From Candidatus Eisenbacteria bacterium (lineage in GTDB: Bacteria; Orphanbacterota; Orphanbacteria; Orphanbacterales; Orphanbacteraceae), in the NCBI GenBank assembly GCA_016930695.1, contig JAFGGD010000045.1, forward strand, positions 1-64,000: a stretch of DNA of 64,000 bases, read 5' to 3'. The stretch's first letter is position 1, and each line of letters begins with the position of its first letter. Position numbers and translations under genes: made by a program. This document shows positions 1 to 64,000 of this stretch, one piece after another. The notes under the pieces were generated by a model that searched no databases, was not told the DNA's origin, and was given only the letters and a program-made list of their open reading frames with translations.

Positions 1-188
1 CTTCCCCCGCCGGTCTCCCTTCGGGGCACGGTCCGGATGCTCTGCATCCTCCCTCTTCTCGCTCGCCGACCCACCTCCGCCCGCCCCTTCTCCTCGAAGG
101 ATCACGCCGTCCGTCGCCGAAGGGAGGCTTGGTTCTTTTCGTGTTTTCCGTGGGAGGCGGAGCGAGGGCAAGGTGCGCCTGCGATCGG
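1..188. other. No gene seen at left edge
   Basis: I see no coding sequence, RNA gene or convincing terminator in these bases. They lie downstream of lptG, which reads leftward and ends at 189. Confidence 0.5.
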
Positions 189-1271
189 CTAGCGGTTGGT
201 GAGTTTTCGGAAGAGCCAGATGCCGGCGACGCCGAAAAGAATGTTCCCCGCCCAGGCGGCGAGGAGCGGGGGAAGATAACCATTGTGGCCGAAGCTCTGC
301 CCCACCCGGAGGGCGAGGTAATAGACGAAGCAGAGCGCCAGGGCGATGCTGAAGCCGACGGCGTTTCCCCCACGCCGGAGAAGGGACGCCAGCGGGGCGC
401 CGAGAAGCACGAGCAGGAAGCTGGTGAACGGGAAGGCGATTTTCATGTTCAGTTCCACCTCTTCCTTCCGCACCTCGCCGCCGCTCTGTCTCGCCTTCCG
501 GATGTGGGCGGTCAGCTCCCGAAAGCTCATCTGACGCGGGCTCTTCTGCACCGCCGCGAAATCCTCCGGCGTTTCGCGGATCGCCGGCTCCGGCCGCTCC
601 ACGAAGGGGACCGCCTCTTCGAGCCCCTCCTCGCTGAACCGCCGGAAGAAGCCGTCCCGGAAGACCAGCGTGCCGTCCACCCACTCCGCGGTCTTAGCGT
701 CGATCCGCTCCGTCAGCCGGTTTTCCTGCAGGCGCTGCACCACCACGTTCTCCATCTCCCCCTTCGCCACGTCGAGACGGTCGATCCGAAAGAAACGCCC
801 CCCCTCGGCGAGAAAGCTGAGGTCCCGGCGAACCGAGCGGATCCGGCTGCGTCCGGGGCGAATCATCTCGTCGTCGATCTCCTTCACCCGTACCGCCGCC
901 GGGGGGGCGAGGAACTCGCCGAAGGCGAGGGCGGCGAGGCTTACGACGAAGGCGGCGGCGATCACCGGCAGAATCGCGCGCCGGAGGCTGATGCCGGCTC
1001 CGATGATCGCCGTGAATTCGTTGTTCCGGGCGTGCTGCCCGAGGGAAAAGAGACAGGCGAGGAGCATCCCCACCGGGAGCATGAGGAGAAGGATCTCCGG
1101 GATGCGGTAGAGGTAGTAGAGGCCCACCACGGGAATGGGAACGCCGTGATCGATGAAATCGTCGAGCTTCTCGAAGAGGTCGAGGATCAGGAAAATGGCG
1201 ATAAAGGCGATGAGGGCCGTGAGGAGGGCGAGCAGATAGCGCCTCAGGATGTAGCCGTCCAGCGTCTTCAA
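189..1271 (-). CDS. lptG: LPS export ABC transporter permease LptG
   Basis: This is a YjgP/YjgQ-family inner-membrane permease of 360 residues. In the Lpt system it pairs with LptF and the LptB ATPase to extract lipopolysaccharide and pass it to LptC/LptA. The N-terminus (LDGYILRRYLLALLTALIAF) is the usual cytoplasmic helix plus first membrane span. A soluble middle part precedes C-terminal spans (AFPFTSFLLVLLGAPLASLL, then a LFGVAGIWLFRKL end), the usual three-plus-three topology. I chose the TTG at 1271 because it overlaps the lptF stop (TTGA) and gives the family-typical N-terminus. An upstream in-frame extension inside lptF looks non-native. LptF versus LptG naming rests on gene order, since the two are paralogues. 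Confidence 0.9.
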   Translation of the reverse strand: MKTLDGYILRRYLLALLTALIAFIAIFLILDLFEKLDDFIDHGVPIPVVGLYYLYRIPEILLLMLPVGMLLACLFSLGQHARNNEFTAIIGAGISLRRAILPVIAAAFVVSLAALAFGEFLAPPAAVRVKEIDDEMIRPGRSRIRSVRRDLSFLAEGGRFFRIDRLDVAKGEMENVVVQRLQENRLTERIDAKTAEWVDGTLVFRDGFFRRFSEEGLEEAVPFVERPEPAIRETPEDFAAVQKSPRQMSFRELTAHIRKARQSGGEVRKEEVELNMKIAFPFTSFLLVLLGAPLASLLRRGGNAVGFSIALALCFVYYLALRVGQSFGHNGYLPPLLAAWAGNILFGVAGIWLFRKLTNR

Positions 1272-2626
1272 CGGTCCCCGTCCTTTTTTCTTCGGAGGAA
1301 GGAGGGGAGGCGGAAGTGCCGCGTCTCGCGCATGAGACGCGCGACCATCCAGATGCCGATCGCCCCGAGAAGCACGTTGGCCGCCCACATCGCCACGGCG
1401 GGGGGGACGTATCCCCGGTCCGCCAGCTTCTCGCCGCCGATCAAGAAGAGGTAGTACACGACGAAGAAAACGATGCTGAGCCCGATGCCGACGCCGGGGC
1501 CGCCGCTGTGCGCTTGGATGCCGAGGGGGGCGCCGACCAGAATGAAAACGATGCACGCTACCGGGAGGGCGTATTTTTTGTGCACCTCCACCATGTAGCG
1601 GTCGATCTGCCGCTCCCGGTCCGTGATCCTCTCCTCCTTGGCGACCAGGCGGGCGCCCAGGTTCCGCAGATCCCGCGCCTCGTCCCGTTCCGCCGCCGGG
1701 TTCGGCTCTTCCTCGCGGTCCGGCGCCGGCGGTCCCTGCCAGTCGAGAATCGATAGGCGCGCCGCCAGGTGGGAGCGGATCGTCTCCTCACGATCCTGTC
1801 GGTGTTTGTCCATCTCCTCCCGGTAGGCGTGGACCCGGGCGAGCATGTCCGAGGCGCTCAGCTCCCGGTCCCCGCGGGTGTTCTTCTCCGCTCGCACCAG
1901 CTCCGTTCCCAACTCGGTGATCCGGATGGTGTGCGTCTCGAAACTGATCCGGTGGTAGTGGGCGGGACTCGCCTTGTCTACCGCGTGGATCTCACCGTCC
2001 CGCAGGAAAAGGGTGAGGACGTCCCCTTGGCGGGTGAACTCGATCCGCCCCTTCTCGGCCACGATGGTCTCCGTCTTGCCGTCATCGGTGTTCCTCTGGA
2101 TCGTCACTCCCTCGATGGCGGAGGTCTTTCCGTCCAGCTTCTCCACGCGGATCGTGTATCCCTGCATGTCGTTGAACATCCCCTGCTTGATCGCGAGGGA
2201 GGGACGTTTCTTGTGGATGTTGACCAGAAGGCTGGCGAGGCGGTGGTTGCTCTCGGGGAGGATATGGTTGTTGAACTGCACGAGCCCGGCGCTGATCAGC
2301 GTCGTGACGAGGAGGGGTGCGGCGAGGATCTGCCAGATTCCCACGCCGGCCGCTTTCATGGCGGTGATTTCGTTGTCCGCCGACAGTTTGCCGAAAGCCA
2401 TCACCGTGGCGACCAGCACGCTCATCGGGACGGTGAGCGCCACCATCCAACCGAGGCTGAGGAAAAAGACCTCCAGCACAACCGGGAGAGCGATCCCTTT
2501 GCCGAGAAAGAGATCGATATAGTCGATCAGAAGATCCATGATGAAGAGGAAAGTGATCACCAGGATGGCGAAGAGGAAAGGACCGACGTGCTCCCTCAAG
2601 ATGTAGCCGCTCAGAATGGTCCTCAT
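1268..2626 (-). CDS. lptF: LPS export ABC transporter permease LptF
   Basis: This is the second YjgP/YjgQ-family permease, 452 residues, and the partner of LptG in lipopolysaccharide export. It starts with a helix like that of LptG (ILSGYILREHVGPFLFAIL) followed by three membrane segments. A periplasmic beta-jellyroll-like region follows, with a charged insert near residues 310-380 (many R, D and E), then three C-terminal spans (YALPVACIVFILVGAPLGIQ onward). The ATG at 2626 is preceded by a GAGGAGAG ribosome-binding site. The open frame continues 58 codons upstream, but that part is Arg/Pro-rich and unlike the family. The stop overlaps the lptG start by 4 bases, indicating translational coupling. 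Confidence 0.9.
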   Translation of the reverse strand: MRTILSGYILREHVGPFLFAILVITFLFIMDLLIDYIDLFLGKGIALPVVLEVFFLSLGWMVALTVPMSVLVATVMAFGKLSADNEITAMKAAGVGIWQILAAPLLVTTLISAGLVQFNNHILPESNHRLASLLVNIHKKRPSLAIKQGMFNDMQGYTIRVEKLDGKTSAIEGVTIQRNTDDGKTETIVAEKGRIEFTRQGDVLTLFLRDGEIHAVDKASPAHYHRISFETHTIRITELGTELVRAEKNTRGDRELSASDMLARVHAYREEMDKHRQDREETIRSHLAARLSILDWQGPPAPDREEEPNPAAERDEARDLRNLGARLVAKEERITDRERQIDRYMVEVHKKYALPVACIVFILVGAPLGIQAHSGGPGVGIGLSIVFFVVYYLFLIGGEKLADRGYVPPAVAMWAANVLLGAIGIWMVARLMRETRHFRLPSFLRRKKDGDR

Positions 2627-3051
2627 ACTCTCTCCTCGGGGACTCACCTTAACGGATCGGTCCTCCGGGAAACAACCGGTTTCCCCGATCGCGTCCCCTC
2701 GATGGGACAAGCCGTCGCCGATAGGATACGACCCGGGGCGACGCCGTGGGCGGGGCCGAAACTCCGTTGGGAGCCGAAGCCTCAACAGATGATTATACAA
2801 CGGGTTTTGGCCTTCGTCTCAACCGATTTCCTTCTCCATTCTCCTCTTTCCAGGGTCTTTCGTGGCATGGGGCTTGCGGTAAGAAACCGGAAGCCCTGTG
2901 TGGGGGGTGTCCCTTTTTCCGCCCCCGCCCATTGAAACCCCTTATGGAGCGCTCCCGGTCCAGGTGGATTCGCGATCCTATCCCCCGGGAAGGGCGACCC
3001 TCTGAGAAGATGTTGGATAGGACCCGGTGCCCCTATGGGCGGAGGACGGCG
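2627..3051. other. Divergent intergenic region, lptF / sprA
   Basis: This 425-base gap separates the divergent lptF and sprA genes. It holds the probable lptF promoter (2792-2822, minus). I could not pick a convincing plus-strand promoter for sprA. The sprA frame stays open through much of the gap, but the encoded residues (Pro/Arg/Gly-rich, several Cys) do not resemble a SprA N-terminus. Confidence 0.5.
2792..2822 (-). promoter_or_regulatory. Probable promoter of lptFG
   Basis: On the minus strand TATAAT (2797-2792) is a perfect -10. TTGAGA (2822-2817) lies 19 bases upstream as a weak -35. The leader to the lptF ATG would be about 160 bases. Confidence 0.5.
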
Positions 3052-6000
3052 GTGCGTCTCTCTCCGAATCGGCTGAAGCGCGCGATCGGAGCGCTCCTTC
3101 TGTTCCTCGCCGTCGCCGCCCAAGGAGCGGGACTCCCCGCGGACGTGGAACGATCGGGTTCTCTCTCCCTGATTCGAAACCCGGCGCTCCGGAATCTACC
3201 CGATCACCTCTATCACCGCGCGCGTGCCCCCTATCGTTCCCCCTTCGTGCCCCGCCTGGATGGTTACCCGACGCCGCCCGCCCCTCGCCTACGCGCCGAC
3301 CTCGAACGGGGCCGTTTGGTGGTCACCCAGGAAAGGGAGGGGACCAGCCTCGTGCATCCGTGGGTGACGCCTCTTCCGGAGTATCTGGCCGACGCGCGTC
3401 TCGCCGAAATCCGCCGCGCCCTCCTCGAGAACAACCGGCAGTTGAAGGGGAGAAGCGGCGGCGCGAAGGGGAGCGGCCTCTTCAACATCGACATCCCCGT
3501 TCGTTTTCCCAAGACGCTCGGGAGGATCCTCGGACAGGGGGCGAACATCCAGGTTTCCGGCAGCGAGTCGATCACCTTTTCCGGAGAGACCCAGTACTAC
3601 ATCAAGTCGAGGGACAACGAGAGCGGCGGACAGAAGAAGTTCCCCGAACTGGACATGCGGCAGCAGCTCCAGATCCAAATGACCGGCACCATCGGCGAGA
3701 AGGTCAAGGTGGAGGTGCAGCACAACTCCGAGTCTCAGGTCCCCCTGGAGAACCGGATCAAGCTCCGTTACGAGGGCTTCGAGGACGAGGTGATCCAGAG
3801 GATCGAGGTGGGGAACACGGATCTCGCCCTTCCGGGAAATCAGTTCGTCAGCTTCAGCGCCCGGCAGCAGGGACTCTTCGGCGTCAAGATGATCGGCAAG
3901 GCGGGGAAGCTCGACTTCACCGCCGTCATGAGCCAGCAGCAGGGGAAGACGGACAACGCCTCCTTCACGGGACGGTCGAAGGAGGAGACCCGCCTGATCG
4001 ACGGTATGGATTACGTGAAGGGACGTTTCTTCGTTCTGAACGACTACAGACCGATCGAGGATCTGCGGGTCTTCACCGACGACGACGACGCCAGCAACAA
4101 TACGAGCGCGCAGCTGAAGGGATACGCCCGGCACTACAGGAACGGTGCCCCCGTCGATTCCTTGGACGGTTATTTCGACGAGTTGGAGGAGGGGACGGAC
4201 TACCTGATCAACCGCGAAGTGGGGATCCTCACCATGCGGCGTTCCCTGGGCGAGAATTACACCCTCGCCGTCTATTTCACGACGACCGCGGGGGACACGG
4301 TGGGGAACATTCCGCCCGAAGCGACGACGGACTCCACCGCATCGATCGAAGTGAAGCTGATCCGTCCTCCGTCCCTCTTCTACAGGCCCACGGATGAAAG
4401 ATTCGGCGAGACCTGGTATTACCAGATCCGGAACCTCTATGATCTGGGCGCCTCCAACATTCAAGGGGACGTGAAGATCCGCATCGTTCAACGCGCCGCC
4501 GGCGCGGAGGAGAGCTACGACCAGCAGAACGGGATCCCCTTCGCCCAGATCCTCGGTCTGGATCTCGTGAACAACACGGATCAGACCCTCGGGCCGGACG
4601 ACTACATCGACGCCGCGTATTACGGCAAGGGAACCCGGCTCCTGGACGGTCAAGGACAACCGGAAGAGCGCCCGGGGATCCCCACCGGGGATCTTCCCTT
4701 CATACCGACCATCTTGATCGACAAGGAGAACGGCCTCCTGGTCTTTCCCGATCTGCGTCCTTTCGATCCCGTCTATAACCATCAACACGCCAACGCCAAC
4801 ACGTCCTACCGTCTCGAAGAGCCGAACGACGTGATTTACGACAACCACGATCCCCAACCGACGGACTCCAAATACCAGATCGAGGTGAGTTTCCGGACCA
4901 GCCAAACCTCTTTCTCCCTCAATCGTTCCAATATCATCGAGGGGAGCGAGGTGGTGAAGCTGAACGGGCGCACCCTCACGCGGGGCGTGGATTATCGGAT
5001 CATTTACGAGATCGGGCAGATCGAGTTTCTCGCCGAAGAGGCTTCCGATCCCGACGCGGACATCCAGATCGACTTCGAGTACGCCCCCTTCCTCTCCCAG
5101 GCGCAGAAGAGCCTCGCCGGTTTCGCCGGAACCTACAACTACTCGGAAAGCACCAAGCTCTCCACCATCTGGCTCTACAAGGGGAACAAGACCCCCTACC
5201 GCCGTCCCCGCCTCGGCCAGGAGTCCTCGCGGATCGTCGTGGGCGGCCTCTCGGTAAGCACGGAGCACAGGCCCGAGTTCCTCACCCGTCTCACGGACAA
5301 GATCCCCGGAGTACGCGCCCGCGAAGAGTCCCATTTCCGTCTCGATCTGGAGTCGGCCGCCACCTTCCCCAACCCGAACGTCAAGAACGCCATTTATCTG
5401 GACGACATGGAGGGGACCGAGGAGTCCTCCAGCTTCGGCCTCACCCGCCGCCAGTGGGATCCCACGTCGATTCCCAAGATCGGTACCTCCCAGGAGGACT
5501 ATGAGAGGGAGGCGGAGAAACGCTTCCGGGACGTCTGGTGGTACAACCCCAAGAACGCCGTTTCCCGGGGAGACATCAACCCGGACCTCACGGACGAAGA
5601 GAGAAGGAAATTCGTCCCGGTTTTGGAGGTCGCCCTCCGGAACGGCACGATCGCCGACGGAGGAGAGGATGCCTGGGGAGGCGTCATGCGTCTCGTCTCC
5701 AAAACCGGTTTGGACATGAAGGAGAGAAAGTTCTTCGAGATCTGGGTGAACGACCAGAACAGGCGCAAGGGGAAGATGCACATCGATATGGGTCTTCTCG
5801 GCGAGGACGCCATGTGGAGCACCGACCCGCCCAACAACAGCCTCGATTCGGAGGACAGGGTCCCGAGGGACGGTGTGTTGGACGACACCGGCAACAAGGG
5901 GGAGAACGACGAGGACACGGGGCTGGACGGTCTCTTCAACTCCCAAGAATCCGGGAGCGGCGGCGATCCGGCCGGCGACGACTGGGCTTACGAAGAGAGC

Positions 6001-9000
6001 GACCCGGACAACTACTCCCGGATCAACGGAACCGAGGACAACGGATTCCTCGACACGGAGGACCTGAACGGAAACGGCAAGGTGGACGAGGAGAGCGGCT
6101 ACTTCCGTTTCACTATCGACTTCACCGACGAGGAGTACCTCGCCGCCGTGGGGAAGCAGGAGGCGAGGACCAGCTGGCGACTCTACCGGGTCCCGCTCGC
6201 CAAGTCGGAAGCGCGCGAGATTTACACCCAGCCCACATTCGATCAGGGGGTCAAGTACGTCCGGATTTGGTTCGAGGACCTGGACACCACCGACGCGGTC
6301 TTCCAGATCTACTCCATGGACGTGACCGGCAACCGGTGGTTGGAGGCGGGCATTCAGGAAGAGAACGGCGACCTCATCCCCATCGCCGAGGTGGATCCCC
6401 TGGAGATCTTCGCGGCCGGCGTGATCAACAACAAGGAGGGGGAGGACTACGACCCGCCGCCGGTGGAGATCCGCGTGGAGCGCCAGGTGCCGGAGAAGGA
6501 GCAGTCCCTGGTTCTGAACTACGAAAACCTGAAGCCGGGGCACACCGGGAGCGTCTTCCGCGCCCTATTCGACGACGAGAACTACACGCGTTACGAGAAC
6601 ATGGAGTTCTGGGTGAAACGGGCCGAGCCGGACGTGGAGCCGGAACTCTACCCGGACCCGGTCTTCTTCTTCCGTTTCGGCGGCGACTCCCTCAACTTCT
6701 ACGAGGTGGAGAGGACCCTCGACTACGAGGGCTGGGAGCAGGTGGAACTGGACCTGGTGGAGATGACCCGCCTCAAGCTGCAGGAGGAGCCCCGCCTCGA
6801 CTCGCTCTACGGCCGAGAGGTGGAGGTGCGCGAGGCGACGTCGGGCCCCTACACCTACCGCGCCGTCGGCATCCCCTCCATGACCAAGGTGCGGCGTCTC
6901 ACATTCGGCATCTCCAACCGGGACCACCGGGAGATGACCGGCGTGGTCTGGGTGGACGATCTCCGCTTGACCAACGTCAAGGGGGACGCCGGCTATGCCG
7001 CCCGATTGGGGGTGGATTTGGCCCTATCGGATCTCCTGGATCTCTCGGTGGACTATCGGAAGGTGGGGAAGGACTTCCGCCGTCTGAGCGGCGGGGGCGG
7101 GGGGCAGCTGCAGGAGGAGAATCCGCGCAACGGAAGCGACGAAACGGACCTCAGCGTCAGCGGCTCCGTCCGCCTCGGCAAGTTCCTGGAGGGGGTGGGC
7201 GTCGCCGCGCCGCTCACGGTGGGATGGAACCGGAACGAAACGCTGCCGGAGCTGCAGAACGCGTCCGACGTGGTGCTTGTGGATCCCTCGACGGAGAGGA
7301 CCGAGAAGAAGTCGGAAAACGCGGCCATCTCTTTTCAACGCACGCGCAAAGCGGAGAGCCCCTGGCTCTACTACACCTTCGACGCCATGCGCCTCCGCTT
7401 GAACGGGCGGCGGGGAACCAACTTCACCCCCACCAAGGTAGACACCAGCTCCTCCTGGGGGGTGGATTGGAGCTGGAGCTACCAGCCCCGCTTCCAAACC
7501 GACCTACAGGTGTTCCGCAGCTGGAAGGTGAACCCCCTGCCGACGAGCGTCAACCTGAGCGCCCGGCGGGAGCGGACGGAAACGCGCTCCCTGGACATCC
7601 GTTCCGAGACGTACCGGAAGGTGACCGGTAGAACATCCAGCTCCAGCTACTCCTTTGTCTTGCAACCGTTGAAGAGCGAAACCTTCTCCTCGGACTTCAA
7701 CTTCGCCTCCAACAGGGATCATCTCTACGGCAAGGCGCTCTCCTTCCTCCCGTCGGTCAACCGGGGATTGGAGACGAGCAGGAACCACCAGACCAAGCTC
7801 TCTTATTCGCCGCGGTTCAGCTCCCTTCTGGATTGGTTCAAACCGCGTTTCTCCTACACCAGCAAGTACACCGAGGACATCCCCATCGGCCAACGCCAGA
7901 TCACCGTCGACGAAACCACCGGCGACACCTTGTCGGTGGTGACGCTGCACAACGTGCAGAACACCAACACCAGCACCGTCGATTTCGGCATCGGCGTCGC
8001 GCGCCTCTTCGACCTGATCCCGGACGGATCGGGGAAGGAGGATGGGGGCGACGGCGGCCGATCCCCCGCCCCCGCCGACAGCGGCGCCGCGGAGGGGGGC
8101 GGCGATCCCCGCTTCGGCCCCGGTCATGTCCTCAGGGGGATCAAGAACGCCGGGTCCCGGATCGGCGACGTCACCGCCACGGTCACCCTCGGGCGGGACT
8201 CCCGTTATGACCGTCTCACCGGAAGGCCGGACCTCAAGTACCAGTTCGGATTCACCGACGAGGTGGACACCCTCCTCCAATACCGGCAGCAGGGACAATC
8301 GGTCAACGCCAGCCGGAGCCGGGACGTGGGGATGCGGGCGAGCAGCAGTATCCGCCTCGTTCCGAGCATGAGTCTTCGGTTGTCCTTCAACCAGAACGAG
8401 CGGAAGGGTTATGATTCAAGGAATCAGACGGCGAGCAAGAGCAGGACCTGGCCGGATCTCAGCTACAACTGGGACGGGCTGGAGGAGTTCTGGAAGCTGA
8501 GCCGCTATCTGAAAAGCGCCTCCCTCGACGTGGGGTATAATCGGAAAAGGGACCTCTCCGGGAAGACGCTCGTCGCGATCGACAAGGAAACGATCAGCAA
8601 GAACTGGAACCCGCTCTTCCAGATCGACGTGGAACTGCAGAACGGGCTCCGGGGGAGCATCTCGGCGGACCGCACCGAGAGGGTTTCGCTCAGCTATCTC
8701 GGAGGAGGCTCGGAGAGCGTATCCCAGAGCCGGGGGTACAGCGCGAGCCTGAATTACCGGATGTCCTCGCGCAAGAGGATCAACATCCCCATCCTCGGGA
8801 AGGGGACGAAGGGATCGTCCTTTACGGCGACCACGACATTCGCCTTGGATTTCAACTACTCCACCGACAAGGAGGAGGAGAAGAAGCCCTATCTTCTGAG
8901 CGCCCACACCCGGGACATCAGCATCCGCCCCCGGATCACTTGGACCTGGCTCCAGAACCTCTCCGGGAGCCTGGAGCTCCGTTTTGGAGAGAGGAGAAAC

Positions 9001-9066
9001 CTGAAGAATGAAAACCGGAGCACACGGACCATCGGGGCGAGCATATCGGCGCTCTTCAAGTTTTAG
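3052..9066 (+). CDS. sprA: SprA-family outer-membrane protein
   Basis: This 2004-residue protein matches SprA, the giant outer-membrane channel of the type IX secretion system in Bacteroidota, with homologues in other FCB phyla. Features include a SprA_N-type region from about residue 150 (QVSGSESITFSGETQYYIK), the LPGNQFVSFSARQQGLFGVK stretch, a YLDDMEGTEES motif near residue 784 and WVDDLRLTN near 1301. Long beta-rich segments run to an aromatic C-terminus ending in F. The GTG at 3052 is preferred over the ATG at 3010: GGAGGA lies 6 bases upstream, and it begins a signal peptide (RLKRAIGALLLFLAVAA) with likely cleavage A23|Q24. Residues ~936-1017 form an Asp-rich insert with an EF-hand-like DLNGNGKVDEESG. 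It overlaps the next gene by 59 bases. Whether it serves a full T9SS here is unknown; no other T9SS gene is in the window. Confidence 0.87.
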   Translation: MRLSPNRLKRAIGALLLFLAVAAQGAGLPADVERSGSLSLIRNPALRNLPDHLYHRARAPYRSPFVPRLDGYPTPPAPRLRADLERGRLVVTQEREGTSLVHPWVTPLPEYLADARLAEIRRALLENNRQLKGRSGGAKGSGLFNIDIPVRFPKTLGRILGQGANIQVSGSESITFSGETQYYIKSRDNESGGQKKFPELDMRQQLQIQMTGTIGEKVKVEVQHNSESQVPLENRIKLRYEGFEDEVIQRIEVGNTDLALPGNQFVSFSARQQGLFGVKMIGKAGKLDFTAVMSQQQGKTDNASFTGRSKEETRLIDGMDYVKGRFFVLNDYRPIEDLRVFTDDDDASNNTSAQLKGYARHYRNGAPVDSLDGYFDELEEGTDYLINREVGILTMRRSLGENYTLAVYFTTTAGDTVGNIPPEATTDSTASIEVKLIRPPSLFYRPTDERFGETWYYQIRNLYDLGASNIQGDVKIRIVQRAAGAEESYDQQNGIPFAQILGLDLVNNTDQTLGPDDYIDAAYYGKGTRLLDGQGQPEERPGIPTGDLPFIPTILIDKENGLLVFPDLRPFDPVYNHQHANANTSYRLEEPNDVIYDNHDPQPTDSKYQIEVSFRTSQTSFSLNRSNIIEGSEVVKLNGRTLTRGVDYRIIYEIGQIEFLAEEASDPDADIQIDFEYAPFLSQAQKSLAGFAGTYNYSESTKLSTIWLYKGNKTPYRRPRLGQESSRIVVGGLSVSTEHRPEFLTRLTDKIPGVRAREESHFRLDLESAATFPNPNVKNAIYLDDMEGTEESSSFGLTRRQWDPTSIPKIGTSQEDYEREAEKRFRDVWWYNPKNAVSRGDINPDLTDEERRKFVPVLEVALRNGTIADGGEDAWGGVMRLVSKTGLDMKERKFFEIWVNDQNRRKGKMHIDMGLLGEDAMWSTDPPNNSLDSEDRVPRDGVLDDTGNKGENDEDTGLDGLFNSQESGSGGDPAGDDWAYEESDPDNYSRINGTEDNGFLDTEDLNGNGKVDEESGYFRFTIDFTDEEYLAAVGKQEARTSWRLYRVPLAKSEAREIYTQPTFDQGVKYVRIWFEDLDTTDAVFQIYSMDVTGNRWLEAGIQEENGDLIPIAEVDPLEIFAAGVINNKEGEDYDPPPVEIRVERQVPEKEQSLVLNYENLKPGHTGSVFRALFDDENYTRYENMEFWVKRAEPDVEPELYPDPVFFFRFGGDSLNFYEVERTLDYEGWEQVELDLVEMTRLKLQEEPRLDSLYGREVEVREATSGPYTYRAVGIPSMTKVRRLTFGISNRDHREMTGVVWVDDLRLTNVKGDAGYAARLGVDLALSDLLDLSVDYRKVGKDFRRLSGGGGGQLQEENPRNGSDETDLSVSGSVRLGKFLEGVGVAAPLTVGWNRNETLPELQNASDVVLVDPSTERTEKKSENAAISFQRTRKAESPWLYYTFDAMRLRLNGRRGTNFTPTKVDTSSSWGVDWSWSYQPRFQTDLQVFRSWKVNPLPTSVNLSARRERTETRSLDIRSETYRKVTGRTSSSSYSFVLQPLKSETFSSDFNFASNRDHLYGKALSFLPSVNRGLETSRNHQTKLSYSPRFSSLLDWFKPRFSYTSKYTEDIPIGQRQITVDETTGDTLSVVTLHNVQNTNTSTVDFGIGVARLFDLIPDGSGKEDGGDGGRSPAPADSGAAEGGGDPRFGPGHVLRGIKNAGSRIGDVTATVTLGRDSRYDRLTGRPDLKYQFGFTDEVDTLLQYRQQGQSVNASRSRDVGMRASSSIRLVPSMSLRLSFNQNERKGYDSRNQTASKSRTWPDLSYNWDGLEEFWKLSRYLKSASLDVGYNRKRDLSGKTLVAIDKETISKNWNPLFQIDVELQNGLRGSISADRTERVSLSYLGGGSESVSQSRGYSASLNYRMSSRKRINIPILGKGTKGSSFTATTTFALDFNYSTDKEEEKKPYLLSAHTRDISIRPRITWTWLQNLSGSLELRFGERRNLKNENRSTRTIGASISALFKF

Positions 9067-9997
9067 AGGGTTCGGCGCCCGCGCCGTGGCGGCGCTGTTC
9101 GGTTTCTCTCTCTGCGCCGCGATCTCGGCGGCGCCGGTGAGCGGAGCAACGCCCTCCTTCGACGAGAAAAAAGCCTTCCGCTACCTGGAGAAGCAGGTCT
9201 CCTTCGGTCCGCGGATCCCGGGGAGCGAGGGACAGGCCCGCACGCTTCAGTGGTTGGAGGAAACCCTCCGACCCCTGGCGCCCCGGCTGGAGAAACGCTC
9301 CTTCACCGGCGTGAATCCTCTCACCGGCGAAAGCGCGCGCGGCACCAATCTGATCGCCTCCTTCCGCCCCGAATCGAAGGACCGGATCTTTCTCGGCGCC
9401 CACTGGGACACCCGCATCTTCGCCGATTTCGACCCGGACCCGGCGCGGCGCCGGGATCCCGTCCCCGGAGCGAACGACGGCGGTTCCGGCACGGCGGTCC
9501 TTCTCGTGCTGGCGGAGGTGTTCCGCGACAACCCACCCCCTTACGGCGTGGACCTTCTCTTCTTCGATTTCGAGGACCAAGGGGTTCCGGGGGGCGAGAG
9601 CGGGTGGTGTCTCGGCTCCCGATCCTTCGTGGCCGGTATGGCGCTCACCGGATACCGTCCCCGCGCGGGGATCGTGGTGGACATGGTCGGCGGCGAGGGG
9701 CTCCGGATCGCCCGGGAGAAGCGATCCATCGACTGTTGTTCCCGGCTGGTGGAGACCCTTTTCCGGATCGGCGCCTCCGAGGCGCCCGACATCTTCGCCG
9801 ACGGGCCGCTCCGGGATATCTACGACGATCACGCCCCCTTTATCGAAGCGGGAATCCCGGCCGTGGACCTGATCGGAATCACATTCCCGGAATGGCACAC
9901 GGTGAACGATCTTCCGGACCGATGCTCGCCGAAAAGCCTCGGCGCGGTGGGGCGAACCCTTCTGAAACTGATTTATGAAGGGCACGAAATCCCTTGA
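9008..9997 (+). CDS. M28-type glutaminyl-peptide cyclotransferase
   Basis: This 329-residue protein has an N-terminal export signal and an M28 metallo-fold domain. Motifs: GAHWDTR (H132, D134), GANDGGSG with probable zinc ligand D157, FFDFEDQG with catalytic-type E189 and D190, WCLGSRSF, DDH at 273-275 and EWHTVND with H297. The E-D pair, the WCLGS signature and the single-zinc pattern fit bacterial glutaminyl cyclases better than aminopeptidases. Such enzymes convert N-terminal Gln to pyroglutamate on exported proteins. The ATG at 9008 lies inside sprA, downstream of GAGAGGAG. A GTG at 9086 is a possible later start that would shorten the signal peptide. The overlap with sprA suggests co-expression. 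An M28 aminopeptidase remains the alternative. Confidence 0.8.
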   Translation: MKTGAHGPSGRAYRRSSSFRGFGARAVAALFGFSLCAAISAAPVSGATPSFDEKKAFRYLEKQVSFGPRIPGSEGQARTLQWLEETLRPLAPRLEKRSFTGVNPLTGESARGTNLIASFRPESKDRIFLGAHWDTRIFADFDPDPARRRDPVPGANDGGSGTAVLLVLAEVFRDNPPPYGVDLLFFDFEDQGVPGGESGWCLGSRSFVAGMALTGYRPRAGIVVDMVGGEGLRIAREKRSIDCCSRLVETLFRIGASEAPDIFADGPLRDIYDDHAPFIEAGIPAVDLIGITFPEWHTVNDLPDRCSPKSLGAVGRTLLKLIYEGHEIP

Positions 9998-10023
9998 CAA
10001 TCTAGGGGTTGGGGCTCTATCTT
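9994..10023 (+). promoter_or_regulatory. Promoter of rimP-nusA-infB operon
   Basis: TTGACA (9994-9999) and TATCTT (10018-10023) are 18 bases apart. The TGA stop of the upstream gene (9995-9997) lies inside the -35 box. Confidence 0.75.
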
Positions 10024-10029
10024 CATTTC

Positions 10030-10063
10030 GCCCTCGGGCTTGGCTGCGCGAGGGCTCTTTTTT
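10030..10063 (+). terminator. Intrinsic terminator-like hairpin before rimP
   Basis: GCCCTCG (10030-10036) pairs with CGAGGGC (10049-10055) around a 12-base loop, followed by TCTTTTTT. It probably ends the sprA/cyclase transcript. It also lies right at the predicted start site of the rimP promoter, so it would form the extreme 5' end of the rimP-nusA mRNA. Confidence 0.7.
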
Positions 10064-10092
10064 GGCCCCCGCGACGGACGAGGAGGCGGACC

Positions 10093-10581
10093 GTGGCCCT
10101 TGAATCCCTGGAGGAGGATCTCTTCCGGCTCGCTTTCGAGTCGGTGGAAGGGGAGGGGCTGGTTCTTCTCGACGTGGAGGCGATCCCCGGCGGTCCGATG
10201 CGGATCCGCTTCGTGATCGACGGGGACGGCGGCGTGACCATCGACGACTGCGCCCGAGTCAGCCGTCTTCTCTCGGATCTCCTCGACGAGTGGGAACGCC
10301 TGCCGGGCCGTTACCGCCTGGAGGTCTCCTCGCCGGGGCTGGATCGAAAGATCCGCCGCCGCGCGGAGTACGACCATTTTCGCAGCCGCGGGATACGGAT
10401 CTTCGCGGACCTGGACGGCGCGGGGATTCGGGAGCACCGGGGCACTTTGGAGGGGCTGGACGGCGAGGATGTCCTGCTCCGCATGGAGGAGGGGATTCTG
10501 AGAATCCCCGCCGATCGGATCGGAAAAGCGCAGCTCGTTTTCGACGGGGGGAAAAGCGGCGGATCCGGGAGGAAAGGATGA
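10093..10581 (+). CDS. rimP: Ribosome maturation factor RimP
   Basis: RimP (162 residues) is a cytoplasmic factor needed to mature the 30S subunit. The conserved core is visible: VLLDVEAIPGGPMRIRFVID, then a DDCARVSRLLSDLLD helix and YRLEVSSPGLDRKIR (residues ~76-90), the family hallmark, followed by an SH3-like C-terminal half. GTG at 10093 is chosen because GAGGAGG lies just upstream and it gives the normal RimP start. It is first in the rimP-nusA-infB operon, directly upstream of nusA with an ATGA overlap. Confidence 0.95.
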   Translation: MALESLEEDLFRLAFESVEGEGLVLLDVEAIPGGPMRIRFVIDGDGGVTIDDCARVSRLLSDLLDEWERLPGRYRLEVSSPGLDRKIRRRAEYDHFRSRGIRIFADLDGAGIREHRGTLEGLDGEDVLLRMEEGILRIPADRIGKAQLVFDGGKSGGSGRKG

Positions 10582-12104
10582 ACTTCGAAGTAATCGAAGC
10601 CCTCGGGCAGATCGCCCGGGAGAAGAACGTCGACAAGAAGCTCGTGATCGACACGCTCGCGGCGGGGCTCGTCGCGGCGGTGCGGAAGAAGCACGGCGCC
10701 ACCGCCGAGGTGGATGTCTTGATCGACGAGGAGAACCGGACCCTCGGCGCCTACCTGCTGAAGAACGTGGTGGATGACGTGGAGGACCCGGTTCTGGAAG
10801 CCTCCCTCGAGGAGGCGCAGCGGTACGATCCGGACATCGACGTCGGCCACGTGCTTCGGATCGAGGTGCCTCTGGAGGAGTTCGGCAGAACCGCGATCCA
10901 GGCGGTGAAACAGGTGGTGGTGCAGCGCGTCCGCGAGGCGGAGCGGGAGCGTGTTTTCGAGGACTACCACAACAAGGTGGGCGAGGTGGTCACCGGCTCG
11001 GTGCAGCAGGTGGACCGGGGGAACCTGGTGGTCAATCTGGGGCGCACCGAGGCGCTCCTTCCTTACCGGGAGCAGATCCCCCGGGAGATGTACCGGCAGG
11101 GGGACACGATTCGCGCCGTCATCGTGGACGTGCAGAAGAACACCAAGGGCCCGCAATTGATTCTCTCCCGGACCCATCCCAGTTTCCTGGAGCAGCTCTT
11201 TCGGGTCGAGGTGCCGGAGGTGTACGAGGGGATCGTGGAGATCCGCGCCGTCGCCCGCGAGGCGGGACTCCGCTCCAAGATCGCCGTCTTCTCCAACGAC
11301 GACCGGATCGATCCGGTGGGCGCCTGCGTCGGGATGAAGGGGAGCCGAGTCCAGGCTGTGGTGCGCGAGCTGTCCGGCGAACGAATCGACATCATTCCCT
11401 GGTCGGGAGACTCGAAGGTCTTCGTCACCCGCTCCCTCTCGCCCGCCAAGGTGACCGACATCGAGGTGGACGAGGCGGAGAAGACGATGCGCGTCTCCGT
11501 GGCGGAGGGGCAGCTCTCCCTCGCCATCGGCAAGAAGGGGCAGAACGCCCGTCTCGCCGCCAAGCTGACCGGCTGGAAGATCGACCTGGTCAAGGAGGAA
11601 GAGGAGGAGATCCTCTCCCCGCTACGGGATGTGGACGAGTCCGGCATCCCCATGATCGGCGTCGAAAACCTCCCCGGCGTGGGCCCTCGGATCGCGAACA
11701 AGCTGATCCAAGAGGGATTCGTCTATGTCCAGGACCTGCGCAAGGCGGATATCGAGGCGCTCTGCCAGGTGCCGGGCGTGGGGGAGAAGACCGCCGAGAA
11801 GATCCTCGAGTCCGCGGACATCATGATCGAGGAGGCGGAGAAAGCGGTGCTCGGCGAAGAAGGTGCCGAGGTCGAATCCTCCGAAGGCGGGGGAGCGGAC
11901 GAGGGCGGGTCCGACGACGGCGAGGAGCCGGATGAGGACGCCGCCGACGAGGATTCGGCGGAGGAAGACTCCGACGAGGACGAGGCGGACGAACCGCGGC
12001 CGGAACCGGAGCCAGACGACGACGAGGCCCCCGAGGAACCGGAAGAGGAAGAGGAGGATGGGACGGAGCCGGAAGATCCGGAGACCCGTCCCGCAGCCGG
12101 TTGA
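10578..12104 (+). CDS. nusA: Transcription termination/antitermination factor NusA
   Basis: NusA (508 residues) binds RNA polymerase and controls pausing, termination and antitermination. Domains in order: N-terminal polymerase-binding domain (1-130), S1 (from ~135, GEVVTGSVQQVDRGNLVVNL), KH1 (~233-275, with GACVGMKGSRVQAV), KH2 (~304-337, IGKKGQNARLAAKL) and a C-terminal helix-hairpin-helix part (~361-410, LPGVGPRIANKL and VPGVGEKTAEKIL). The last ~80 residues are almost entirely Glu, Asp, Pro and Gly, a long acidic tail. The start overlaps the rimP stop (ATGA), and the 3' end overlaps the next gene by 47 bases. Confidence 0.97.
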   Translation: MNFEVIEALGQIAREKNVDKKLVIDTLAAGLVAAVRKKHGATAEVDVLIDEENRTLGAYLLKNVVDDVEDPVLEASLEEAQRYDPDIDVGHVLRIEVPLEEFGRTAIQAVKQVVVQRVREAERERVFEDYHNKVGEVVTGSVQQVDRGNLVVNLGRTEALLPYREQIPREMYRQGDTIRAVIVDVQKNTKGPQLILSRTHPSFLEQLFRVEVPEVYEGIVEIRAVAREAGLRSKIAVFSNDDRIDPVGACVGMKGSRVQAVVRELSGERIDIIPWSGDSKVFVTRSLSPAKVTDIEVDEAEKTMRVSVAEGQLSLAIGKKGQNARLAAKLTGWKIDLVKEEEEEILSPLRDVDESGIPMIGVENLPGVGPRIANKLIQEGFVYVQDLRKADIEALCQVPGVGEKTAEKILESADIMIEEAEKAVLGEEGAEVESSEGGGADEGGSDDGEEPDEDAADEDSAEEDSDEDEADEPRPEPEPDDDEAPEEPEEEEEDGTEPEDPETRPAAG

Positions 12105-12690
12105 TCCGCCGGTTGAGGGGCCGGTCCGCAGCTGTCTGGGCTGCGGCGGGCGGGATGCCCAGAGACGGCTGATCCGTTTCGTCCGTCCCGCCGCCGGGGG
12201 GGAGCCGATCGGGAGAAACCTTCCGGGGAGAGGGTTCTACCTTCACCCGGACCCGGAGTGTCTCCGATTGATGGAGAAACGGGCGGGGCGCTGGTTCCGC
12301 GCCGATGAGATCGAAAGGATCCGGAAGGCGCTCGCGCGGGAGATCGGGACGCCTGACACCTCCGGGGAGGAGACCAATCGTTCCGTGGAGACTTTGATCC
12401 GGTTCACCCTCCGAACGGGGCGCTATGTGATCGGCCCGACCGGGGCGCGTGTCGCGGCCCGCAGGCGCCGATCGGGCATTCTTTTGCTCGCGAACGATAT
12501 GGATCCGAAGCGGGCCGGGACGATCCGCCGGTGGGCCGGGGAGATCCCCGTGCCCGTATGGGCGCCCCTCTCGGGCGCGGTGATGGCCGGGCTCGTCGGC
12601 CGGGAGCGGTGCGAGGTCCTCTTTCTCTATGACCGCGCTCTGGCGAAATCGCTGGGGAAACGGCTTGGATCGAGGGACGAAATCGGATAG
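12058..12690 (+). CDS. YlxR (DUF448) - L7Ae (YlxQ) fusion RNA-binding protein
   Basis: This 210-residue protein joins two small families that are separate genes (ylxR, ylxQ) in many Firmicutes at this same operon position. Residues ~20-95 are the YlxR fold with its SCLGCGGRDAQRRLIRFVR signature. Residues ~110-205 resemble the L7Ae/YlxQ fold (LIRFTLRTGRYVIGPTGAR, ILLLANDMDPKR), which binds kink-turn RNA in other members. The ATG at 12058 lies within the nusA acidic-tail codons, behind a purine-rich GGAAGAGGAAGAGGAG. I find no other in-frame start before the Cys motif. Likely a nucleoid or ribosome-associated RNA-binding protein; the exact role is unknown. Confidence 0.88.
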   Translation: MGRSRKIRRPVPQPVDPPVEGPVRSCLGCGGRDAQRRLIRFVRPAAGGEPIGRNLPGRGFYLHPDPECLRLMEKRAGRWFRADEIERIRKALAREIGTPDTSGEETNRSVETLIRFTLRTGRYVIGPTGARVAARRRRSGILLLANDMDPKRAGTIRRWAGEIPVPVWAPLSGAVMAGLVGRERCEVLFLYDRALAKSLGKRLGSRDEIG

Positions 12691-12729
12691 ACTGGCTCGA
12701 AGGAAACGAAGTCACGGGGAGTAATCGGT

Positions 12730-15078
12730 TTGGCTAGAAAGCGCATTTATCAAGTCGCCAAAGACTTCAACGTCTCGAGCGAGGCCCTCCTCAAGCTCTT
12801 GCGGGGGATGAACGTCGACGTAAAGAGCCACATGAGCACCGTCGAGAACGAGACGATCGAGGAGATCCGAAAGAAGTTCGACGCGGAGAAGAAGGCGGTT
12901 CGCAAGGAAGAGGACCGGAAGAGGGAGCTTCAGGAGACACGGACCCGCGAGGAGAAGCCCAGGTCCAAGCCCAAGGCCGCGGCGAGGGCGCCGAAACCCT
13001 CCCGCGAGGAAGCGCCGCCGAAGCCGCCACGCGAGGGAGCGCAACCGAAACCGCCCCGTGAGGGGACTCCGCAGAAGCAATCCCGCCCAGGGACTCCGCC
13101 GAAGACCTCCCGTGAGGGGACTCCGCCGAAGCCCTCCCGCGGGGGGGCGCCGGCGAAGGATCAACGCCCGCCGAAAGCGGGGGAGGGACGCCGGGGACGG
13201 CGGCGCCGTTCCGTGGACGAGAAAGCGGTGCGCGCGAGCGTCAAGAAGACCCTCGCCGATCTGGAGATCGGCAAACGCCGTCGCCGTCGCCGCAAGAGCC
13301 ACTCCGAAGACTCTTCCGTCGAAGAGGCCGCCAACCGAATCCGCCTTCCCGAGTTCGGAACCGTCGGCGAACTCGCCGTGGCGCTCGGCATCACGCCGAG
13401 CGAAGTGATCGCCAAGTGTTTGGAAATGGGCCTCATGGTTACCATTAACCGCAGGCTCGACCGGGACACTCTGGAGATGGTCGCGGACGAGTTCGGCTTC
13501 GAGGTGGACTTCCTGACGGAGTACGGCGAGCAGGTGGGCGTGGAGACGGTCGAGGCGGAGGGGAAGTCTCTGCCCCGGCACCCGGTGGTCACCATCATGG
13601 GGCATGTGGACCACGGAAAGACCTCCGTTCTCGATTACATCCGCAAGTCGAACGTCATCGCCGGCGAGACCGGCGGTATCACGCAGCACATCGGCGCCTA
13701 CGAGGTGGAGACGGCGGGGGGGAAGATCACCTTCCTCGACACGCCGGGCCACGAGGCGTTCAGCGCGATGCGTGCTCGGGGCGCGCAGGTAACCGACTTG
13801 GTGGTGCTGGTGGTCGCCGCCGATGAACAGGTGATGCCGCAGACCGTGGAGGCGATCGACCACGCCCGCGCCGCCGGCGTCCCGATCATCGTGGCGATCA
13901 ACAAGATGGACCTCCCCGCCGCCGATCCGATGCGGACGAAGCAGGCGCTCGCCGATCGAGGTCTGCAGGCGGAAGAGTGGGGCGGCAAGACGGTGGCGGT
14001 GGAGATCTCGGCCAAGACCGGACTCGGTATGGACAAGCTGCTCGAGATGATCCTGTTGAGCGCGGAGATGCTCGAGCTGAAGGGGGAGCCGACGAGGCGC
14101 ATGCGCGGCGTGGTGGTGGAAGCCAGGCTCGAGAAGGGGCGCGGCCCGGTCCTCACCGTTCTGGTTCAACAGGGCCGCCTCAGCATAGGCGATTCTTTCG
14201 TCGCCGGCATCTACGACGGGAAAGTGCGGGCGCTTTTCGATGAGCGGGGCCGTCCCAAGGAGGATGCGGGGCCCTCCTCGCCGGCGGAGGTGATCGGATG
14301 CTCGGGCGTTCCCCAGGCGGGTGACTCTTTCGCCGTTTTCGCCGGCGATAGAGAGGCGCGTGAGATCGCGTCCAAACGGAAGCACCAGATGCGGGAGCAG
14401 AACCTCTGTTCCCAGCGTCGCATGACCCTCGAGGACGTCTACAGCCGGATTCAGGCGGGCGAGAAACCGAAACTGAATCTGGTGATCAAGGGGGACGTGG
14501 ACGGTTCGGTGGAGGCGCTCACCGATTCGCTCCAGAAGCTTTCCACCGACCAGGTGCAGGTGGAGGTGATCCGCCGGAGCGTGGGGGCGATCACGGAGCA
14601 CGACATCACCCTCGCCGCCGCTTCCGACGCGATCGTGATCGGATTCCACGTGCGAGCCGACACCAAGGCCGCCGCGCTGGCGAAGCGGGAGTGCGTGGAG
14701 ATCCGCTTCTTCCACATCATCTACGAAGTGGTCGATGCGGTGCACAAGGCGATGGAAGGACTCCTGGAGCCGGAGCTGCACCAGAAGGTGATCGGAAAGG
14801 TGGAGGTCCGGCAGATCTTCAAAATCGGCCGGGTCGGCGTCGTCGCCGGGTCCTACGTCCTGAACGGCGCGATCAAGAGGAGCAGCCGGATCCGTCTGCT
14901 CAGGGACGATCTCACCGTGTACGAGGGGCGTGTCGCCTCTCTCAAGCGTTTCAAGGAAGACGTTCGGGAGGTCCAGGCGGGATACGAGTGCGGAATCATC
15001 CTGGACGACTTCAATGATCTGCATGAGGGGGATCTCCTGGAGGCGTTCGAGATCGAAGAGGTCGCGCGCAAGCTGTAG
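12730..15078 (+). CDS. infB: Translation initiation factor IF-2
   Basis: IF-2 (782 residues) is the GTPase that places initiator tRNA on the 30S subunit and joins the subunits. It has an N-terminal IF2_N helix ([20 protein letters not shown]), then a basic, Pro-rich repetitive linker (residues ~60-175), a second IF2_N-like helix (~205-240) and the G domain from ~287 ([23 protein letters not shown]). Domains II, III and C2 ([16 protein letters not shown]) follow. The TTG at 12730 gives the standard [10 protein letters not shown] start. It is in the middle of the nusA-infB operon, 39 bases after the ylxR/Q gene. Confidence 0.97.
12990..13160 (+). repeat. Tandem Pro-Lys-Arg repeats inside infB
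   Basis: The IF-2 linker is built of imperfect 8-10-residue units of the type PPKPSREGT, coded by near-repeated DNA units such as gactccgccgaag. About six copies are visible. This is protein-level low complexity, not a CRISPR or mobile repeat. Confidence 0.75.
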
Positions 15079-15107
15079 GCCTACATGGGCGCGCCCCGGA
15101 ACCGCAA

Positions 15108-15389
15108 ATGATCCTCGGAACCTGCCGGATCGACCTCCATATCCCGGCCGCGGGATCCCTGAAAGGCAAACGGGCGGTCATCAAGAGCCTGAAGGAACGC
15201 ATTCGCAACCGGATGAACGTGTCCGTCGCGGAAGTGGACCACCAGGATTTTTGGCAGCGTGCGGCCCTGGGCGTGGCGGTGGTTTCCAACGAGAAGAAAC
15301 ACGCCGATCAGGTCTTGGCCGCGGTGGTGCGGCTCGTGCGGAGCGAGCCCCGAGTGGAGATCATCGACATCCGTGTAGAATTCCTCTGA
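15108..15389 (+). CDS. ylxP: YlxP / DUF503 family protein
   Basis: This is a 93-residue cytoplasmic protein of the DUF503/YlxP family, regularly found between infB and rbfA. It matches the family from its first residues (LGTCRIDLHIPAAGSLKGKR), through a VSVAEVDHQDFWQRAALGVA core, to an EIIDIRVEFL end. Homologues have been linked to ribosome assembly with RbfA, but the molecular activity is not settled. Confidence 0.9.
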   Translation: MILGTCRIDLHIPAAGSLKGKRAVIKSLKERIRNRMNVSVAEVDHQDFWQRAALGVAVVSNEKKHADQVLAAVVRLVRSEPRVEIIDIRVEFL

Positions 15390-15435
15390 ACCCGCCGACG
15401 CCCCCCGAAAGCGCGAACGGCAACCGGACGGAACG

Positions 15436-15792
15436 ATGAAATATAAACGGTCGGAACGTGTTTCGGCCCTCGTCCTCCATGAGCTGGCCGATATAATCGA
15501 GAGGGGGCTTCGGGATCCCGACATCGGTTTCGTAACCCTCACCCGGGTCGTCGTGAGCGACGATCTCCGAAACGCCAAGGTGTTCGTGGTGACCCGAGGG
15601 GAGGACGACGTCCGGGAGAAGACGCTCCGAGGGCTGGAGAGGGCGGTGCCCCATTTCCGCCGGGAGCTGGGGAGCCGTCTGGAACTCAGGTACGTTCCCC
15701 AGTTGCGTTTCTACCCCGATCCCTCCTTCGATCACGCCGAATCGATTCAGCGCCTCCTGGAGCGGATTCATCGAGAGGAGGAGGAAGCGTGA
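15436..15792 (+). CDS. rbfA: 30S ribosome-binding factor RbfA
   Basis: RbfA (118 residues) helps mature the 5' end of 16S rRNA and supports cold adaptation. The KH-like fold is visible: ERVSALVLHELADIIERGL, then FVTLTRVVVSDDLRNAKVFV, and the C-terminal strand LRYVPQLRFYPDPSFDHAE, the family signature. The stop overlaps the truB start (GTGA at 15789), so the two are likely co-translated. Confidence 0.95.
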   Translation: MKYKRSERVSALVLHELADIIERGLRDPDIGFVTLTRVVVSDDLRNAKVFVVTRGEDDVREKTLRGLERAVPHFRRELGSRLELRYVPQLRFYPDPSFDHAESIQRLLERIHREEEEA

Positions 15793-16697
15793 TACACGGG
15801 CTCCTGAACGTGGACAAGCCGCAGGAGTGGACCTCGCACGACGCGGTCGCGAAAATCCGGCGCGTCCTGAAGCAGCAGAAGGTGGGGCACGCGGGGAGCC
15901 TCGACCCGAACGCCACCGGCGTGCTCCTGCTCTGCCTGGGAAAGGGGACCAAACTCTCCCGTTACTTCATGGGGCTCGAAAAGGAGTATCACGCTTTTTT
16001 CCGTTTCGGAGCCGTGACGGACACCCAGGACGCGGACGGCGAGGTGCTCGAGACCCGCGACGCGGGGGATGTCACGGAGGAGAGGATTCTCGAAGTGATC
16101 GGGAGGTTCCGCGGGGAGATCCTGCAGACGCCTCCCATGGTTTCGGCGGTGAAGGTCGGCGGGAAGCGCCTCTACCGGTACGCCCGCAAGGGGGAGACGG
16201 TGGAGAGAAAGCCCCGTCCGATCCACGTCCGTTCCTTCGAACTGGTCGGCTGGAATCCGCCGGTGGCCGAAGTGAAGATCGCCTGCTCCAAGGGGACCTA
16301 CGTGCGGACCTTGGCGGCCGACATGGGAGATCTGCTCGGCTGCGGCGCCTATCTGGACCGGCTGACCAGGACCCGGATCGGCCCCTACCGGGTGGAGGAC
16401 GCCCTCACCATCGAGCGGATCGCGGAGCTGGCCGCCGAGGGGCGGTTGGATGAGGCCTGCATCTCTTTAGAGAAGACGGTGGAGAAGCTTCCCACCGCCG
16501 TTCTTCGAGCTGCGCCCGGGCGCTGGGGAGGACCGGCGTTGCCGAGCACCCTCGGATCGCTCGAACCTCTCGATCCGATTCCGGGTGAGGGAGAATTTCT
16601 CCGGATTCGGGACCGTGTGGGCCGCTCCGTCGGCGTGGTGCAGGTCGAAGGGGAGCGGGGGCATCTGAGGCGGGTCTTCTCCTGGGAGGGTCGATGA
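15789..16697 (+). CDS. truB: tRNA pseudouridine(55) synthase TruB
   Basis: TruB (302 residues) makes the universal pseudouridine 55 in the tRNA T-loop. The catalytic Asp is D39 in HAGSLDPNATGVL. Other motifs are LNVDKPQEWTSHDAVAKIRR at the N-terminus, the KEYHAFFRFGAVTDTQDADG strand and CSKGTYVRTLAADMG. It starts with GTG at 15789 in overlap with rbfA and overlaps ribF by 4 bases. The C-terminus after about residue 225 is shorter and less conserved than the PUA domain of larger TruB forms. Confidence 0.95.
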   Translation: MIHGLLNVDKPQEWTSHDAVAKIRRVLKQQKVGHAGSLDPNATGVLLLCLGKGTKLSRYFMGLEKEYHAFFRFGAVTDTQDADGEVLETRDAGDVTEERILEVIGRFRGEILQTPPMVSAVKVGGKRLYRYARKGETVERKPRPIHVRSFELVGWNPPVAEVKIACSKGTYVRTLAADMGDLLGCGAYLDRLTRTRIGPYRVEDALTIERIAELAAEGRLDEACISLEKTVEKLPTAVLRAAPGRWGGPALPSTLGSLEPLDPIPGEGEFLRIRDRVGRSVGVVQVEGERGHLRRVFSWEGR

Positions 16698-17722
16698 AGG
16701 TCTGGCGCTCCATCGAGGACGTGGAGGGAGCGGTGGATCGCGTCGCCGTCGCCGTCGGCGTCTTTGACGGGATTCACATGGGGCATCGGGCGATCGTCGC
16801 GCGCGCCGTGGAACACGCCCGGGAGCGGAAGGGCATCGCCGTCGTCCTCACCTTCGACCCCCATCCGCGTTGCGTTCTCCGCGGTTGCCGTCCTCCCCGC
16901 ATCCTCACCACACTGGACGAAAAACTGGGCATCCTCGCCCACCTCGGCGTAGACGGTGTCCTGGTTCTCCCCTTCGATCATCGCTTGGCTTCCCTCACCG
17001 CCGAAGAATTCGTGCGGACCGCCTTTACCGGGCCGCTCCACGCCGAATGGGTCGTGGTGGGGTATGATTTCCGGCTCGGCCGGGGTCGGGAGGGGGACGG
17101 GAAGACCCTTCGGGAACTGGGCCGGCGCCACGGATTCGATACGGAACTGATCGAGGCGAGCCTCTGGGAGGGGCGACCGGTAAAGTCCACCTGGATTCGT
17201 GACGAAATCGAGATAGGGAGCGTTGCCCGCGCGGCGGAGCTTCTCCGGCGCTATCACTCCCTCAGCGGTGTCGTCGAATCCGGTGAGGGAAGGGGAAGGG
17301 GGCTCGGCTGGCCGACCGCCAATCTGCGCGTCCTGGAAGAGGGGAAGCTGTGGCCCGCTCTCGGTGTCTACGCCGGTTTGGTGGAGATCGAGGAGGGGCT
17401 TCTCCCCGCGGCTGTGAACGTGGGGGTCCGTCCCACCTTCGGCGAGGGGGCGGAGCCGAACGTGGAAGCCCACATCATCGGCGCCGAACGGGATCTGCGC
17501 GGGCGGGCGGCCAAAGTCCATTTTCTGGCGCGTATCCGCGGGGAAAGGACCTTCCCCTCCGCCCGGGATCTGGCCGATCAGATCGGTCGGGACGCCCGGA
17601 TGGCAAAAGAGCGGATACGGGCGGGAAAAGAGAATTTTATCTTTACAGGCCGAGCGGGCTCTGGTACATTTCTCCGGAATGGGGAAAGTACGTGTGGAAG
17701 AGGAAAAAGTGTAATCCCTTGA
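16694..17722 (+). CDS. ribF: Bifunctional riboflavin kinase / FAD synthetase
   Basis: RibF (342 residues) phosphorylates riboflavin to FMN and adenylates FMN to FAD. The N-terminal FAD-synthetase domain has VAVGVFDGIHMGHRAIV and LTFDPHPRCVL. The C-terminal riboflavin-kinase domain has GWPTANLR and VNVGVRPTFGEGAEPNVEAH. The 3' end carries the rpsO promoter (17642-17670), so the last ~35 codons, rich in Gly, Arg and Lys, may be constrained by that signal rather than by protein function. Confidence 0.95.
   Translation: MKVWRSIEDVEGAVDRVAVAVGVFDGIHMGHRAIVARAVEHARERKGIAVVLTFDPHPRCVLRGCRPPRILTTLDEKLGILAHLGVDGVLVLPFDHRLASLTAEEFVRTAFTGPLHAEWVVVGYDFRLGRGREGDGKTLRELGRRHGFDTELIEASLWEGRPVKSTWIRDEIEIGSVARAAELLRRYHSLSGVVESGEGRGRGLGWPTANLRVLEEGKLWPALGVYAGLVEIEEGLLPAAVNVGVRPTFGEGAEPNVEAHIIGAERDLRGRAAKVHFLARIRGERTFPSARDLADQIGRDARMAKERIRAGKENFIFTGRAGSGTFLRNGESTCGRGKSVIP
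17642..17670 (+). promoter_or_regulatory. Internal promoter for rpsO-pnp
   Basis: TTTACA (17642-17647) and TACATT (17665-17670) are exactly 17 bases apart within the 3' end of ribF. This gives an mRNA leader of about 100 bases before rpsO. Confidence 0.7.
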
Positions 17723-17776
17723 AATGAAGGGAGATGTGGAGTCCGCACCGAGCGGATCCAACGGGAGTTTTCAGCT

Positions 17777-18046
17777 TTGCCACTGTCCAAAACATCCAAG
17801 CAGGAGATCATCGGTAAGTACAAGCTCCACGATTCGGATTCCGGTTCGCCGGAGGTCCAGATCGCGCTGCTCACCGAGCGGATCACCTATCTTACCGAGC
17901 ATTTCAAGGTCCATAAAAAGGACCACCACTCCCGCAGAGGTCTTCTCCGCCTCGTCGGGCGACGCCGTCGCCTCCTCGACTACCTCAAGGCGAACAAGAT
18001 CGAGCGGTATCGCGCTATCGTAAAAGAACTCGGTCTTCGGAAATAG
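17777..18046 (+). CDS. rpsO: 30S ribosomal protein S15
   Basis: S15 (89 residues) binds 16S rRNA in the central domain. The sequence is typical throughout: [20 protein letters not shown], then [19 protein letters not shown] and [12 protein letters not shown]. The start is TTG at 17777 with GGGAG 9 bases upstream. It has its own promoter inside ribF and is followed by a stem-loop before pnp, as in E. coli, where RNase III and PNPase processing occur in this gap. Confidence 0.97.
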
Positions 18047-18059
18047 CAACGCGCGGACT

Positions 18060-18095
18060 CGCCTCGAAGCAAGTGCTCGAGGGCGGGTGTTTTTT
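18060..18095 (+). terminator. rpsO-pnp intergenic hairpin
   Basis: CGCCTCGA (18060-18067) pairs with TCGAGGGCG (18077-18085, one bulged G), followed by TGTTTTTTC. It looks like an intrinsic, probably partial, terminator or processing site between rpsO and pnp. Confidence 0.65.
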
Positions 18096-18151
18096 CGTAT
18101 GCCCGGTCGGCCGTCTGGGGACGGTGGAGGCCGTGGTTCAGGAGTTATCAA

Positions 18152-20371
18152 ATGATGGAACGTGTTCAAGTGGATCTCGGCCCGAACGGGTTGGAGATCG
18201 AAACCGGGCGCCTCGCCAAACAGGCGAACGGCTCGGTTACGGTCCGGTCCGGAGGAACGGTTGTGTTGGTCACCGCCGTGTGTACTCTGGATCAGGTGCC
18301 GGACAAGGGGTTTTTCCCCTTGATGGTGGAATATCGAGAGCGCTCCTACGCTGCCGGGAAGATCCCCGGCGGTTTTTTTAAGCGTGAAGGAAGACCGCAG
18401 GATCGGGAAATCCTCTCGGCCCGGCTGATCGACCGGCCGATCCGTCCCCTCTTCCGGAAAGGCTTCCGGAACGAGGTCCAGATCATCGCCACCGTCCTCT
18501 CGACGGACCAGGAGAACGGCCCGGGCGTGCTCGCCCTCTGCGGTGCCTCCGCGGCGCTCGCCCTCTCGAGTATCCCGATGGAGAAGACCATCGCGGGCGT
18601 GCGGGTGGGCCGCGTGAATGGGGAATTCGTGGTCAATCCCTCTCTGGCCCAGCGGGCGGAGAGCGACATGGACCTCGTGGTCGCCGCCTCCCGCGATTCG
18701 ATCGTGATGGTCGAGGGGGAGGGGAAGGAGTTCTCCGAGAAGGACATGGTGCTGGCGCTCCGCTTCGGCCAAGAAAACTGCGTCCGCGTCATCGACGCCA
18801 TCGAGGATCTGCAGCGTCGCGTGGGCCGGCCGAAAATCCAGGTCGAACCGGACGAGGCGCCGGACAAGATCCGGAAGAGAATTCACGAGCTGGTCGGCGA
18901 CCGGATCGCCGAGGCGAACCGCTTCGGAGTCAAGGAAGAGCGCAGGGAGAAACTCTCGGCGCTCGAGAAGGACCTGATCGCCACCCTCGCCGAGGAGTTC
19001 CCCGATCGACAGATGACGGTACGCGGCGTCCTGGACGACGTGGTCGGCGAAGAGGCCCGGCGCGTGATTCTCCAGGAAGAGAGACGTTTGGACGGCCGGC
19101 GGGTCGACGAGATCCGCCCGATCACGTGCGACGTGGGCGTTCTACCGCGGACGCATGGTTCCGCCCTCTTCACCCGCGGCCAGACGCAGGCGCTGGCGAC
19201 GATTACATTGGGAACCACGTCCGACGAGCAGCGCCTGGACGACATCGAGGGAGAGCGGTTCAAGAAGTTCATGCTCCATTACAATTTCCCTCCCTTCTGC
19301 GTCAACGAGGTCCGCATGATCCGCGGCACGGGGCGGCGCGAGGTGGGCCACGGCAATCTCGCCGAGCGCTCCTTGGAGCCGATGATTCCCGTCGAGGATG
19401 ATTTCCCCTACACGATCCGCATCGTCTCGGACATCCTCGAATCGAACGGCTCGTCTTCGATGGCCACCGTGTGCGGCGGAAGCCTGGCGCTCATGGACGC
19501 CGGCGTGCCGATCCGCAAGGCGGTGGCGGGGATCGCCATGGGCCTCATCAAGGAAGGGGACAAGGTCCGGGTTCTTTCGGACATCCTCGGCCAGGAGGAC
19601 CATTTCGGCGATATGGACTTCAAGGTCGCCGGCAGCCGCGAGGGAATCACCGGGATCCAGATGGACCTGAAGACCGCCGGCATCGATTTCGACGTGATCG
19701 AGAAGGCTCTGGAGCAGGCGCGCCTGGGACGGCTCCACATTCTGGAGAAGATGGACGAGACCCTCGCCCAGCCGCGGCCGGAACTCTCCCCCTTCGCGCC
19801 GCGCATCCTCTGCATCAAGATCCCCGTCGACAAGATCCGGGAAATCATCGGCCCCGGGGGCAAGATGATCCGAAAGATCCAGGAGGAATCGGGCGCCAGC
19901 ATCGACGTGGAGGACGACGGGACCGTGAAGGTCGCCTCGATCGATGAGGAGGCCGGGAAGATGGCCATGGCGATGATCCAGGCGATCGTGGAGGACCCGG
20001 AGATCGGGCGCGTCTACGACGGGATCGTCCGGCGGGTCGCCCCCTTCGGCGCCTTCGTGGAGATCCTTCCGGGCAAGGACGGCCTGCTCCATATTTCCGA
20101 GATGGAGCACTACCGGGTGGAGAAGGTCGAGGACGTGATGAACGAGGGGGACCGGGTGCAGGTGAAGGTGATCGACATCGACCCGGAGGGGAAGGTGCGC
20201 CTCAGCCGAAAGGTCCTTCTGCCGAACGACAACCCGGAGCGCTCCGACCGCGGCGGCGGCGAACGCCGGGAGGGCGGCGGAGGACGCGGCGGAGACCGGG
20301 GGGGCGATCGCGGAGGCGATCGGCGAGGATCCCGCCGGGGAGGCGGCGGCCGGGACAGGGACAGGCGCTAA
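18152..20371 (+). CDS. pnp: Polyribonucleotide nucleotidyltransferase (PNPase)
   Basis: PNPase (739 residues) is the phosphorolytic 3'-5' exoribonuclease of the RNA degradosome. It has two RNase-PH domains (the first with [20 protein letters not shown] and [11 protein letters not shown]; the second with [20 protein letters not shown] and [20 protein letters not shown]). A KH domain follows at ~557 ([20 protein letters not shown]), then S1 at ~620 ([20 protein letters not shown]). From ~695 there is an unusual Arg-Gly-Asp tail of about 45 residues ([20 protein letters not shown]). ATG at 18152 has AGGAG 7 bases upstream; a second ATG follows directly. The operon ends here at a strong terminator. 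Confidence 0.97.
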
Positions 20372-20420
20372 CGCACGCTCCCGTTCACGGCGAACGACGC
20401 ACACGATCATCAGCGATAAA

Positions 20421-20450
20421 GAAAAGCCCGGCCTTTCGGTCGGGCTTTTC
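20421..20450. terminator. Bidirectional terminator, pnp / aminotransferase
   Basis: GAAAAGCCCG (20421-20430) and CGGGCTTTTC (20441-20450) form a perfect 10-bp stem, extended by GCC/GGT around a TTTC loop. A- and T-runs on both sides let it stop pnp from the left and the convergent aminotransferase from the right. Confidence 0.9.
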
Positions 20451-20472
20451 ATTATGTCGCGCGAAAACCGGT

Positions 20473-21651
20473 CTAGCCGAGGCCGCCCCAGGCGTCGATC
20501 CTCTTCACCGCTTCCGCGATGCGCTCCTTCGGCTGCACCAGGGCCATGCGGACGAAGCCGGCGCCGTACTTTCCGAATCCTTCCCCCGGGCTGATCGAAA
20601 CGCCCGTGGCGAGAACCAATTCATCGGTGAACTGCGAGGCGTTCTCGTACTTCTCCGGCATGCGGGTCCAGACGTACATTCCCGCCTTGGGGGAGGCCAC
20701 CTTCCAACCGAGCCCGCAGAGACCCTTCACGAGGACATCCCGCCGCTCGCGGTAGACCCCGCGCAACTCCTTCAGAAAATCTTGCGGGCCGGTCAACACA
20801 TCCGCCGCCGCCGCCTGGATGGCGGGGAAGACGCTGAAGTCGGCGGTGCTCTTCAGCTTGTAAAGCATGGCGATGATCTCCGGGTTCCCGACGACGAAGC
20901 CGACCCGCCAGCCCGCCATGCAGTAGGTCTTGGAGAAGGACTGGAACTCGATGGAGTTCTTTTTGTCGCGATCGATCTGGAAGATCGAGCGGGGATGCAC
21001 ATCGTCGTCCAAGGGGAGTTCCGAATAAGCGATGTCGGAGACCACCAGCGTGTTCGTCCGCTCGCCGAAGGCGACCACCTTCTCCAGCAGGTCCGTCTCG
21101 ATCCCGCCGGTCGGGTTGTTCGGATAGTTGATCACGATGTACTTCGCCTTCGCCGCCGTGTCCGCCGGGATGGCGTCCAGATCGGGCTGAAAGCCGAGTT
21201 CCTCCAATAAAGGCATCTGGTGCGCCACGCCGCCGGCGACGTGTACGCTCGGGAAGTAAGCGGGATAAGCGGGGGAGGGAATGATCGCCGTGTCCCCCGG
21301 ATTCAGGAAGGCGAGGGCCAGCTTGGCCAGACCTTCCTTGGAGCCGATGACCGGCAACACCTCCCGGTCCGGATCCACGTCCACGTCGAAGCGCGTCTTG
21401 TACCAGCGGGCCACCGCTTCCCGGAAGACCGGGATGCCGTTGAAGGGGGAGTAACGGTGGAGCTGGTGAGCGGAGTCGTCGAGAGCCCGGTGCAGGGCGT
21501 CGATCGCGGACCGGGGTGGGCGCAGGTCGGGATTGCCGATGGCGAGGTCGATCAGGTCTTTTCCTTCACTCCTGGCGCGCGCCTTCATTTCGTCGGTGCG
21601 GGCGAAGGCGTACTTGGGGAGCGAAGTCACACGTTCAGCGAATGGAAACAT
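20473..21651 (-). CDS. dapL: Class I aminotransferase, DapL-like (LL-diaminopimelate aminotransferase)
   Basis: This 392-residue PLP enzyme has the fold-type I signatures LAIGNPDLRPP, YSPFNGIPVFREAVARWY, VINYPNNPTGG and SFSKTYCMAGWRVGF, where K241 is the PLP-binding lysine. The subgroup resembles LL-diaminopimelate aminotransferases, which make LL-DAP from tetrahydrodipicolinate for lysine and peptidoglycan. Alanine or aspartate aminotransferase activity cannot be excluded from sequence alone. It is a single-gene unit with its own promoter (21698-21727, minus), an AAGGAG ribosome-binding site and a shared terminator. Confidence 0.8.
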   Translation of the reverse strand: MFPFAERVTSLPKYAFARTDEMKARARSEGKDLIDLAIGNPDLRPPRSAIDALHRALDDSAHQLHRYSPFNGIPVFREAVARWYKTRFDVDVDPDREVLPVIGSKEGLAKLALAFLNPGDTAIIPSPAYPAYFPSVHVAGGVAHQMPLLEELGFQPDLDAIPADTAAKAKYIVINYPNNPTGGIETDLLEKVVAFGERTNTLVVSDIAYSELPLDDDVHPRSIFQIDRDKKNSIEFQSFSKTYCMAGWRVGFVVGNPEIIAMLYKLKSTADFSVFPAIQAAAADVLTGPQDFLKELRGVYRERRDVLVKGLCGLGWKVASPKAGMYVWTRMPEKYENASQFTDELVLATGVSISPGEGFGKYGAGFVRMALVQPKERIAEAVKRIDAWGGLG

Positions 21652-21697
21652 CGAACATCTCCTTGTGGAACCGGGGACGCTCTTATAGCATGAGACG

Positions 21698-21727
21698 ATG
21701 GTATCGCCGCAGAGGGAGAATCGTCAA
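21698..21727 (-). promoter_or_regulatory. Promoter of the aminotransferase gene
   Basis: On the minus strand TTGACG (21727-21722) and TACCAT (21703-21698) are 18 bases apart. The leader is about 40 bases. Confidence 0.55.
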
Positions 21728-21741
21728 GAAGGGGAAAGCCC

Positions 21742-22503
21742 GTGGTCGTCTTAGCCTATCATCAGGTGGACCGCAGGCTCGATTTCGCCTGGAACATGAT
21801 CTCCCCCGAGCGGCTCGCGCGCCAAATGGAGCTTCTCGCCCGCCGGGGTTGGCGGGGGGTTCCTTTCCGCGAGGCGATCGGCGGCGAGTCACGGATCGTG
21901 GGGATCACCTTCGACGACGCATTGGACGGGGTGGTCCGTTTCGGCCTTCCGGTTCTTCGCTCTTTCGGGTTCCGGGCCACCCTGTTCGTCCCCACCGCCT
22001 GGGCGGGGCGGCGGAATGGTTGGGACACCCGTCTGGCGGGGCGGCGCGTCGTCCACGCCGGTTGGGACTCGCTCGCCCGGGCGGCCGGCGAGGGGTGGGA
22101 GATCGGTTCTCACGGCCACACCCACCGCGACCTGACGTTGCTTCCCGCCGAGGAGGCGGAGAGGGAAATCCGCGTCTCACGGGAGATCATTCTGCGGCGG
22201 ACCGGTATTCGCGCCGAATCGATCGCATGGCCGTTCGGTCAAGCGGATGAACGGCTTTCCGGCGCGGCGCGCCGGGCGGGTTTCCGGCGGGGCTGCCTCG
22301 CCGTTCCCGACGGAGATCCCGCGGACCCCTTCCGTATCGGGCGGATCGGGGTGAGACGCTTCGACGGCGAAGCCGAATTTCTTTCGAAAATCGAGGGGGG
22401 CCCTCTCTACCGTTGCCAGGTGTGGAAGGACCGGGTCGCCCATTTCGTCTCTCTCGCCACGCCTCGGTTGTGGCAGAGGATCCGGAGGATCGACGCGGCA
22501 TGA
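21742..22503 (+). CDS. Polysaccharide deacetylase (NodB / CE4 family)
   Basis: This 253-residue protein has the CE4 deacetylase motifs: ITFDDALDGV (first catalytic motif, with the paired Asp), EIGSHGHTHRDLTLL (metal-binding H-x-x-x-H) and SIAWPFGQADERLS. Family members remove acetyl groups from N-acetylglucosamine in peptidoglycan, chitin or cell-surface glycans. No clear signal peptide is present, so it may act in the cytoplasm or on lipid-linked glycan intermediates. GTG at 21742 follows AAGGGGA. It overlaps the prenyltransferase gene (ATGA), which suggests a joint role in building a lipid-linked glycan; that link is inference. Confidence 0.85.
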   Translation: MVVLAYHQVDRRLDFAWNMISPERLARQMELLARRGWRGVPFREAIGGESRIVGITFDDALDGVVRFGLPVLRSFGFRATLFVPTAWAGRRNGWDTRLAGRRVVHAGWDSLARAAGEGWEIGSHGHTHRDLTLLPAEEAEREIRVSREIILRRTGIRAESIAWPFGQADERLSGAARRAGFRRGCLAVPDGDPADPFRIGRIGVRRFDGEAEFLSKIEGGPLYRCQVWKDRVAHFVSLATPRLWQRIRRIDAA

Positions 22504-23417
22504 AAGGATTGTTGGATCGTTTCTTTCTGACCCGCCCGGTGGTGCTGATCCCCGCTTGGGCTTTTCTCGGCACGGGTTATCTCCGGGCGCTCGAATCGGG
22601 CGGAGACACGGCGACGCGGTACGAGGCGATTCTGCTCCCCTTTCTTCTCCTTACGCTCATGCTCGCCGGCGTGTACGTGATCAACCAGATCTACGACCGG
22701 GACACCGACCGCGAGAACGGCAAGCTCTTTCTGATCGCCCAAGGGCACGTCTCTCTCCGCGACGCCTGGATCGAGGCGCTCCTGCTGGTCCTCGTTTCGC
22801 TGATCGCGGCGGCTCTCTTCCGGCCCGCCGATCTCCCGTGGCTCGCCGGCAGCGGCCTTCTCGGCTTTCTCTATTCCGCCGATCCGGTCCGCCTCAAGGG
22901 GCGGCCGATCGCCGACATGATCGCCAACGCCGTCGGATACGGAGGAGTCACCTTCCTCTACGGTTTCTCGCTGGTGCGCGCGCCCGGGACGGAGGATCTC
23001 CTCCACGCGCTTCCCTATATTTTTCTGGTGGGGGGCGTTTTCCTTCACACGGCCCTGGTGGACGTCCGGGGGGACCGGAAGGCGGGACTGAGAACGAGCG
23101 CCGTTCTGCTCGGTCCGCGCGGCACATCGACGTTCGCCTTCGTCTTGTTGGTGCTCGCGGCGGGCGCCGGCGTTCTGCTGGGTGAGCCTTATCCGACCCT
23201 TGCGGCGATCGGCGCCTCCCCCTTCTTCCTCTGGGGTCTCATCCGTCCGGGAGAGAAGGGGAGCACGCTCAGCTTCCAATGGGGGAGCCTGCTCTTCATC
23301 CTCCTCCTCGTTATTCGCGCTCCGTGGTTCGGCTTCTTCTTGGTCGGCCTGCTGGCGGTGACGCGGCTCTATTACAAACTGCGTTTCCACATGGTCTACC
23401 CGCGCCTCGATTTTTAA
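22500..23417 (+). CDS. UbiA-family prenyltransferase
   Basis: This 305-residue integral membrane protein has about nine hydrophobic segments. It carries both Asp-rich UbiA motifs: N62-Q-I-Y-D66-R-D-T-D70 and D188-V-R-G-D192. These bind Mg-diphosphate and transfer a polyprenyl chain to an acceptor. The acceptor is not clear. Homologues act in menaquinone, heme O, decaprenyl-phosphoryl-ribose or other lipid synthesis, and none of the neighbours decides among them. The ATG at 22500 overlaps the deacetylase stop; an upstream in-frame extension inside that gene is disregarded. Confidence 0.85.
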   Translation: MKGLLDRFFLTRPVVLIPAWAFLGTGYLRALESGGDTATRYEAILLPFLLLTLMLAGVYVINQIYDRDTDRENGKLFLIAQGHVSLRDAWIEALLLVLVSLIAAALFRPADLPWLAGSGLLGFLYSADPVRLKGRPIADMIANAVGYGGVTFLYGFSLVRAPGTEDLLHALPYIFLVGGVFLHTALVDVRGDRKAGLRTSAVLLGPRGTSTFAFVLLVLAAGAGVLLGEPYPTLAAIGASPFFLWGLIRPGEKGSTLSFQWGSLLFILLLVIRAPWFGFFLVGLLAVTRLYYKLRFHMVYPRLDF

Positions 23418-23454
23418 GAGGCGAAGCGGATTTCCGGCGGGGAAAACGGACGGA

Positions 23455-24456
23455 TCAGTCCCGAAGGGGCCGTTCCGGGTCGAGGGAGCCGGAACGGATC
23501 GGTTCCGGCACCGGGCGGATCGGCGTTACGGCGCCGGCGGGGATGCCGCGCACCAGCGGGCCGTAGCGACCGGACTGCAGGAAATAGCGGGTGCCGCCGC
23601 GGATGGGACGGTAAGAGATCTCCAGGTTTCGGAGCATCACCAGCCGCCGCGGGCTGAGCAGTTTCGCCCGCACCAGTTGGTTGAGATTGTCGGGATAGTG
23701 GTCGTGCAGCGCGCGGTACATCTCCAGGACGAGACGGAGATTGCGGACCTCCCGCTCGGCGTGAAAGCCCGCCACGCGTTCCCCGAAGAGGGGCGCGTCC
23801 GACGGCGCCGCCGCGGGGGGCGGGAAAAGTCTTCCCGAAAGAAGAAGGGAGACTGTGGGGAGCAGAACGAGGAGGGCGGCGTGCGCCATCACGCGGCGCG
23901 TCTTCGCCGTGAGAGCCGCGGGCCGCAGCTTCTCCAGACGCGATTCCTCCCGTTTCGGTGTTTTCTTCCCCGCATCCGCTTCGTCGATCTGCCGGGCCGC
24001 CTCCAGGAGAAGGGTCTCCACTTTGACGTGAACGCCGGGGATGTAGGGCCGCACCGAGGGGTCGGGGAAGAACTCGAAGCGTCCTTGGCCCCACCCGAGG
24101 ATCGCCCGCACCTCCCGGAGGATCTGGGCTTGGACCAGCCGGGAGAGTTCCGGCATGTCCATCATTCCTTCACGGATCATGATCTCCGCGAAGGGGAGGT
24201 CGCTCCGCGCTTCGAGGCGGAGCGCTTTCATGGTCTGGTGTTCCGGAAGAACCCTTTGGCTGAGCAGGTAGCTCTTGAAGGGATCCGCGAAGTGAATGGT
24301 CCGATCCCAGGTGGAGACGATCCGTCCCGAATCGAAAACGAGGGAGACCCGGCTCCGGCCCTGGTAGAGGCGGAGCACGCCGGTCTTTTCCTGCCCCGCC
24401 AGAAGCTGCAGGACCTCGATGGCGCCGAAATCGCCCAGATCGCCGCGGAGACCCAT
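23455..24456 (-). CDS. DUF4388 protein with a TM segment and GspG-like C-terminal domain
   Basis: This protein has 333 residues. The first ~100 match DUF4388/PATAN (MGLRGDLGDFGAIEVLQLLA, then GVLRLYQGRSRVSLVFDSGR), a module common in signalling proteins of delta-proteobacteria and related phyla. A second soluble part follows (~100-185). One hydrophobic segment comes next (~205-225, AALLVLLPTVSLLLSG). The last ~90 residues (EVRNLRLVLEMYRALHDHYP) resemble the globular part of type II pseudopilins of the GspG type, but without the N-terminal pilin helix. The start (24456) overlaps the stop of the upstream TPR gene by one base. Function unknown; I suggest a membrane-anchored signalling or envelope-assembly role. 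Confidence 0.7.
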   Translation of the reverse strand: MGLRGDLGDFGAIEVLQLLAGQEKTGVLRLYQGRSRVSLVFDSGRIVSTWDRTIHFADPFKSYLLSQRVLPEHQTMKALRLEARSDLPFAEIMIREGMMDMPELSRLVQAQILREVRAILGWGQGRFEFFPDPSVRPYIPGVHVKVETLLLEAARQIDEADAGKKTPKREESRLEKLRPAALTAKTRRVMAHAALLVLLPTVSLLLSGRLFPPPAAAPSDAPLFGERVAGFHAEREVRNLRLVLEMYRALHDHYPDNLNQLVRAKLLSPRRLVMLRNLEISYRPIRGGTRYFLQSGRYGPLVRGIPAGAVTPIRPVPEPIRSGSLDPERPLRD

Positions 24457-26300
24457 CAGATCATCCCCCCCAGAGTGCCGTTCCGAAAGTGTTTCCGGAC
24501 GAGGAGAAGCGCGTCGATCAGGACGAAAAGGTAGACCGGCAGGAAGACCCATCCGAAGATCAGATTTTCCAGCGGGATCAGATCGCCGCCGTGGAGAATC
24601 GGGAAGGGCTTGAGCACCGGTCCTCGGAAGGCCCAAAGAATCAGAATGGAGAGCGCCAGGACGAGATAGAAAACGCCGATCCGCCGCCGCCCCAGGTATA
24701 CGTGGCCGGCGCCGGGGAAAAGAACGGATAGGGCGAGCGCCATCGGCCTATGGAAAAGGACGGTGTTCCGCCCCCAGCTGCGTTCCGTGCCTCCGCCCGA
24801 GCATTCGGCGCAGAAGTCGTGACCCGTTTCCCGCACGCGGCAGCGCCTGCAGAGAATCCGCCCGCAGCGCACGCAAACGAGAGGGGCGCGGCGGGTCGAG
24901 CCGAACCAGCCGGCGAACCCGATCAGAAGCGCCAGAGGCACGGCGTGGTGCGCCGGGAAGGGGAAGAGGATCCGGCGGGTCGCGCCGAGCGCCTCCGCCC
25001 AGTCCATACCCTGCTCGCCCGCGCGGCCCCCCAGGAAACGTCCCCAGAGATGGGAGGGGGGGAGCGACTCGTCGATCAGGGTGAGGCGATCGGTGTGGCG
25101 GCTCAGCCGGGAAAGAGAACGAATGAGTGAAAAGTTGAACTCCGAAGCCTTGCTGAATTCCTCCCGGGCCCGATCGAAGGCGAATGCTTCCAGGTAGAGC
25201 TGGCCTAAGTTGTAGTGGCTCGTCGCCCTCTCCGGGTCGAGATCCAGCGCCTTTCGGTAAGCGGAAAACGCGAGATCCGTCTCCCCTCGGAGGAAGAGAA
25301 GATTCCCCATGTTGTTGTACACGGAAACGGAGCCGAAGCCGCGGTCGAGCATCTCCCTGTACAGCTCCATGGAGCGGTTCAGGTCGCCCCGTTCCCGTTC
25401 CAAAAGGGCCAGGCTGAAGAGAATGTCGCCGTCTCCGTCGTCCTCCAGGGGGAGGGATCCCTCGTCCCCTTCCAGTGGAAAGAGGGGGGTGCCGGAGAGG
25501 GCGAAGAGGGTCGTGCCGGGCATGGAGGGGAGGGTGAAGTGAATCGCCGTCTTGACGGCCACCGGCGCGGTGATGAGGAGCGCGAGGAACGCCGCGGTGA
25601 CGAAACGCTCCCAACGGTCGAAGCCGCGTCGCGCCAGGAGGACTCCCGTCGCCACGAGCCAGAAGAGTCCCATCCCCCAACTCCAGGGACGGAAGAAAGC
25701 GACAAGCGCTCCTCCGAGTGCGAAGGGGTAGAAGAGGAGGAGCGGGCGGGGCAGGTTGTCGGGAAGTAGTTCCATTATGGTGTGCCGGAGGAAGGGGAGG
25801 CTCCGCAAGAGAGCCGCGCCGCTCAGGAGGGCGAGCAGCAGAATGAGGAGGGTGAATCCGCCGATGACGGCGTTCGCCACGAGGAGGCTCTGGCCTCGGA
25901 AGTTCCCCTGAAGGGCCTTGCCCGCGTCGACCAGGAAGAGAATCCACTTGGGATCGAGGGAGCGAAGGTGAAGGAGGGAGAGGAGGAGGTGGCCCCGCAC
26001 CAGGGACGGATCGCCCTCCACGGCGTTGAACAGGTGTTCCCGCGCGATGTCGTACCGTCCCGCCGCGATCGATTGCACCGCACGATAATATTCCACTCGC
26101 GAAAGAATCGGCGACTCGAGCAAGGGGCCGCCGGGAGCGAGTGTCACGACCCGATGCGCCGTCCGCTCCGAATCGACCGTGGGAAGAGGGGAGAGGAGAC
26201 TCTCCGACTCCCCTTCCCATTCCGCCGTCTGCGCTCCCACGATTCCCGCGGTGAGCAGAACGAATAGAAAAAGGATACCGGCGATGCCTTGCTTTCGCAA
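24456..26300 (-). CDS. Exported TPR / zinc-ribbon multi-pass membrane protein
   Basis: This 614-residue protein is of unknown function. A signal peptide (KQGIAGILFLFVLLTAGIVG) has likely cleavage A23|Q24. A short helical repeat follows (~70-120), then four or five membrane segments (~135-270) and TPR repeats (~295-405, with VYNNMGNLLFLRGETDLAFS and ATSHYNLGQLYLEAFAFDRA). Next are another membrane span and a compact four-pair Cys/His zinc site (CVRCGRILCRRCRVRETGHD, ~480-505). It ends with two spans that include a TM2-like FPGAGHVYLGRRRIG. TTG at 26300 follows GGAGGT. It is co-translated with the DUF4388 gene. Confidence 0.7.
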   Translation of the reverse strand: MRKQGIAGILFLFVLLTAGIVGAQTAEWEGESESLLSPLPTVDSERTAHRVVTLAPGGPLLESPILSRVEYYRAVQSIAAGRYDIAREHLFNAVEGDPSLVRGHLLLSLLHLRSLDPKWILFLVDAGKALQGNFRGQSLLVANAVIGGFTLLILLLALLSGAALLRSLPFLRHTIMELLPDNLPRPLLLFYPFALGGALVAFFRPWSWGMGLFWLVATGVLLARRGFDRWERFVTAAFLALLITAPVAVKTAIHFTLPSMPGTTLFALSGTPLFPLEGDEGSLPLEDDGDGDILFSLALLERERGDLNRSMELYREMLDRGFGSVSVYNNMGNLLFLRGETDLAFSAYRKALDLDPERATSHYNLGQLYLEAFAFDRAREEFSKASEFNFSLIRSLSRLSRHTDRLTLIDESLPPSHLWGRFLGGRAGEQGMDWAEALGATRRILFPFPAHHAVPLALLIGFAGWFGSTRRAPLVCVRCGRILCRRCRVRETGHDFCAECSGGGTERSWGRNTVLFHRPMALALSVLFPGAGHVYLGRRRIGVFYLVLALSILILWAFRGPVLKPFPILHGGDLIPLENLIFGWVFLPVYLFVLIDALLLVRKHFRNGTLGGMI

Positions 26301-26431
26301 ACCGTACCTCCACGAGGAGGGATCACCGATCCGCTCGGTGGGTCCATCTCCGCTCGACGTCTTCTAACCTTCTATGAATCGGCAACTTGAACCGGATTCT
26401 TTACCGAAAGAAAAAGGTGGGGGGGAAGCGG

Positions 26432-26460
26432 TTGACCCATCCCGCTCACCCGTCTAGCAT
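26432..26460 (+). promoter_or_regulatory. Promoter of the small membrane protein gene
   Basis: TTGACC (26432-26437) and TAGCAT (26455-26460) are exactly 17 bases apart, about 40 bases before the GTG start. Confidence 0.65.
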
Positions 26461-26500
26461 TACCATTCCGGGCCAACGGAAGCGCGAAAGGAGTTCCTCC

Positions 26501-26680
26501 GTGGTTTTTGTCCATTTTCTGCTCGTGCTTGCGGGCTACGCGGGAACCGTCGCCGGTTTCCGGCTATTGGGCGGCCGCAACGATCGTACGGCCTGGGCGG
26601 GCGTCACTCTGCTTTTCGGCGGTTTCCTCGTGATGTTCGCGGGTGTTCTTCTCGCCTTCGCGCCCCGATTCTTTGAATAG
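26501..26680 (+). CDS. Small two-span membrane protein
   Basis: This is a 59-residue hypothetical protein. It has two hydrophobic helices (FVHFLLVLAGYAGTVAGFRL and WAGVTLLFGGFLVMFAGVLL) joined by a short basic loop (GGRNDR). GTG at 26501 follows AAAGGAG with 7-base spacing, and a promoter lies just upstream, so I believe it is real. An in-frame extension upstream of the GTG is charged and runs into the promoter. No family recognised. Confidence 0.6.
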   Translation: MVFVHFLLVLAGYAGTVAGFRLLGGRNDRTAWAGVTLLFGGFLVMFAGVLLAFAPRFFE

Positions 26681-26762
26681 GCTGTCGGAGAAGGGGATAG
26701 GGTGCCGTGTAGCTAAAAAGGGACAGCCGCGGCGGGTCCGAATGGGGGGGATGGATTCGTGC

Positions 26763-26984
26763 TCAGCGCCGTGTGTTTCGAAGGGGGACGATCCGGTCCA
26801 ACTCGCCGTTCCGGAACACGAAACCCTTGTGAGCGCCGAAGTAATACCATGTTTCCAGGTCGCCTAGGCTTAGGGTGTCGTCCGGGGGTCCGTAGATCTT
26901 GGCCACTTTGGAGCGGATGTTGGAAGTGCCGAATCGGGCGATGATGGAGTCGAAAAAAGCGCGGTGTCGAGGGCGGCTCGCCAT
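26763..26984 (-). CDS. Small BamE/SmpA-like protein
   Basis: This 73-residue protein has the pattern of the BamE (SmpA/OmlA) fold: KVAKIYGPPDDTLSLGDLET, then WYYFGAHKGFVFRNGELDRI. That is, a helix, a G-P-P-D turn and paired strands. It has no signal peptide or lipobox, so it is not a normal outer-membrane BamE lipoprotein. ATG at 26984 has AGGAG 7 bases upstream, and a near-consensus promoter lies at 27053-27081. Monocistronic. Function unknown; the fold call is by pattern only. Confidence 0.6.
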   Translation of the reverse strand: MASRPRHRAFFDSIIARFGTSNIRSKVAKIYGPPDDTLSLGDLETWYYFGAHKGFVFRNGELDRIVPLRNTRR

Positions 26985-27052
26985 GACACGACTCCTGTCG
27001 GGTTCGTAACGTCCCTGTTCTCAATGTGATCGCTCAGGCAGCTACGGAAAGA

Positions 27053-27081
27053 ATCATAGCACAACCGTTCCGCGAAGTCAA
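27053..27081 (-). promoter_or_regulatory. Strong promoter of the BamE-like gene
   Basis: On the minus strand TTGACT (27081-27076) and TATGAT (27058-27053) are 17 bases apart. This is among the best sigma-70-type promoters in the window, for a 73-residue orphan gene. Confidence 0.75.
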
Positions 27082-27113
27082 GGAGCTATCCTCTTCCATC
27101 AGAACCTTTTGGC

Positions 27114-27142
27114 TTGACAGAGCAAAGAGGCGCTGATACATT
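27114..27142 (+). promoter_or_regulatory. Promoter of the tRNA-Phe / tRNA-Thr unit
   Basis: TTGACA (27114-27119) and TACATT (27137-27142) are 17 bases apart. tRNA-Phe begins 26 bases after the -10 box. Confidence 0.8.
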
Positions 27143-27167
27143 GCTGCATCGAACCTAGCGGTGTTTT

Positions 27168-27240
27168 GTCGCGGTAGCTCAGCTGGTAGAGCAGGGGACT
27201 GAAAATCCCTGTGTCGATGGTTCAATTCCGTCCCGCGACA
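27168..27240 (+). tRNA. tRNA-Phe (GAA)
   Basis: The cloverleaf is complete: acceptor GTCGCGG/CCGCGAC, D-arm GCTCAGCTGGTAGAGC, anticodon loop CTGAAAA with GAA at 27201-27203, and T-loop TTCAATT. CCA is not fully encoded. Confidence 0.95.
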
Positions 27241-27301
27241 CCGCTTCTTCTCCCGTGTCGTTCTCAGACCCCGGGACGCCTCCGGGGTCGTTTCGAGTCG
27301 G

Positions 27302-27374
27302 GCTGGTGTAGCTCAGCTGGTAGAGCAACGCATTCGTAATGCGTCGGTCATCGGTTCAAATCCGATCACCAGCT
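27302..27374 (+). tRNA. tRNA-Thr (CGT)
   Basis: Acceptor GCTGGTG/CACCAGC, D-arm GCTCAGCTGGTAGAGC, anticodon loop TTCGTAA with CGT at 27335-27337 (reads ACG), and T-arm CGGTTCAAATCCG. CCA is not encoded. It lies 61 bases after tRNA-Phe, probably on the same transcript. Confidence 0.95.
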
Positions 27375-27450
27375 CTCTTCCCCGACCCGGGGATCCTCGC
27401 CGAGAGAGAAGGGGTGCTCGTCTCCTCTCGGAAGTCCACGGGGTAAACCA

Positions 27451-28812
27451 ATGCTGAAACTGAAATTAGGGATCTCCGGCGCGCGCGGCGTAATCGGAGA
27501 GACGCTTACACCCGAGGTGGTGGTGCGCCTGGCCGCCACCTATGCCGCGGAGCGCGCGGGGCGTCCCGTGCTGGTCGGCGGGGACACCCGGCCGACCGGG
27601 CCCATGGTAAGGAACGCCCTCTTCGCCGGTCTGACCGCCGCGGGTTGCCCGGTCCTCGACTGCGGCGTCTGCCCCACCCCCTCGATTCTCCTCGCCGTCG
27701 CACGCCGCCCGGAAGCGGGGGGCGGGATTCTTGTAACGGCGAGCCACAACCCGATCGAATGGAACGCCCTCAAGTTCGTGAATGAACGGGGGTTCTTTCT
27801 CGGGCCCGAGGAAGGGGAGGGGATGATCCGCCTTTTCCGTGAGGGCGTCTCTCCTTGGGTACCCTGGGATCGAGTCGGGCGGATCGAACCGGGACCGGAC
27901 GTGGAGGCGGAGCATCTGGAGAAGATACTGAAGCTCCCCTGGATCGATGCCGAGTCGATACGCGCCTCGACGCACCGCGTCGTCCTCGACGGCGCCGGGG
28001 GCTCCGGTTCGAGACTCGCTCGGATGCTTCTCGAAAAGCTCGGGTGCGTGGTCACGGCGATTCACTGCGGCATGGAGGGGGGCTTTCCCCGACCGCCGGA
28101 ACCGCGACCGGAGAACCTGGGTGCACTCTGTCGGGTGGTGCGGGAGGAGGGGGCGGCCGTCGGTTTCGCGCTGGATCCGGACGGCGACCGCCTCGCGCTC
28201 GTTTCCGATGAGGGGGAACCCCTCGGCGAGGAGTCGACGGTGGCGATCGCCGTCGACTATATCCTGGAGAGGGAGAGGGGGCCGGTGGTGCTGAATCTTT
28301 CCACCAGCCGGATGGCGGAGGAACTGGCGGAGCGCCACGGCGTTCCATGCCTCCGCACGCCCGTCGGCGAGGCGCACGTAGCGGCGGAGATGATCGCGTC
28401 CGGCGCCGTCGTCGGGGGCGAGGGAAACGGAGGCGTGATGCTCCCGGCGCTCCACCCCATGCGGGACGCGGCGGTGGGGATCGCCCTGACCTTGCAAGCG
28501 ATGACGGCGCGGGGAGAAGGTTCCGCGGGACTCGCGCGCCGTCTCCCCCGTTATGCTATCGTGAAGGGAGTCATCGTCGCCGATCGTTTGAATGTGGAGC
28601 GACTTCTCGGTGATCTTCGATCCCGGTTCGGTCCGGGACGGGAAGACCTCCGGGACGGCGTCCACGTCGCGTGGCCGGACCGCTGGGTTCATGTTCGGGC
28701 CTCGAACACGGAACCGGTGGTTCGCGTGATGGCCGAAGCGCCCGACCGGGCGGACGCACTCCGTTTGCAGAAAGCGGCGGCGGCTTCGCTCGGTGACGGG
28801 CTCTCCGACTGA
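27451..28812 (+). CDS. glmM: Phosphoglucosamine mutase-type phosphohexomutase
   Basis: This 453-residue alpha-D-phosphohexomutase has the phosphoserine loop TASHNP (S98), the metal loop DPDGDR (D242, D244, D246) and the phosphate-binding loop ASNTEPVVRVM near the C-terminus. GlmM converts glucosamine-6-phosphate to glucosamine-1-phosphate for UDP-GlcNAc, peptidoglycan and LPS. The adjacent glmS makes its substrate, which supports GlmM over phosphomannomutase. The GISGARGVIGETLTPE start resembles archaeal-type phosphohexomutases, so some uncertainty on sugar specificity remains. Confidence 0.85.
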   Translation: MLKLKLGISGARGVIGETLTPEVVVRLAATYAAERAGRPVLVGGDTRPTGPMVRNALFAGLTAAGCPVLDCGVCPTPSILLAVARRPEAGGGILVTASHNPIEWNALKFVNERGFFLGPEEGEGMIRLFREGVSPWVPWDRVGRIEPGPDVEAEHLEKILKLPWIDAESIRASTHRVVLDGAGGSGSRLARMLLEKLGCVVTAIHCGMEGGFPRPPEPRPENLGALCRVVREEGAAVGFALDPDGDRLALVSDEGEPLGEESTVAIAVDYILERERGPVVLNLSTSRMAEELAERHGVPCLRTPVGEAHVAAEMIASGAVVGGEGNGGVMLPALHPMRDAAVGIALTLQAMTARGEGSAGLARRLPRYAIVKGVIVADRLNVERLLGDLRSRFGPGREDLRDGVHVAWPDRWVHVRASNTEPVVRVMAEAPDRADALRLQKAAAASLGDGLSD

Positions 28813-28837
28813 CAGGGGGCGCCGGGGAGGATCGACC

Positions 28838-30667
28838 ATGTGCGGAATCATCGGATACATCGGCAACCGGGACGCGTCCCGCATCCTGGTGGACGGTCTC
28901 CGTCGCCTGGAATACCGGGGCTACGATTCGGCGGGCGTCGCGATTCTCCAGGAGGACGTCATCCGCGTCGTCAAGGACGCCGGCAAGATACGGCGCCTCG
29001 CCGAACAGATCGAAAAGACCCCGCTTCGGGGGACGCTCGGCATCGCCCACACCCGCTGGGCGACCCACGGCGTTCCGTCGAAGATCAACGCCCACCCCCA
29101 CACCGATCCGACCGGCACCATCGCCATCGTCCACAATGGTATTTTGGAAAACTTCTACTCCCTGAAGCGTTGGCTCATCGAGGAAGGGTCGGTCTTTCAC
29201 ACCGACACGGACACGGAAGTGATCGCCCACCTGATCGCGCGTTTCTACGTCGATTCCCTTGAGGAGGCGGTGCAGAAGGCGCTTGTGGAAATGGAGGGGG
29301 CTTACGGGATCGTGGTGATGTCGAGCCGCGACCCGGACCGGATCGTCGGCGCCCGCAACGGATCGCCCCTGGTGGCCGGTATCGGCGACGGGGAAAACTT
29401 CGTCGCTTCCGACGCGGCCGCCATCCTGGAACACACCCGGAAGATGATCTATCTGGACGACCGGGAGATGGTGGTGATTACGCGGGACGGAGTGGAGGTG
29501 AAGGACCTGGACAACACCCGCGTGGAGAGGGAGCCGGAGGAGATTTCCTGGGATCTGGAGCAGATCGAAAAGGGCGGATACGATCACTTCATGCAAAAAG
29601 AGATATTCGAGCAGCCCCGTACGATCCGGGACGCCATGTCCGGCCGGGTGGTGCTCGACTCGGGGAAGGCGCGGCTCGGCGGACTGAACATCCCCATTGA
29701 AACGCTACAGGAGCTGAACCGGATCGTGATCACCGCCTGCGGCACCTCCTGGCACGCCGCGCTGATCGGCGAGTACATGATCGAGGATCTCGCCCGGATC
29801 CCGGTGGAGGTGGAGTACGCCTCCGAGTTCCGCTACCGCCGGCCCATCGTGGACGAAGAGACGCTGGTGGCGGTGATCAGCCAGTCCGGCGAGACGCTGG
29901 ACACGCTGGCGGCGATGCGGGAGGCTCAGCGGTGCGGCGCCCGGGCGCTCGGCATCTGCAACGTGGTGGGTTCCAGCATCGCCCGTGAGTCGGACGGAGG
30001 CGTTTACACACACGCCGGGCCTGAGATCGGCGTCGCGTCCACGAAAGCCTTCACCTCGCAGGTCACCGTGCTCGCCATTCTCAGCCTGATGCTCGGGCGG
30101 ATCCGAGGGAGGCTCACACGCGAGGACGGCCTGCGGATGATCAAGGCGCTCCTGGCGATCCCGAACCAGGTGCAAACCATCCTCGACCGGGCCGACGAGA
30201 TCAAGCGGATCGCCATGGTCTACGCGGAGAGCAACAACGCGCTATACCTCGGCCGGGGGTACAACTACCCGGTCGCACTGGAAGGCGCGCTCAAACTGAA
30301 GGAGATCAGCTACGTCCACGCCGAGGGGTATCCCGCCGCGGAGATGAAGCACGGCCCCATCGCACTGATCGACAAGCATATGCCGGTGGTTTTCATCGCC
30401 CTCAAGGACAGCGCATACGATAAAGTGCTCGGCAACATCCAGGAGGTGAAGTCGCGGCACGGCCGGATCATCGCCATCGCGACCGAGGGGGACGGCCTGG
30501 TACACAAATGGGCGGAGCACGTTATTTATCTCCCCCACACCCTCGAACCGCTGACGCCCATTCTCTCGGTGATTCCTCTGCAGCTTTTCGCGTATTATAT
30601 CGCCGTTCAGCGCGGTTGCGACGTGGATCAACCGCGCAACCTCGCCAAGAGCGTCACCGTCGAATAG
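28838..30667 (+). CDS. glmS: Glutamine-fructose-6-phosphate aminotransferase
   Basis: GlmS (609 residues) makes glucosamine-6-phosphate from fructose-6-phosphate and glutamine. The N-terminal glutaminase begins MCGIIGYIG with catalytic Cys2, followed by LEYRGYDSAG and THTRWATHG-like HTRWATHGVPS. Two SIS domains follow (TACGTSWHAALIGEYM; QSGETLDTLAAM; LGRGYNYPVALEGALKLKEI). It ends with AKSVTVE, as usual. ATG at 28838 puts Cys at position 2; a longer in-frame start inside glmM would bury the nucleophile and is rejected. No glmS-type ribozyme fits in the 25-base gap. Confidence 0.97.
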   Translation: MCGIIGYIGNRDASRILVDGLRRLEYRGYDSAGVAILQEDVIRVVKDAGKIRRLAEQIEKTPLRGTLGIAHTRWATHGVPSKINAHPHTDPTGTIAIVHNGILENFYSLKRWLIEEGSVFHTDTDTEVIAHLIARFYVDSLEEAVQKALVEMEGAYGIVVMSSRDPDRIVGARNGSPLVAGIGDGENFVASDAAAILEHTRKMIYLDDREMVVITRDGVEVKDLDNTRVEREPEEISWDLEQIEKGGYDHFMQKEIFEQPRTIRDAMSGRVVLDSGKARLGGLNIPIETLQELNRIVITACGTSWHAALIGEYMIEDLARIPVEVEYASEFRYRRPIVDEETLVAVISQSGETLDTLAAMREAQRCGARALGICNVVGSSIARESDGGVYTHAGPEIGVASTKAFTSQVTVLAILSLMLGRIRGRLTREDGLRMIKALLAIPNQVQTILDRADEIKRIAMVYAESNNALYLGRGYNYPVALEGALKLKEISYVHAEGYPAAEMKHGPIALIDKHMPVVFIALKDSAYDKVLGNIQEVKSRHGRIIAIATEGDGLVHKWAEHVIYLPHTLEPLTPILSVIPLQLFAYYIAVQRGCDVDQPRNLAKSVTVE

Positions 30668-30675
30668 GGGGAGCC

Positions 30676-31068
30676 ATGGAACGCAGGGAGATCCGGACCG
30701 GCGAAGCGCCCGCCGCGGTGGGACCGTACAGCCAAGCGATACGGACCGGTCCCTTCGTGCACACCGCCGGACAAATCGCCCTCGATCCCGGCGGCGGCGG
30801 CCTCGCGGGCGGAACGGCGGGGGAACAGGCGGAGCGGGTTCTGCGGAACCTGCGGGCGGTTTTGGACGCGGCCGGATCCTCGATGGACCGGGTGGTGAAG
30901 ACCACCGTATATCTGACCGATCTGAACGCCTTCCATGAGGTGAACGAGATCTACGCCCGGTTTTTCCCCGACCCCGCGCCGGCGCGTTCCTGCGTCGAGG
31001 TGCGCGCGCTCCCGAAGGGGGCGCTCGTCATGATCGACGCGATCGGCCTGGCGGCGGATGAGGGCTAG
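30676..31068 (+). CDS. ridA: RidA family reactive-intermediate deaminase
   Basis: This 130-residue YjgF/YER057c/UK114-family protein hydrolyses reactive enamine/imine intermediates released by PLP enzymes. Hallmarks: PAAVGPYSQAIRTGPFVHTA, the VVKTTVYLTDLNAFHEVNEI segment and PARSCVEVRALPKGALVMID, where the Arg binds the substrate carboxylate. It follows glmS after 8 bases, so it is in the same operon. Confidence 0.93.
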   Translation: MERREIRTGEAPAAVGPYSQAIRTGPFVHTAGQIALDPGGGGLAGGTAGEQAERVLRNLRAVLDAAGSSMDRVVKTTVYLTDLNAFHEVNEIYARFFPDPAPARSCVEVRALPKGALVMIDAIGLAADEG

Positions 31069-31082
31069 CGGATCGACGGAGT

Positions 31083-31180
31083 GGGAATGGATGGGTTCTG
31101 GTGGGCCCCGAGGACTTCAAATCCTTAAGCCGGGCGCTAATCCCGTCCGGGGTGGGTTCGATTCCCACACATTCCCGCCA
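31083..31180 (+). tRNA. selC: tRNA-Sec (TCA), selenocysteine
   Basis: This 98-base tRNA has the selenocysteine features: anticodon TCA (31117-31119) in loop CTTCAAA, a long variable arm (CCGG...CCGG stem), T-arm GTGGGTTCGATTCCCAC and a long acceptor. The acceptor is GGGAATGG against ACATTCCC, with the eighth pair a G-A mismatch. Encoded discriminator G plus CCA (31178-31180). It implies that the host inserts selenocysteine at UGA. No selA, selB or selD is in the window. Confidence 0.95.
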
Positions 31181-31693
31181 AGACGGCGGCGCCGCGGCCC
31201 GGCGGTCGCGGCGCTCCTTTTGCTTCTTCTCTCGGTGACGGGCGCGCCCCGGGCCGAGGAGCAACCGGCGGAGGATCTGCCCGGAGCGGCGCCCTTTCTG
31301 AACGCGCTTCGCTCCCTCGCCTTCCCGGGCTGGGGGCAGCTCCATGCCGGCAACCGCTGGAAGGCGGTCGCCCTCTTCGCGGGGCAGACCTATCTCCTCG
31401 GCCGGGTCGCGATCACGGAGCGGCGCGCGCGTTGGTACGACGATCAGCGATCCCGCGCCGATTCCCCCTGGAGCGACGCCTATCTGGAGGAGCGTTACGA
31501 GGATCTGCGCCAAACCCGCCGGGATCTGGTATGGTGGAGCACCATCGCCGCGCTCTACTCCGTGTTGGACGCCTATGTGGACGCCCATCTCGTCGGTTTC
31601 GACGAGGCGGTGGATGAGGTGGACCGGGTGACATGGACCGTCGGCCCGGCGCCGGGAGGGGGAGCGCGGATCGCGCTCCGAGCGGTTTACTGA
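31091..31693 (+). CDS. Exported DUF5683-like protein; frame overlaps tRNA-Sec
   Basis: This protein has a signal-like stretch (RRRRRGPAVAALLLLLLSVT), then a DUF5683-like segment (FLNALRSLAFPGWGQLHAGN, GQTYLL) and a second hydrophobic part (DLVWWSTIAALYSVLDAYVD). The PGWGQ motif is typical of small envelope proteins of FCB bacteria. The start is a problem: the signal-peptide codons begin immediately after the tRNA CCA. The only in-frame starts before them are ATG at 31058 (inside ridA) and ATG at 31091 (inside tRNA-Sec, GGAG 9 bases upstream). Later TTG (31220) and GTG (31235) would lose the signal peptide. I list 31091. Function unknown. Confidence 0.6.
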   Translation: MGSGGPRGLQILKPGANPVRGGFDSHTFPPRRRRRGPAVAALLLLLLSVTGAPRAEEQPAEDLPGAAPFLNALRSLAFPGWGQLHAGNRWKAVALFAGQTYLLGRVAITERRARWYDDQRSRADSPWSDAYLEERYEDLRQTRRDLVWWSTIAALYSVLDAYVDAHLVGFDEAVDEVDRVTWTVGPAPGGGARIALRAVY

Positions 31694-31715
31694 AAGGAAC
31701 GAGGGGGGAACTCCC

Positions 31716-32336
31716 TTGGCTCGAAAGAGTCGGACCGTGGAACGGCCGCGGAAGAGAAATCTGATCCGGGAGTACGGCGAGGCGATCTTCATCGCCGGCG
31801 TGCTCTTCTTCTTCCTCCGCACTTTCGTGGTTCAAGCGTTCACCATCCCCTCGGGTTCGATGGAGGATACGCTCCTCGTCGGCGATTTCCTCGTCGCCAA
31901 TAAATTCGTTTACGGCGCGAGGATCCCCGGCACGGACGTCCGTCTTCCCAAAATCCGCGACCCCCGCGCGGGCGACATCATCGTCTTCCGCGCCCCCCAC
32001 GAGGAAAAGGACTTCATCAAGCGCTGCGTGGCGGTGGAGGGGGACACGGTGGAGCTGAGGGAGAACACGCTCTTCGTGAACGGCGAGCCGAGGGAGGAGC
32101 CCTTCGTGGCCCTGAAACCGGCCGGCTTTCCCCCACGGAGCGATTGGGGGCCGAAGGTCGTTCCGCCGGGCCATATCTTCATGCTCGGCGACAACCGAAA
32201 CAACAGCCAGGACAGCCGGTACTGGGGTTTCCTGGAGAAGGGGCGCGTCAAGGGCCTCGCCATGGTGCTTTACTTCTCCTGGGACCGGGAGAGGATCCTC
32301 CCCCGTTTCAGCCGTTTCTTCCGGCCCATTCACTAA
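31716..32336 (+). CDS. lepB: Signal peptidase I
   Basis: LepB (206 residues) cleaves signal peptides of exported proteins at the outer face of the inner membrane. It has one N-terminal membrane anchor (GEAIFIAGVLFFFLRTFVVQ), the catalytic Ser in IPSGSMEDTLLVGD and the catalytic Lys in DFIKRCVAVEGD, plus boxes D and E (LGDNRNNSQDSRYWGF). The start is TTG at 31716. It precedes lepA, the reverse of the E. coli order. Confidence 0.95.
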   Translation: MARKSRTVERPRKRNLIREYGEAIFIAGVLFFFLRTFVVQAFTIPSGSMEDTLLVGDFLVANKFVYGARIPGTDVRLPKIRDPRAGDIIVFRAPHEEKDFIKRCVAVEGDTVELRENTLFVNGEPREEPFVALKPAGFPPRSDWGPKVVPPGHIFMLGDNRNNSQDSRYWGFLEKGRVKGLAMVLYFSWDRERILPRFSRFFRPIH

Positions 32337-32387
32337 CCGACCGAACCGGGTAAAACGGGAAACCGACTCGGGAACGCGGAGTCGAAT

Positions 32388-34205
32388 ATGGACGAGCGCG
32401 TGCGGGACCACGTGCGGAACTTCTGCATCGTGGCCCACATCGATCACGGAAAATCGACGCTGGCGGACCGCATTCTGGAGCATACCGGCGCCGTCACGGG
32501 CCGGGAGATGCGGAACCAGGTGCTGGACGACATGGACCTGGAGAGGGAGCGGGGGATCACCATCAAGGCCCACGCCATACGGATCGATTACACGGACCGA
32601 TCCGGGCGGCTCCTCCATTTTCATTTGATCGACACGCCGGGGCATGTGGACTTCTCCTACGAGGTCTCGCGCTCCCTCGCCGCATGCGAGGGAGCGGTCC
32701 TCTTGGTGGACGCCGCGCAGGGGATCGAGGCGCAGACAATCGCCAATTTCTATCTCGCCCTCGAAGGCGGGCTCGTCGTTCTCCCGGCGATCAACAAAAT
32801 CGACCTTCCGGGAGCCCGGGTGGAGGAGGTGAGGCGCGCGCTTTCCGAACTGACCGGCGAGCCGGAGGAAGAGATCCTCGGGATCAGCGCCCGCACCGGC
32901 GAGGGGGTGGATCAGCTGATCGAAAAGATGGCGGAGAAGATTCCGCCCCCCGGCGGAAGCGAGGAGGAACCTCTTCAGGCGTTGATCTTCGACTCCGCCT
33001 TCGACCGGTATCGCGGCGTGAGCGTGTACGTGAGAATCGTGAACGGCGTGGTTCGGGCCGGCGATCGGATCGAGCTGATGTCCAACGGACAGGAGTACGT
33101 GGTGGACGAGGTGGGATCCTTCCGTCTCCGCCGCGTCCCCCGGGATTCGCTGAGCGCCGGCGAGGTGGGGTATCTTCTCGCGGGCATCAAGCAGGTGCAG
33201 GACGCGCGGGTGGGAGACACGATCACTTTGGCGGACCGGCCCGCGACACGGGCGCTCCCCGGTTTCCGCGAACCCAAGCCGATGGTTTTCAGCGGGCTCT
33301 ATCCGATCGATCCGGGGGATTACGACTCCCTGCGGGACGCGCTGGAGAAGCTGAAACTGAACGACGCTTCCTTCGTTTTCGAGCCGGAGTCGTCGGGCGC
33401 GCTCGGATTCGGTTTTCGCTGCGGGTTTCTCGGGTTGCTTCATATGGAAATCGTACAGGCCCGCCTGGAGCGTGAATACGATCTCGAGCTGATCGGCACG
33501 GTCCCCAACGTGGTCTTTCGCGCCTATAAGCTCGATGGAACGATGACCCGCGTGGAGAACCCGCTCCACCTGCCTCCGCGGAACGAGTTGATCCGTGTGG
33601 AGGAACCGGTGGTGGACGCCCAGTTGATTCTTCCTTCCGAGTACCTGGGGAACGTGCTGAAGCTGGTGACGGAGAAGAGGGGGGAGCACCGGGGGATGGA
33701 GTACCTGGAGTCGACCCGTGTTCTCCTGCGCGTGCGGCTCCCGCTCGCCGAGGTCGTGCTCGACTTCTACGACCGGCTGCAGTCGGTCTCTCGGGGATAC
33801 GCTTCCTACGATTACGAGCACGCCGGGTTCGTCGCCTCCGACATGGTGCGGCTCGACATCCTGGTGAACGAGGAGCCGGTGGACGCCCTCTCGGTGATCG
33901 TCCACCGCGACAAAGCGTACGCCTGGGGGCGACGCCTGGTCGGGAGGCTCCGCAAACTGATCCCCCGCCAGCTCTTTGCCGTGCCTCTTCAGGCGACGCT
34001 CGGCAACAAGGTGATCGCCCGGGAGACGGTCCCCGCGTTCCGCAAGGACGTAACCGCCCGTTGTTACGGCGGCGACATCACGCGGAAGCGAAAGCTCCTC
34101 CAGAAACAGAAGGAGGGGAAGAAGCGGATGAAGCGGGTCGGCTCCGTACAGATCCCCCAAGACGCCTTCCTCGCCGTTCTCCGCGTGGACGAGGAAGATC
34201 GCTGA
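32388..34205 (+). CDS. lepA: Elongation factor 4 (LepA)
   Basis: LepA/EF4 (605 residues) is a ribosome-associated GTPase. G-domain motifs: IVAHIDHGKSTLADRI, GITIKAHA, DTPGHVDFSYEVSRSLA and NKIDLP. The LepA-specific C-terminal domain has AVPLQATLGNKVIARET and YGGDITRKRKLLQKQKEGKK. Full length for the family. It lies in the conserved order lepA-hemW-hrcA. Confidence 0.97.
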   Translation: MDERVRDHVRNFCIVAHIDHGKSTLADRILEHTGAVTGREMRNQVLDDMDLERERGITIKAHAIRIDYTDRSGRLLHFHLIDTPGHVDFSYEVSRSLAACEGAVLLVDAAQGIEAQTIANFYLALEGGLVVLPAINKIDLPGARVEEVRRALSELTGEPEEEILGISARTGEGVDQLIEKMAEKIPPPGGSEEEPLQALIFDSAFDRYRGVSVYVRIVNGVVRAGDRIELMSNGQEYVVDEVGSFRLRRVPRDSLSAGEVGYLLAGIKQVQDARVGDTITLADRPATRALPGFREPKPMVFSGLYPIDPGDYDSLRDALEKLKLNDASFVFEPESSGALGFGFRCGFLGLLHMEIVQARLEREYDLELIGTVPNVVFRAYKLDGTMTRVENPLHLPPRNELIRVEEPVVDAQLILPSEYLGNVLKLVTEKRGEHRGMEYLESTRVLLRVRLPLAEVVLDFYDRLQSVSRGYASYDYEHAGFVASDMVRLDILVNEEPVDALSVIVHRDKAYAWGRRLVGRLRKLIPRQLFAVPLQATLGNKVIARETVPAFRKDVTARCYGGDITRKRKLLQKQKEGKKRMKRVGSVQIPQDAFLAVLRVDEEDR

Positions 34206-34238
34206 GGCCGGACCAGCGCGGATCGGGAGGCCCGGTCG

Positions 34239-35309
34239 ATGAGCGCCGTCGAAAGGCCGCGCGAGGCGCGTGGTCTCTATCTCTCCTTTCCGCCGAGCCT
34301 CGCCCTTTCTCTCCGATCCTCCTCCGCCGACCTATACGCCGAAGCGGTTCTTCGTGAGGCGGAAAGGCGCGCCGCCGATGGGGGAGAGGGGGGTGCCTTC
34401 GTCGCGTGGATGGCCGGCGGCGAACCGTGGCGCCTGGGCGACCGCTCCCTCTCCTCCCTCTTTCGGGAACTCGCGCGGTTTTTTCCTCCCGCCCCGCGCG
34501 TGGAGCGCTCCATCGAATGGTTCGTCGGCGAAGCGGTGCCCGAACGGCTCGTCCCTCTTCACGAATCCGGCTTCGATCGGATCTGTTTGACCGGGAAGAC
34601 ACGCGCCGTCGGCTATCGGCCGGTAGGCGACGCCGCCGGTTTACGGGAGGCGGTCCGCGCCGCCCGCGCCGCCGGTTTTCGCCGCGTGGCGCTCGACATG
34701 GATCCAGCCGGAGGGGCGGCCGGTTCGATCGGACCCGCGGTTGCGGCGGCGGCCGGGCCGGACCATGTATCTCTGGTGGAGACGCCGGACGAATCCTTTC
34801 CCGAGGAGCGTTGGATCGCCGACTACGAGAAATCGCTCCGCATCCTCGAAGGGGCGGGACTCCTTCGGTATGAAGTCGCCCTCTTCGCCAAACCCGGATG
34901 CCGATCCGTCGGTCTCGGATTGATCGCCGCCGGCGGGTCGCGGGTCGGACTCGGCGCGGGGGCGGTCTCGGCGGGCGCTCGGGAGATTACGAGGAACGAA
35001 CCGGACCCGGACCGCTACGCCCGGATCGTGGGCGAGGGGGGAGATCCGGTCGTCCTCCGGGATCCGAGAAAAGAAGAGGACCGTTTACGGGAGAGGGTCT
35101 TCCACGGTGTCCGGAGGATCGGGGGCATTCACGTCGGCGCGCTCGAGAGGCGTTTCGGAGCAATGCGAACGCGCGATCTGGAGCGCCGCGCGCTGCCTCT
35201 TTTCCGTGCCGGTTTGCTTCGCCGGGCAGGATCCCGCCTTGTTCCCACAGATGCCGGCCTACTGACTGCGGAAGGGGTGGCCCGAGAATTATTAGGAGAA
35301 GGCGTTTAG
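34239..35309 (+). CDS. HemW-like protein lacking the radical-SAM cysteines
   Basis: This 356-residue protein sits between lepA and hrcA, where hemW is found in Bacillus and many others. HemW-type blocks are visible: GLYLSFPP at the N-terminus, AGGEPWRL (family GGGTPS), DHVSLVE (family HIS-Y-L), RYEVALFAKPG and VGLGAGAVS (family LGIGAGAHS), and a winged-helix-like C-terminus (LVPTDAGLLTAEG). HemW's CxxxCxxC cluster site reads S20-x3-S24-x2-S27, so no 4Fe-4S cluster can bind there and radical-SAM chemistry is lost. It is otherwise full length and uninterrupted. HemW itself is a heme chaperone; this may be a heme-binding or scaffold remnant, or a gene in decay. The alignment is by eye. Confidence 0.75.
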   Translation: MSAVERPREARGLYLSFPPSLALSLRSSSADLYAEAVLREAERRAADGGEGGAFVAWMAGGEPWRLGDRSLSSLFRELARFFPPAPRVERSIEWFVGEAVPERLVPLHESGFDRICLTGKTRAVGYRPVGDAAGLREAVRAARAAGFRRVALDMDPAGGAAGSIGPAVAAAAGPDHVSLVETPDESFPEERWIADYEKSLRILEGAGLLRYEVALFAKPGCRSVGLGLIAAGGSRVGLGAGAVSAGAREITRNEPDPDRYARIVGEGGDPVVLRDPRKEEDRLRERVFHGVRRIGGIHVGALERRFGAMRTRDLERRALPLFRAGLLRRAGSRLVPTDAGLLTAEGVARELLGEGV

Positions 35310-35328
35310 GAAACAAAGCGCCCTTCCC

Positions 35329-35357
35329 TTGACAAACCGATTGCACACTATTAGCTT
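35329..35357 (+). promoter_or_regulatory. Promoter of hrcA-grpE-dnaK-dnaJ
   Basis: TTGACA (35329-35334) and TAGCTT (35352-35357) are 17 bases apart. No CIRCE element (TTAGCACTC-N9-GAGTGCTAA) is present around it. Confidence 0.7.
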
Positions 35358-35374
35358 ATGGGCGATTCACCATC

Positions 35375-35391
35375 TATGCCTTTTTGGCATA
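35375..35391 (+). promoter_or_regulatory. Inverted repeat in the hrcA leader
   Basis: TATGCC-TTTTT-GGCATA is a perfect 6-bp inverted repeat between the -10 box and the hrcA start. It could be an HrcA-type operator unlike CIRCE, or a leader hairpin. Confidence 0.45.
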
Positions 35392-35405
35392 TTTAAGGCG
35401 AGACC

Positions 35406-36452
35406 ATGACACGCGGTTCTACGCTGGATGATCGGGAGAGGGCGGTTCTGCGCTCCATCGTGGATCTCTATGTGGGAACCGCGCAACCGGTCGCTTCGGA
35501 GCGGGTCGTAGAGGAGACACGTCTCGGCCTCAGTTCCGCCACCATCCGGGGAGTGATGAGCCGGATGGAGGAAAGGGGACTCCTCCGTCAACCCCACACC
35601 TCCGCCGGCCGCGTACCGACCGATCGGGGGTACAGGGTCTATGTGGATGAGCTGATGGGGCCGGTCTCCATCGGCAGGCGGGAGCAGGAGGAACTCCTCT
35701 TCGGCGTGGAGCGCCTGGTGAACCGTCCCGATCAGCTGCCCGGGTCGATGAGCGCTCTTCTCGCGAACGTGTCCGGGCTGGCCGGTTTCGCGTCTCCTCC
35801 ACGGATCGACCGGGGGATCTATCTCAGCCTGCACGCGGATCTGGTGCGCGACGGCAGGGTGGCGATGGTGCTGGTGCTCGATTCCGGTTTCGCGCGATCG
35901 GCGCTCTGCCCCGCCGAGGAGGGGATCGACGAGAAGAGCCTCGCCTCCGGCGTGGAAGAGCTGAACCGCCGCTTCCGAGGGAGGGCGGTGGAGGAGATCC
36001 GGGACTTTCTCTTCGGCCCCGATTGGGAGGAGAACCTGCCGGCGCTCCGAGTGATGCGCCTCTTCCGCAAGGCGGCGGAGGAGCTTCTGGAAACGGGGCG
36101 GATGGCGAGGATCACCCTTTCGGGCGTGGAGTCGCTTCTCCTGGAGCCGGAGTTTCGCAGCAGCGACGAGCTGGTCCGTCTCAGCGAGAGAATCGAAGGA
36201 GGGAGCGGCCTTCCGGACCCCGAAAAGGACGCCCTCGCGGATGGGGGCGTCGCGCTTCGAATCGGCGCCGAGAATGACGAAGAGGAGCTGACCCCCTTCA
36301 GCATTCTCGCCGCCGAGTATCGCTTCGGCCGTTTCACCGGGATCATGGGGATGATCGGCCCCACCCGGATGCGGTACGGCCGGGGCGCGGCGATCGTCGA
36401 TTTCGCGCGGAGGATCGTGGAACAGAGAATCGTCCCATTCGTGGAAGGATAA
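35406..36452 (+). CDS. hrcA: Heat-inducible transcription repressor HrcA
   Basis: HrcA (348 residues) represses chaperone operons and is kept active by GroEL in other bacteria. The N-terminal winged helix (LDDRERAVLRSIVDLYVGTA, then GLSSATIRGVMSRMEERGLL and HTSAGRVPTDRGYRVYVD) and the C-terminal GAF-like domain (GIMGMIGPTRMRYGRGAAIV) are both present. First gene of the hrcA-grpE-dnaK-dnaJ unit, with its own promoter. The classical CIRCE operator is not seen upstream. Confidence 0.95.
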   Translation: MTRGSTLDDRERAVLRSIVDLYVGTAQPVASERVVEETRLGLSSATIRGVMSRMEERGLLRQPHTSAGRVPTDRGYRVYVDELMGPVSIGRREQEELLFGVERLVNRPDQLPGSMSALLANVSGLAGFASPPRIDRGIYLSLHADLVRDGRVAMVLVLDSGFARSALCPAEEGIDEKSLASGVEELNRRFRGRAVEEIRDFLFGPDWEENLPALRVMRLFRKAAEELLETGRMARITLSGVESLLLEPEFRSSDELVRLSERIEGGSGLPDPEKDALADGGVALRIGAENDEEELTPFSILAAEYRFGRFTGIMGMIGPTRMRYGRGAAIVDFARRIVEQRIVPFVEG

Positions 36453-36483
36453 AGCGCCGGACACCGGCACGGAACGAAGGAAC

Positions 36484-37137
36484 ATGGCGAGAAAAAAGGA
36501 CGAGAGCGAGGAAAAACGGGAAGACGGGCTTCGGGAATCCGGCGAGGAGACGGAGGCGGGCGCGCCGGTGTTCGGCGAGCAGCCGCGCGGCTCCGCCGAG
36601 CCGACGGAGGAAGACACTCTCCGCCTCCGGGTGGAGGAACTGAACGACCGCTGGCTCCGTGCCGTGGCGGACCTGGACAACTTCCGCAAGCGGACCGCAC
36701 GAGAGCGCGAGAAGGAGAGGGGTCTCATCCGGGCGGCGGTGATTCTTCCCCTTCTCGACGTGCTCGACGACTTGGAGAGGGCTCTCGCGAAAGGGAAGGG
36801 CGCCGGGCCGGAGGATTTCCGGAGCGGCATCGAGATGATCCACAGGAAGTTTCTGGGGGCGCTCGGCGAACAGGGGGTTCTCCCCATCGCTTCCCTGGAC
36901 CGGCCGTTCGACCCGGAGCTGCACGAAGCGTTTCAGGCCGTTCCGGACCCGAGCGGGGAGGAGGGCCGCGTGGTCGCCGAAATCCGCAGAGGGTACCGGA
37001 TCGGCGATCACGTGATCAGACCTTCCCAGGTGGCGGTGTCCGCGCCGCCCGCCGGGGATGGATCGGAAGAGGCGCCGAAGAAGACGTTCGACGAACCTAA
37101 GCATAAAGAGAACGAGGAGGAGCCGGACAATGGCTAG
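36484..37137 (+). CDS. grpE: Co-chaperone GrpE
   Basis: GrpE (217 residues) is the nucleotide-exchange factor of DnaK. A charged N-terminal tail and long coiled coil ([20 protein letters not shown]) precede the beta-wing domain ([20 protein letters not shown], then [17 protein letters not shown]). The C-terminus overlaps the dnaK start by 8 bases. Confidence 0.95.
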
Positions 37138-39067
37138 AGTGATCGGCATCGATCTGGGGACCACCAACTCCTGCGTCGCCGTGGTGGACGAGAGCGGCGA
37201 GGCGGTGGTCATCCCCAACGCGGAGGGGGGAAGAACCACTCCGTCCATCGTCGCGTTCACCAAGGACGGGGAGCGCCTTGTGGGGCAGGTGGCCAAGCGC
37301 CAGGCGATCACGAACCCGGAAAACACCATTTTCTCCATCAAGCGTTTCATGGGCCGGCGCAAGGCGGAGGTTTCCGAGGAGATCCGCCTCGTCCCCTATC
37401 CGGTCGAGGAGAACGAAAACGGCGATGTCTGGGTGCGGGTCGGCAACACCGGCAAGACGATCTCGCCGCCGGAGATCTCCGCGATGATTCTCCAACACCT
37501 CCGCAAGGCGGCGGAAGACTACTTGGGCGAAGAGGTGAAGGACGCGGTGATCACCGTTCCCGCCTATTTCAACGACTCCCAACGCCAGGCGACCAAGGAC
37601 GCGGGCCGAATCGCGGGCCTGAACGTGCGTCGTATCATCAACGAACCGACCGCGGCCTCTCTCGCATACGGTTTGGACAAAAAGAAAGAGGAGAAGATCG
37701 CCGTCTTCGATCTCGGCGGCGGCACATTCGACATCTCCATCCTCGAGCTGGGCGAGGGCGTTTTCGAGGTGAAGTCGACCAACGGCGACACCCACCTCGG
37801 AGGCGATGATTTCGATCAACGAGTGATCGATTATCTGGCGGACGAGTTCAAGAAAAGTTCGGGTATCGATATTCGCACGGATAAAATGGCCCTCCAGCGG
37901 CTCAAGGAAGCGGCGGAAAAGGCGAAGTGCGAGCTCTCTTCCACCATGCAGACCACGGTCAATCTTCCCTTCATCACCGCCGACGCTTCCGGACCGAAGC
38001 ACCTGGACGTCGCCCTGACCCGGGCCAAGTTCGATCAGATCACCGCCGAGCTGGTGGAGCGGACCATCGAGCCCTGCCGCAAGGCTCTCGAGGACGCCGG
38101 CGTCACCGCCCGCGAGGTGGACGAGGTGATTCTCGTCGGCGGCTCGACCCGTATACCGGCGGTCCAGGAAGCGGTGAAGAAATTCTTCGGCAAGGAGCCG
38201 AACCGGAGCGTGAACCCGGATGAAGTGGTCGCTCTGGGCGCCGCCATCCAGGGAGGCGTGCTGACCGGCGACCTCAAGGACGTGCTTCTTCTGGACGTGA
38301 CGCCCCTCAGCCTCGGCATCGAAACCCTGGGCGGCGTGATGACGCGGTTGATCGAGAGGAACACCACCATCCCGACCAAAAAGAGTCAGATCTTTTCCAC
38401 CGCTTCGGACAGCCAGCCGGCTGTGAGCATCCACGTGCTCCAGGGGGAGCGCGACATGGCGGGGGACAACAGAACCCTCGGGCGCTTCGACCTCGTCGGC
38501 ATCCCGCCGGCGCCGCGGGGTATCCCGCAGATCGAGGTGACCTTCGACATCGACGCCAACGGAATCGTCCACGTCTCCGCCAAGGACCTGGGGACCGGCA
38601 AGGAGCAGAAGATCCAGATCCAAGCCTCCAGCGGACTCGAGGAGAACGAGGTGAAGAGGATGGTCGGCGAGGCGGAGTCGCACGCCGCGGAGGACAAGAA
38701 GAAGAGGGAGCAGGTGGAGACGCGGAACCAGGCGGATCAGCTCGTCTACACCTCCGAGAAGACCCTCAAGGAACACGGCGACAAGTTGGATGCGGCGGAT
38801 CGCCGGAGCGTGGAGGAGGCGGTGGAGGAGCTGAAGAAGGCGATGGAGACGAACGACACGGAGTCGATGAAGAAGAAAATGCAGGCGCTTCAGGACGCCT
38901 CTCATTCCTTCGCCGAGAAGATTTACTCCCAAACCGCGGGCGGGCAGGGACCCGCCGGGGCGGGCGGCCCGGAAAAGCCCGACGCGGCGGAAAAGGGCGA
39001 CTCCGAGGAGGGAGCGGTGGACGCCGACTACGAGGTGGTCGACGACGACGAGCAAAAGAAGGGGTAG
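37130..39067 (+). CDS. dnaK: Chaperone protein DnaK (Hsp70)
   Basis: DnaK (645 residues) has the full ATPase domain ([55 protein letters not shown]), the substrate-binding domain ([20 protein letters not shown]) and a lid ending in an acidic tail. ATG at 37130 gives the canonical [11 protein letters not shown] start; an upstream in-frame ATG inside grpE is rejected. GrpE and DnaJ, its partners, flank it. Confidence 0.98.
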
Positions 39068-39161
39068 CCCGGGTGGAAGGGCGTGAAACGCCGCGGCCGA
39101 CGGAGCCTCCGGGGCGCGCGCCCCGCGCGGCGGCCGCCCGAGAGAACGGACCGGTTCGGGA

Positions 39162-40286
39162 ATGAGGAACATGGCCAAAAGGGATTACTACGAGGTCCTC
39201 GGCGTCGGAAAGGACGCTTCGAAGGACGAGATTAAAAAGGCCTATCGGAAACTGGCGCTTCAGTACCATCCCGACCGGAATCCGGGAGACAAGGGGGCGG
39301 AGGAGAAGTTCAAGGAAGCGACCGAGGCGTACGAGATCCTCCGGGATGACGACAAGAGAACGAAGTACGATCAGTTCGGTCACGCGGGGCCGGGGGGAGG
39401 ATTCGGAGGCGGCTTCGGAGGCGGCGGAGGTTTCGAGGGCTTCGATCTTTCCGACGCGCTCCGCGCCTTCATGCGCGATTTCGGCGGTTTCGGCGATTTT
39501 TTCGGCGGTGGCGGGGCGGGCCGGGGGCGTCATGGACCGGTCCGCGGCGGAGATCTGCGGGTCAACCTCCGACTCTCCCTCGAGGAGATGGCGGCGGGCG
39601 TGGAGAAGAAGATCAAGCTGGGGGTGCGGGACGTATGCGGCGACTGCGGCGGGAGCGGCGCCGCGCCGGGCAGTTCCCCGCGGACCTGCCCCACCTGTCG
39701 CGGCGCCGGCCAGATCCGTCAGGTGCAGCGTTCTCTTCTCGGGCAATTCGTCAACATCGCCGACTGCCCGGACTGCCACGGCGAGGGGACGCGGATCGAC
39801 CAGCCCTGCCCGACCTGCCGCGGTGACGGGCGCCTGGAGAAGCAGCAGACCTTCACCGTCCGCATCCCCGCCGGCGTCACCGCCGGGAACTACATCCCCC
39901 TCCGCGGCAAGGGGAACGTGGGACCGCGGGGAGGACCGCGCGGCGACGTGCTCGTCGTGATCGAGGAAAAGCCGCACCCCCGTTTCGAGCGGCACGGGGA
40001 CGATCTTCTCGCCGAGGCGCAAATCTCTTTCGCGGAAGCGGTGCTCGGCGGATCGATCGAGGTCCCCACCCTCGAGGGTTCGGTCAAGATGAACGTTCCG
40101 GCCGGGACGCCCTCGGGGAAGATCTTCCGTCTTCGCGGCAAGGGTTTTCCCCATCTGCGGGGGCACGGCAAGGGGGACCAGCTCGTTCGCGTGCACATCT
40201 GGGTTCCCAAGAAACTGAAAAAGGAAGAAAAGAAGGCTCTGGACGAGATGCGGCAGAACGAGCTTTTCCGCCCGCCGGCGGAGTAG
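39162..40286 (+). CDS. dnaJ: Chaperone protein DnaJ (Hsp40)
   Basis: DnaJ (374 residues, or 371 from ATG 39171) stimulates the DnaK ATPase. It has the J domain with HPD ([12 protein letters not shown]), a Gly/Phe-rich region (~75-125) and four zinc-binding CxxCxGxG repeats ([32 protein letters not shown]). A C-terminal client-binding domain follows. The second start ([12 protein letters not shown]) is the usual family N-terminus, but its ribosome-binding sequence is only 2 bases away. A 94-base GC-rich gap with a GGGGCGCGCGCCCC palindrome separates it from dnaK. Confidence 0.96.
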
Positions 40287-40294
40287 GGGCGGCG

Positions 40295-41074
40295 ATGGGA
40301 CGGCGGAATCTAAGCCGGTTTTTTTACGCGTCCCCGGAGAAACTCCGGAGGGCGCGTTTCTCTTTCGATCCGGAGGAGGAGCGCCACCTGGTTCGTTCCC
40401 TGCGCCTCGGCGACGATGCCGAGGTGCGCGTGGTGGACGGCGAGGGGAGAGGGGCGACGGTCCGGCTCGTCCGAGGCGGGAAAGGGGGATGGGAAGCGGA
40501 GGTGATCGATCGCTTCGACTCCCCCGTTGAACCGGCGCTCCGGGTCACGCTCGCCTTCGGCCTCCTGAAGGCGAAGGGGACGGATGAGGTGGTGGAACGC
40601 GCCGCCGAGATGGGAGCGACCGCTCTGCTCCCCTTCCTCTCCGCCCGCTCCGTCCCCCGCTGGGACGGGTCGAAGGAGGAGAGGAACCGGGAGAGGCTGG
40701 CCCGTATCGCTCGGGAGGGGATGAAAGTCGCCGGTGGGGCGGTCGCCCCCAGGATCGAGCCGATCGCCTCGATGGCGGCCCTTGTCGAGGAGGTTCGCCG
40801 ACGAGGCGCGGCCCTCCTCTGCTCACTCGGGGCGGAGGATCCCCTCGTTCCCCGGGCCGGTCCCGGTGAGGCGCTTCTGATCGTCGGACCGGAGGGAGGG
40901 CTCGAGCGGGGGGAGGAGGAGGCGCTGATCGGCGCGGGGGCGCTCTCCGTTTCCCTCGGAAAGCGCAATCTGCGCGCCGTAACCGCCGCGACAACGGCCC
41001 TCGCCCGCCTTCTGGCCGGCCCGAAAGAAGGAGCATCCGAGGGAAAGAGGGGAAAAAACGCCCAAAACGGTTGA
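40295..41074 (+). CDS. rsmE: 16S rRNA m3U1498 methyltransferase RsmE
   Basis: RsmE (259 residues) is a SPOUT methyltransferase that modifies 16S rRNA U1498. It has an N-terminal PUA-like part (RFFYASPEKLRRARFSFDPE) and the knotted domain with GLLKAKGTDEVVERAAEMGA, LLIVGPEGGLERGEEEALIG and SLGKRNLRAVTAATTALARL, where S-adenosylmethionine binds. In Bacillus and others prmA lies between dnaJ and rsmE; here dnaJ is followed directly by rsmE after 8 bases. Its stop codon lies in the -35 box of the mutS2 promoter. Confidence 0.93.
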   Translation: MGRRNLSRFFYASPEKLRRARFSFDPEEERHLVRSLRLGDDAEVRVVDGEGRGATVRLVRGGKGGWEAEVIDRFDSPVEPALRVTLAFGLLKAKGTDEVVERAAEMGATALLPFLSARSVPRWDGSKEERNRERLARIAREGMKVAGGAVAPRIEPIASMAALVEEVRRRGAALLCSLGAEDPLVPRAGPGEALLIVGPEGGLERGEEEALIGAGALSVSLGKRNLRAVTAATTALARLLAGPKEGASEGKRGKNAQNG

Positions 41075-41109
41075 CATTATTGACAATCCGACCTACATTC
41101 TCCTAAGAT
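41071..41109 (+). promoter_or_regulatory. Two overlapping promoters before mutS2-dnaG-rpoD
   Basis: TTGACATTATTGACA holds two -35 boxes 9 bases apart (41071-41076 and 41080-41085). The first pairs with TACATT (41094-41099, spacer 17), the second with TAAGAT (41104-41109, spacer 18). The stop of rsmE lies in the first -35 box. Confidence 0.7.
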
Positions 41110-41316
41110 ATACGAACATCTCTAAATTGGGAGAATGCAGGCTTTTCCGCCCGCCTTCCCACCGTGGGGATGGCGCGTATGCCCCGAAAATATGAGGCGA
41201 TCCCCCTATACGGTCGGCGCCTAACGAATCTCCGTCCGGCATAAGCGATCCACGGTAGACAGTCGAGCGTTTGAACGCGGGTCCGTCGTGCAACCCCGGG
41301 GGCGAGTCTTTACCCT
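41110..41316 (+). other. Untranslated leader of mutS2
   Basis: About 200 bases with no credible reading frame. They include a long-range stem: ACCGT+GGGGAT (41161-41171) pairs with ATCCCC (41200-41205) and, after a 4-base bulge, ACGGT (41210-41214). Possibly a structured regulatory leader. I cannot assign it to a known riboswitch or leader family. Confidence 0.45.
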
Positions 41317-43668
41317 ATGTATCCGCACACGTTGGAAGTCCTCGAATTCGTCCGGATCGTCGATCTGGTTGGGGGGAGATGCGTCTCCGAACCGGGCCGG
41401 CGGCTCGCCTCTCGCCTCGCCCCCCTCGCGTCCCTCGATCAGGTGCGGGAAGCGCACGCCAAGCTGGATGAGATGATCGGCCTGCTCGAACGGGAGGGAC
41501 ACGTTCCGATCGAAGAAACCGGCGTGGTGGAGCCGCTCCTGCAGAGATCCGCCGTGGAGGGGTCCGCGCTGGAGCCGAAGGAATTGCTCCTGCTGCTCCG
41601 CGCCGCTCGCGTGGCCGATGACGTGGAGCGTTTCTTCCGCAAGAGGAGCGGTGCGTGCCCCAAGCTCGCCGCGCTCACCGGAGGGTTGGATCCTCTCACC
41701 GACGTGCAAATGCGGATCGCGCGGGCGGTGGACGAGGAAGGGGTCGTGACCGATCACGCCAGCCCGGAACTGGCGGCGATCCGCGAGGAGACGGAGCAGA
41801 TCCGCCGGGAGGTGCTGCGCATTCTGGAGAGGCGCCTCAAGGCGAAATCGGCGGACCACATCCTGCAGGAGGATCTGATCACCCTCCGAAACGGCCGGTA
41901 CGTCTTACCCGTAAAAGAAGGGGCGAAGCGGAAGATAGAAGGAATCGTCCACGACCATTCCGGCACGGGACAGACCGTGTTCATCGAACCGATGGAGACG
42001 GTGGAGAGGAACAACCTCCTCGCGCGACTCCGGCGGGAGGAGGAGCGGGAGATCCGAAGGATCCGGAAGGACCTGACCGATCGGGTGCGGGAGAACGCGT
42101 CCCTCTTCTCGTCCAACGCGACGATCCTGGCGCAGGTCGACCTGCTGCAGGGGAAGGGGCTGCTGGCGCGCGCGACGGAATCGCGCATCCCCGACATCGG
42201 GAAGGGGGGGCGGATACGGATCATCCAGGGGAGGCATCCACTCCTCGAGCTTTCCCTCGATGCGGACGGGCGGAGAGAGGAACTGGTCCCTCTCGATCTG
42301 GAGTATCCCGAGGAGTGCCGCACCCTCGTTCTCACCGGTCCGAACACGGGCGGGAAAACGGTGGCGCTGAAAACGCTCGGCCTCTTCACGGTGATGGCCC
42401 AAGCGGGACTCGCGCTCCCCTCCGGCGAGGGGACCCGGATCCGTTACTTCGACCGCGTGTTCGGCGACATCGGCGACGAGCAATCGATCGAGAACAGCCT
42501 CTCCAGCTTCGCCGCGCATTTGCGGCAGATGGTCCTGATCGTGAACGGCGCGGGGGAGAACACGCTCGTCCTGCTCGATGAACTGGGCTCCGGCACCGAC
42601 CCCACCGAGGGGGCCGCGCTCGCCCAAGCCCTCCTGGAGGAACTGCACGAACGCGGGGCTACTTCGCTGGTCACCACGCATCTGGGCGCGCTCAAGGTGT
42701 TCGTCCACGACCGGGAGGGGATGGAGAACGCCTCCATGGCTTTCGACCGGGAGAAACTCCGTCCCACCTACCGTTTGGAGGTGGGGCTGCCGGGAACGAG
42801 CCACGCCATCGAGATCGCCGCCCGGCTCGGTCTCCCGGAACGCGTGGTGGCGCGCGCCCGGGAAGGGATGGCCTGCGGCGAGTCGGAGATGGAGAGCCTG
42901 ATCACGGATCTGCGCGCGCGGGGGAGGGATTTGGACGCGCGGGAGCGCCGCGCCGCCGAGGACCGGGAGCGATTGGACAGGACCCTCCGCGAAGTAGAGG
43001 AGCGGGAGAAGAAACTGGGTGAAGAGGAGCGCTCCGTTCGGCGGCGGGTCCTGGAGGAGGCGGATCGTCTTCTGGACGAGACCCGAGCGCGGGTGGAGCG
43101 AATCGTGCGGGATCTCAGGAGCGGCGGAGCGGACCGGGAGGCGGTGCGGGGGGCGCACGACGCTCTGGAGGAGACCAAACGTCTCGTCGACGACGCGCGG
43201 GGCGAACCCGGCGTCGCGGAAGCGGCGCCGAAACCGATCGCCGTGGGACAAAACGTTCATGTGCGAACCATGGATCGGGTGGGCCGGGTCGTCGGCATGG
43301 GGAACCGGGAGGGGAAGGTGTTCGTCGAGACCGGCGGCATCCGCCTCGAGGTGGCGCTCGCCGATCTCGAGCCGACCGAGGCGACGGGGAAGAAGCAGGC
43401 GATCCGCCCTTCCCTCGAGACGCCCAGACCGGAGCCCCGTCTGGAGCTGGATCTGCGGGGAATGACCGCGGACGAGGCCCGGGACGCGACGGATAAGTTC
43501 TTGGACGACGCCTTCCTCTCCGGCGTGCCCCGGGTCCGGATCGTGCACGGGATCGGAACCGGAACGCTCCGGCGGGAGATCACGCGGATGCTGACGGAGG
43601 ACCCGCGTGTTCTCTCCCACGAGTTGGGGGGGAACGGCGGGTTTTCGACGGCGGAGATTCACACATGA
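41317..43668 (+). CDS. mutS2: Endonuclease MutS2
   Basis: MutS2 (783 residues) is a MutS-like ATPase that acts on branched DNA and on stalled ribosomes in other bacteria. It has the core and clamp regions, the ABC ATPase with Walker A GPNTGGKT (~341), ABC signature and Walker B region (NSLSSFAAHLRQM, VLLDELGSGTDPTEGAAL), and a long coiled coil (~520-640). A KOW-like segment and a C-terminal Smr nuclease domain follow, with LDLRGMTADEARD and HGIGTG. Full length. The dnaG start overlaps its stop. Confidence 0.96.
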   Translation: MYPHTLEVLEFVRIVDLVGGRCVSEPGRRLASRLAPLASLDQVREAHAKLDEMIGLLEREGHVPIEETGVVEPLLQRSAVEGSALEPKELLLLLRAARVADDVERFFRKRSGACPKLAALTGGLDPLTDVQMRIARAVDEEGVVTDHASPELAAIREETEQIRREVLRILERRLKAKSADHILQEDLITLRNGRYVLPVKEGAKRKIEGIVHDHSGTGQTVFIEPMETVERNNLLARLRREEEREIRRIRKDLTDRVRENASLFSSNATILAQVDLLQGKGLLARATESRIPDIGKGGRIRIIQGRHPLLELSLDADGRREELVPLDLEYPEECRTLVLTGPNTGGKTVALKTLGLFTVMAQAGLALPSGEGTRIRYFDRVFGDIGDEQSIENSLSSFAAHLRQMVLIVNGAGENTLVLLDELGSGTDPTEGAALAQALLEELHERGATSLVTTHLGALKVFVHDREGMENASMAFDREKLRPTYRLEVGLPGTSHAIEIAARLGLPERVVARAREGMACGESEMESLITDLRARGRDLDARERRAAEDRERLDRTLREVEEREKKLGEEERSVRRRVLEEADRLLDETRARVERIVRDLRSGGADREAVRGAHDALEETKRLVDDARGEPGVAEAAPKPIAVGQNVHVRTMDRVGRVVGMGNREGKVFVETGGIRLEVALADLEPTEATGKKQAIRPSLETPRPEPRLELDLRGMTADEARDATDKFLDDAFLSGVPRVRIVHGIGTGTLRREITRMLTEDPRVLSHELGGNGGFSTAEIHT

Positions 43669-45467
43669 TGGAGAGCGGAGAGGGAAGGGACCTTGTGGAG
43701 GAGGTTCGCGCGGCGAGCGACATCGTCGGCGTGGTCGGCGCCTACGTCCGCCTCCGCAAGGCGGGCAGGAGCTTCAAGGGTCTATGCCCCTTTCACAAGG
43801 AGAAGACGCCCTCCTTCATGGTGAACCCGGAGCGGCAGTCTTTTCACTGTTTCGGCTGCGGCAAAGGGGGGGACGTGTTCCGCTTCCTCATGGAGATCGA
43901 GGGGGTGGCCTTTCCGGAGGCGCTCCGGACGCTGGCCCAACGCGCCGGTGTCCGCCTCCCCGAACGGGGGGACCCGAGGGCGAGGGAGAAGAGAGAGAGG
44001 CTTTACGCGCTTCTCGATTTCGCCGCCGGCGCCTTCCGTTCCCTTTACAAGGGGGAACGGGGGAAGCGCGCGCGGGAGTACGCGCGGAGCCGCGGTTTCG
44101 ACGAGGAGACGGAGGAGCGTTTCGGCTTCGGCTTCGCCCCGGACGGCTGGCGCGGCCTTCGAGACGGCGCGGTCCGGAAGGGGTGGAGCGATGAGGACCT
44201 GGTGCGCGCCGGTCTCGCCGTTCCCAAGGAGGGGGGAACGCCCTATGACCGTTTCCGGAACCGCCTCGTCTTCCCGATCCGCAACGTGGGCGGGCGGGTG
44301 ATCGGCTTCGGCGGCCGCATCTTGGGCGATGGGGAGCCGAAGTATCTCAATTCGCCGGAGACGGAGCTTTTCCGGAAGGGTGAGGGGCTCTTCGGACTTT
44401 GGACGACGCGCGGCGAGATCCGGGGCGAGGGGACGGCGGTTCTCGTGGAAGGGTACACCGATCTGATCTCCCTCTGGCGCGGCGGCGTGAAGAACACGGT
44501 CGCCCCGCTCGGCACCGCTTTCACCCCCGAGCAAGCCCGTTTGCTTCGCAACTACGCGGACAGAGCGGTGCTTCTTTTCGACGGCGACGAGGCGGGGGCG
44601 CGCGCGGCGCTCCGTTCGCTGGAAACACTTTCCGCCGAGGGGCTGCAGCCGGCGGTGGCCGAGCTTCCCGCCGGCTCCGACCCGGACGATTTCCTCCGCC
44701 GCGAGGGGGTGGAGGCGCTTCGGGAGCGCATAAACGGGGCGACTCCTGTGATCCCCTTCCTCCTCGAACGAGCATACGCCGGTGACAGGGAGGGAGGCGT
44801 GCGCGCGATCGTCCAGGTGCTGGCGGCGGTAAGGGACGAGATCCGGCTCGGCCTTCTCCTCCAGGAAGCGGCGCGCCTATCCGGTTTGAACGAGGACGTT
44901 CTTTATCGTGCGGTTCGCCGCAGCCGCTCCGAGAGCCGCGATCCCTCGGCGGAGGCCGTGCGCCTTTCGCCGGTTCGCAAGAAACGGGTGCTGGAGGCGG
45001 AGAGGGGCATCGCCTATCTCGGCTTCGAACACCCGGATCTGCTCCCGGTGATCCGGCGGGCCGTGGACCCGGAAGGGGTGGAAGACCTTCCCGCCCGAAA
45101 GTTGTTGAAGGCGCTCTACGACCTCGCCGAGAGGGGAGAGCCGCCGGTTCCCTCGCTTCTGACCCGCACCGGCGTGGACCGGGATTTTTCCCGAATGCGC
45201 GTCGAGTCCGGCGAAGGGGAGGATCCGGTACCCACATTGCAGGATTACATCGCCTGCGTCCGCCAGGAGAGGATCGATAAACGGGTCCGCGAGCTGGAAA
45301 AAGAATTACGGGACGCGGAAGCGAGAAATGATCATGACGCCTGCGCGATGCTCCTGACCGAGCGGCGCCGACTCGCCGAGCAGAAACGGCGAATCGCGGT
45401 CGCCCTCCGCGGGACCGACGCGGTCGCGGATAGGAACGCACCCGAAAGGAGTGAGCCGACGCGATGA
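43665..45467 (+). CDS. dnaG: DNA primase
   Basis: DnaG (600 residues) makes RNA primers for replication. The N-terminal CHC2 zinc finger has C41-P-F-H and [11 protein letters not shown]. The catalytic core includes [20 protein letters not shown], and the Toprim part has [19 protein letters not shown] and [16 protein letters not shown]-terminal helicase-binding helical region follows. It overlaps mutS2 and rpoD by 4 bases on each side. dnaG-rpoD is the core of the macromolecular-synthesis operon; rpsU is not next to it here. Confidence 0.96.
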
Positions 45468-47206
45468 AGAAGAAGACTTCCGAAGGGAAGCTGGCGCAGT
45501 TGAAGGATCTGGCCCTCCATCAGGGATACATCACCCACGACCAGGTAAACGACTACCTGGATGAAGACGCTTCCTTGGAGGAGATGGACGACCTCTATGC
45601 CACCTTCGGCAAGATGAAGATCGACGTGGTGGACACGGTGGAGGAGGGATTGCGCCGCAAGGCGACCCAGACCGCGGCGAAGCAGAAGACGAAGGAAGCG
45701 GCGACCCCTTCCTCGGCGGTCCGTTACGACGATCCGGTACGGATGTACCTCCGGGAGATGGGCCGCGTTCCTCTTTTGGATCGCGAGGGGGAAGTCAAGA
45801 TCGCCAAGAGGATCGAATCGGGACAGAAACAGGTGGAACTGACCCTGTTCGAGTCCTCCACCACCTATGCGGAACTCCGGGAGATCGTGAAAAAACTGGA
45901 GGATCCGAAGGCGCGTCTCGAGGATTTTATCCAGTTCGACCAAGGGAATTGGGGTCCGTACTATTCGAATCGAAAGGAACAGCTGAAAACGGTTCGGACC
46001 ATCCAGAAAATCCTCAAGCTGACCGAGAAGATCGAAACGATCGAAGGGAAGCGTTGCGGCGAGCCCCCGCGCGAAAAGAAGAAGGAGAAGGAGTGGCAGA
46101 CGCTCCTGAAGAAGCGGCAGGAGGAACTGAACAAGATCACGCTTCATCCGCGCCAGGTGGAGCAGATGGTCCTCCGTGTCCGTGATCTGGGACTGCAGCT
46201 CGACGCCACGGAGGCGGAGATCCGCTGCCGTTGCCGTCCCTTCGAAGTGGATCCCGCGGAGCTTCTCTCGCTCGCCCGCAAAGCCGCCGGTTCGGCCCGG
46301 CGCACCGTCCGCCAGATCGAGGCGCAGGTGGGGACCTCCGCCGAGGATCTGGCCGAGGCGTCCAAGGAGATCCGGAACGCGCAGCGTCGTATCCGGCGCA
46401 TGGAAGTGGAGCATCGGCTGACGCGGGACAAGTTGCGCGACGTGCTGCATCGGATCGACGAAGGAGAGCGGATCACCGCGGAAGCGAAGCGGGAAATGAT
46501 CGAGGCGAACGTCCGGCTCGTGATCTCCATCGCCAAGCGCTACACCAACCGCGGGCTCGAGTTTTTGGACTTGATACAAGAAGGCAACAGTGGTCTAATG
46601 AGGGCCGTCGACAAATTCGACTACCGAAAAGGGTATAAATTCAGTACTTACGCCACCTGGTGGATCCGGCAGGCGATCACCCGCGCGATCGCGGACCAGG
46701 CGCGCACGATCCGCGTGCCGGTCCACATGATCGAAGCGATCAACAAAGTGATCCGCACCTCCCGTCGCCTCGTCCAAGAATACGGACGGGAGCCGACGCC
46801 GGAGGAAATCGCCCAGAAACTCGACCTCCCGGTGGACAAAATCAAGTCGGTGCTGAAGGCGGCCCAGGAGCCGATCTCCCTGGACCGACCGATCGGTGAG
46901 GACGAGGATTCGAACCTCGGCGACTTCATCGAAGACACCAAGGTCGTATCACCGGCCAACTCCGCGGCCTTCGTGATGTTGCAGGAGCAGATGGGCCACG
47001 TGCTCAGCACGCTCACGAAGCGGGAGGAGAAGGTGATCCGCCTTCGGTTCGGGCTCGGGGACGGCTGTCCGCGCACATTGGAAGAGGTGGGGAGCATCTT
47101 TAACGTCACCCGGGAGCGTGTCCGTCAGATCGAGGCGAAGGCGCTCCGGAAGCTTCGCCATCCGAGCAGAAGCCGGAAGCTGAAAGGATACGTGGAGCTG
47201 CCCTGA
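45464..47206 (+). CDS. rpoD: Primary sigma factor RpoD (sigma-70)
   Basis: RpoD (580 residues) is the housekeeping sigma factor. It has region 1.1 (~1-65), region 1.2 ([20 protein letters not shown]), a non-conserved insert (~130-310), and region 2 ([20 protein letters not shown], then [13 protein letters not shown]), which binds the -10 box. Regions 3 and 4 follow ([20 protein letters not shown]), the last binding the -35 box. This fits the TTGACA/TATAAT-like promoters seen across the window. The stop forms part of an 11-bp inverted repeat (47204-47306). Confidence 0.97.
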
Positions 47207-47306
47207 CCTGGATTGTGCACGATGTTTCGTCGCGAAGGATTGAATCGCGTGCCGAGCAGGCCGCGAGCCGGTCCCGCAGCAGGAAGTTTGTGGATAATCC
47301 AGGTCA
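47204..47306 (+). ncRNA. Candidate structured RNA element after rpoD
   Basis: TGACCTGGATT (47204-47214) and AATCCAGGTCA (47296-47306) form a perfect 11-bp stem enclosing 81 bases. Inside is at least one further hairpin (CGCGA...TCGCG) plus GGCcgcgaGCC. It lies between the rpoD stop and tRNA-Met. It could be a small RNA, an mRNA 3' structure or a tRNA-processing signal. No known family recognised. Confidence 0.4.
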
Positions 47307-47310
47307 AAGC

Positions 47311-47387
47311 GGGCCCATAGCTCAGTCGGTTAGAGCAACTGACTCATAATCAGCAGGTCCTAGGTTCGAGTCCTAGTGGGCCCACCA
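47311..47387 (+). tRNA. tRNA-Met (CAT)
   Basis: Acceptor GGGCCCA/TGGGCCC, D-arm GCTCAGTCGGTTAGAGC, anticodon loop CTCATAA with CAT at 47345-47347, T-arm TAGGTTCGAGTCCTA, encoded CCA. The acceptor begins with a G-C pair, so it is not initiator tRNA. It could also be tRNA-Ile2, whose CAT is modified to lysidine; elongator Met is more likely. Confidence 0.9.
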
Positions 47388-47437
47388 GGGATCGGCGAAA
47401 GACCGGGGAGAAGCGCCGGTACTCTTGAAACATGAAT

Positions 47438-47514
47438 GGGCGATTAGCTCAGCGGTTTAGAGCGCCCGCCTCACACGCGGGAGGTCACTGGTTCAAATCC
47501 AGTATCGCCCACCA
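47438..47514 (+). tRNA. tRNA-Val (CAC)
   Basis: Acceptor GGGCGAT/ATCGCCC, anticodon stem CCCGC/GCGGG with loop CTCACAC and CAC at 47472-47474 (reads GTG), T-arm CTGGTTCAAATCCAG, encoded CCA. Confidence 0.94.
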
Positions 47515-47554
47515 CGCCCCATCCACCGCGGCGGCGGAGAGAGGGGCCGCTCTT

Positions 47555-47581
47555 CCCTCCATGCGGCATGGAGGGCTTTTC
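47555..47581 (+). terminator. Terminator after the tRNA pair
   Basis: CCCTCCATG (47555-47563) and CATGGAGGG (47567-47575) form a perfect 9-bp stem with a 3-base loop, followed by CTTTTC. Confidence 0.85.
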
Positions 47582-47622
47582 GTATACGCCCCGGCCTCGG
47601 GGCTAGGCGGAAACGGAGAGAG

Positions 47623-48327
47623 ATGAAGGACGAGGTGGAAAAACTGCTCCGTTTGCAGTCGCTCGACCTGCGGCTCGACCAGCTCTGCAAAGACAGGAAG
47701 GAACTTCCGGAGAGGGTCGCCGCCGCCGAAAGGGCTCGAAACCGTACAAGGGAAGCGCGCGGCGCGAAGGAGAAGGAGATCCGCAAGGCGGAACTCGATC
47801 AGGCCGCGGCGGACAAGGAGCTCCGGTCGAATGACGAGAAGATCAAGCGATGTCTGGACCGGGAAGGGACGGCCAAGAACGACCGCGAGCTGAAGGCCGC
47901 CCAGGCCGAGAAGGAAGCGTTGCAGGCGGCGAACGACTCGATCGGCGACAGGATCCTCCCACTCATGGAGCAAATCCCGGAGCTGAAAAAGGAAAAGAAA
48001 CGGCTCGATGCCGAGCTCGATGCGTTGGAGTCCGCCCTCGCGGAGACGATCGAAGAGAGTGCGCGAGAGGAGAAAGAGATCGACTCCCTTCTCATCACGA
48101 CCGGAGAGGAGCGGGAAAGGCTGGCCGGGCGCGTGGAGCCGTCCATTCTCTCCCGCTACGAGAGGATCGTTCGTCTCAAGGGCCCCCCCGGGTTGGCCCG
48201 GGTGGAGCGGGACGCATGCGAGGTCTGCTACCGGGCCATCCCTCCCCAGCAGATCATCGAGATCCGTAAGATGGAGCAGTGGATTCAATGCGAGGGGTGC
48301 GGGAGGATGTTGGTGTGGAAGGAATAG
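47623..48327 (+). CDS. C4-type zinc ribbon coiled-coil protein (DUF164)
   Basis: This 234-residue protein has a long coiled coil (residues ~1-170, rich in K, E and R) and a C-terminal four-Cys zinc ribbon (ACEVCYRAIPPQQI, then CEGCGRMLVWKE). It belongs to the DUF164/zf-RING_7 family, found in many bacteria and proposed to bind nucleic acid or to act in cell-envelope or flagellar contexts. The fold is clear, the role not. It overlaps the RNase H gene by 13 bases, and rnpB follows; the same neighbours occur in several phyla. Confidence 0.85.
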   Translation: MKDEVEKLLRLQSLDLRLDQLCKDRKELPERVAAAERARNRTREARGAKEKEIRKAELDQAAADKELRSNDEKIKRCLDREGTAKNDRELKAAQAEKEALQAANDSIGDRILPLMEQIPELKKEKKRLDAELDALESALAETIEESAREEKEIDSLLITTGEERERLAGRVEPSILSRYERIVRLKGPPGLARVERDACEVCYRAIPPQQIIEIRKMEQWIQCEGCGRMLVWKE

Positions 48328-48932
48328 AGGAGGGGAAGGGGGATCTGTCCCGTCTCGCGCGGGATCTTTTGACCGACTCGGTCTGGGAGAGGCTCCGCAA
48401 ATCTCATCCGGAGGAAGCGATCCGCCGGCTTCGCGCTTTTCTGGAGAAGGAATGCGGAGGGGGAAAGGGCGGGGGAGCGCCGGGCCGCGCCGTGGCCGCG
48501 CGTGGGAAGAAGAGCGAAGCACCCCGGGAAGGCGCTTTCCGTCTCTACACCGACGGCGCCTCCAGCGGCAATCCGGGGCCTTCCGGCGCGGGAGGCGTGA
48601 TCTACGACGAGAAGGGGCGGCTCGTGGACAGCTACAGCACCCCCCTCGGGGTGACCACGAACAACGTGGCGGAGTACGCCGCCCTCCGCGAGGGACTCGA
48701 CCGACTGGTACGGCTCGGCGCGCGGAAGGCCGACATCTTTTTGGACAGCGAGTTGGTGGTGCGACAGATCAGCGGTCTTTACCGCGTCAAGAGCCCCCAG
48801 CTCGCCCCGCTCCTCGCGCAGGTGCGGGAGAGACTCGATCGGATCCCGGGGCATCGTGTGCGACACGTTCCGCGCGAGGAGAATAAAGAGGCGGATCGCC
48901 TCGCACGAGACGGAATCGGCGGTACGGGGTGA
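48315..48932 (+). CDS. RNase HI-family protein with N-terminal helical extension
   Basis: This protein has 205 residues. Residues ~75-205 are an RNase HI fold: YTDGASSGNPGPSGAGG with the first catalytic Asp, NVAEYAALREGL with Glu, IFLDSELVVRQISG with Asp and HVPREENKEADRLA with the last Asp. It lacks the basic protrusion of E. coli RNase HI, like the shorter archaeal/Sto-type enzymes. It cleaves RNA in RNA-DNA hybrids. Residues 1-50 form a helical extension (LARDLLTDSVWERLRKSHPE) of unknown role. GTG at 48315 follows GGGAGG; longer in-frame starts lie inside the upstream gene. Confidence 0.85.
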   Translation: MEGIEEGKGDLSRLARDLLTDSVWERLRKSHPEEAIRRLRAFLEKECGGGKGGGAPGRAVAARGKKSEAPREGAFRLYTDGASSGNPGPSGAGGVIYDEKGRLVDSYSTPLGVTTNNVAEYAALREGLDRLVRLGARKADIFLDSELVVRQISGLYRVKSPQLAPLLAQVRERLDRIPGHRVRHVPREENKEADRLARDGIGGTG

Positions 48933-48957
48933 TCGGCGGGCCCCGCCGGAAAAAGCG

Positions 48958-48966
48958 TGTTACACT
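48958..48966 (+). promoter_or_regulatory. Extended -10 promoter of rnpB
   Basis: TG-T-TACACT (48958-48966) is an extended -10 box about 25 bases before the RNase P RNA. The -35 region has no good match and overlaps a GC-rich palindrome (48935-48949). Confidence 0.5.
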
Positions 48967-48991
48967 AGAAAACAAGAACGCGTAAAAGGAC

Positions 48992-49391
48992 ATTCGGGCG
49001 TGCGGCCGGGAGTGGGTCGGACGGTCGCGTGCCGGTTCATCACCGGTACGAGGAAAGTCCGGGCTCCAAAGGGCAGGATGCTGGACAACACCCAGTGGGA
49101 GCGATCCTAAAGGAAAGTGCCACAGAAAGCAGACCGCCGGGATCCGTCTCGGCAAGGGTGAAAGGGTGAGGTAAGAGCTCACCAGCGCCCCCGGTGACGG
49201 GGGCGGCTCGGTAAACCCCATCCGGAGCAAGGCCGCATAGGAGAAGAGAAGCTGCCCGCTTCGCTTGATTCTCGGGTTGGCCGCTCGAGCCGTGGAGTAA
49301 TTCACGGCCTAGAGGAATGATCGTCGCGATCCGGTTCGCCGGATCGAACAGGACCCGGCTTATGACCCGCTCCCGTGCCGCACGCCCGAAT
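48992..49391 (+). ncRNA. rnpB: RNase P RNA, bacterial A type
   Basis: This is the catalytic RNA of RNase P, which matures tRNA 5' ends. Conserved regions: GAGGAAAGTCCGGGCTCC (from 49050), GGGCAGGATGCTGG, ACAGAAAGCAGACCGCC (49122-49138), AAGGGTGAAAGGGTG, AGAGGAATGATCG (49311-49323) and ACAGGACCCGGCTTA (49348-49362). Helix P1 is unusually long: ATTCGGGCGTGCGGC plus CGGGAGTGGGTC (48992-49018) pairs with 49364-49391, with a single bulged T. Ends are set from P1; the mature ends may be shorter. Confidence 0.95.
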
Positions 49392-49414
49392 GGTGACGGA
49401 GTACAACGATCCCG

Positions 49415-51124
49415 ATGACGCAAAATCCGATCTGGAGCCTTCCCCCCGAACCGCCGCCGGAGAAGATCGCCGATCTCGCGGTCTCGCTGAGCGTGCCCCC
49501 CCTGATCGCCCGGCTCCTTTGGCGGCGCGGCATCCGTGATTCGGAGGGGGGCGAACGTTTCCTGCGCCCGAGTTTGGAACACCTCCACGATCCCTTCCTC
49601 CTCACCGGGATGGAGGCGGCGGTGGAGAGGATCCTCCGCGCGTTCGAAGAAGACGAGACGATCGGTATCTTCGGCGATTTCGACGTGGACGGCGTTACCT
49701 CCGCCGCGCTGTTGGACCGGGTGTTCCGGCGGATCGCGCGCCCGCCGGTCTGCCGCCTTCCCCACAGGCTGAACGAAGGGTACGGCCTCTCCCGCGCCGC
49801 CGTGGAGGATCTTGCCGGCGCGGGGGTCCGCCTGCTCATCACCGTGGACAGCGGCGTCACCAGTCACGACTCGATCGCCTACGCCCGCGGCCTGGGATTG
49901 GACTGCATCATCACCGATCACCACGAGACGAAGGAGAAGCTGCCGGACGCGCTGGCGGTGATCGACCCGAAGCAGGCCGGATGCGAATACCCCGATCCCA
50001 ACCTGGTCGGCGTGGGGCTCGCCTGGAAGCTGGCGGACGCCCTCGCCTCTCGGGGCGCCGGAGAGCGGGACGACCTGCTGGCGGATCTGGATCTGGTCGC
50101 CGTCGGCACCGTAGCGGACGTGGCTCCTCTGAACGGCGAAAACAGAGTGCTGGTCCGGGAGGGCCTCGCCCGCCTCGGCGGCACGGAGAAGCCGGGCCTG
50201 CGCCACCTGATCCGCGTCGCCGGTTTCGCCGGCCGGGAAGTCGACTACGCCGCCATCGCCTTCGGTCTCGCGCCCCGCTTGAACGCGGCGGGGCGGATCG
50301 CCGATCCGGCCGTCGCCCTGGAATTGCTCACCACCGAATCGGAAGAGCGGGCGGCGCAGCTCGCCTTCGACCTGGACCGGGCGAATCAGGAACGAAAGGT
50401 TTTAGACGCGAGTACGCTCCAAGAGGCGCTCGCCCGGCTGGGCGGCGAAAAAGATCCGGGCGCCATCGTCCTCGCCTCGCCGGACTGGCACCCCGGCGTG
50501 ATCGGCATCGTCGCTTCGCGCTTGAAGGAAATGTTCGGTCGGCCGGCGGTGCTGATCGCCCTCGACGGGGGAGTGGGGCGCGGTTCGGCGCGAAGCCTCT
50601 CCGGGTTCCCCCTGCATGAGGCGCTGGAGCGTTGTTCCGACCTTCTCCTCCGTCACGGCGGGCACGCCCTCGCCGCCGGTCTCAGCATCGAGGAGGAACG
50701 GATCGAGCCCTTCCGCGAACGGTTTCGCGCCCTTTTTCGCGAGGTGGAGGACGAGGTCTCTTCGCCCGGAAGTCTCACGATCGAGGGCGCGCTTGGTTTG
50801 GAGGAGTGCGACCGGACCCTTTTTGAGGCGATCGGCGTCCTCCGGCCCTTCGGTCCGGGGAACCGGAAGCCGATCTTTTTGGCACAGGGAGTGACCGCTC
50901 CGGAGGGATTCCGGCGTGTGGGGCGGAATCACCTGAAGTTCCGTGCCGGCAGGGACGGCCTTCTCATGGACGCGATCGCCTTTCAGGTGGGGCATGAAGC
51001 GGCCGACCGCTGGCGCGAGTGGGGCGCTCTCGATCTCGCCTTTACTTTGGAGGAGAATCGATGGGGCGGCGAGACCCGTCTCCAACTGAACGTGAAGGGG
51101 GTCCGGCCGGGACGGACGGCGTAG
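49415..51124 (+). CDS. recJ: Single-stranded-DNA-specific exonuclease RecJ
   Basis: RecJ (569 residues) is a 5'-3' ssDNA exonuclease of recombination and mismatch repair. The DHH phosphoesterase motifs are FGDFDVDGVTSAALLDRVFR and IITDHHETKEKLPDALAVID, with D168-H169-H170. The DHHA1 domain has SRLKEMFGRPAVLIA and GSARSLSGFPLHEALERCSD, then the gating GGHALAAGLSI. The OB-fold follows. The rel gene starts inside its last 64 bases. Confidence 0.95.
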   Translation: MTQNPIWSLPPEPPPEKIADLAVSLSVPPLIARLLWRRGIRDSEGGERFLRPSLEHLHDPFLLTGMEAAVERILRAFEEDETIGIFGDFDVDGVTSAALLDRVFRRIARPPVCRLPHRLNEGYGLSRAAVEDLAGAGVRLLITVDSGVTSHDSIAYARGLGLDCIITDHHETKEKLPDALAVIDPKQAGCEYPDPNLVGVGLAWKLADALASRGAGERDDLLADLDLVAVGTVADVAPLNGENRVLVREGLARLGGTEKPGLRHLIRVAGFAGREVDYAAIAFGLAPRLNAAGRIADPAVALELLTTESEERAAQLAFDLDRANQERKVLDASTLQEALARLGGEKDPGAIVLASPDWHPGVIGIVASRLKEMFGRPAVLIALDGGVGRGSARSLSGFPLHEALERCSDLLLRHGGHALAAGLSIEEERIEPFRERFRALFREVEDEVSSPGSLTIEGALGLEECDRTLFEAIGVLRPFGPGNRKPIFLAQGVTAPEGFRRVGRNHLKFRAGRDGLLMDAIAFQVGHEAADRWREWGALDLAFTLEENRWGGETRLQLNVKGVRPGRTA

Positions 51125-53271
51125 AACCGTCGACCCGTGAAATCGCTCTCGAGCCGGAAATCGCCTTTCTGAACCGCCCCGGTCTGGACAGGGAACTGCT
51201 GAACCGGGCGCTCCGTTTCGCCCGGGAACGACACGGCGGACAGATGCGCCGCAGCGGAGAGCCCCACCTCCACCACGTCGTCGAGGCGGCGCGCATCCTC
51301 GACGAGCTTCGCCTCGATTCGGTCACCCTCGCCGCGGCGATCCTCCACGACGTGGTGGAGGACACAGACACCGACGTCGACGCGATCCGCAAGGAGTTCG
51401 GCGAGGAGATCGCCCACCTGGTCGACGCGGTCACCAAGATCGGAGAAATCCGGATCGATTCCCCGGAGAAGGAGCAAGCGGAGAACTTCCGCAAGATGCT
51501 CCTCTCCATGGCTCGGGACATCCGGGTCATCCTGATCAAACTGGCCGACCGCCTTCACAACATGCGCACCCTGCAGCACCTGCCGGCGGAAAAGATCGAG
51601 CGAATCTCCCGGGAGACCCTCGAGATCTACGCCCCTCTCGCTCACCGCTTCGGCATCGCCCGGATCAAGTGGGAGCTGGAGGATTTATCGCTAAAGTATT
51701 TGGAGCCGGTCGCCTATCGTGAGCTGGTGGCGCGGATCGCCGACACCCGCGAGACCCGTGAGGGACAGATCGAGTATTTCAAGGAACCCCTCCAGGCGAA
51801 GCTCCATCAGTACGGGATCCAGGCGGAAGTGGTCGGGAGGCCCAAGCACTTTTACAGCATCTACAACAAGATGAAGGGCCAGAACCTGCCGCTCGAGGAG
51901 ATCTACGACCTGCTCGCCCTGCGGGTGATCGTCGGGTCCGTGCAGGAGTGTTATCACGTGCTCGGTATCGTGCACACCCTCTATACGCCGGTGCACGACC
52001 GCTTCAAGGACTACATCGCCACCCCCAAGAGCAACATGTACCAGTCGCTCCACACCACCGTGATCGGACCGGAGGGTCGCATGGTGGAGTTCCAGATCCG
52101 TACGCGGAAGATGCATCAGACCGCCGAGTACGGCATCGCGGCGCACTGGCGCTACAAGGAGGGAGGCGCCTCGGACCACGACCTGGATCAGCGGTTGTCC
52201 TGGCTCAGGCAGGTCGTGGACTGGCAGAAGGATCTCACCGATCCCAAAGAGTTCCTGGATCTGCTGAAGAAGGACCTCTTTCATCACGAGGTGTTCGTCT
52301 TCACGCCCGGGGGGGATCTCAAAAGGCTCCCCCGCGGGTCCACGCCTCTCGATTTCGCCTTCGCGGTCCACACCGAGGTGGGCTTCCACTGCGCCGGCGC
52401 AAAGGTGGACGGCCGGATCGTCCCTCTACGCTACGAACTGCGGAACGGGGAGACGGTGGAAATCATCACCTCCCATTCCGCCGCCCCTACCCACGACTGG
52501 CTCCACGTGGTGAAGACCTCCCGGGCGAGGAGCAAGATCCGCTCCTGGCTGAAGAGGGAGAGTTTCCATCAATCGAAGCAGCTCGGCAAGGTGATCCTGG
52601 AGCGGGAATTGCACAAGCTGCACTTCAGGGGCTCCATCGAGAAGAAGCTCGCGGAGCACGTCGAGGAGTTCGGGCTGAGCGATCCGGACCAAGTCCTCGC
52701 CGCCATCGGAAGCGGCGACCTTTCCGGACGCCAGGTGGCGGTGAAGCTCGTCGAGAAGGAGCCGGGACCGCAACCGCCGGAGCCTCTCTCCCTGGAGAGG
52801 ATCATCGATCTGACGCGCCGCTCCGAGCGGGGGGTACGGATCCATGGCGTGGATCAGCTGATGATCCGCTTCGCCAAGTGCTGCCAACCCCTTCCGGGCG
52901 ACCGGATCGTGGGGGTGGTCACCCGGGGACGGGGCGTGTCGGTTCACCGCGTCGACTGCCCCAACGTGTTCCCCTCCCGGATCGACCCGGAGCGTGTCCT
53001 CGAGGTGGAGTGGGACGTGGGGAAAGGGCAGAATTTTCCGGTCAAGATCCTGATCCGCGCCGAGGACCGTCCCGGTCTCCTCGCCGACGTGGCCAAGGTG
53101 ATCGGGAAGATGCATTCCAACATCCGGAGCGCGGATGTTCTCTCCGAGGAGACGGACGCCCAGGGCGTTTTCCTGATCGAAGTGACCGGCCTCAAACACC
53201 TGCATAAGGTGATCAAGGCGATCCGCGCGGTGAAGGGCGTGATCGACGTGGAGCGCCGCGAGCTGCACTGA
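51061..53271 (+). CDS. rel: Bifunctional RelA/SpoT (p)ppGpp synthetase/hydrolase
   Basis: This 736-residue long-form Rel enzyme makes and degrades the alarmone (p)ppGpp. The N-terminal HD hydrolase is intact (HHVVEAARILDELR, AAAILHDVVEDTDTD). The synthetase domain follows (RPKHFYSIYNKMKG, FKDYIATPKSNMYQSLHTTV). The TGS domain (VFVFTPGGDLKRLPRGSTPL, DFAFAVHTEVG), a zinc-finger-like site (KCCQPLPGDRIVGVVTRGRG) and an ACT domain (IRAEDRPGLLADVAKVIGKM) make up the rest. As the only Rel here with a complete HD site it is probably bifunctional. ATG at 51061 has GGAGGAGA just upstream, inside recJ. Confidence 0.95.
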   Translation: MGRRDPSPTEREGGPAGTDGVEPSTREIALEPEIAFLNRPGLDRELLNRALRFARERHGGQMRRSGEPHLHHVVEAARILDELRLDSVTLAAAILHDVVEDTDTDVDAIRKEFGEEIAHLVDAVTKIGEIRIDSPEKEQAENFRKMLLSMARDIRVILIKLADRLHNMRTLQHLPAEKIERISRETLEIYAPLAHRFGIARIKWELEDLSLKYLEPVAYRELVARIADTRETREGQIEYFKEPLQAKLHQYGIQAEVVGRPKHFYSIYNKMKGQNLPLEEIYDLLALRVIVGSVQECYHVLGIVHTLYTPVHDRFKDYIATPKSNMYQSLHTTVIGPEGRMVEFQIRTRKMHQTAEYGIAAHWRYKEGGASDHDLDQRLSWLRQVVDWQKDLTDPKEFLDLLKKDLFHHEVFVFTPGGDLKRLPRGSTPLDFAFAVHTEVGFHCAGAKVDGRIVPLRYELRNGETVEIITSHSAAPTHDWLHVVKTSRARSKIRSWLKRESFHQSKQLGKVILERELHKLHFRGSIEKKLAEHVEEFGLSDPDQVLAAIGSGDLSGRQVAVKLVEKEPGPQPPEPLSLERIIDLTRRSERGVRIHGVDQLMIRFAKCCQPLPGDRIVGVVTRGRGVSVHRVDCPNVFPSRIDPERVLEVEWDVGKGQNFPVKILIRAEDRPGLLADVAKVIGKMHSNIRSADVLSEETDAQGVFLIEVTGLKHLHKVIKAIRAVKGVIDVERRELH

Positions 53272-53281
53272 GGCGGGACCC

Positions 53282-54007
53282 ATGACGAGACCCGAACCGA
53301 CGGCGATCGGCTCGCCTCTTCTGGATACGATTCCCCGCGTGCGCCACCTCTTTCTCGGCCGCGCTTTCGACTCGCCCCCCGGAGACCTCGAGCAGAGAGA
53401 GACCATCCTCGACCGGGCCGGGCGAATCGGGCGCCCCGGCGAGGCGGTATTCTTTCAGCAGGTTCACGGACGTCGTGTCGAGATCTACCCGGAGGCGGGG
53501 ACGGGGGGCATCGTCTCGGGAACCGTGGCCGACGGGGGGGCGACGGATCGCAACGGCCTCGTCCTCGCGATCCGCGTTGCCGATTGCCTGCCGGTCTACC
53601 TGGCCGATCGGGAAGGGAAAGCGGTCGCCCTCCTCCACGCCGGATGGCGGGGACTCGCCGCGGGGATTTTGGGCGCGGGGGTTCGCGCCCTCGCCGGACT
53701 GGGCGTTCCGCCGGACCGTCTCCTCGCCTGGATCGGTCCCTCCGTGGGACCCTGCTGCTACGAGGTCGGCCCGGAGGTCGCCGCCGCTTTCGGCGTCCAT
53801 GGCCATACACGCCCCGGACGGCCGGGGAAGCCGTTTCTCGACCTCTACGCCACCGCCCTCGCCCTCTTCCAAGAGGCGGGCGTCGGTCCGGAACGCGTCG
53901 GGCCCCGCCCCCCCTGCACCGCCTGCGATCCCGGGAGATTCCACAGTCACCGGGCCGCCCCGGAACGCCGCGGGAGGAATCTCGCCCTTCTTTTCCTGGA
54001 TCCTTAA
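53282..54007 (+). CDS. pgeF: Peptidoglycan editing factor PgeF (YfiH/laccase-like)
   Basis: This is a 241-residue Cu-oxidase_4/YfiH-family protein. Members remove L-Ser wrongly placed in peptidoglycan precursors (PgeF), and some act on purine nucleosides. The metal site is visible as QQVHG, ADCLPVY and LLHAGWRG, followed by IGPSVGPCCYEVG and the C-terminal CTACDPGRFHSHRA. It lies 10 bases after rel. Confidence 0.9.
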   Translation: MTRPEPTAIGSPLLDTIPRVRHLFLGRAFDSPPGDLEQRETILDRAGRIGRPGEAVFFQQVHGRRVEIYPEAGTGGIVSGTVADGGATDRNGLVLAIRVADCLPVYLADREGKAVALLHAGWRGLAAGILGAGVRALAGLGVPPDRLLAWIGPSVGPCCYEVGPEVAAAFGVHGHTRPGRPGKPFLDLYATALALFQEAGVGPERVGPRPPCTACDPGRFHSHRAAPERRGRNLALLFLDP

Positions 54008-54089
54008 CCCCATCGCCCTCTTTTCCGATACTCGGTAGGAAGGACCGGACGGGAACCGGGCCGGCGGACCGGCAGGTGCGGAGGGATTC

Positions 54090-54431
54090 ATGCAAATCGG
54101 AAGTGAAAAGAGGGACGACGTCCTGGTGGTGACGCTCCGCGGCGAGGTGGACGCGGAGAACGTGACGGACCTCCTCGCCTTTTTCGATCGGGGCGAGTGT
54201 CGGGAGGAAAAGCGGATCGTTCTCGATCTGTCGGGGCTCCGTTACGTGGACAGCTCGGGGCTCGGCGCTTTCGTCAAGCTGATGAAGGCGGCCAGGAGGT
54301 CCGGCGGCGACGTCCGCCTGGCCGGCCCGACGCGGGAGGTCCTGAAGCTGCTGGAGCTGACCCGGCTGAACAGGGTGTTCGACATCTGTCCGGATCGAGA
54401 AGACGCGCTCGCCCATTTCTGCGCGGTGTGA
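54090..54431 (+). CDS. STAS-domain anti-sigma factor antagonist
   Basis: This is a 113-residue single STAS domain. The LDLSGLRYVDSSGLGAFVKL segment carries the DSSGLG motif, whose serine is the usual phosphorylation site of SpoIIAA/RsbV proteins. Unphosphorylated antagonists bind RsbW-type kinases and free the sigma factor or other target. The RsbW-like gene is 18 bases downstream, which makes the pair a partner-switching module. No PP2C phosphatase or alternative sigma gene is nearby, so the regulated target is unknown. Confidence 0.9.
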   Translation: MQIGSEKRDDVLVVTLRGEVDAENVTDLLAFFDRGECREEKRIVLDLSGLRYVDSSGLGAFVKLMKAARRSGGDVRLAGPTREVLKLLELTRLNRVFDICPDREDALAHFCAV

Positions 54432-54449
54432 CCGAACGGAGAAACGGCA

Positions 54450-54866
54450 TTGGAACGCCTTCAGGTCCATAGTGATCTCAAGTATCTCCGCCAGGTGCGG
54501 CGCTGGGTGGCCGATGTCTGCGCCTCCTGGGGCCTGAGCGAGGACGCGACGAACGACATGCGGATCGCCGTCGGAGAGGCGTTCACCAACTGCGTGGTGC
54601 ACGCGTACGGACGCCGCCCCGACGGCGTGGTGGTGCTCACGGGAGAAGTGTCGGGCGGGAGGGCCTTGATCCGCGTCCGGGACTGCGGGAACGCCGTGCC
54701 CATCGATCCCGACGCGGCCCCCGATCTGGATCTTCCCCACGAAGGCGGTTACGGCGTCTACCTCATGAAGCGACTCACCGACGGAATACGTTTCGTCGTC
54801 TCCGATCCCCCCGGAACGGAAGTGGTGTTGGTTAAAAACCTCCCCGAACCGGCGGGGGAGCGCTGA
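54450..54866 (+). CDS. RsbW-like anti-sigma factor / serine kinase (HATPase_c_2)
   Basis: This 138-residue protein is a GHKL ATPase. It has the N-box region (DMRIAVGEAFTNCVVHAYGR), DCGNAVPID in place of the G1 box and GGYGVYLMKRLTDGI as the G2 part. RsbW/SpoIIAB proteins phosphorylate their STAS antagonist, the preceding gene here. It starts with TTG at 54450. Its small size rules out a full two-component kinase. The target may be a sigma factor encoded elsewhere. Confidence 0.9.
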   Translation: MERLQVHSDLKYLRQVRRWVADVCASWGLSEDATNDMRIAVGEAFTNCVVHAYGRRPDGVVVLTGEVSGGRALIRVRDCGNAVPIDPDAAPDLDLPHEGGYGVYLMKRLTDGIRFVVSDPPGTEVVLVKNLPEPAGER

Positions 54867-54910
54867 AGGGCGGGCGGCCGCCGATTCTCCGGAACGAAAC
54901 GAGGACATCC

Positions 54911-56893
54911 ATGGGAGAGAAAATCGGGCGGCGGACCGCCGTTCTGAGCGTCTGTCTGCTCATCCCCTGGTGGGGAGGAGGGGTCATCGCCGCCGGCGTC
55001 GGCGGTGAGGAGGATCTTCTTTTCGGCGAAGAGGAGCGGGTGGTTACACCCGCCCGCCACAGCCTCACCGTGTCACAGGCGCCCGCGTCGGTGACGGTGA
55101 TCACCGAGGAGGAAATCGAGGCCTCCGGCGCGCAGAACCTGGCGGATCTGCTCCGCGAGATCCCGGGGCTGGAGGTGGCCGCCGTCACCGCCACCGACGT
55201 GAATGTCGGCGCGCGCGGGTACAACCGGACGCTGGCGAACAAGCTTCTCGTCATGATCGACGGCCGATCGGTGTACGAGGATTTCTTCGGCGTCGTTCTC
55301 TGGGAGATGCTTCCCGTCGCCCTCGAGGAGATCAAGCAGATCGAAGTCGTTCGCGGTCCCGGCTCGGCGGTGTACGGCGCCAACGCCTACAGCGGTGTGA
55401 TTCACATCATAACGAAATCTCCCCGCGAGCTGGCGGGCACGACCCTTTCCGCGCGGACCGGCGTGGAAAGCGATCGCCGGGAGGGCGCCGTGATCCGCGC
55501 GGGGCGCGCGGGGGACCATTTCGACTACAAAGGAACCTTCCTCTGGAAGCGGGAGGGTTCCCTGGGCGATGACGCCGGCGAGCCCGGCGTTCCCGAGCCG
55601 GAGTCCTTCCGGGGGAATCTGGCGCTCACACGGAGCCTTTGGGATCGTTCCACCTTCACCCTGGCCGCCGGCGGGACGGACGGGAATGGGCGCGTGGAAT
55701 CCGGGATCGGCGACATGCTCCGGGACAATACATCCCTCTTCGGGAGCGCCGCGCTGGAGACGCCGGGGGCGTTTCTCCGCGCCTATTGGAACCACAGCGA
55801 AGCGGAAACGCGCAACCGGGATCTCCTGGACGCGGAGGGGAACCCGGACGACCGAGAGCTTCTGCAGAACACCTACAGCCTCGAGGGGCAGGTGATGGGG
55901 ACCTCCGCCGGAGGGACCGTCGGCCTGGTGGGCGGTTCGGTCCGCTATCACGCCGTGCGCTCCGACTTTCTGGATGAGTGGCACGACCAAACCCTTTTCG
56001 GGGTCTACGCACAGGTGGAGCGGACCTTCCGAGAGAGAGAGGACGTCACGATCGGCGGCCGGGTCGACCATCATCCCCACACGGATTATCAGTTCTCTCC
56101 GCGAGCGAGCTGGATCCACCATTTCGAGGGACGGAGCTATCTCCGGCTCACCGCCGGCGAGGCCTACCGGAATCCCACCTTTATCGACAACTATCTCTAC
56201 ATCGAAGACGTCCCCGTAAAGAATCACGCGGGGGAGATCCTCCCCCTGCCGGCGGACGCCGTCGGTAACCGGGACCTGAAACCGGAGCGGGTGCGCACCT
56301 ACGAGATCGCTTTGGGCCTGGAAATCACCCGCTTCGCCCTTCTTCGCGTGGAGGGATTCCGCAACGAGGAGAGGGACAGGGTCAACTTCGGCCCCAGCGA
56401 CTACTACGGCGAGCAGGAAGCGGCTCCCTACGGCCTACCCGGAGGCGTATTGCCGAAGACGCTTACCTACCGGAATCTTTACCGCGTGAACGTGAACGGC
56501 GGCGAGGCTTCCCTGCGCGCGCGGTGGAGCCGCCGGCTGGAGACGACGGTCGGATACGGCTATGTCGCCTACGAAGAGGACGAGGGACTCCCGGAGGAGT
56601 TCTGGTGGGTGTCCCGGCACAAGGTGACGGCGCGCTTGACCGCGAAGCCGGCGGTCCGTTGGACGCTCTCCTTCGCCGGACGGTACCAGTCCCGCGCCTC
56701 CTTCCTGAAAAGCGGGGGGGGCGACCTTCCGGCTTGGTCCGTGGCCGATGCGGTTGTTCGCTACGCCCTCGGCGTGGATCATGTCGTTTTGGAATGTGCC
56801 GTGCAGAATCTTTTCGACCACCGTTATCGGGAGTATCCGGGCGGGGACTCCTTCGGCCGGAGAACCAACCTGCGTCTCCGGGTTCGATTCTGA
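54911..56893 (+). CDS. TonB-dependent outer-membrane receptor
   Basis: This is a 660-residue receptor: signal peptide (RRTAVLSVCLLIPWWGGGV), plug domain (APASVTVITEEEIEASGAQN, DLLREIPGLEV, VMIDGRSVYEDFFGVV, IEVVRGPGSAVYGANAYSGV) and a 22-strand-type barrel ending in an aromatic-terminated strand (RRTNLRLRVRF). It is small for the class and similar to the FepA/BtuB/CirA group. The ligand is unknown. It lies between a partner-switching pair and a binding-protein/response-regulator pair, which suggests a sensing rather than purely nutritional role. Confidence 0.9.
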   Translation: MGEKIGRRTAVLSVCLLIPWWGGGVIAAGVGGEEDLLFGEEERVVTPARHSLTVSQAPASVTVITEEEIEASGAQNLADLLREIPGLEVAAVTATDVNVGARGYNRTLANKLLVMIDGRSVYEDFFGVVLWEMLPVALEEIKQIEVVRGPGSAVYGANAYSGVIHIITKSPRELAGTTLSARTGVESDRREGAVIRAGRAGDHFDYKGTFLWKREGSLGDDAGEPGVPEPESFRGNLALTRSLWDRSTFTLAAGGTDGNGRVESGIGDMLRDNTSLFGSAALETPGAFLRAYWNHSEAETRNRDLLDAEGNPDDRELLQNTYSLEGQVMGTSAGGTVGLVGGSVRYHAVRSDFLDEWHDQTLFGVYAQVERTFREREDVTIGGRVDHHPHTDYQFSPRASWIHHFEGRSYLRLTAGEAYRNPTFIDNYLYIEDVPVKNHAGEILPLPADAVGNRDLKPERVRTYEIALGLEITRFALLRVEGFRNEERDRVNFGPSDYYGEQEAAPYGLPGGVLPKTLTYRNLYRVNVNGGEASLRARWSRRLETTVGYGYVAYEEDEGLPEEFWWVSRHKVTARLTAKPAVRWTLSFAGRYQSRASFLKSGGGDLPAWSVADAVVRYALGVDHVVLECAVQNLFDHRYREYPGGDSFGRRTNLRLRVRF

Positions 56894-56906
56894 CGCGAGG
56901 AGAGGA

Positions 56907-57830
56907 ATGATCGTCGACCGCATCCGAATCGACCCGCGCCCGGCGGCCCTCGCGGCGGCGGCGCTTCTCATTCTCTCCGGCGCGGCCGGGGGGACGGAGA
57001 TCGCCGCGCTCTTTTCGGGCGACACCGAGCCCTACGTTCTCGCATACGAGGGATTCGCCGAGGTTTGCCCCGCCAACTACTGGAAGGTGGATCTCTCCCG
57101 GGTCGACGGGGAGGAGGACGGGGTCATGCGGGATCTGGTGGAACGCGAGCCCGATCTGATTCTCGCCCTCGGCACGAACGCCTACCGCGCCGCCGTCGGC
57201 GCGACCGACCGGATCCCCATCGTGTTCGTGCTTGTTCTCGATTACGGGGAAGCGCTTCCCGGCAACGTGGCGGGGGCGAGCATTCGGATCGATCCGGCGC
57301 TGCAAATGCGAACCGTCCGCCGCCTCTTCCCCGAACTGAAGCGGCTCGGCGTCGTCTACGATCCGGGGAACACCGAACATGTGCTCGAAAAGGCGCGCGC
57401 CGAAGCGGAGGCGATCGGCCTCCGGATCGTCCCTTTCCCCGTGAAGGATCTGAGCGAAACGCTTCGCGCCTATCGGGAGGGGGAGAACGACGTGGACGGC
57501 TGGTGGCTCCTCCCCGACCGGACCACCCTCGCTTCTGAGGCGGTGGATTACGTTCTCAAGAGGAGCTTGGAGCGGCGCGTACCGGTGATCGCGCCCTCCA
57601 AGAAATACGTGGAGCGCGGGGCGCAGGCGGCGCTTCTGCCGGACTACCGCGCCATCGGAGCGCTCGGTGCGGAGATCGCCCTTCGCATCCTGGCCGGCGG
57701 GAAGCCTTCGTCGATCGGCATCCGTTACTCGAAGGTGTTCCGCCTCGCCGTGAACACCCGCACAGCGAGGGAGGTCGCCATCGATCTCTCCGGTTCCTGG
57801 GCGCAACACGCCCTCTTTGTGGGAGACTGA
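56907..57830 (+). CDS. ABC-type substrate-binding-like protein (TrpX/PF04392 type)
   Basis: This 307-residue protein has an N-terminal signal (ALAAAALLILSGAAG) and the two-lobed periplasmic-binding fold of the ABC_sub_bind family: DLILALGTNAYRAAV, IPIVFVLVLDYGEALPGNVA, PELKRLGVVYDPGNTEHV, GWWLLPDRTTLASEAVDYVL and AALLPDYRAIGALGAEIALR. No permease or ATPase gene is nearby. It may present a ligand to a sensor rather than to a transporter. ATG at 56907 follows GAGGAGAGGA. The next gene starts 1 base after its stop. Confidence 0.85.
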   Translation: MIVDRIRIDPRPAALAAAALLILSGAAGGTEIAALFSGDTEPYVLAYEGFAEVCPANYWKVDLSRVDGEEDGVMRDLVEREPDLILALGTNAYRAAVGATDRIPIVFVLVLDYGEALPGNVAGASIRIDPALQMRTVRRLFPELKRLGVVYDPGNTEHVLEKARAEAEAIGLRIVPFPVKDLSETLRAYREGENDVDGWWLLPDRTTLASEAVDYVLKRSLERRVPVIAPSKKYVERGAQAALLPDYRAIGALGAEIALRILAGGKPSSIGIRYSKVFRLAVNTRTAREVAIDLSGSWAQHALFVGD

Positions 57831-57831
57831 C

Positions 57832-58248
57832 GTGAACGAACGCGCCGCCGGGCCGAGGCCGGGATCGGGCTCGATCCTCATCGTGGATGACGAGCCGTTT
57901 ATCGCGCAGTCGCTTCTCCGAATCTTCCGGCGGGAGGGGTACACCGTCCGGACCGCCGAAAGGGGAGACGAGGCGCTGGCGATGATCCGCTCCGATCCCC
58001 CCGCCCTCGTTTTCCTCGACATCATGCTCCCCGGCGGGGACGGTCTCCAGGTCTGCCGGGCGATCCGAGAGGATCCCGCCCTTCGCGAGGTACGCGTCGT
58101 TCTTCTCACCGCCCTCGGCAGGGAGTCGGACCGGGAAGCGGGCTTCGCCGCCGGCGCCGACGACTACATCACCAAACCTTTCTCTCCGATCCGTGTTCTC
58201 GCCCGCGCGCGCACCCTTCTGGAATCGACCCCCGTCGGGGGCGCCTGA
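57832..58248 (+). CDS. Single-domain response regulator (CheY-like)
   Basis: This 138-residue receiver has the acidic pair D19-D20 (ILIVDDEPFIAQS), phosphoacceptor D63 (LVFLDIMLPGGDG), the LLTAL switch Thr and K115 (DYITKPFSP). It has no output domain, so it works by protein-protein contact or as a phosphate relay. No histidine kinase gene is adjacent. GTG at 57832 has GGGAG upstream and is preferred over the in-frame TTG at 57817 inside the previous gene. Last gene of the sensory cluster. Confidence 0.88.
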   Translation: MNERAAGPRPGSGSILIVDDEPFIAQSLLRIFRREGYTVRTAERGDEALAMIRSDPPALVFLDIMLPGGDGLQVCRAIREDPALREVRVVLLTALGRESDREAGFAAGADDYITKPFSPIRVLARARTLLESTPVGGA

Positions 58249-58267
58249 ACCGCGGCCGGCGTCCGCA

Positions 58268-58296
58268 TTGACATCCCCGCGCGGAATCCCTAATCT
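58268..58296 (+). promoter_or_regulatory. Promoter of dtd-maf-yjbQ-mtnA
   Basis: TTGACA (58268-58273) and TAATCT (58291-58296) are 17 bases apart. A leader of about 140 bases follows, with a CCCCGC/GCGGGG-type hairpin before the ribosome-binding site. Confidence 0.75.
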
Positions 58297-58441
58297 CCGC
58301 TTCGGATCCGGCTCGATCGAACCGGGCCGACCCCCATTCCGTTTCTCTCCCGTTCCATCCGGATGTCCGGCGGTCGGGCGCTTCCGTCCGGGCGGAACGG
58401 CGTGATCGGGTCCCCGCGTCGGCGGGGGAAGGAGGCGTGGG

Positions 58442-58879
58442 ATGCGTGTGGTGCTGCAGAGAGTATCCGAGGCTTCGGTGACCGTCGACGGCGCCGCCGT
58501 GGGCGCAATCGGGCGGGGAATACTCCTTCTCGGCGCCATCGGCGGTGACGACACGCCGGAACGCGTCGACAAAATGGCGGAGAAATGTCTTCGCCTCCGC
58601 GTCTTTCCCGACGAAGGGGGGCATTTCGAAAACGGCGTCCTGGAGACGGGCGGTTCGGTGCTCGCCGTCCCGCAGTTCACCCTCTACGGGGACTGCCGTA
58701 AAGGGCGGCGACCGTCCCTCTCCCACGCCGCGCGTCCCGAGGAGGCGGAGCCGCTCTTCGAACGCTTCGTCGACACGATGCGGCGCCTGGGCGCCCGCGT
58801 CGAGACCGGCCGTTTCGGCGCGCGAATGGATGTGCGCCTGGTCAACGACGGGCCGGTCACCTTTATCCTGGAGACCTGA
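58442..58879 (+). CDS. dtd: D-aminoacyl-tRNA deacylase
   Basis: Dtd (145 residues) removes D-amino acids (and Gly from tRNA-Ala) from mischarged tRNA. Motifs: MRVVLQRVSEASVTVDG at the N-terminus, LAVPQFTLYGDCRKGRRPS and the C-terminal Gly-Pro motif LVNDGPVTFIL. The PQFTL reading in place of the more common SQFTL is a minor variation. First gene of its operon. Confidence 0.95.
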   Translation: MRVVLQRVSEASVTVDGAAVGAIGRGILLLGAIGGDDTPERVDKMAEKCLRLRVFPDEGGHFENGVLETGGSVLAVPQFTLYGDCRKGRRPSLSHAARPEEAEPLFERFVDTMRRLGARVETGRFGARMDVRLVNDGPVTFILET

Positions 58880-58882
58880 ACG

Positions 58883-59527
58883 ATGGAAGAACGAAAGGAA
58901 GCGACGCCGGATCCTCTCTGGCCGCGCGCCGGGGAGCCGCTCGGTCTGGTGTCCTCGTCGCCCCGCCGGGCGGCGCTTCTCCGGCAGGCGGGGGTCTCCT
59001 TTGTCGTGATCCCTCCCTCGCACGGCGACGAAACCCCATCGGGAGCGCCTCCGGAGCGTGAGGCGGTCCGGCTCGCTCGGGAGAAAGCGCTCGCCGCTCG
59101 TCCCGAAGGGGGGCCCCGGTTTCTTCTGGCGGCGGACACGCTCGTCGCCGGGGAGGGCGGGTGCTTCGGCAAGCCGGCGGATCCGAAGGAGGCGGCGAGG
59201 ATGCTTCTCGCCTTAAGCGGCCGCTGGCACCGGGTGGTGACCGGTGTCTGTATCGTCGACCGCGCGCGGGGGGTCGACGAGACCGGTGTGGAAGAGACAA
59301 GGGTCCTCTTCCGGGAACTGGGGCCGGAGGAGGTCGCCGCTTACGTTTCCACGGGCGAACCTTTCGACAAGGCGGGCGCCTACGGAATCCAAGGGCGGGG
59401 GGCGCTTCTCGTGGAGAGGATCGATGGGTGTTACGCCAACGTGGTCGGTCTTCCTCTCGTCCGGACCCGCGCCGTGTTCCGGACGCTACTGGGGATGGGG
59501 CGGACCGGTGGAGGAGAGAGGGAATGA
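58883..59527 (+). CDS. maf: Maf-family nucleotide pyrophosphatase
   Basis: This 214-residue Maf/Ham1-fold protein hydrolyses non-canonical or modified nucleoside triphosphates (dTTP/UTP or m7GTP, depending on subtype). Motifs: LVSSSPRRAALLRQAGVSF, LLAADTLVAGEGGCFGKPAD, LSGRWHRVVTGVCIVD and EPFDKAGAYGIQGRGALLVE. The AADT and KAGAYGIQG blocks fit the YhdE-like dTTP/UTP type. It overlaps the next gene (ATGA). Confidence 0.92.
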   Translation: MEERKEATPDPLWPRAGEPLGLVSSSPRRAALLRQAGVSFVVIPPSHGDETPSGAPPEREAVRLAREKALAARPEGGPRFLLAADTLVAGEGGCFGKPADPKEAARMLLALSGRWHRVVTGVCIVDRARGVDETGVEETRVLFRELGPEEVAAYVSTGEPFDKAGAYGIQGRGALLVERIDGCYANVVGLPLVRTRAVFRTLLGMGRTGGGERE

Positions 59528-59943
59528 CTGTGCGAACCTCGCGGATCGACCGCCGGACGACGGGGGGGGACGACATCCTCGATCTGACCGGCGACGTTCG
59601 GGAAGCGTTGGAGGCGAGCGGTCTCCGGGAGGGCGCGATCACGGTCTTCGCCCCCGGATCGACGGCCGGCGTGACCACCATCGAGTTCGAGCCCGGGGTC
59701 GTGAACGATCTTCGGGAAGCGATGGAACGGGCCGTCCCGCGCGGGATTCCCTACGACCACGACGAGGCCTGGGGAGACGGAAACGGCTACTCACACGTAC
59801 GCGCCGCCTGGATCGGCCCCTCGCTCACCATACCTTTCGCGGGGGGGGAGCTTCTTCTCGGAACGTGGCAGCAGATCGTGCTTTGCGATTTCGACAACCG
59901 GCCGAGGACGAGGGAAGTGATCGTCCAGGTGCGGGGGGAGTGA
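59524..59943 (+). CDS. YjbQ / UPF0047 family protein
   Basis: This is a 139-residue protein of the YjbQ family, sometimes called secondary thiamine-phosphate synthase because of weak activity. The conserved core is present: AITVFAPGSTAGVTTIEFEP, YDHDEAWGDGNGYSHVRAAW and LLLGTWQQIVLCDFDNRPRT, with a His/Asp-rich metal site (one position that is usually His is partly replaced). Biological role unclear. Start and stop overlap maf and mtnA. Confidence 0.9.
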   Translation: MTVRTSRIDRRTTGGDDILDLTGDVREALEASGLREGAITVFAPGSTAGVTTIEFEPGVVNDLREAMERAVPRGIPYDHDEAWGDGNGYSHVRAAWIGPSLTIPFAGGELLLGTWQQIVLCDFDNRPRTREVIVQVRGE

Positions 59944-60992
59944 AGGTGCGCACGCCGGAGACCGTCGCCTGGACCGCGGAGGGGATACGAATTCTCGATC
60001 AGACCCTTCTGCCCGAAAGGGTCGAGTATCGTGTCTGCCGTACACTCGAGGAAGCCGAGGAGGCGATCCTCTCCCTACGCGTGCGCGGGGCGCCCGCGAT
60101 AGGCGTGATGGGCGCCTATGCCCTCGCCCTCGCTCTCCGGAGGGAGGCGCCTCCGGATCGCGTCGCCTTTCTGGAGGCGGCGGCGAATCTCCGCGGGCGA
60201 ATCGCTCGCGTGCGCCCGACGGCGGTGAACCTCGATTGGGCACTCCATCGCTGCGGGGAGGCCGTTTCCCGATCGCCGGAGACGGATATCGAGAAGCTCC
60301 ACGCCGTCCTCCTGCGGGAGGCACAGGCTATCGAAAACGAAGACAAGGAGTTATGCCGAGGCATCGGAGAGGCGGGGGAGCCGTTGGTGCCGGAGGGAGG
60401 GAGGATCCTCACCCACTGCAATGCCGGCGCCCTCGCCACGGCGGGGATAGGAACCGCTCTCGCGCCCCTCTACCTCGCCTGGGAGAGGGGGAAGAGGTTC
60501 CGCGTCTTCGCCGACGAGACCCGCCCTCTTCTGCAGGGGGCGCGCCTCACCGCCTGGGAGCTACGTGAGTCGGGGATCCCGGTCACTCTTCTCTGCGACG
60601 GGGCGGCCCCTTTCCTGATCGCCACGGGGGGGGTGGACCTGGTGATCACCGGCGCGGACCGGATCGCTCGGAATGGCGATTTCGCCAATAAAATAGGAAC
60701 TTACGGCGTCGCGGCGGCGGCGGAGCGCCACGGCGTCCCCTTCTATGTCGCTGCTCCCTCCTCCACTTTCGACCTCGCCGCTCCCGATGGGGATTCGATC
60801 CCGATCGAGGAACGTCCGGGCGAGGAAGTGACCGGTTTCCGAACGGTCCGAACCGCCCCGGAGGGGGTGGAGGTCTGGAACCCCGCTTTCGACCGCACTC
60901 CGGCCGATTTGGTGTCGGGTTTTATCACCGAGAAGGGGATCCTCCTGCCACCTTATGGGCGGTCGATCGAGGAGGCGCTCGGCGGCGGTTGA
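59940..60992 (+). CDS. mtnA: Methylthioribose-1-phosphate isomerase
   Basis: MtnA (350 residues), of the eIF2B-like family, isomerises methylthioribose-1-phosphate in methionine salvage. Motifs: LSLRVRGAPAIGVMGAYALA, RPTAVNLDWAL, ILTHCNAGALATAGIGTALA with the catalytic Cys, FADETRPLLQGARLTAWEL and VITGADRIARNGDFANKIGT with the catalytic Asp. GTG at 59940 overlaps the yjbQ stop. Other salvage genes are not in the window. Confidence 0.95.
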   Translation: MKVRTPETVAWTAEGIRILDQTLLPERVEYRVCRTLEEAEEAILSLRVRGAPAIGVMGAYALALALRREAPPDRVAFLEAAANLRGRIARVRPTAVNLDWALHRCGEAVSRSPETDIEKLHAVLLREAQAIENEDKELCRGIGEAGEPLVPEGGRILTHCNAGALATAGIGTALAPLYLAWERGKRFRVFADETRPLLQGARLTAWELRESGIPVTLLCDGAAPFLIATGGVDLVITGADRIARNGDFANKIGTYGVAAAAERHGVPFYVAAPSSTFDLAAPDGDSIPIEERPGEEVTGFRTVRTAPEGVEVWNPAFDRTPADLVSGFITEKGILLPPYGRSIEEALGGG

Positions 60993-61018
60993 AACCCCCG
61001 GAAAAGACGGCTTTTCCG

Positions 61019-61046
61019 TTGACAACGGAGCGACTTACCGTAAACT
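61019..61046 (+). promoter_or_regulatory. Promoter of rplM-rpsI
   Basis: TTGACA (61019-61024) and TAAACT (61041-61046) are 16 bases apart. The leader to the rplM TTG is about 55 bases. Confidence 0.7.
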
Positions 61047-61108
61047 ATAAGATTCGTGCCTGATGCGGTCCCTTGGGGGCCGTGATGATGAACAGGAGGG
61101 AGAAGACC

Positions 61109-61549
61109 TTGAGAACGAAGATGTTCCGCCGAGGGGACGTGCCCCGGCGTTGGGTCGTGGTCGACGCGGGAGACCAAGCGCTTGGTCGCGTAGCGTCGGT
61201 GGTCGCAACCCGCCTTCGAGGGAAACACTCGCCCCTCTTCACGCCCTACGAAGACGTGGGGGAACACGTGATCGTGGTGAACGCCGACAAGGTGCGTCTC
61301 ACCGGGAGCAAGGCGGAGCAGAAGTACTACCATAGCCACTCCGGCTACCACGGCGGCGCCCGACAGGTGCCGATCGCCCGGAGGCGGGCAGAGAGGCCCG
61401 AGTATATCATCACCCACGCGGTGCGCGGCATGCTGCCGAAGAACCGTCTGGGGCGGCGGCTACTGCGCAAGCTGCGAGTCTACACCGGATCGGAGCATCC
61501 GCACGCCGCGCAGACGCCCGAAGAAATCCGGATCGAGACGAGGAGGTAA
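61109..61549 (+). CDS. rplM: 50S ribosomal protein L13
   Basis: L13 (146 residues) is an early-assembly 50S protein. Sequence hallmarks: [59 protein letters not shown] and [20 protein letters not shown]. The TTG at 61109 is chosen because AGGAGGG lies 8 bases upstream and the protein then begins [14 protein letters not shown], the family norm. ATG codons at 61085 and 61088 would place the ribosome-binding site inside the gene. Confidence 0.95.
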
Positions 61550-61557
61550 TCGAAAGC

Positions 61558-61950
61558 GTGGTTCAGAGAACGGCATTCTCCGCCACGGGACGGCGGAAAA
61601 CCGCTGTGGCGCGGGTCCAACTGGTTCCCGGCAGCGGAAAGCGGATCGTGAACGGCCGCGAGTTGAAGGACTACTTCCCGCGTCCGGTGTTGCATCGCGT
61701 TCTGGAGGAGCCTTTCGAGACGGCGGGAGAAGCGCGTTTCGACATGGTCGCCTACGTGCGCGGGGGCGGGTTGACCGGTCAGGCCGGGGCGATCCGTCTC
61801 GGCGTCGCGCGCGCCCTTCTCCATTACGACGAGTCGCTCCGGAAGCCGCTCCGCGCGAACGGGCTGTTGACCAGAGACCCGCGCGCGACGGAACGGAAGA
61901 AATACGGCCTTTCCGGCGCTCGCAAACGTTTCCAGTTCTCGAAGCGTTGA
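61558..61950 (+). CDS. rpsI: 30S ribosomal protein S9
   Basis: S9 (130 residues), with the C-terminal tail that reaches the P-site tRNA. Typical sequence: [60 protein letters not shown] and the basic end KRFQFSKR. It starts with GTG at 61558, 8 bases after rplM, its constant partner. Confidence 0.97.
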
Positions 61951-62071
61951 TCCGAATCGCTTCGACTGAAAATCGCACCCCGCCCGATTCCGTGGACGGT
62001 TCCCCCATCGGGGGTGGCCCGGGAGAGGACGGCGGGGGAGGCACCAAACCGAATCACAGGAAGGCGAAACC

Positions 62072-62842
62072 TTGGCCAAGATCGAACTGAAAGACCTGCT
62101 GGACGCTGGGGTGCATTTCGGCCATCAGACGAGCCGATGGAACCCCAAGATGAAGCCCTACATTTTCATCGAACGAAACGGCATTTACATCCTCGACATG
62201 CAGAAGACTCTCGGCTGCATCGAAGCGGCTCGCCGTGTCGTCGAGAAGGTCGTGCGGGGCGGCCGTTCCGTCCTCTTCGTCGGCACCAAGCGGCAGGCGA
62301 AGGACGTGATCGCCGACGAGGCGAACCGTTGCTCCATGTACTATGTGAACGAGCGCTGGTTCGGCGGCATGCTCACCAACTTCCAGACCATCCGGAAACG
62401 CGCCGACTACTACGAGGATCTGATCCGGATGCGTGAAGAGGGAAAGTTCAGCCTCTTTTCGAAGAAAGAGGCGCTTCACATGGAGAAGCGCGCCCAAAAA
62501 CTCGAGAAGGTGCTGAAGGGCGTCGTGGAGATGCGCGGCCTACCCGGCCTCGTCTTCGTGGTGGACACCAAGAAGGAACACCTGGCGGTCAAGGAGGCGA
62601 ATCGCCTCGGCATCCCGGTGGTGGGCGTGGTGGACACCAACTCCGACCCCGACCTCATCAATTATCCCATCCCAGGCAACGACGACGCCATCCGTTCGAT
62701 CCGCCTGATTACGCGGCTCGTGTCGGACACGGTCTTGGAAGCCCGCCAGCAGGTCGACAAGGATCGGCCGGGCGAAGCGGTGGGCGGGGACGATTCCGCC
62801 GAAAAGGCGGAGGCGGTCGCCGAGGCCGAGACGGAGTCCTAG
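62072..62842 (+). CDS. rpsB: 30S ribosomal protein S2
   Basis: S2 (256 residues) is a late-assembly 30S protein that binds S1. Motifs: LLDAGVHFGHQTSRWNPKMK, YIFIERNGIYILDMQKTLGC, VLFVGTKRQAKDVIADEANR, NERWFGGMLTNFQTI and PVVGVVDTNSDPDLINYPIP. An acidic C-terminal tail ends the protein. It starts with TTG at 62072. A 121-base gap with a CCCCC-atc-GGGGG hairpin separates it from rpsI. Confidence 0.97.
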   Translation: MAKIELKDLLDAGVHFGHQTSRWNPKMKPYIFIERNGIYILDMQKTLGCIEAARRVVEKVVRGGRSVLFVGTKRQAKDVIADEANRCSMYYVNERWFGGMLTNFQTIRKRADYYEDLIRMREEGKFSLFSKKEALHMEKRAQKLEKVLKGVVEMRGLPGLVFVVDTKKEHLAVKEANRLGIPVVGVVDTNSDPDLINYPIPGNDDAIRSIRLITRLVSDTVLEARQQVDKDRPGEAVGGDDSAEKAEAVAEAETES

Positions 62843-62867
62843 TTTTCCCCGCGGCATCGCAAGAACA

Positions 62868-62889
62868 CCCGGGCCGGAGAATGCCCGGG
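62868..62889 (+). promoter_or_regulatory. rpsB-tsf intergenic hairpin
   Basis: CCCGGGC (62868-62874) and GCCCGGG (62883-62889) form a perfect 7-bp stem with an 8-base loop and no T-run. It may tune tsf expression relative to rpsB. Confidence 0.5.
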
Positions 62890-62910
62890 CGGGAAGAGAG
62901 AGGTACGAAC

Positions 62911-64000
<1,090 letters not shown>

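Follow-up and report, generated by a model that had tools for sequence, protein, structure and literature searches.

A HemW orthologue lacking its iron-sulfur cysteines at the lepA–hrcA locus of the Orphanbacterota, a probable pseudo-radical-SAM protein

The hemWL locus and its conservation across the phylum

The window analysed here, a stretch of 64,000 nucleotides, belongs to a draft genome of the Orphanbacterota, 3.78 Mb in size and 96% complete, and displays the gene order glmM, glmS, ridA, signal peptidase, lepA, hemWL, hrcA, grpE, dnaK, dnaJ, rsmE and mutS2. We refer to hemWL as the Cys-less HemW orthologue located at positions 34239..35309 of the forward strand, an ORF running from ATG to stop, preceded by GGGAGG and encoding 356 amino acids. 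It is flanked on the same strand by lepA (EF4; 32388..34205; TIGR01393, 923 bits) upstream and by hrcA (35406..36452; TIGR00331, 217 bits) downstream, followed by grpE (36484..37137, forward strand) and then dnaK and dnaJ, in a conserved synteny. The full-length ORF at the lepA-hemW-hrcA position, pointed out in a preliminary description of this DNA, was thus recovered. Further upstream, ARAGORN predicted a selenocysteine tRNA (anticodon tca; 31083-31180) between ridA and the signal peptidase gene, overlapping the 5' part of a mechanically called ORF (31058-31693).

Profile searches related the protein to HemW at a distance. The HemN C-terminal domain (HemN_C, PF06969; residues 279-342, 35073..35264, forward strand) passed the Pfam gathering score with 25.8 bits against a cut-off of 24 bits, and no match to Radical_SAM (PF04055) was obtained in Pfam. 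The NCBIfam HemW model (TIGR00539) gave a weak 23.2 bits, far under its curated cut-off of 205.4, while the hhalign comparison of a profile of the Cys-less family (4 sequences) with one canonical HemW reached a probability of 99.4 over 326 columns. Annotating such a protein from its position or from its HemN_C domain would lead to a false radical SAM call.

Orthologues were sought in the genomes of seven species, all from one family, the gene lying in a conserved glmM-glmS-ridA-lepB-lepA-[hemW]-(hrcA)-grpE-dnaK cluster. Five of them (the window genome, G001, G003, G004 and G006) carry hemWL at the lepA/grpE position; as the records of three relatives are MAGs from separate projects, an assembly artefact is very unlikely. 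In G002, both hemWL and hrcA are gone and 178 bp separate the lepA and grpE matches, whereas G001 and G004 lack hrcA and retain hemWL. The seventh genome (G005, 82% complete), in which lepA was not assembled, was left out of the presence/absence scoring. Altogether, three of the phylum's six genomes lack hrcA (lepA-to-grpE loci L053, L054 and L056), with the lepA-grpE-dnaK-dnaJ order intact. No second HemW was detected at E 1e-3 in the 96% complete window genome, where hemWL was the sole match of a HemW model that also picks up HemN in other genomes. The gene had been described as a paralogue; with no second copy found and the orthologous position occupied in five genomes, that label does not hold. 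By its position in the lepA-hemW-hrcA-grpE cluster of five genomes and its full-length profile homology, hemWL is a vertically inherited HemW orthologue.

This distribution also bears on the proposal that hemWL is a factor tied to the function of LepA or HrcA, to which its constant place next to lepA in the five genomes would lend some weight. This adjacency is ancestral and common to ordinary HemW. The persistence of hemWL in the two genomes that lost hrcA contradicts a link to HrcA, and G002, which has LepA without hemWL, weakens one to LepA, making this explanation highly improbable.

Loss of the cluster loop and of other HemW signatures

The three HemW cysteines are missing from all five orthologues, in which the cluster loop is largely deleted, and none displays the CxxxCxxC motif that holds the [4Fe-4S] cluster of functional HemW. 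The loop remnant of the window protein lies at residues 20-27 (34296..34319, forward strand). This region reads PPSLALSLRSSSADL in the window protein, PWDRAVVPDEEERF in G006, PWDRAVAPDEEERF in G003, PPPGDSPAEA in G001 and PESTEDSLW in G004. An exact replacement of the triad by S20, S24 and S27 had been suggested from the window alone. These serines do fall at the Cys spacing if the alignment is left ungapped from P18, but the aligners place a deletion in the loop, which shortens it. They are not special either: residues 16-29 hold 6 Ser over 14 positions, so that serines at three given sites would arise by chance with p ~0.055, and the other orthologues read D/-/- or gaps at these positions, never Ser. 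We consequently rejected the Ser-for-Cys swap as a functional motif, the loop being Ser-rich and the orthologues lacking Ser at these sites.

The losses extend well beyond the cluster. Taking as reference 42 canonical HemW sequences, in which 51 columns are conserved at 95% or more, 19 of these near-invariant columns persist in four or more of the five hemWL, and 25 have gone in four or more. Lost columns include the cysteines of the cluster with adjacent residues, the His of LYxHxP, the Thr of GGGTP, the NP following E93, G118, Q120 and the RxH pair. The site of the invariant LYxHxP His, a heme-ligand candidate, is S16 in the window protein (34284..34286, forward strand) and reads S/S/S/A/R across the five orthologues. 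The SAM-binding motif GGGTP is degenerate (AGGEP; 34413..34427, forward strand), reading GGGDP in genus g4 and being lost in G001 and G004. The Y, L, E and T of SxYxLTxExGT have disappeared with a deletion of 14-15 residues, the site of the missing segment (LTxExGTPF..LP) lying at residues 182-188 (34782..34802, forward strand), followed by the clade-specific E189..W192. Finally, the H, N and W of HNxxYW are lost; the site reads GLGLIA (34911..34928, forward strand) and the motif is gone in all five orthologues. HNxxYW has been assigned to heme binding in HemW (PMC11834973; PMC10320005) and is conserved in bacterial HemW (PMC10320005), while the LYxHxP His is a heme ligand in the related CgdH2 (PMC10320005). 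The combination of a Cys triad with a GGE/GGGTP SAM motif, as expected from an active radical SAM enzyme, is thus absent from hemWL, as is the HNxxYW motif of a functional HemW (PMC10320005).

The kept columns (P18, E40, E89, E93, R114, H176, Y211, E212, G239, R292 and G296, among others) are spread over the scaffold. The RYEVALFAKPG (34866..34898) and GLGAGAVS (34947..34970) blocks, both on the forward strand, are retained and still align to HemW, as the preliminary description had noted. In addition, the hemWL clade has invariant residues of its own, namely L179, E181, W192 and R210.

A predicted HemN-like fold

An AlphaFold model computed from an eight-row alignment of hemWL that included canonical HemW rows, from which it borrows, reached a pLDDT of 80 and a pTM of 0.78. 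Foldseek placed HemN (1OLT) first with this model (TM 0.73, E 5e-18), the next match having an E of 1.5e-4. A control model restricted to the four Cys-less rows was of low confidence (pLDDT 62, pTM 0.58), and HemN was still first (E 7e-9). Together with the HemN_C match (25.8 against 24 bits), these predictions suggest that a HemN-like fold carrying its C-terminal domain has been maintained.

Constraint or slow decay

Selection was estimated on the congeneric pair G003-G006 (genus g4); between genera, dS is near saturation and makes omega weak. The dN/dS of hemWL is 0.27 (bootstrap 95% 0.19-0.38), with values of 0.04 for lepA, 0.13 for hrcA and 0.28 for grpE in the same pair, and falls to 0.14-0.16 at residues 0-60 and 180-240. 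Between genera, codon position 3 is less conserved than positions 1 and 2. Moreover, no stop or frameshift was found in hemWL across five lineages: about 2.6-3.8% of single changes create a stop, so that under neutrality each substitution per site would bring 26-40 stops, and neutral drift would have produced dozens. The dN/dS of 0.27 and the absence of stops and frameshifts indicate that hemWL is under constraint, a looser one than for most neighbouring genes, with purifying selection acting in one genus at least.

By contrast, some features count against a retained role: hemWL evolves fast and is dispensable in G002, where it is cleanly missing. The main rival to a pseudoenzyme is therefore a slow relic, a gene that lost the HemW function and is decaying, its ORF surviving through residual constraint such as the avoidance of toxic or aggregating products or translational coupling within the operon. 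This scenario would account for the clean loss in G002, with 178 bp between the lepA and grpE matches, for an omega among the highest of the neighbourhood, for the rapid divergence (26-38% identity between genera, versus 68-77% for LepA) and for the low scores of the G004 orthologue, whose HemN_C match (16.9 bits) is under the cut-off. It fits poorly with five deep lineages free of stops and frameshifts, with an omega that is significantly lower than 1 and drops to 0.14-0.16 in some blocks, and with the existence of clade-specific invariant residues, and we regard it as unlikely, although operon translational coupling could partly explain the retention of hemWL. The earlier suggestion of a repurposed, non-radical protein rather than simple decay is accordingly upheld by the family-wide Cys loss, the dN/dS below 1, the absence of stops and frameshifts, and the HemN fold.

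Heme metabolism around hemWL

Ferrochelatase, ALAD, HemN (as separate genes) and COX1 are present in G001, G002, G004 and G006. In the window genome, none of these four was found by whole-genome search, and cytochrome bd was detected. Contig C277 of G006 carries a partial ferrochelatase, HemN and ALAD together, and a single missing contig could thus explain their absence from the window genome and G003; for the former, either heme auxotrophy or one missing contig could be involved. Since heme enzymes occur beside the Cys-less hemWL, the loss of the cysteines does not follow from a loss of heme use, and a heme-free lifestyle was discarded as its full cause, in view of ALAD, ferrochelatase, HemN and COX1 in G001, G004 and G006 and of the cytochrome bd of the window genome. 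TANGO2/HtpA was likewise excluded as a replacement chaperone, no member being found in the phylum.

Heme enzymes (COX1 or cytochrome bd) in a phylum with neither another HemW nor HtpA/TANGO2 would be compatible with a putative cluster-free heme chaperone, hemWL still binding and delivering heme without an Fe-S cluster, all the more so as the HemW of E. coli binds heme without needing its [4Fe-4S] cluster (PMC10320005). However, this cluster is required for heme transfer to NarI (PMC10320005), HNxxYW is gone in all five orthologues, and the LYxHxP His is replaced by S/S/S/A/R. The loss of both histidine motifs weakens the heme carrier put forward in the preliminary description, and we consider such a chaperone improbable here.

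A probable pseudo-radical-SAM protein

We favour as probable the reading of hemWL as a HemW-derived pseudoenzyme, inactive, retained for a putative binding or scaffold role and cleanly lost once. In the ancestor of the phylum, a HemW orthologue would have lost its [4Fe-4S] cluster, its SAM site and its proposed heme-binding motifs while keeping a folded barrel and the HemN_C domain. The present protein would then be a pseudo-radical-SAM protein, most likely acting by binding or as a scaffold, folding and protein-protein interactions being its presumed assets. Its partner would be neither HrcA nor strictly LepA; the most plausible inherited one may be a client of HemW, for instance a heme enzyme bound to the membrane or the factor that assembles it. 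As far as its sequence can tell, hemWL would no longer be a HemW by function.

A second Cys-less clade in the Rhodothermales

Among about 30 HemW homologues read from Rhodothermales, ten form a clade devoid of the Cys triad (L060:5581-6699 of Longimonas halophila, L080, L085-L090, L093 and L105); L087 was assigned from its motif alone and is outside the alignment. In this clade, C-x3-C-x2-C has become R-x3-R-x2-D (C-x3-A-x2-D in one member), GGGTP mostly reads GGGRP and no LTxExGT loop remains. The His of LYxHxP and that of HN/HQ are both kept. The Cys-less protein is the sole HemW homologue found in Longimonas halophila, the only other confident match being HemN. Separately, a HemW-like ORF of a Rhodothermaceae MAG (L062:5905-7131) turns at its C-terminus into an unrelated, aldehyde-dehydrogenase-like sequence and is probably an assembly chimera.

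In the tree, the Cys-less Rhodothermales nest within the HemW of their order (support 99.8), apart from the hemWL clade, making independent origins likely; the AU test, itself weakened by long branches, did not reject a single clade uniting both (p 0.135). We tentatively propose, as a possibility rather than our expectation, that HemW gave rise on more than one occasion to a non-radical protein without a cluster, serving as the only HemW of whole lineages: in this phylum, with the histidines also lost and a new function, and in halophilic Rhodothermales, with the histidines kept, both sharing the loss of the substrate-side loop and a new Glu. In the cultured halophile Longimonas halophila, the protein may be a heme chaperone that works without a cluster.

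The purpose of the HemW Fe-S cluster is still debated, and lineages whose only copy is a cluster-less derivative represent natural tests of its role. The Rhodothermales clade, with its heme histidines in place, could allow radical SAM chemistry and the binding of heme to be told apart in an organism available in culture, while the phylum of the window reveals what remains of HemW once the cluster and the heme histidines are both lost.

Comparison with known systems

A literature search returned no papers on Cys-less HemW or PsgB. The kind is already known through PsgB (NCBIfam TIGR04419), and, in the literature searched, neither the occurrence of hemWL across a lineage at the native hemW locus nor the Rhodothermales clade appears to have been described. 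PsgB provides a precedent, as a HemN relative classed as a non-iron pseudo-SAM protein, but hemWL does not belong to it: the window protein has no match at E 10 and the G001 orthologue only a weak partial one (17.7 bits, for a cut-off of 300). HemN (1OLT, coproporphyrinogen dehydrogenase) is the best structural match to the predicted hemWL model (TM 0.73) and, unlike hemWL, is an active radical SAM enzyme with CX3CX2CXC. HemW itself (TIGR00539) shares with hemWL the lepA/hrcA/grpE position, the length, the HemN-like fold with HemN_C and the RYEI..FA.PG and GLGxGA blocks, whereas hemWL lacks CxxxCxxC, the LYxHxP His and HNxxYW and has lost the SAM site and the LTxExGT loop. A parallel described here, the Longimonas halophila clade, resembles hemWL as a HemW homologue, the sole one found in the Longimonas genome, deprived of the Cys and of the LTxExGT loop, with the Thr of GGGTP replaced and a conserved E in the column of E181, and differs from it by its retained LYxHxP His and HN/HQ, its fixed R-x3-R-x2-D and its match to Pfam Radical_SAM.
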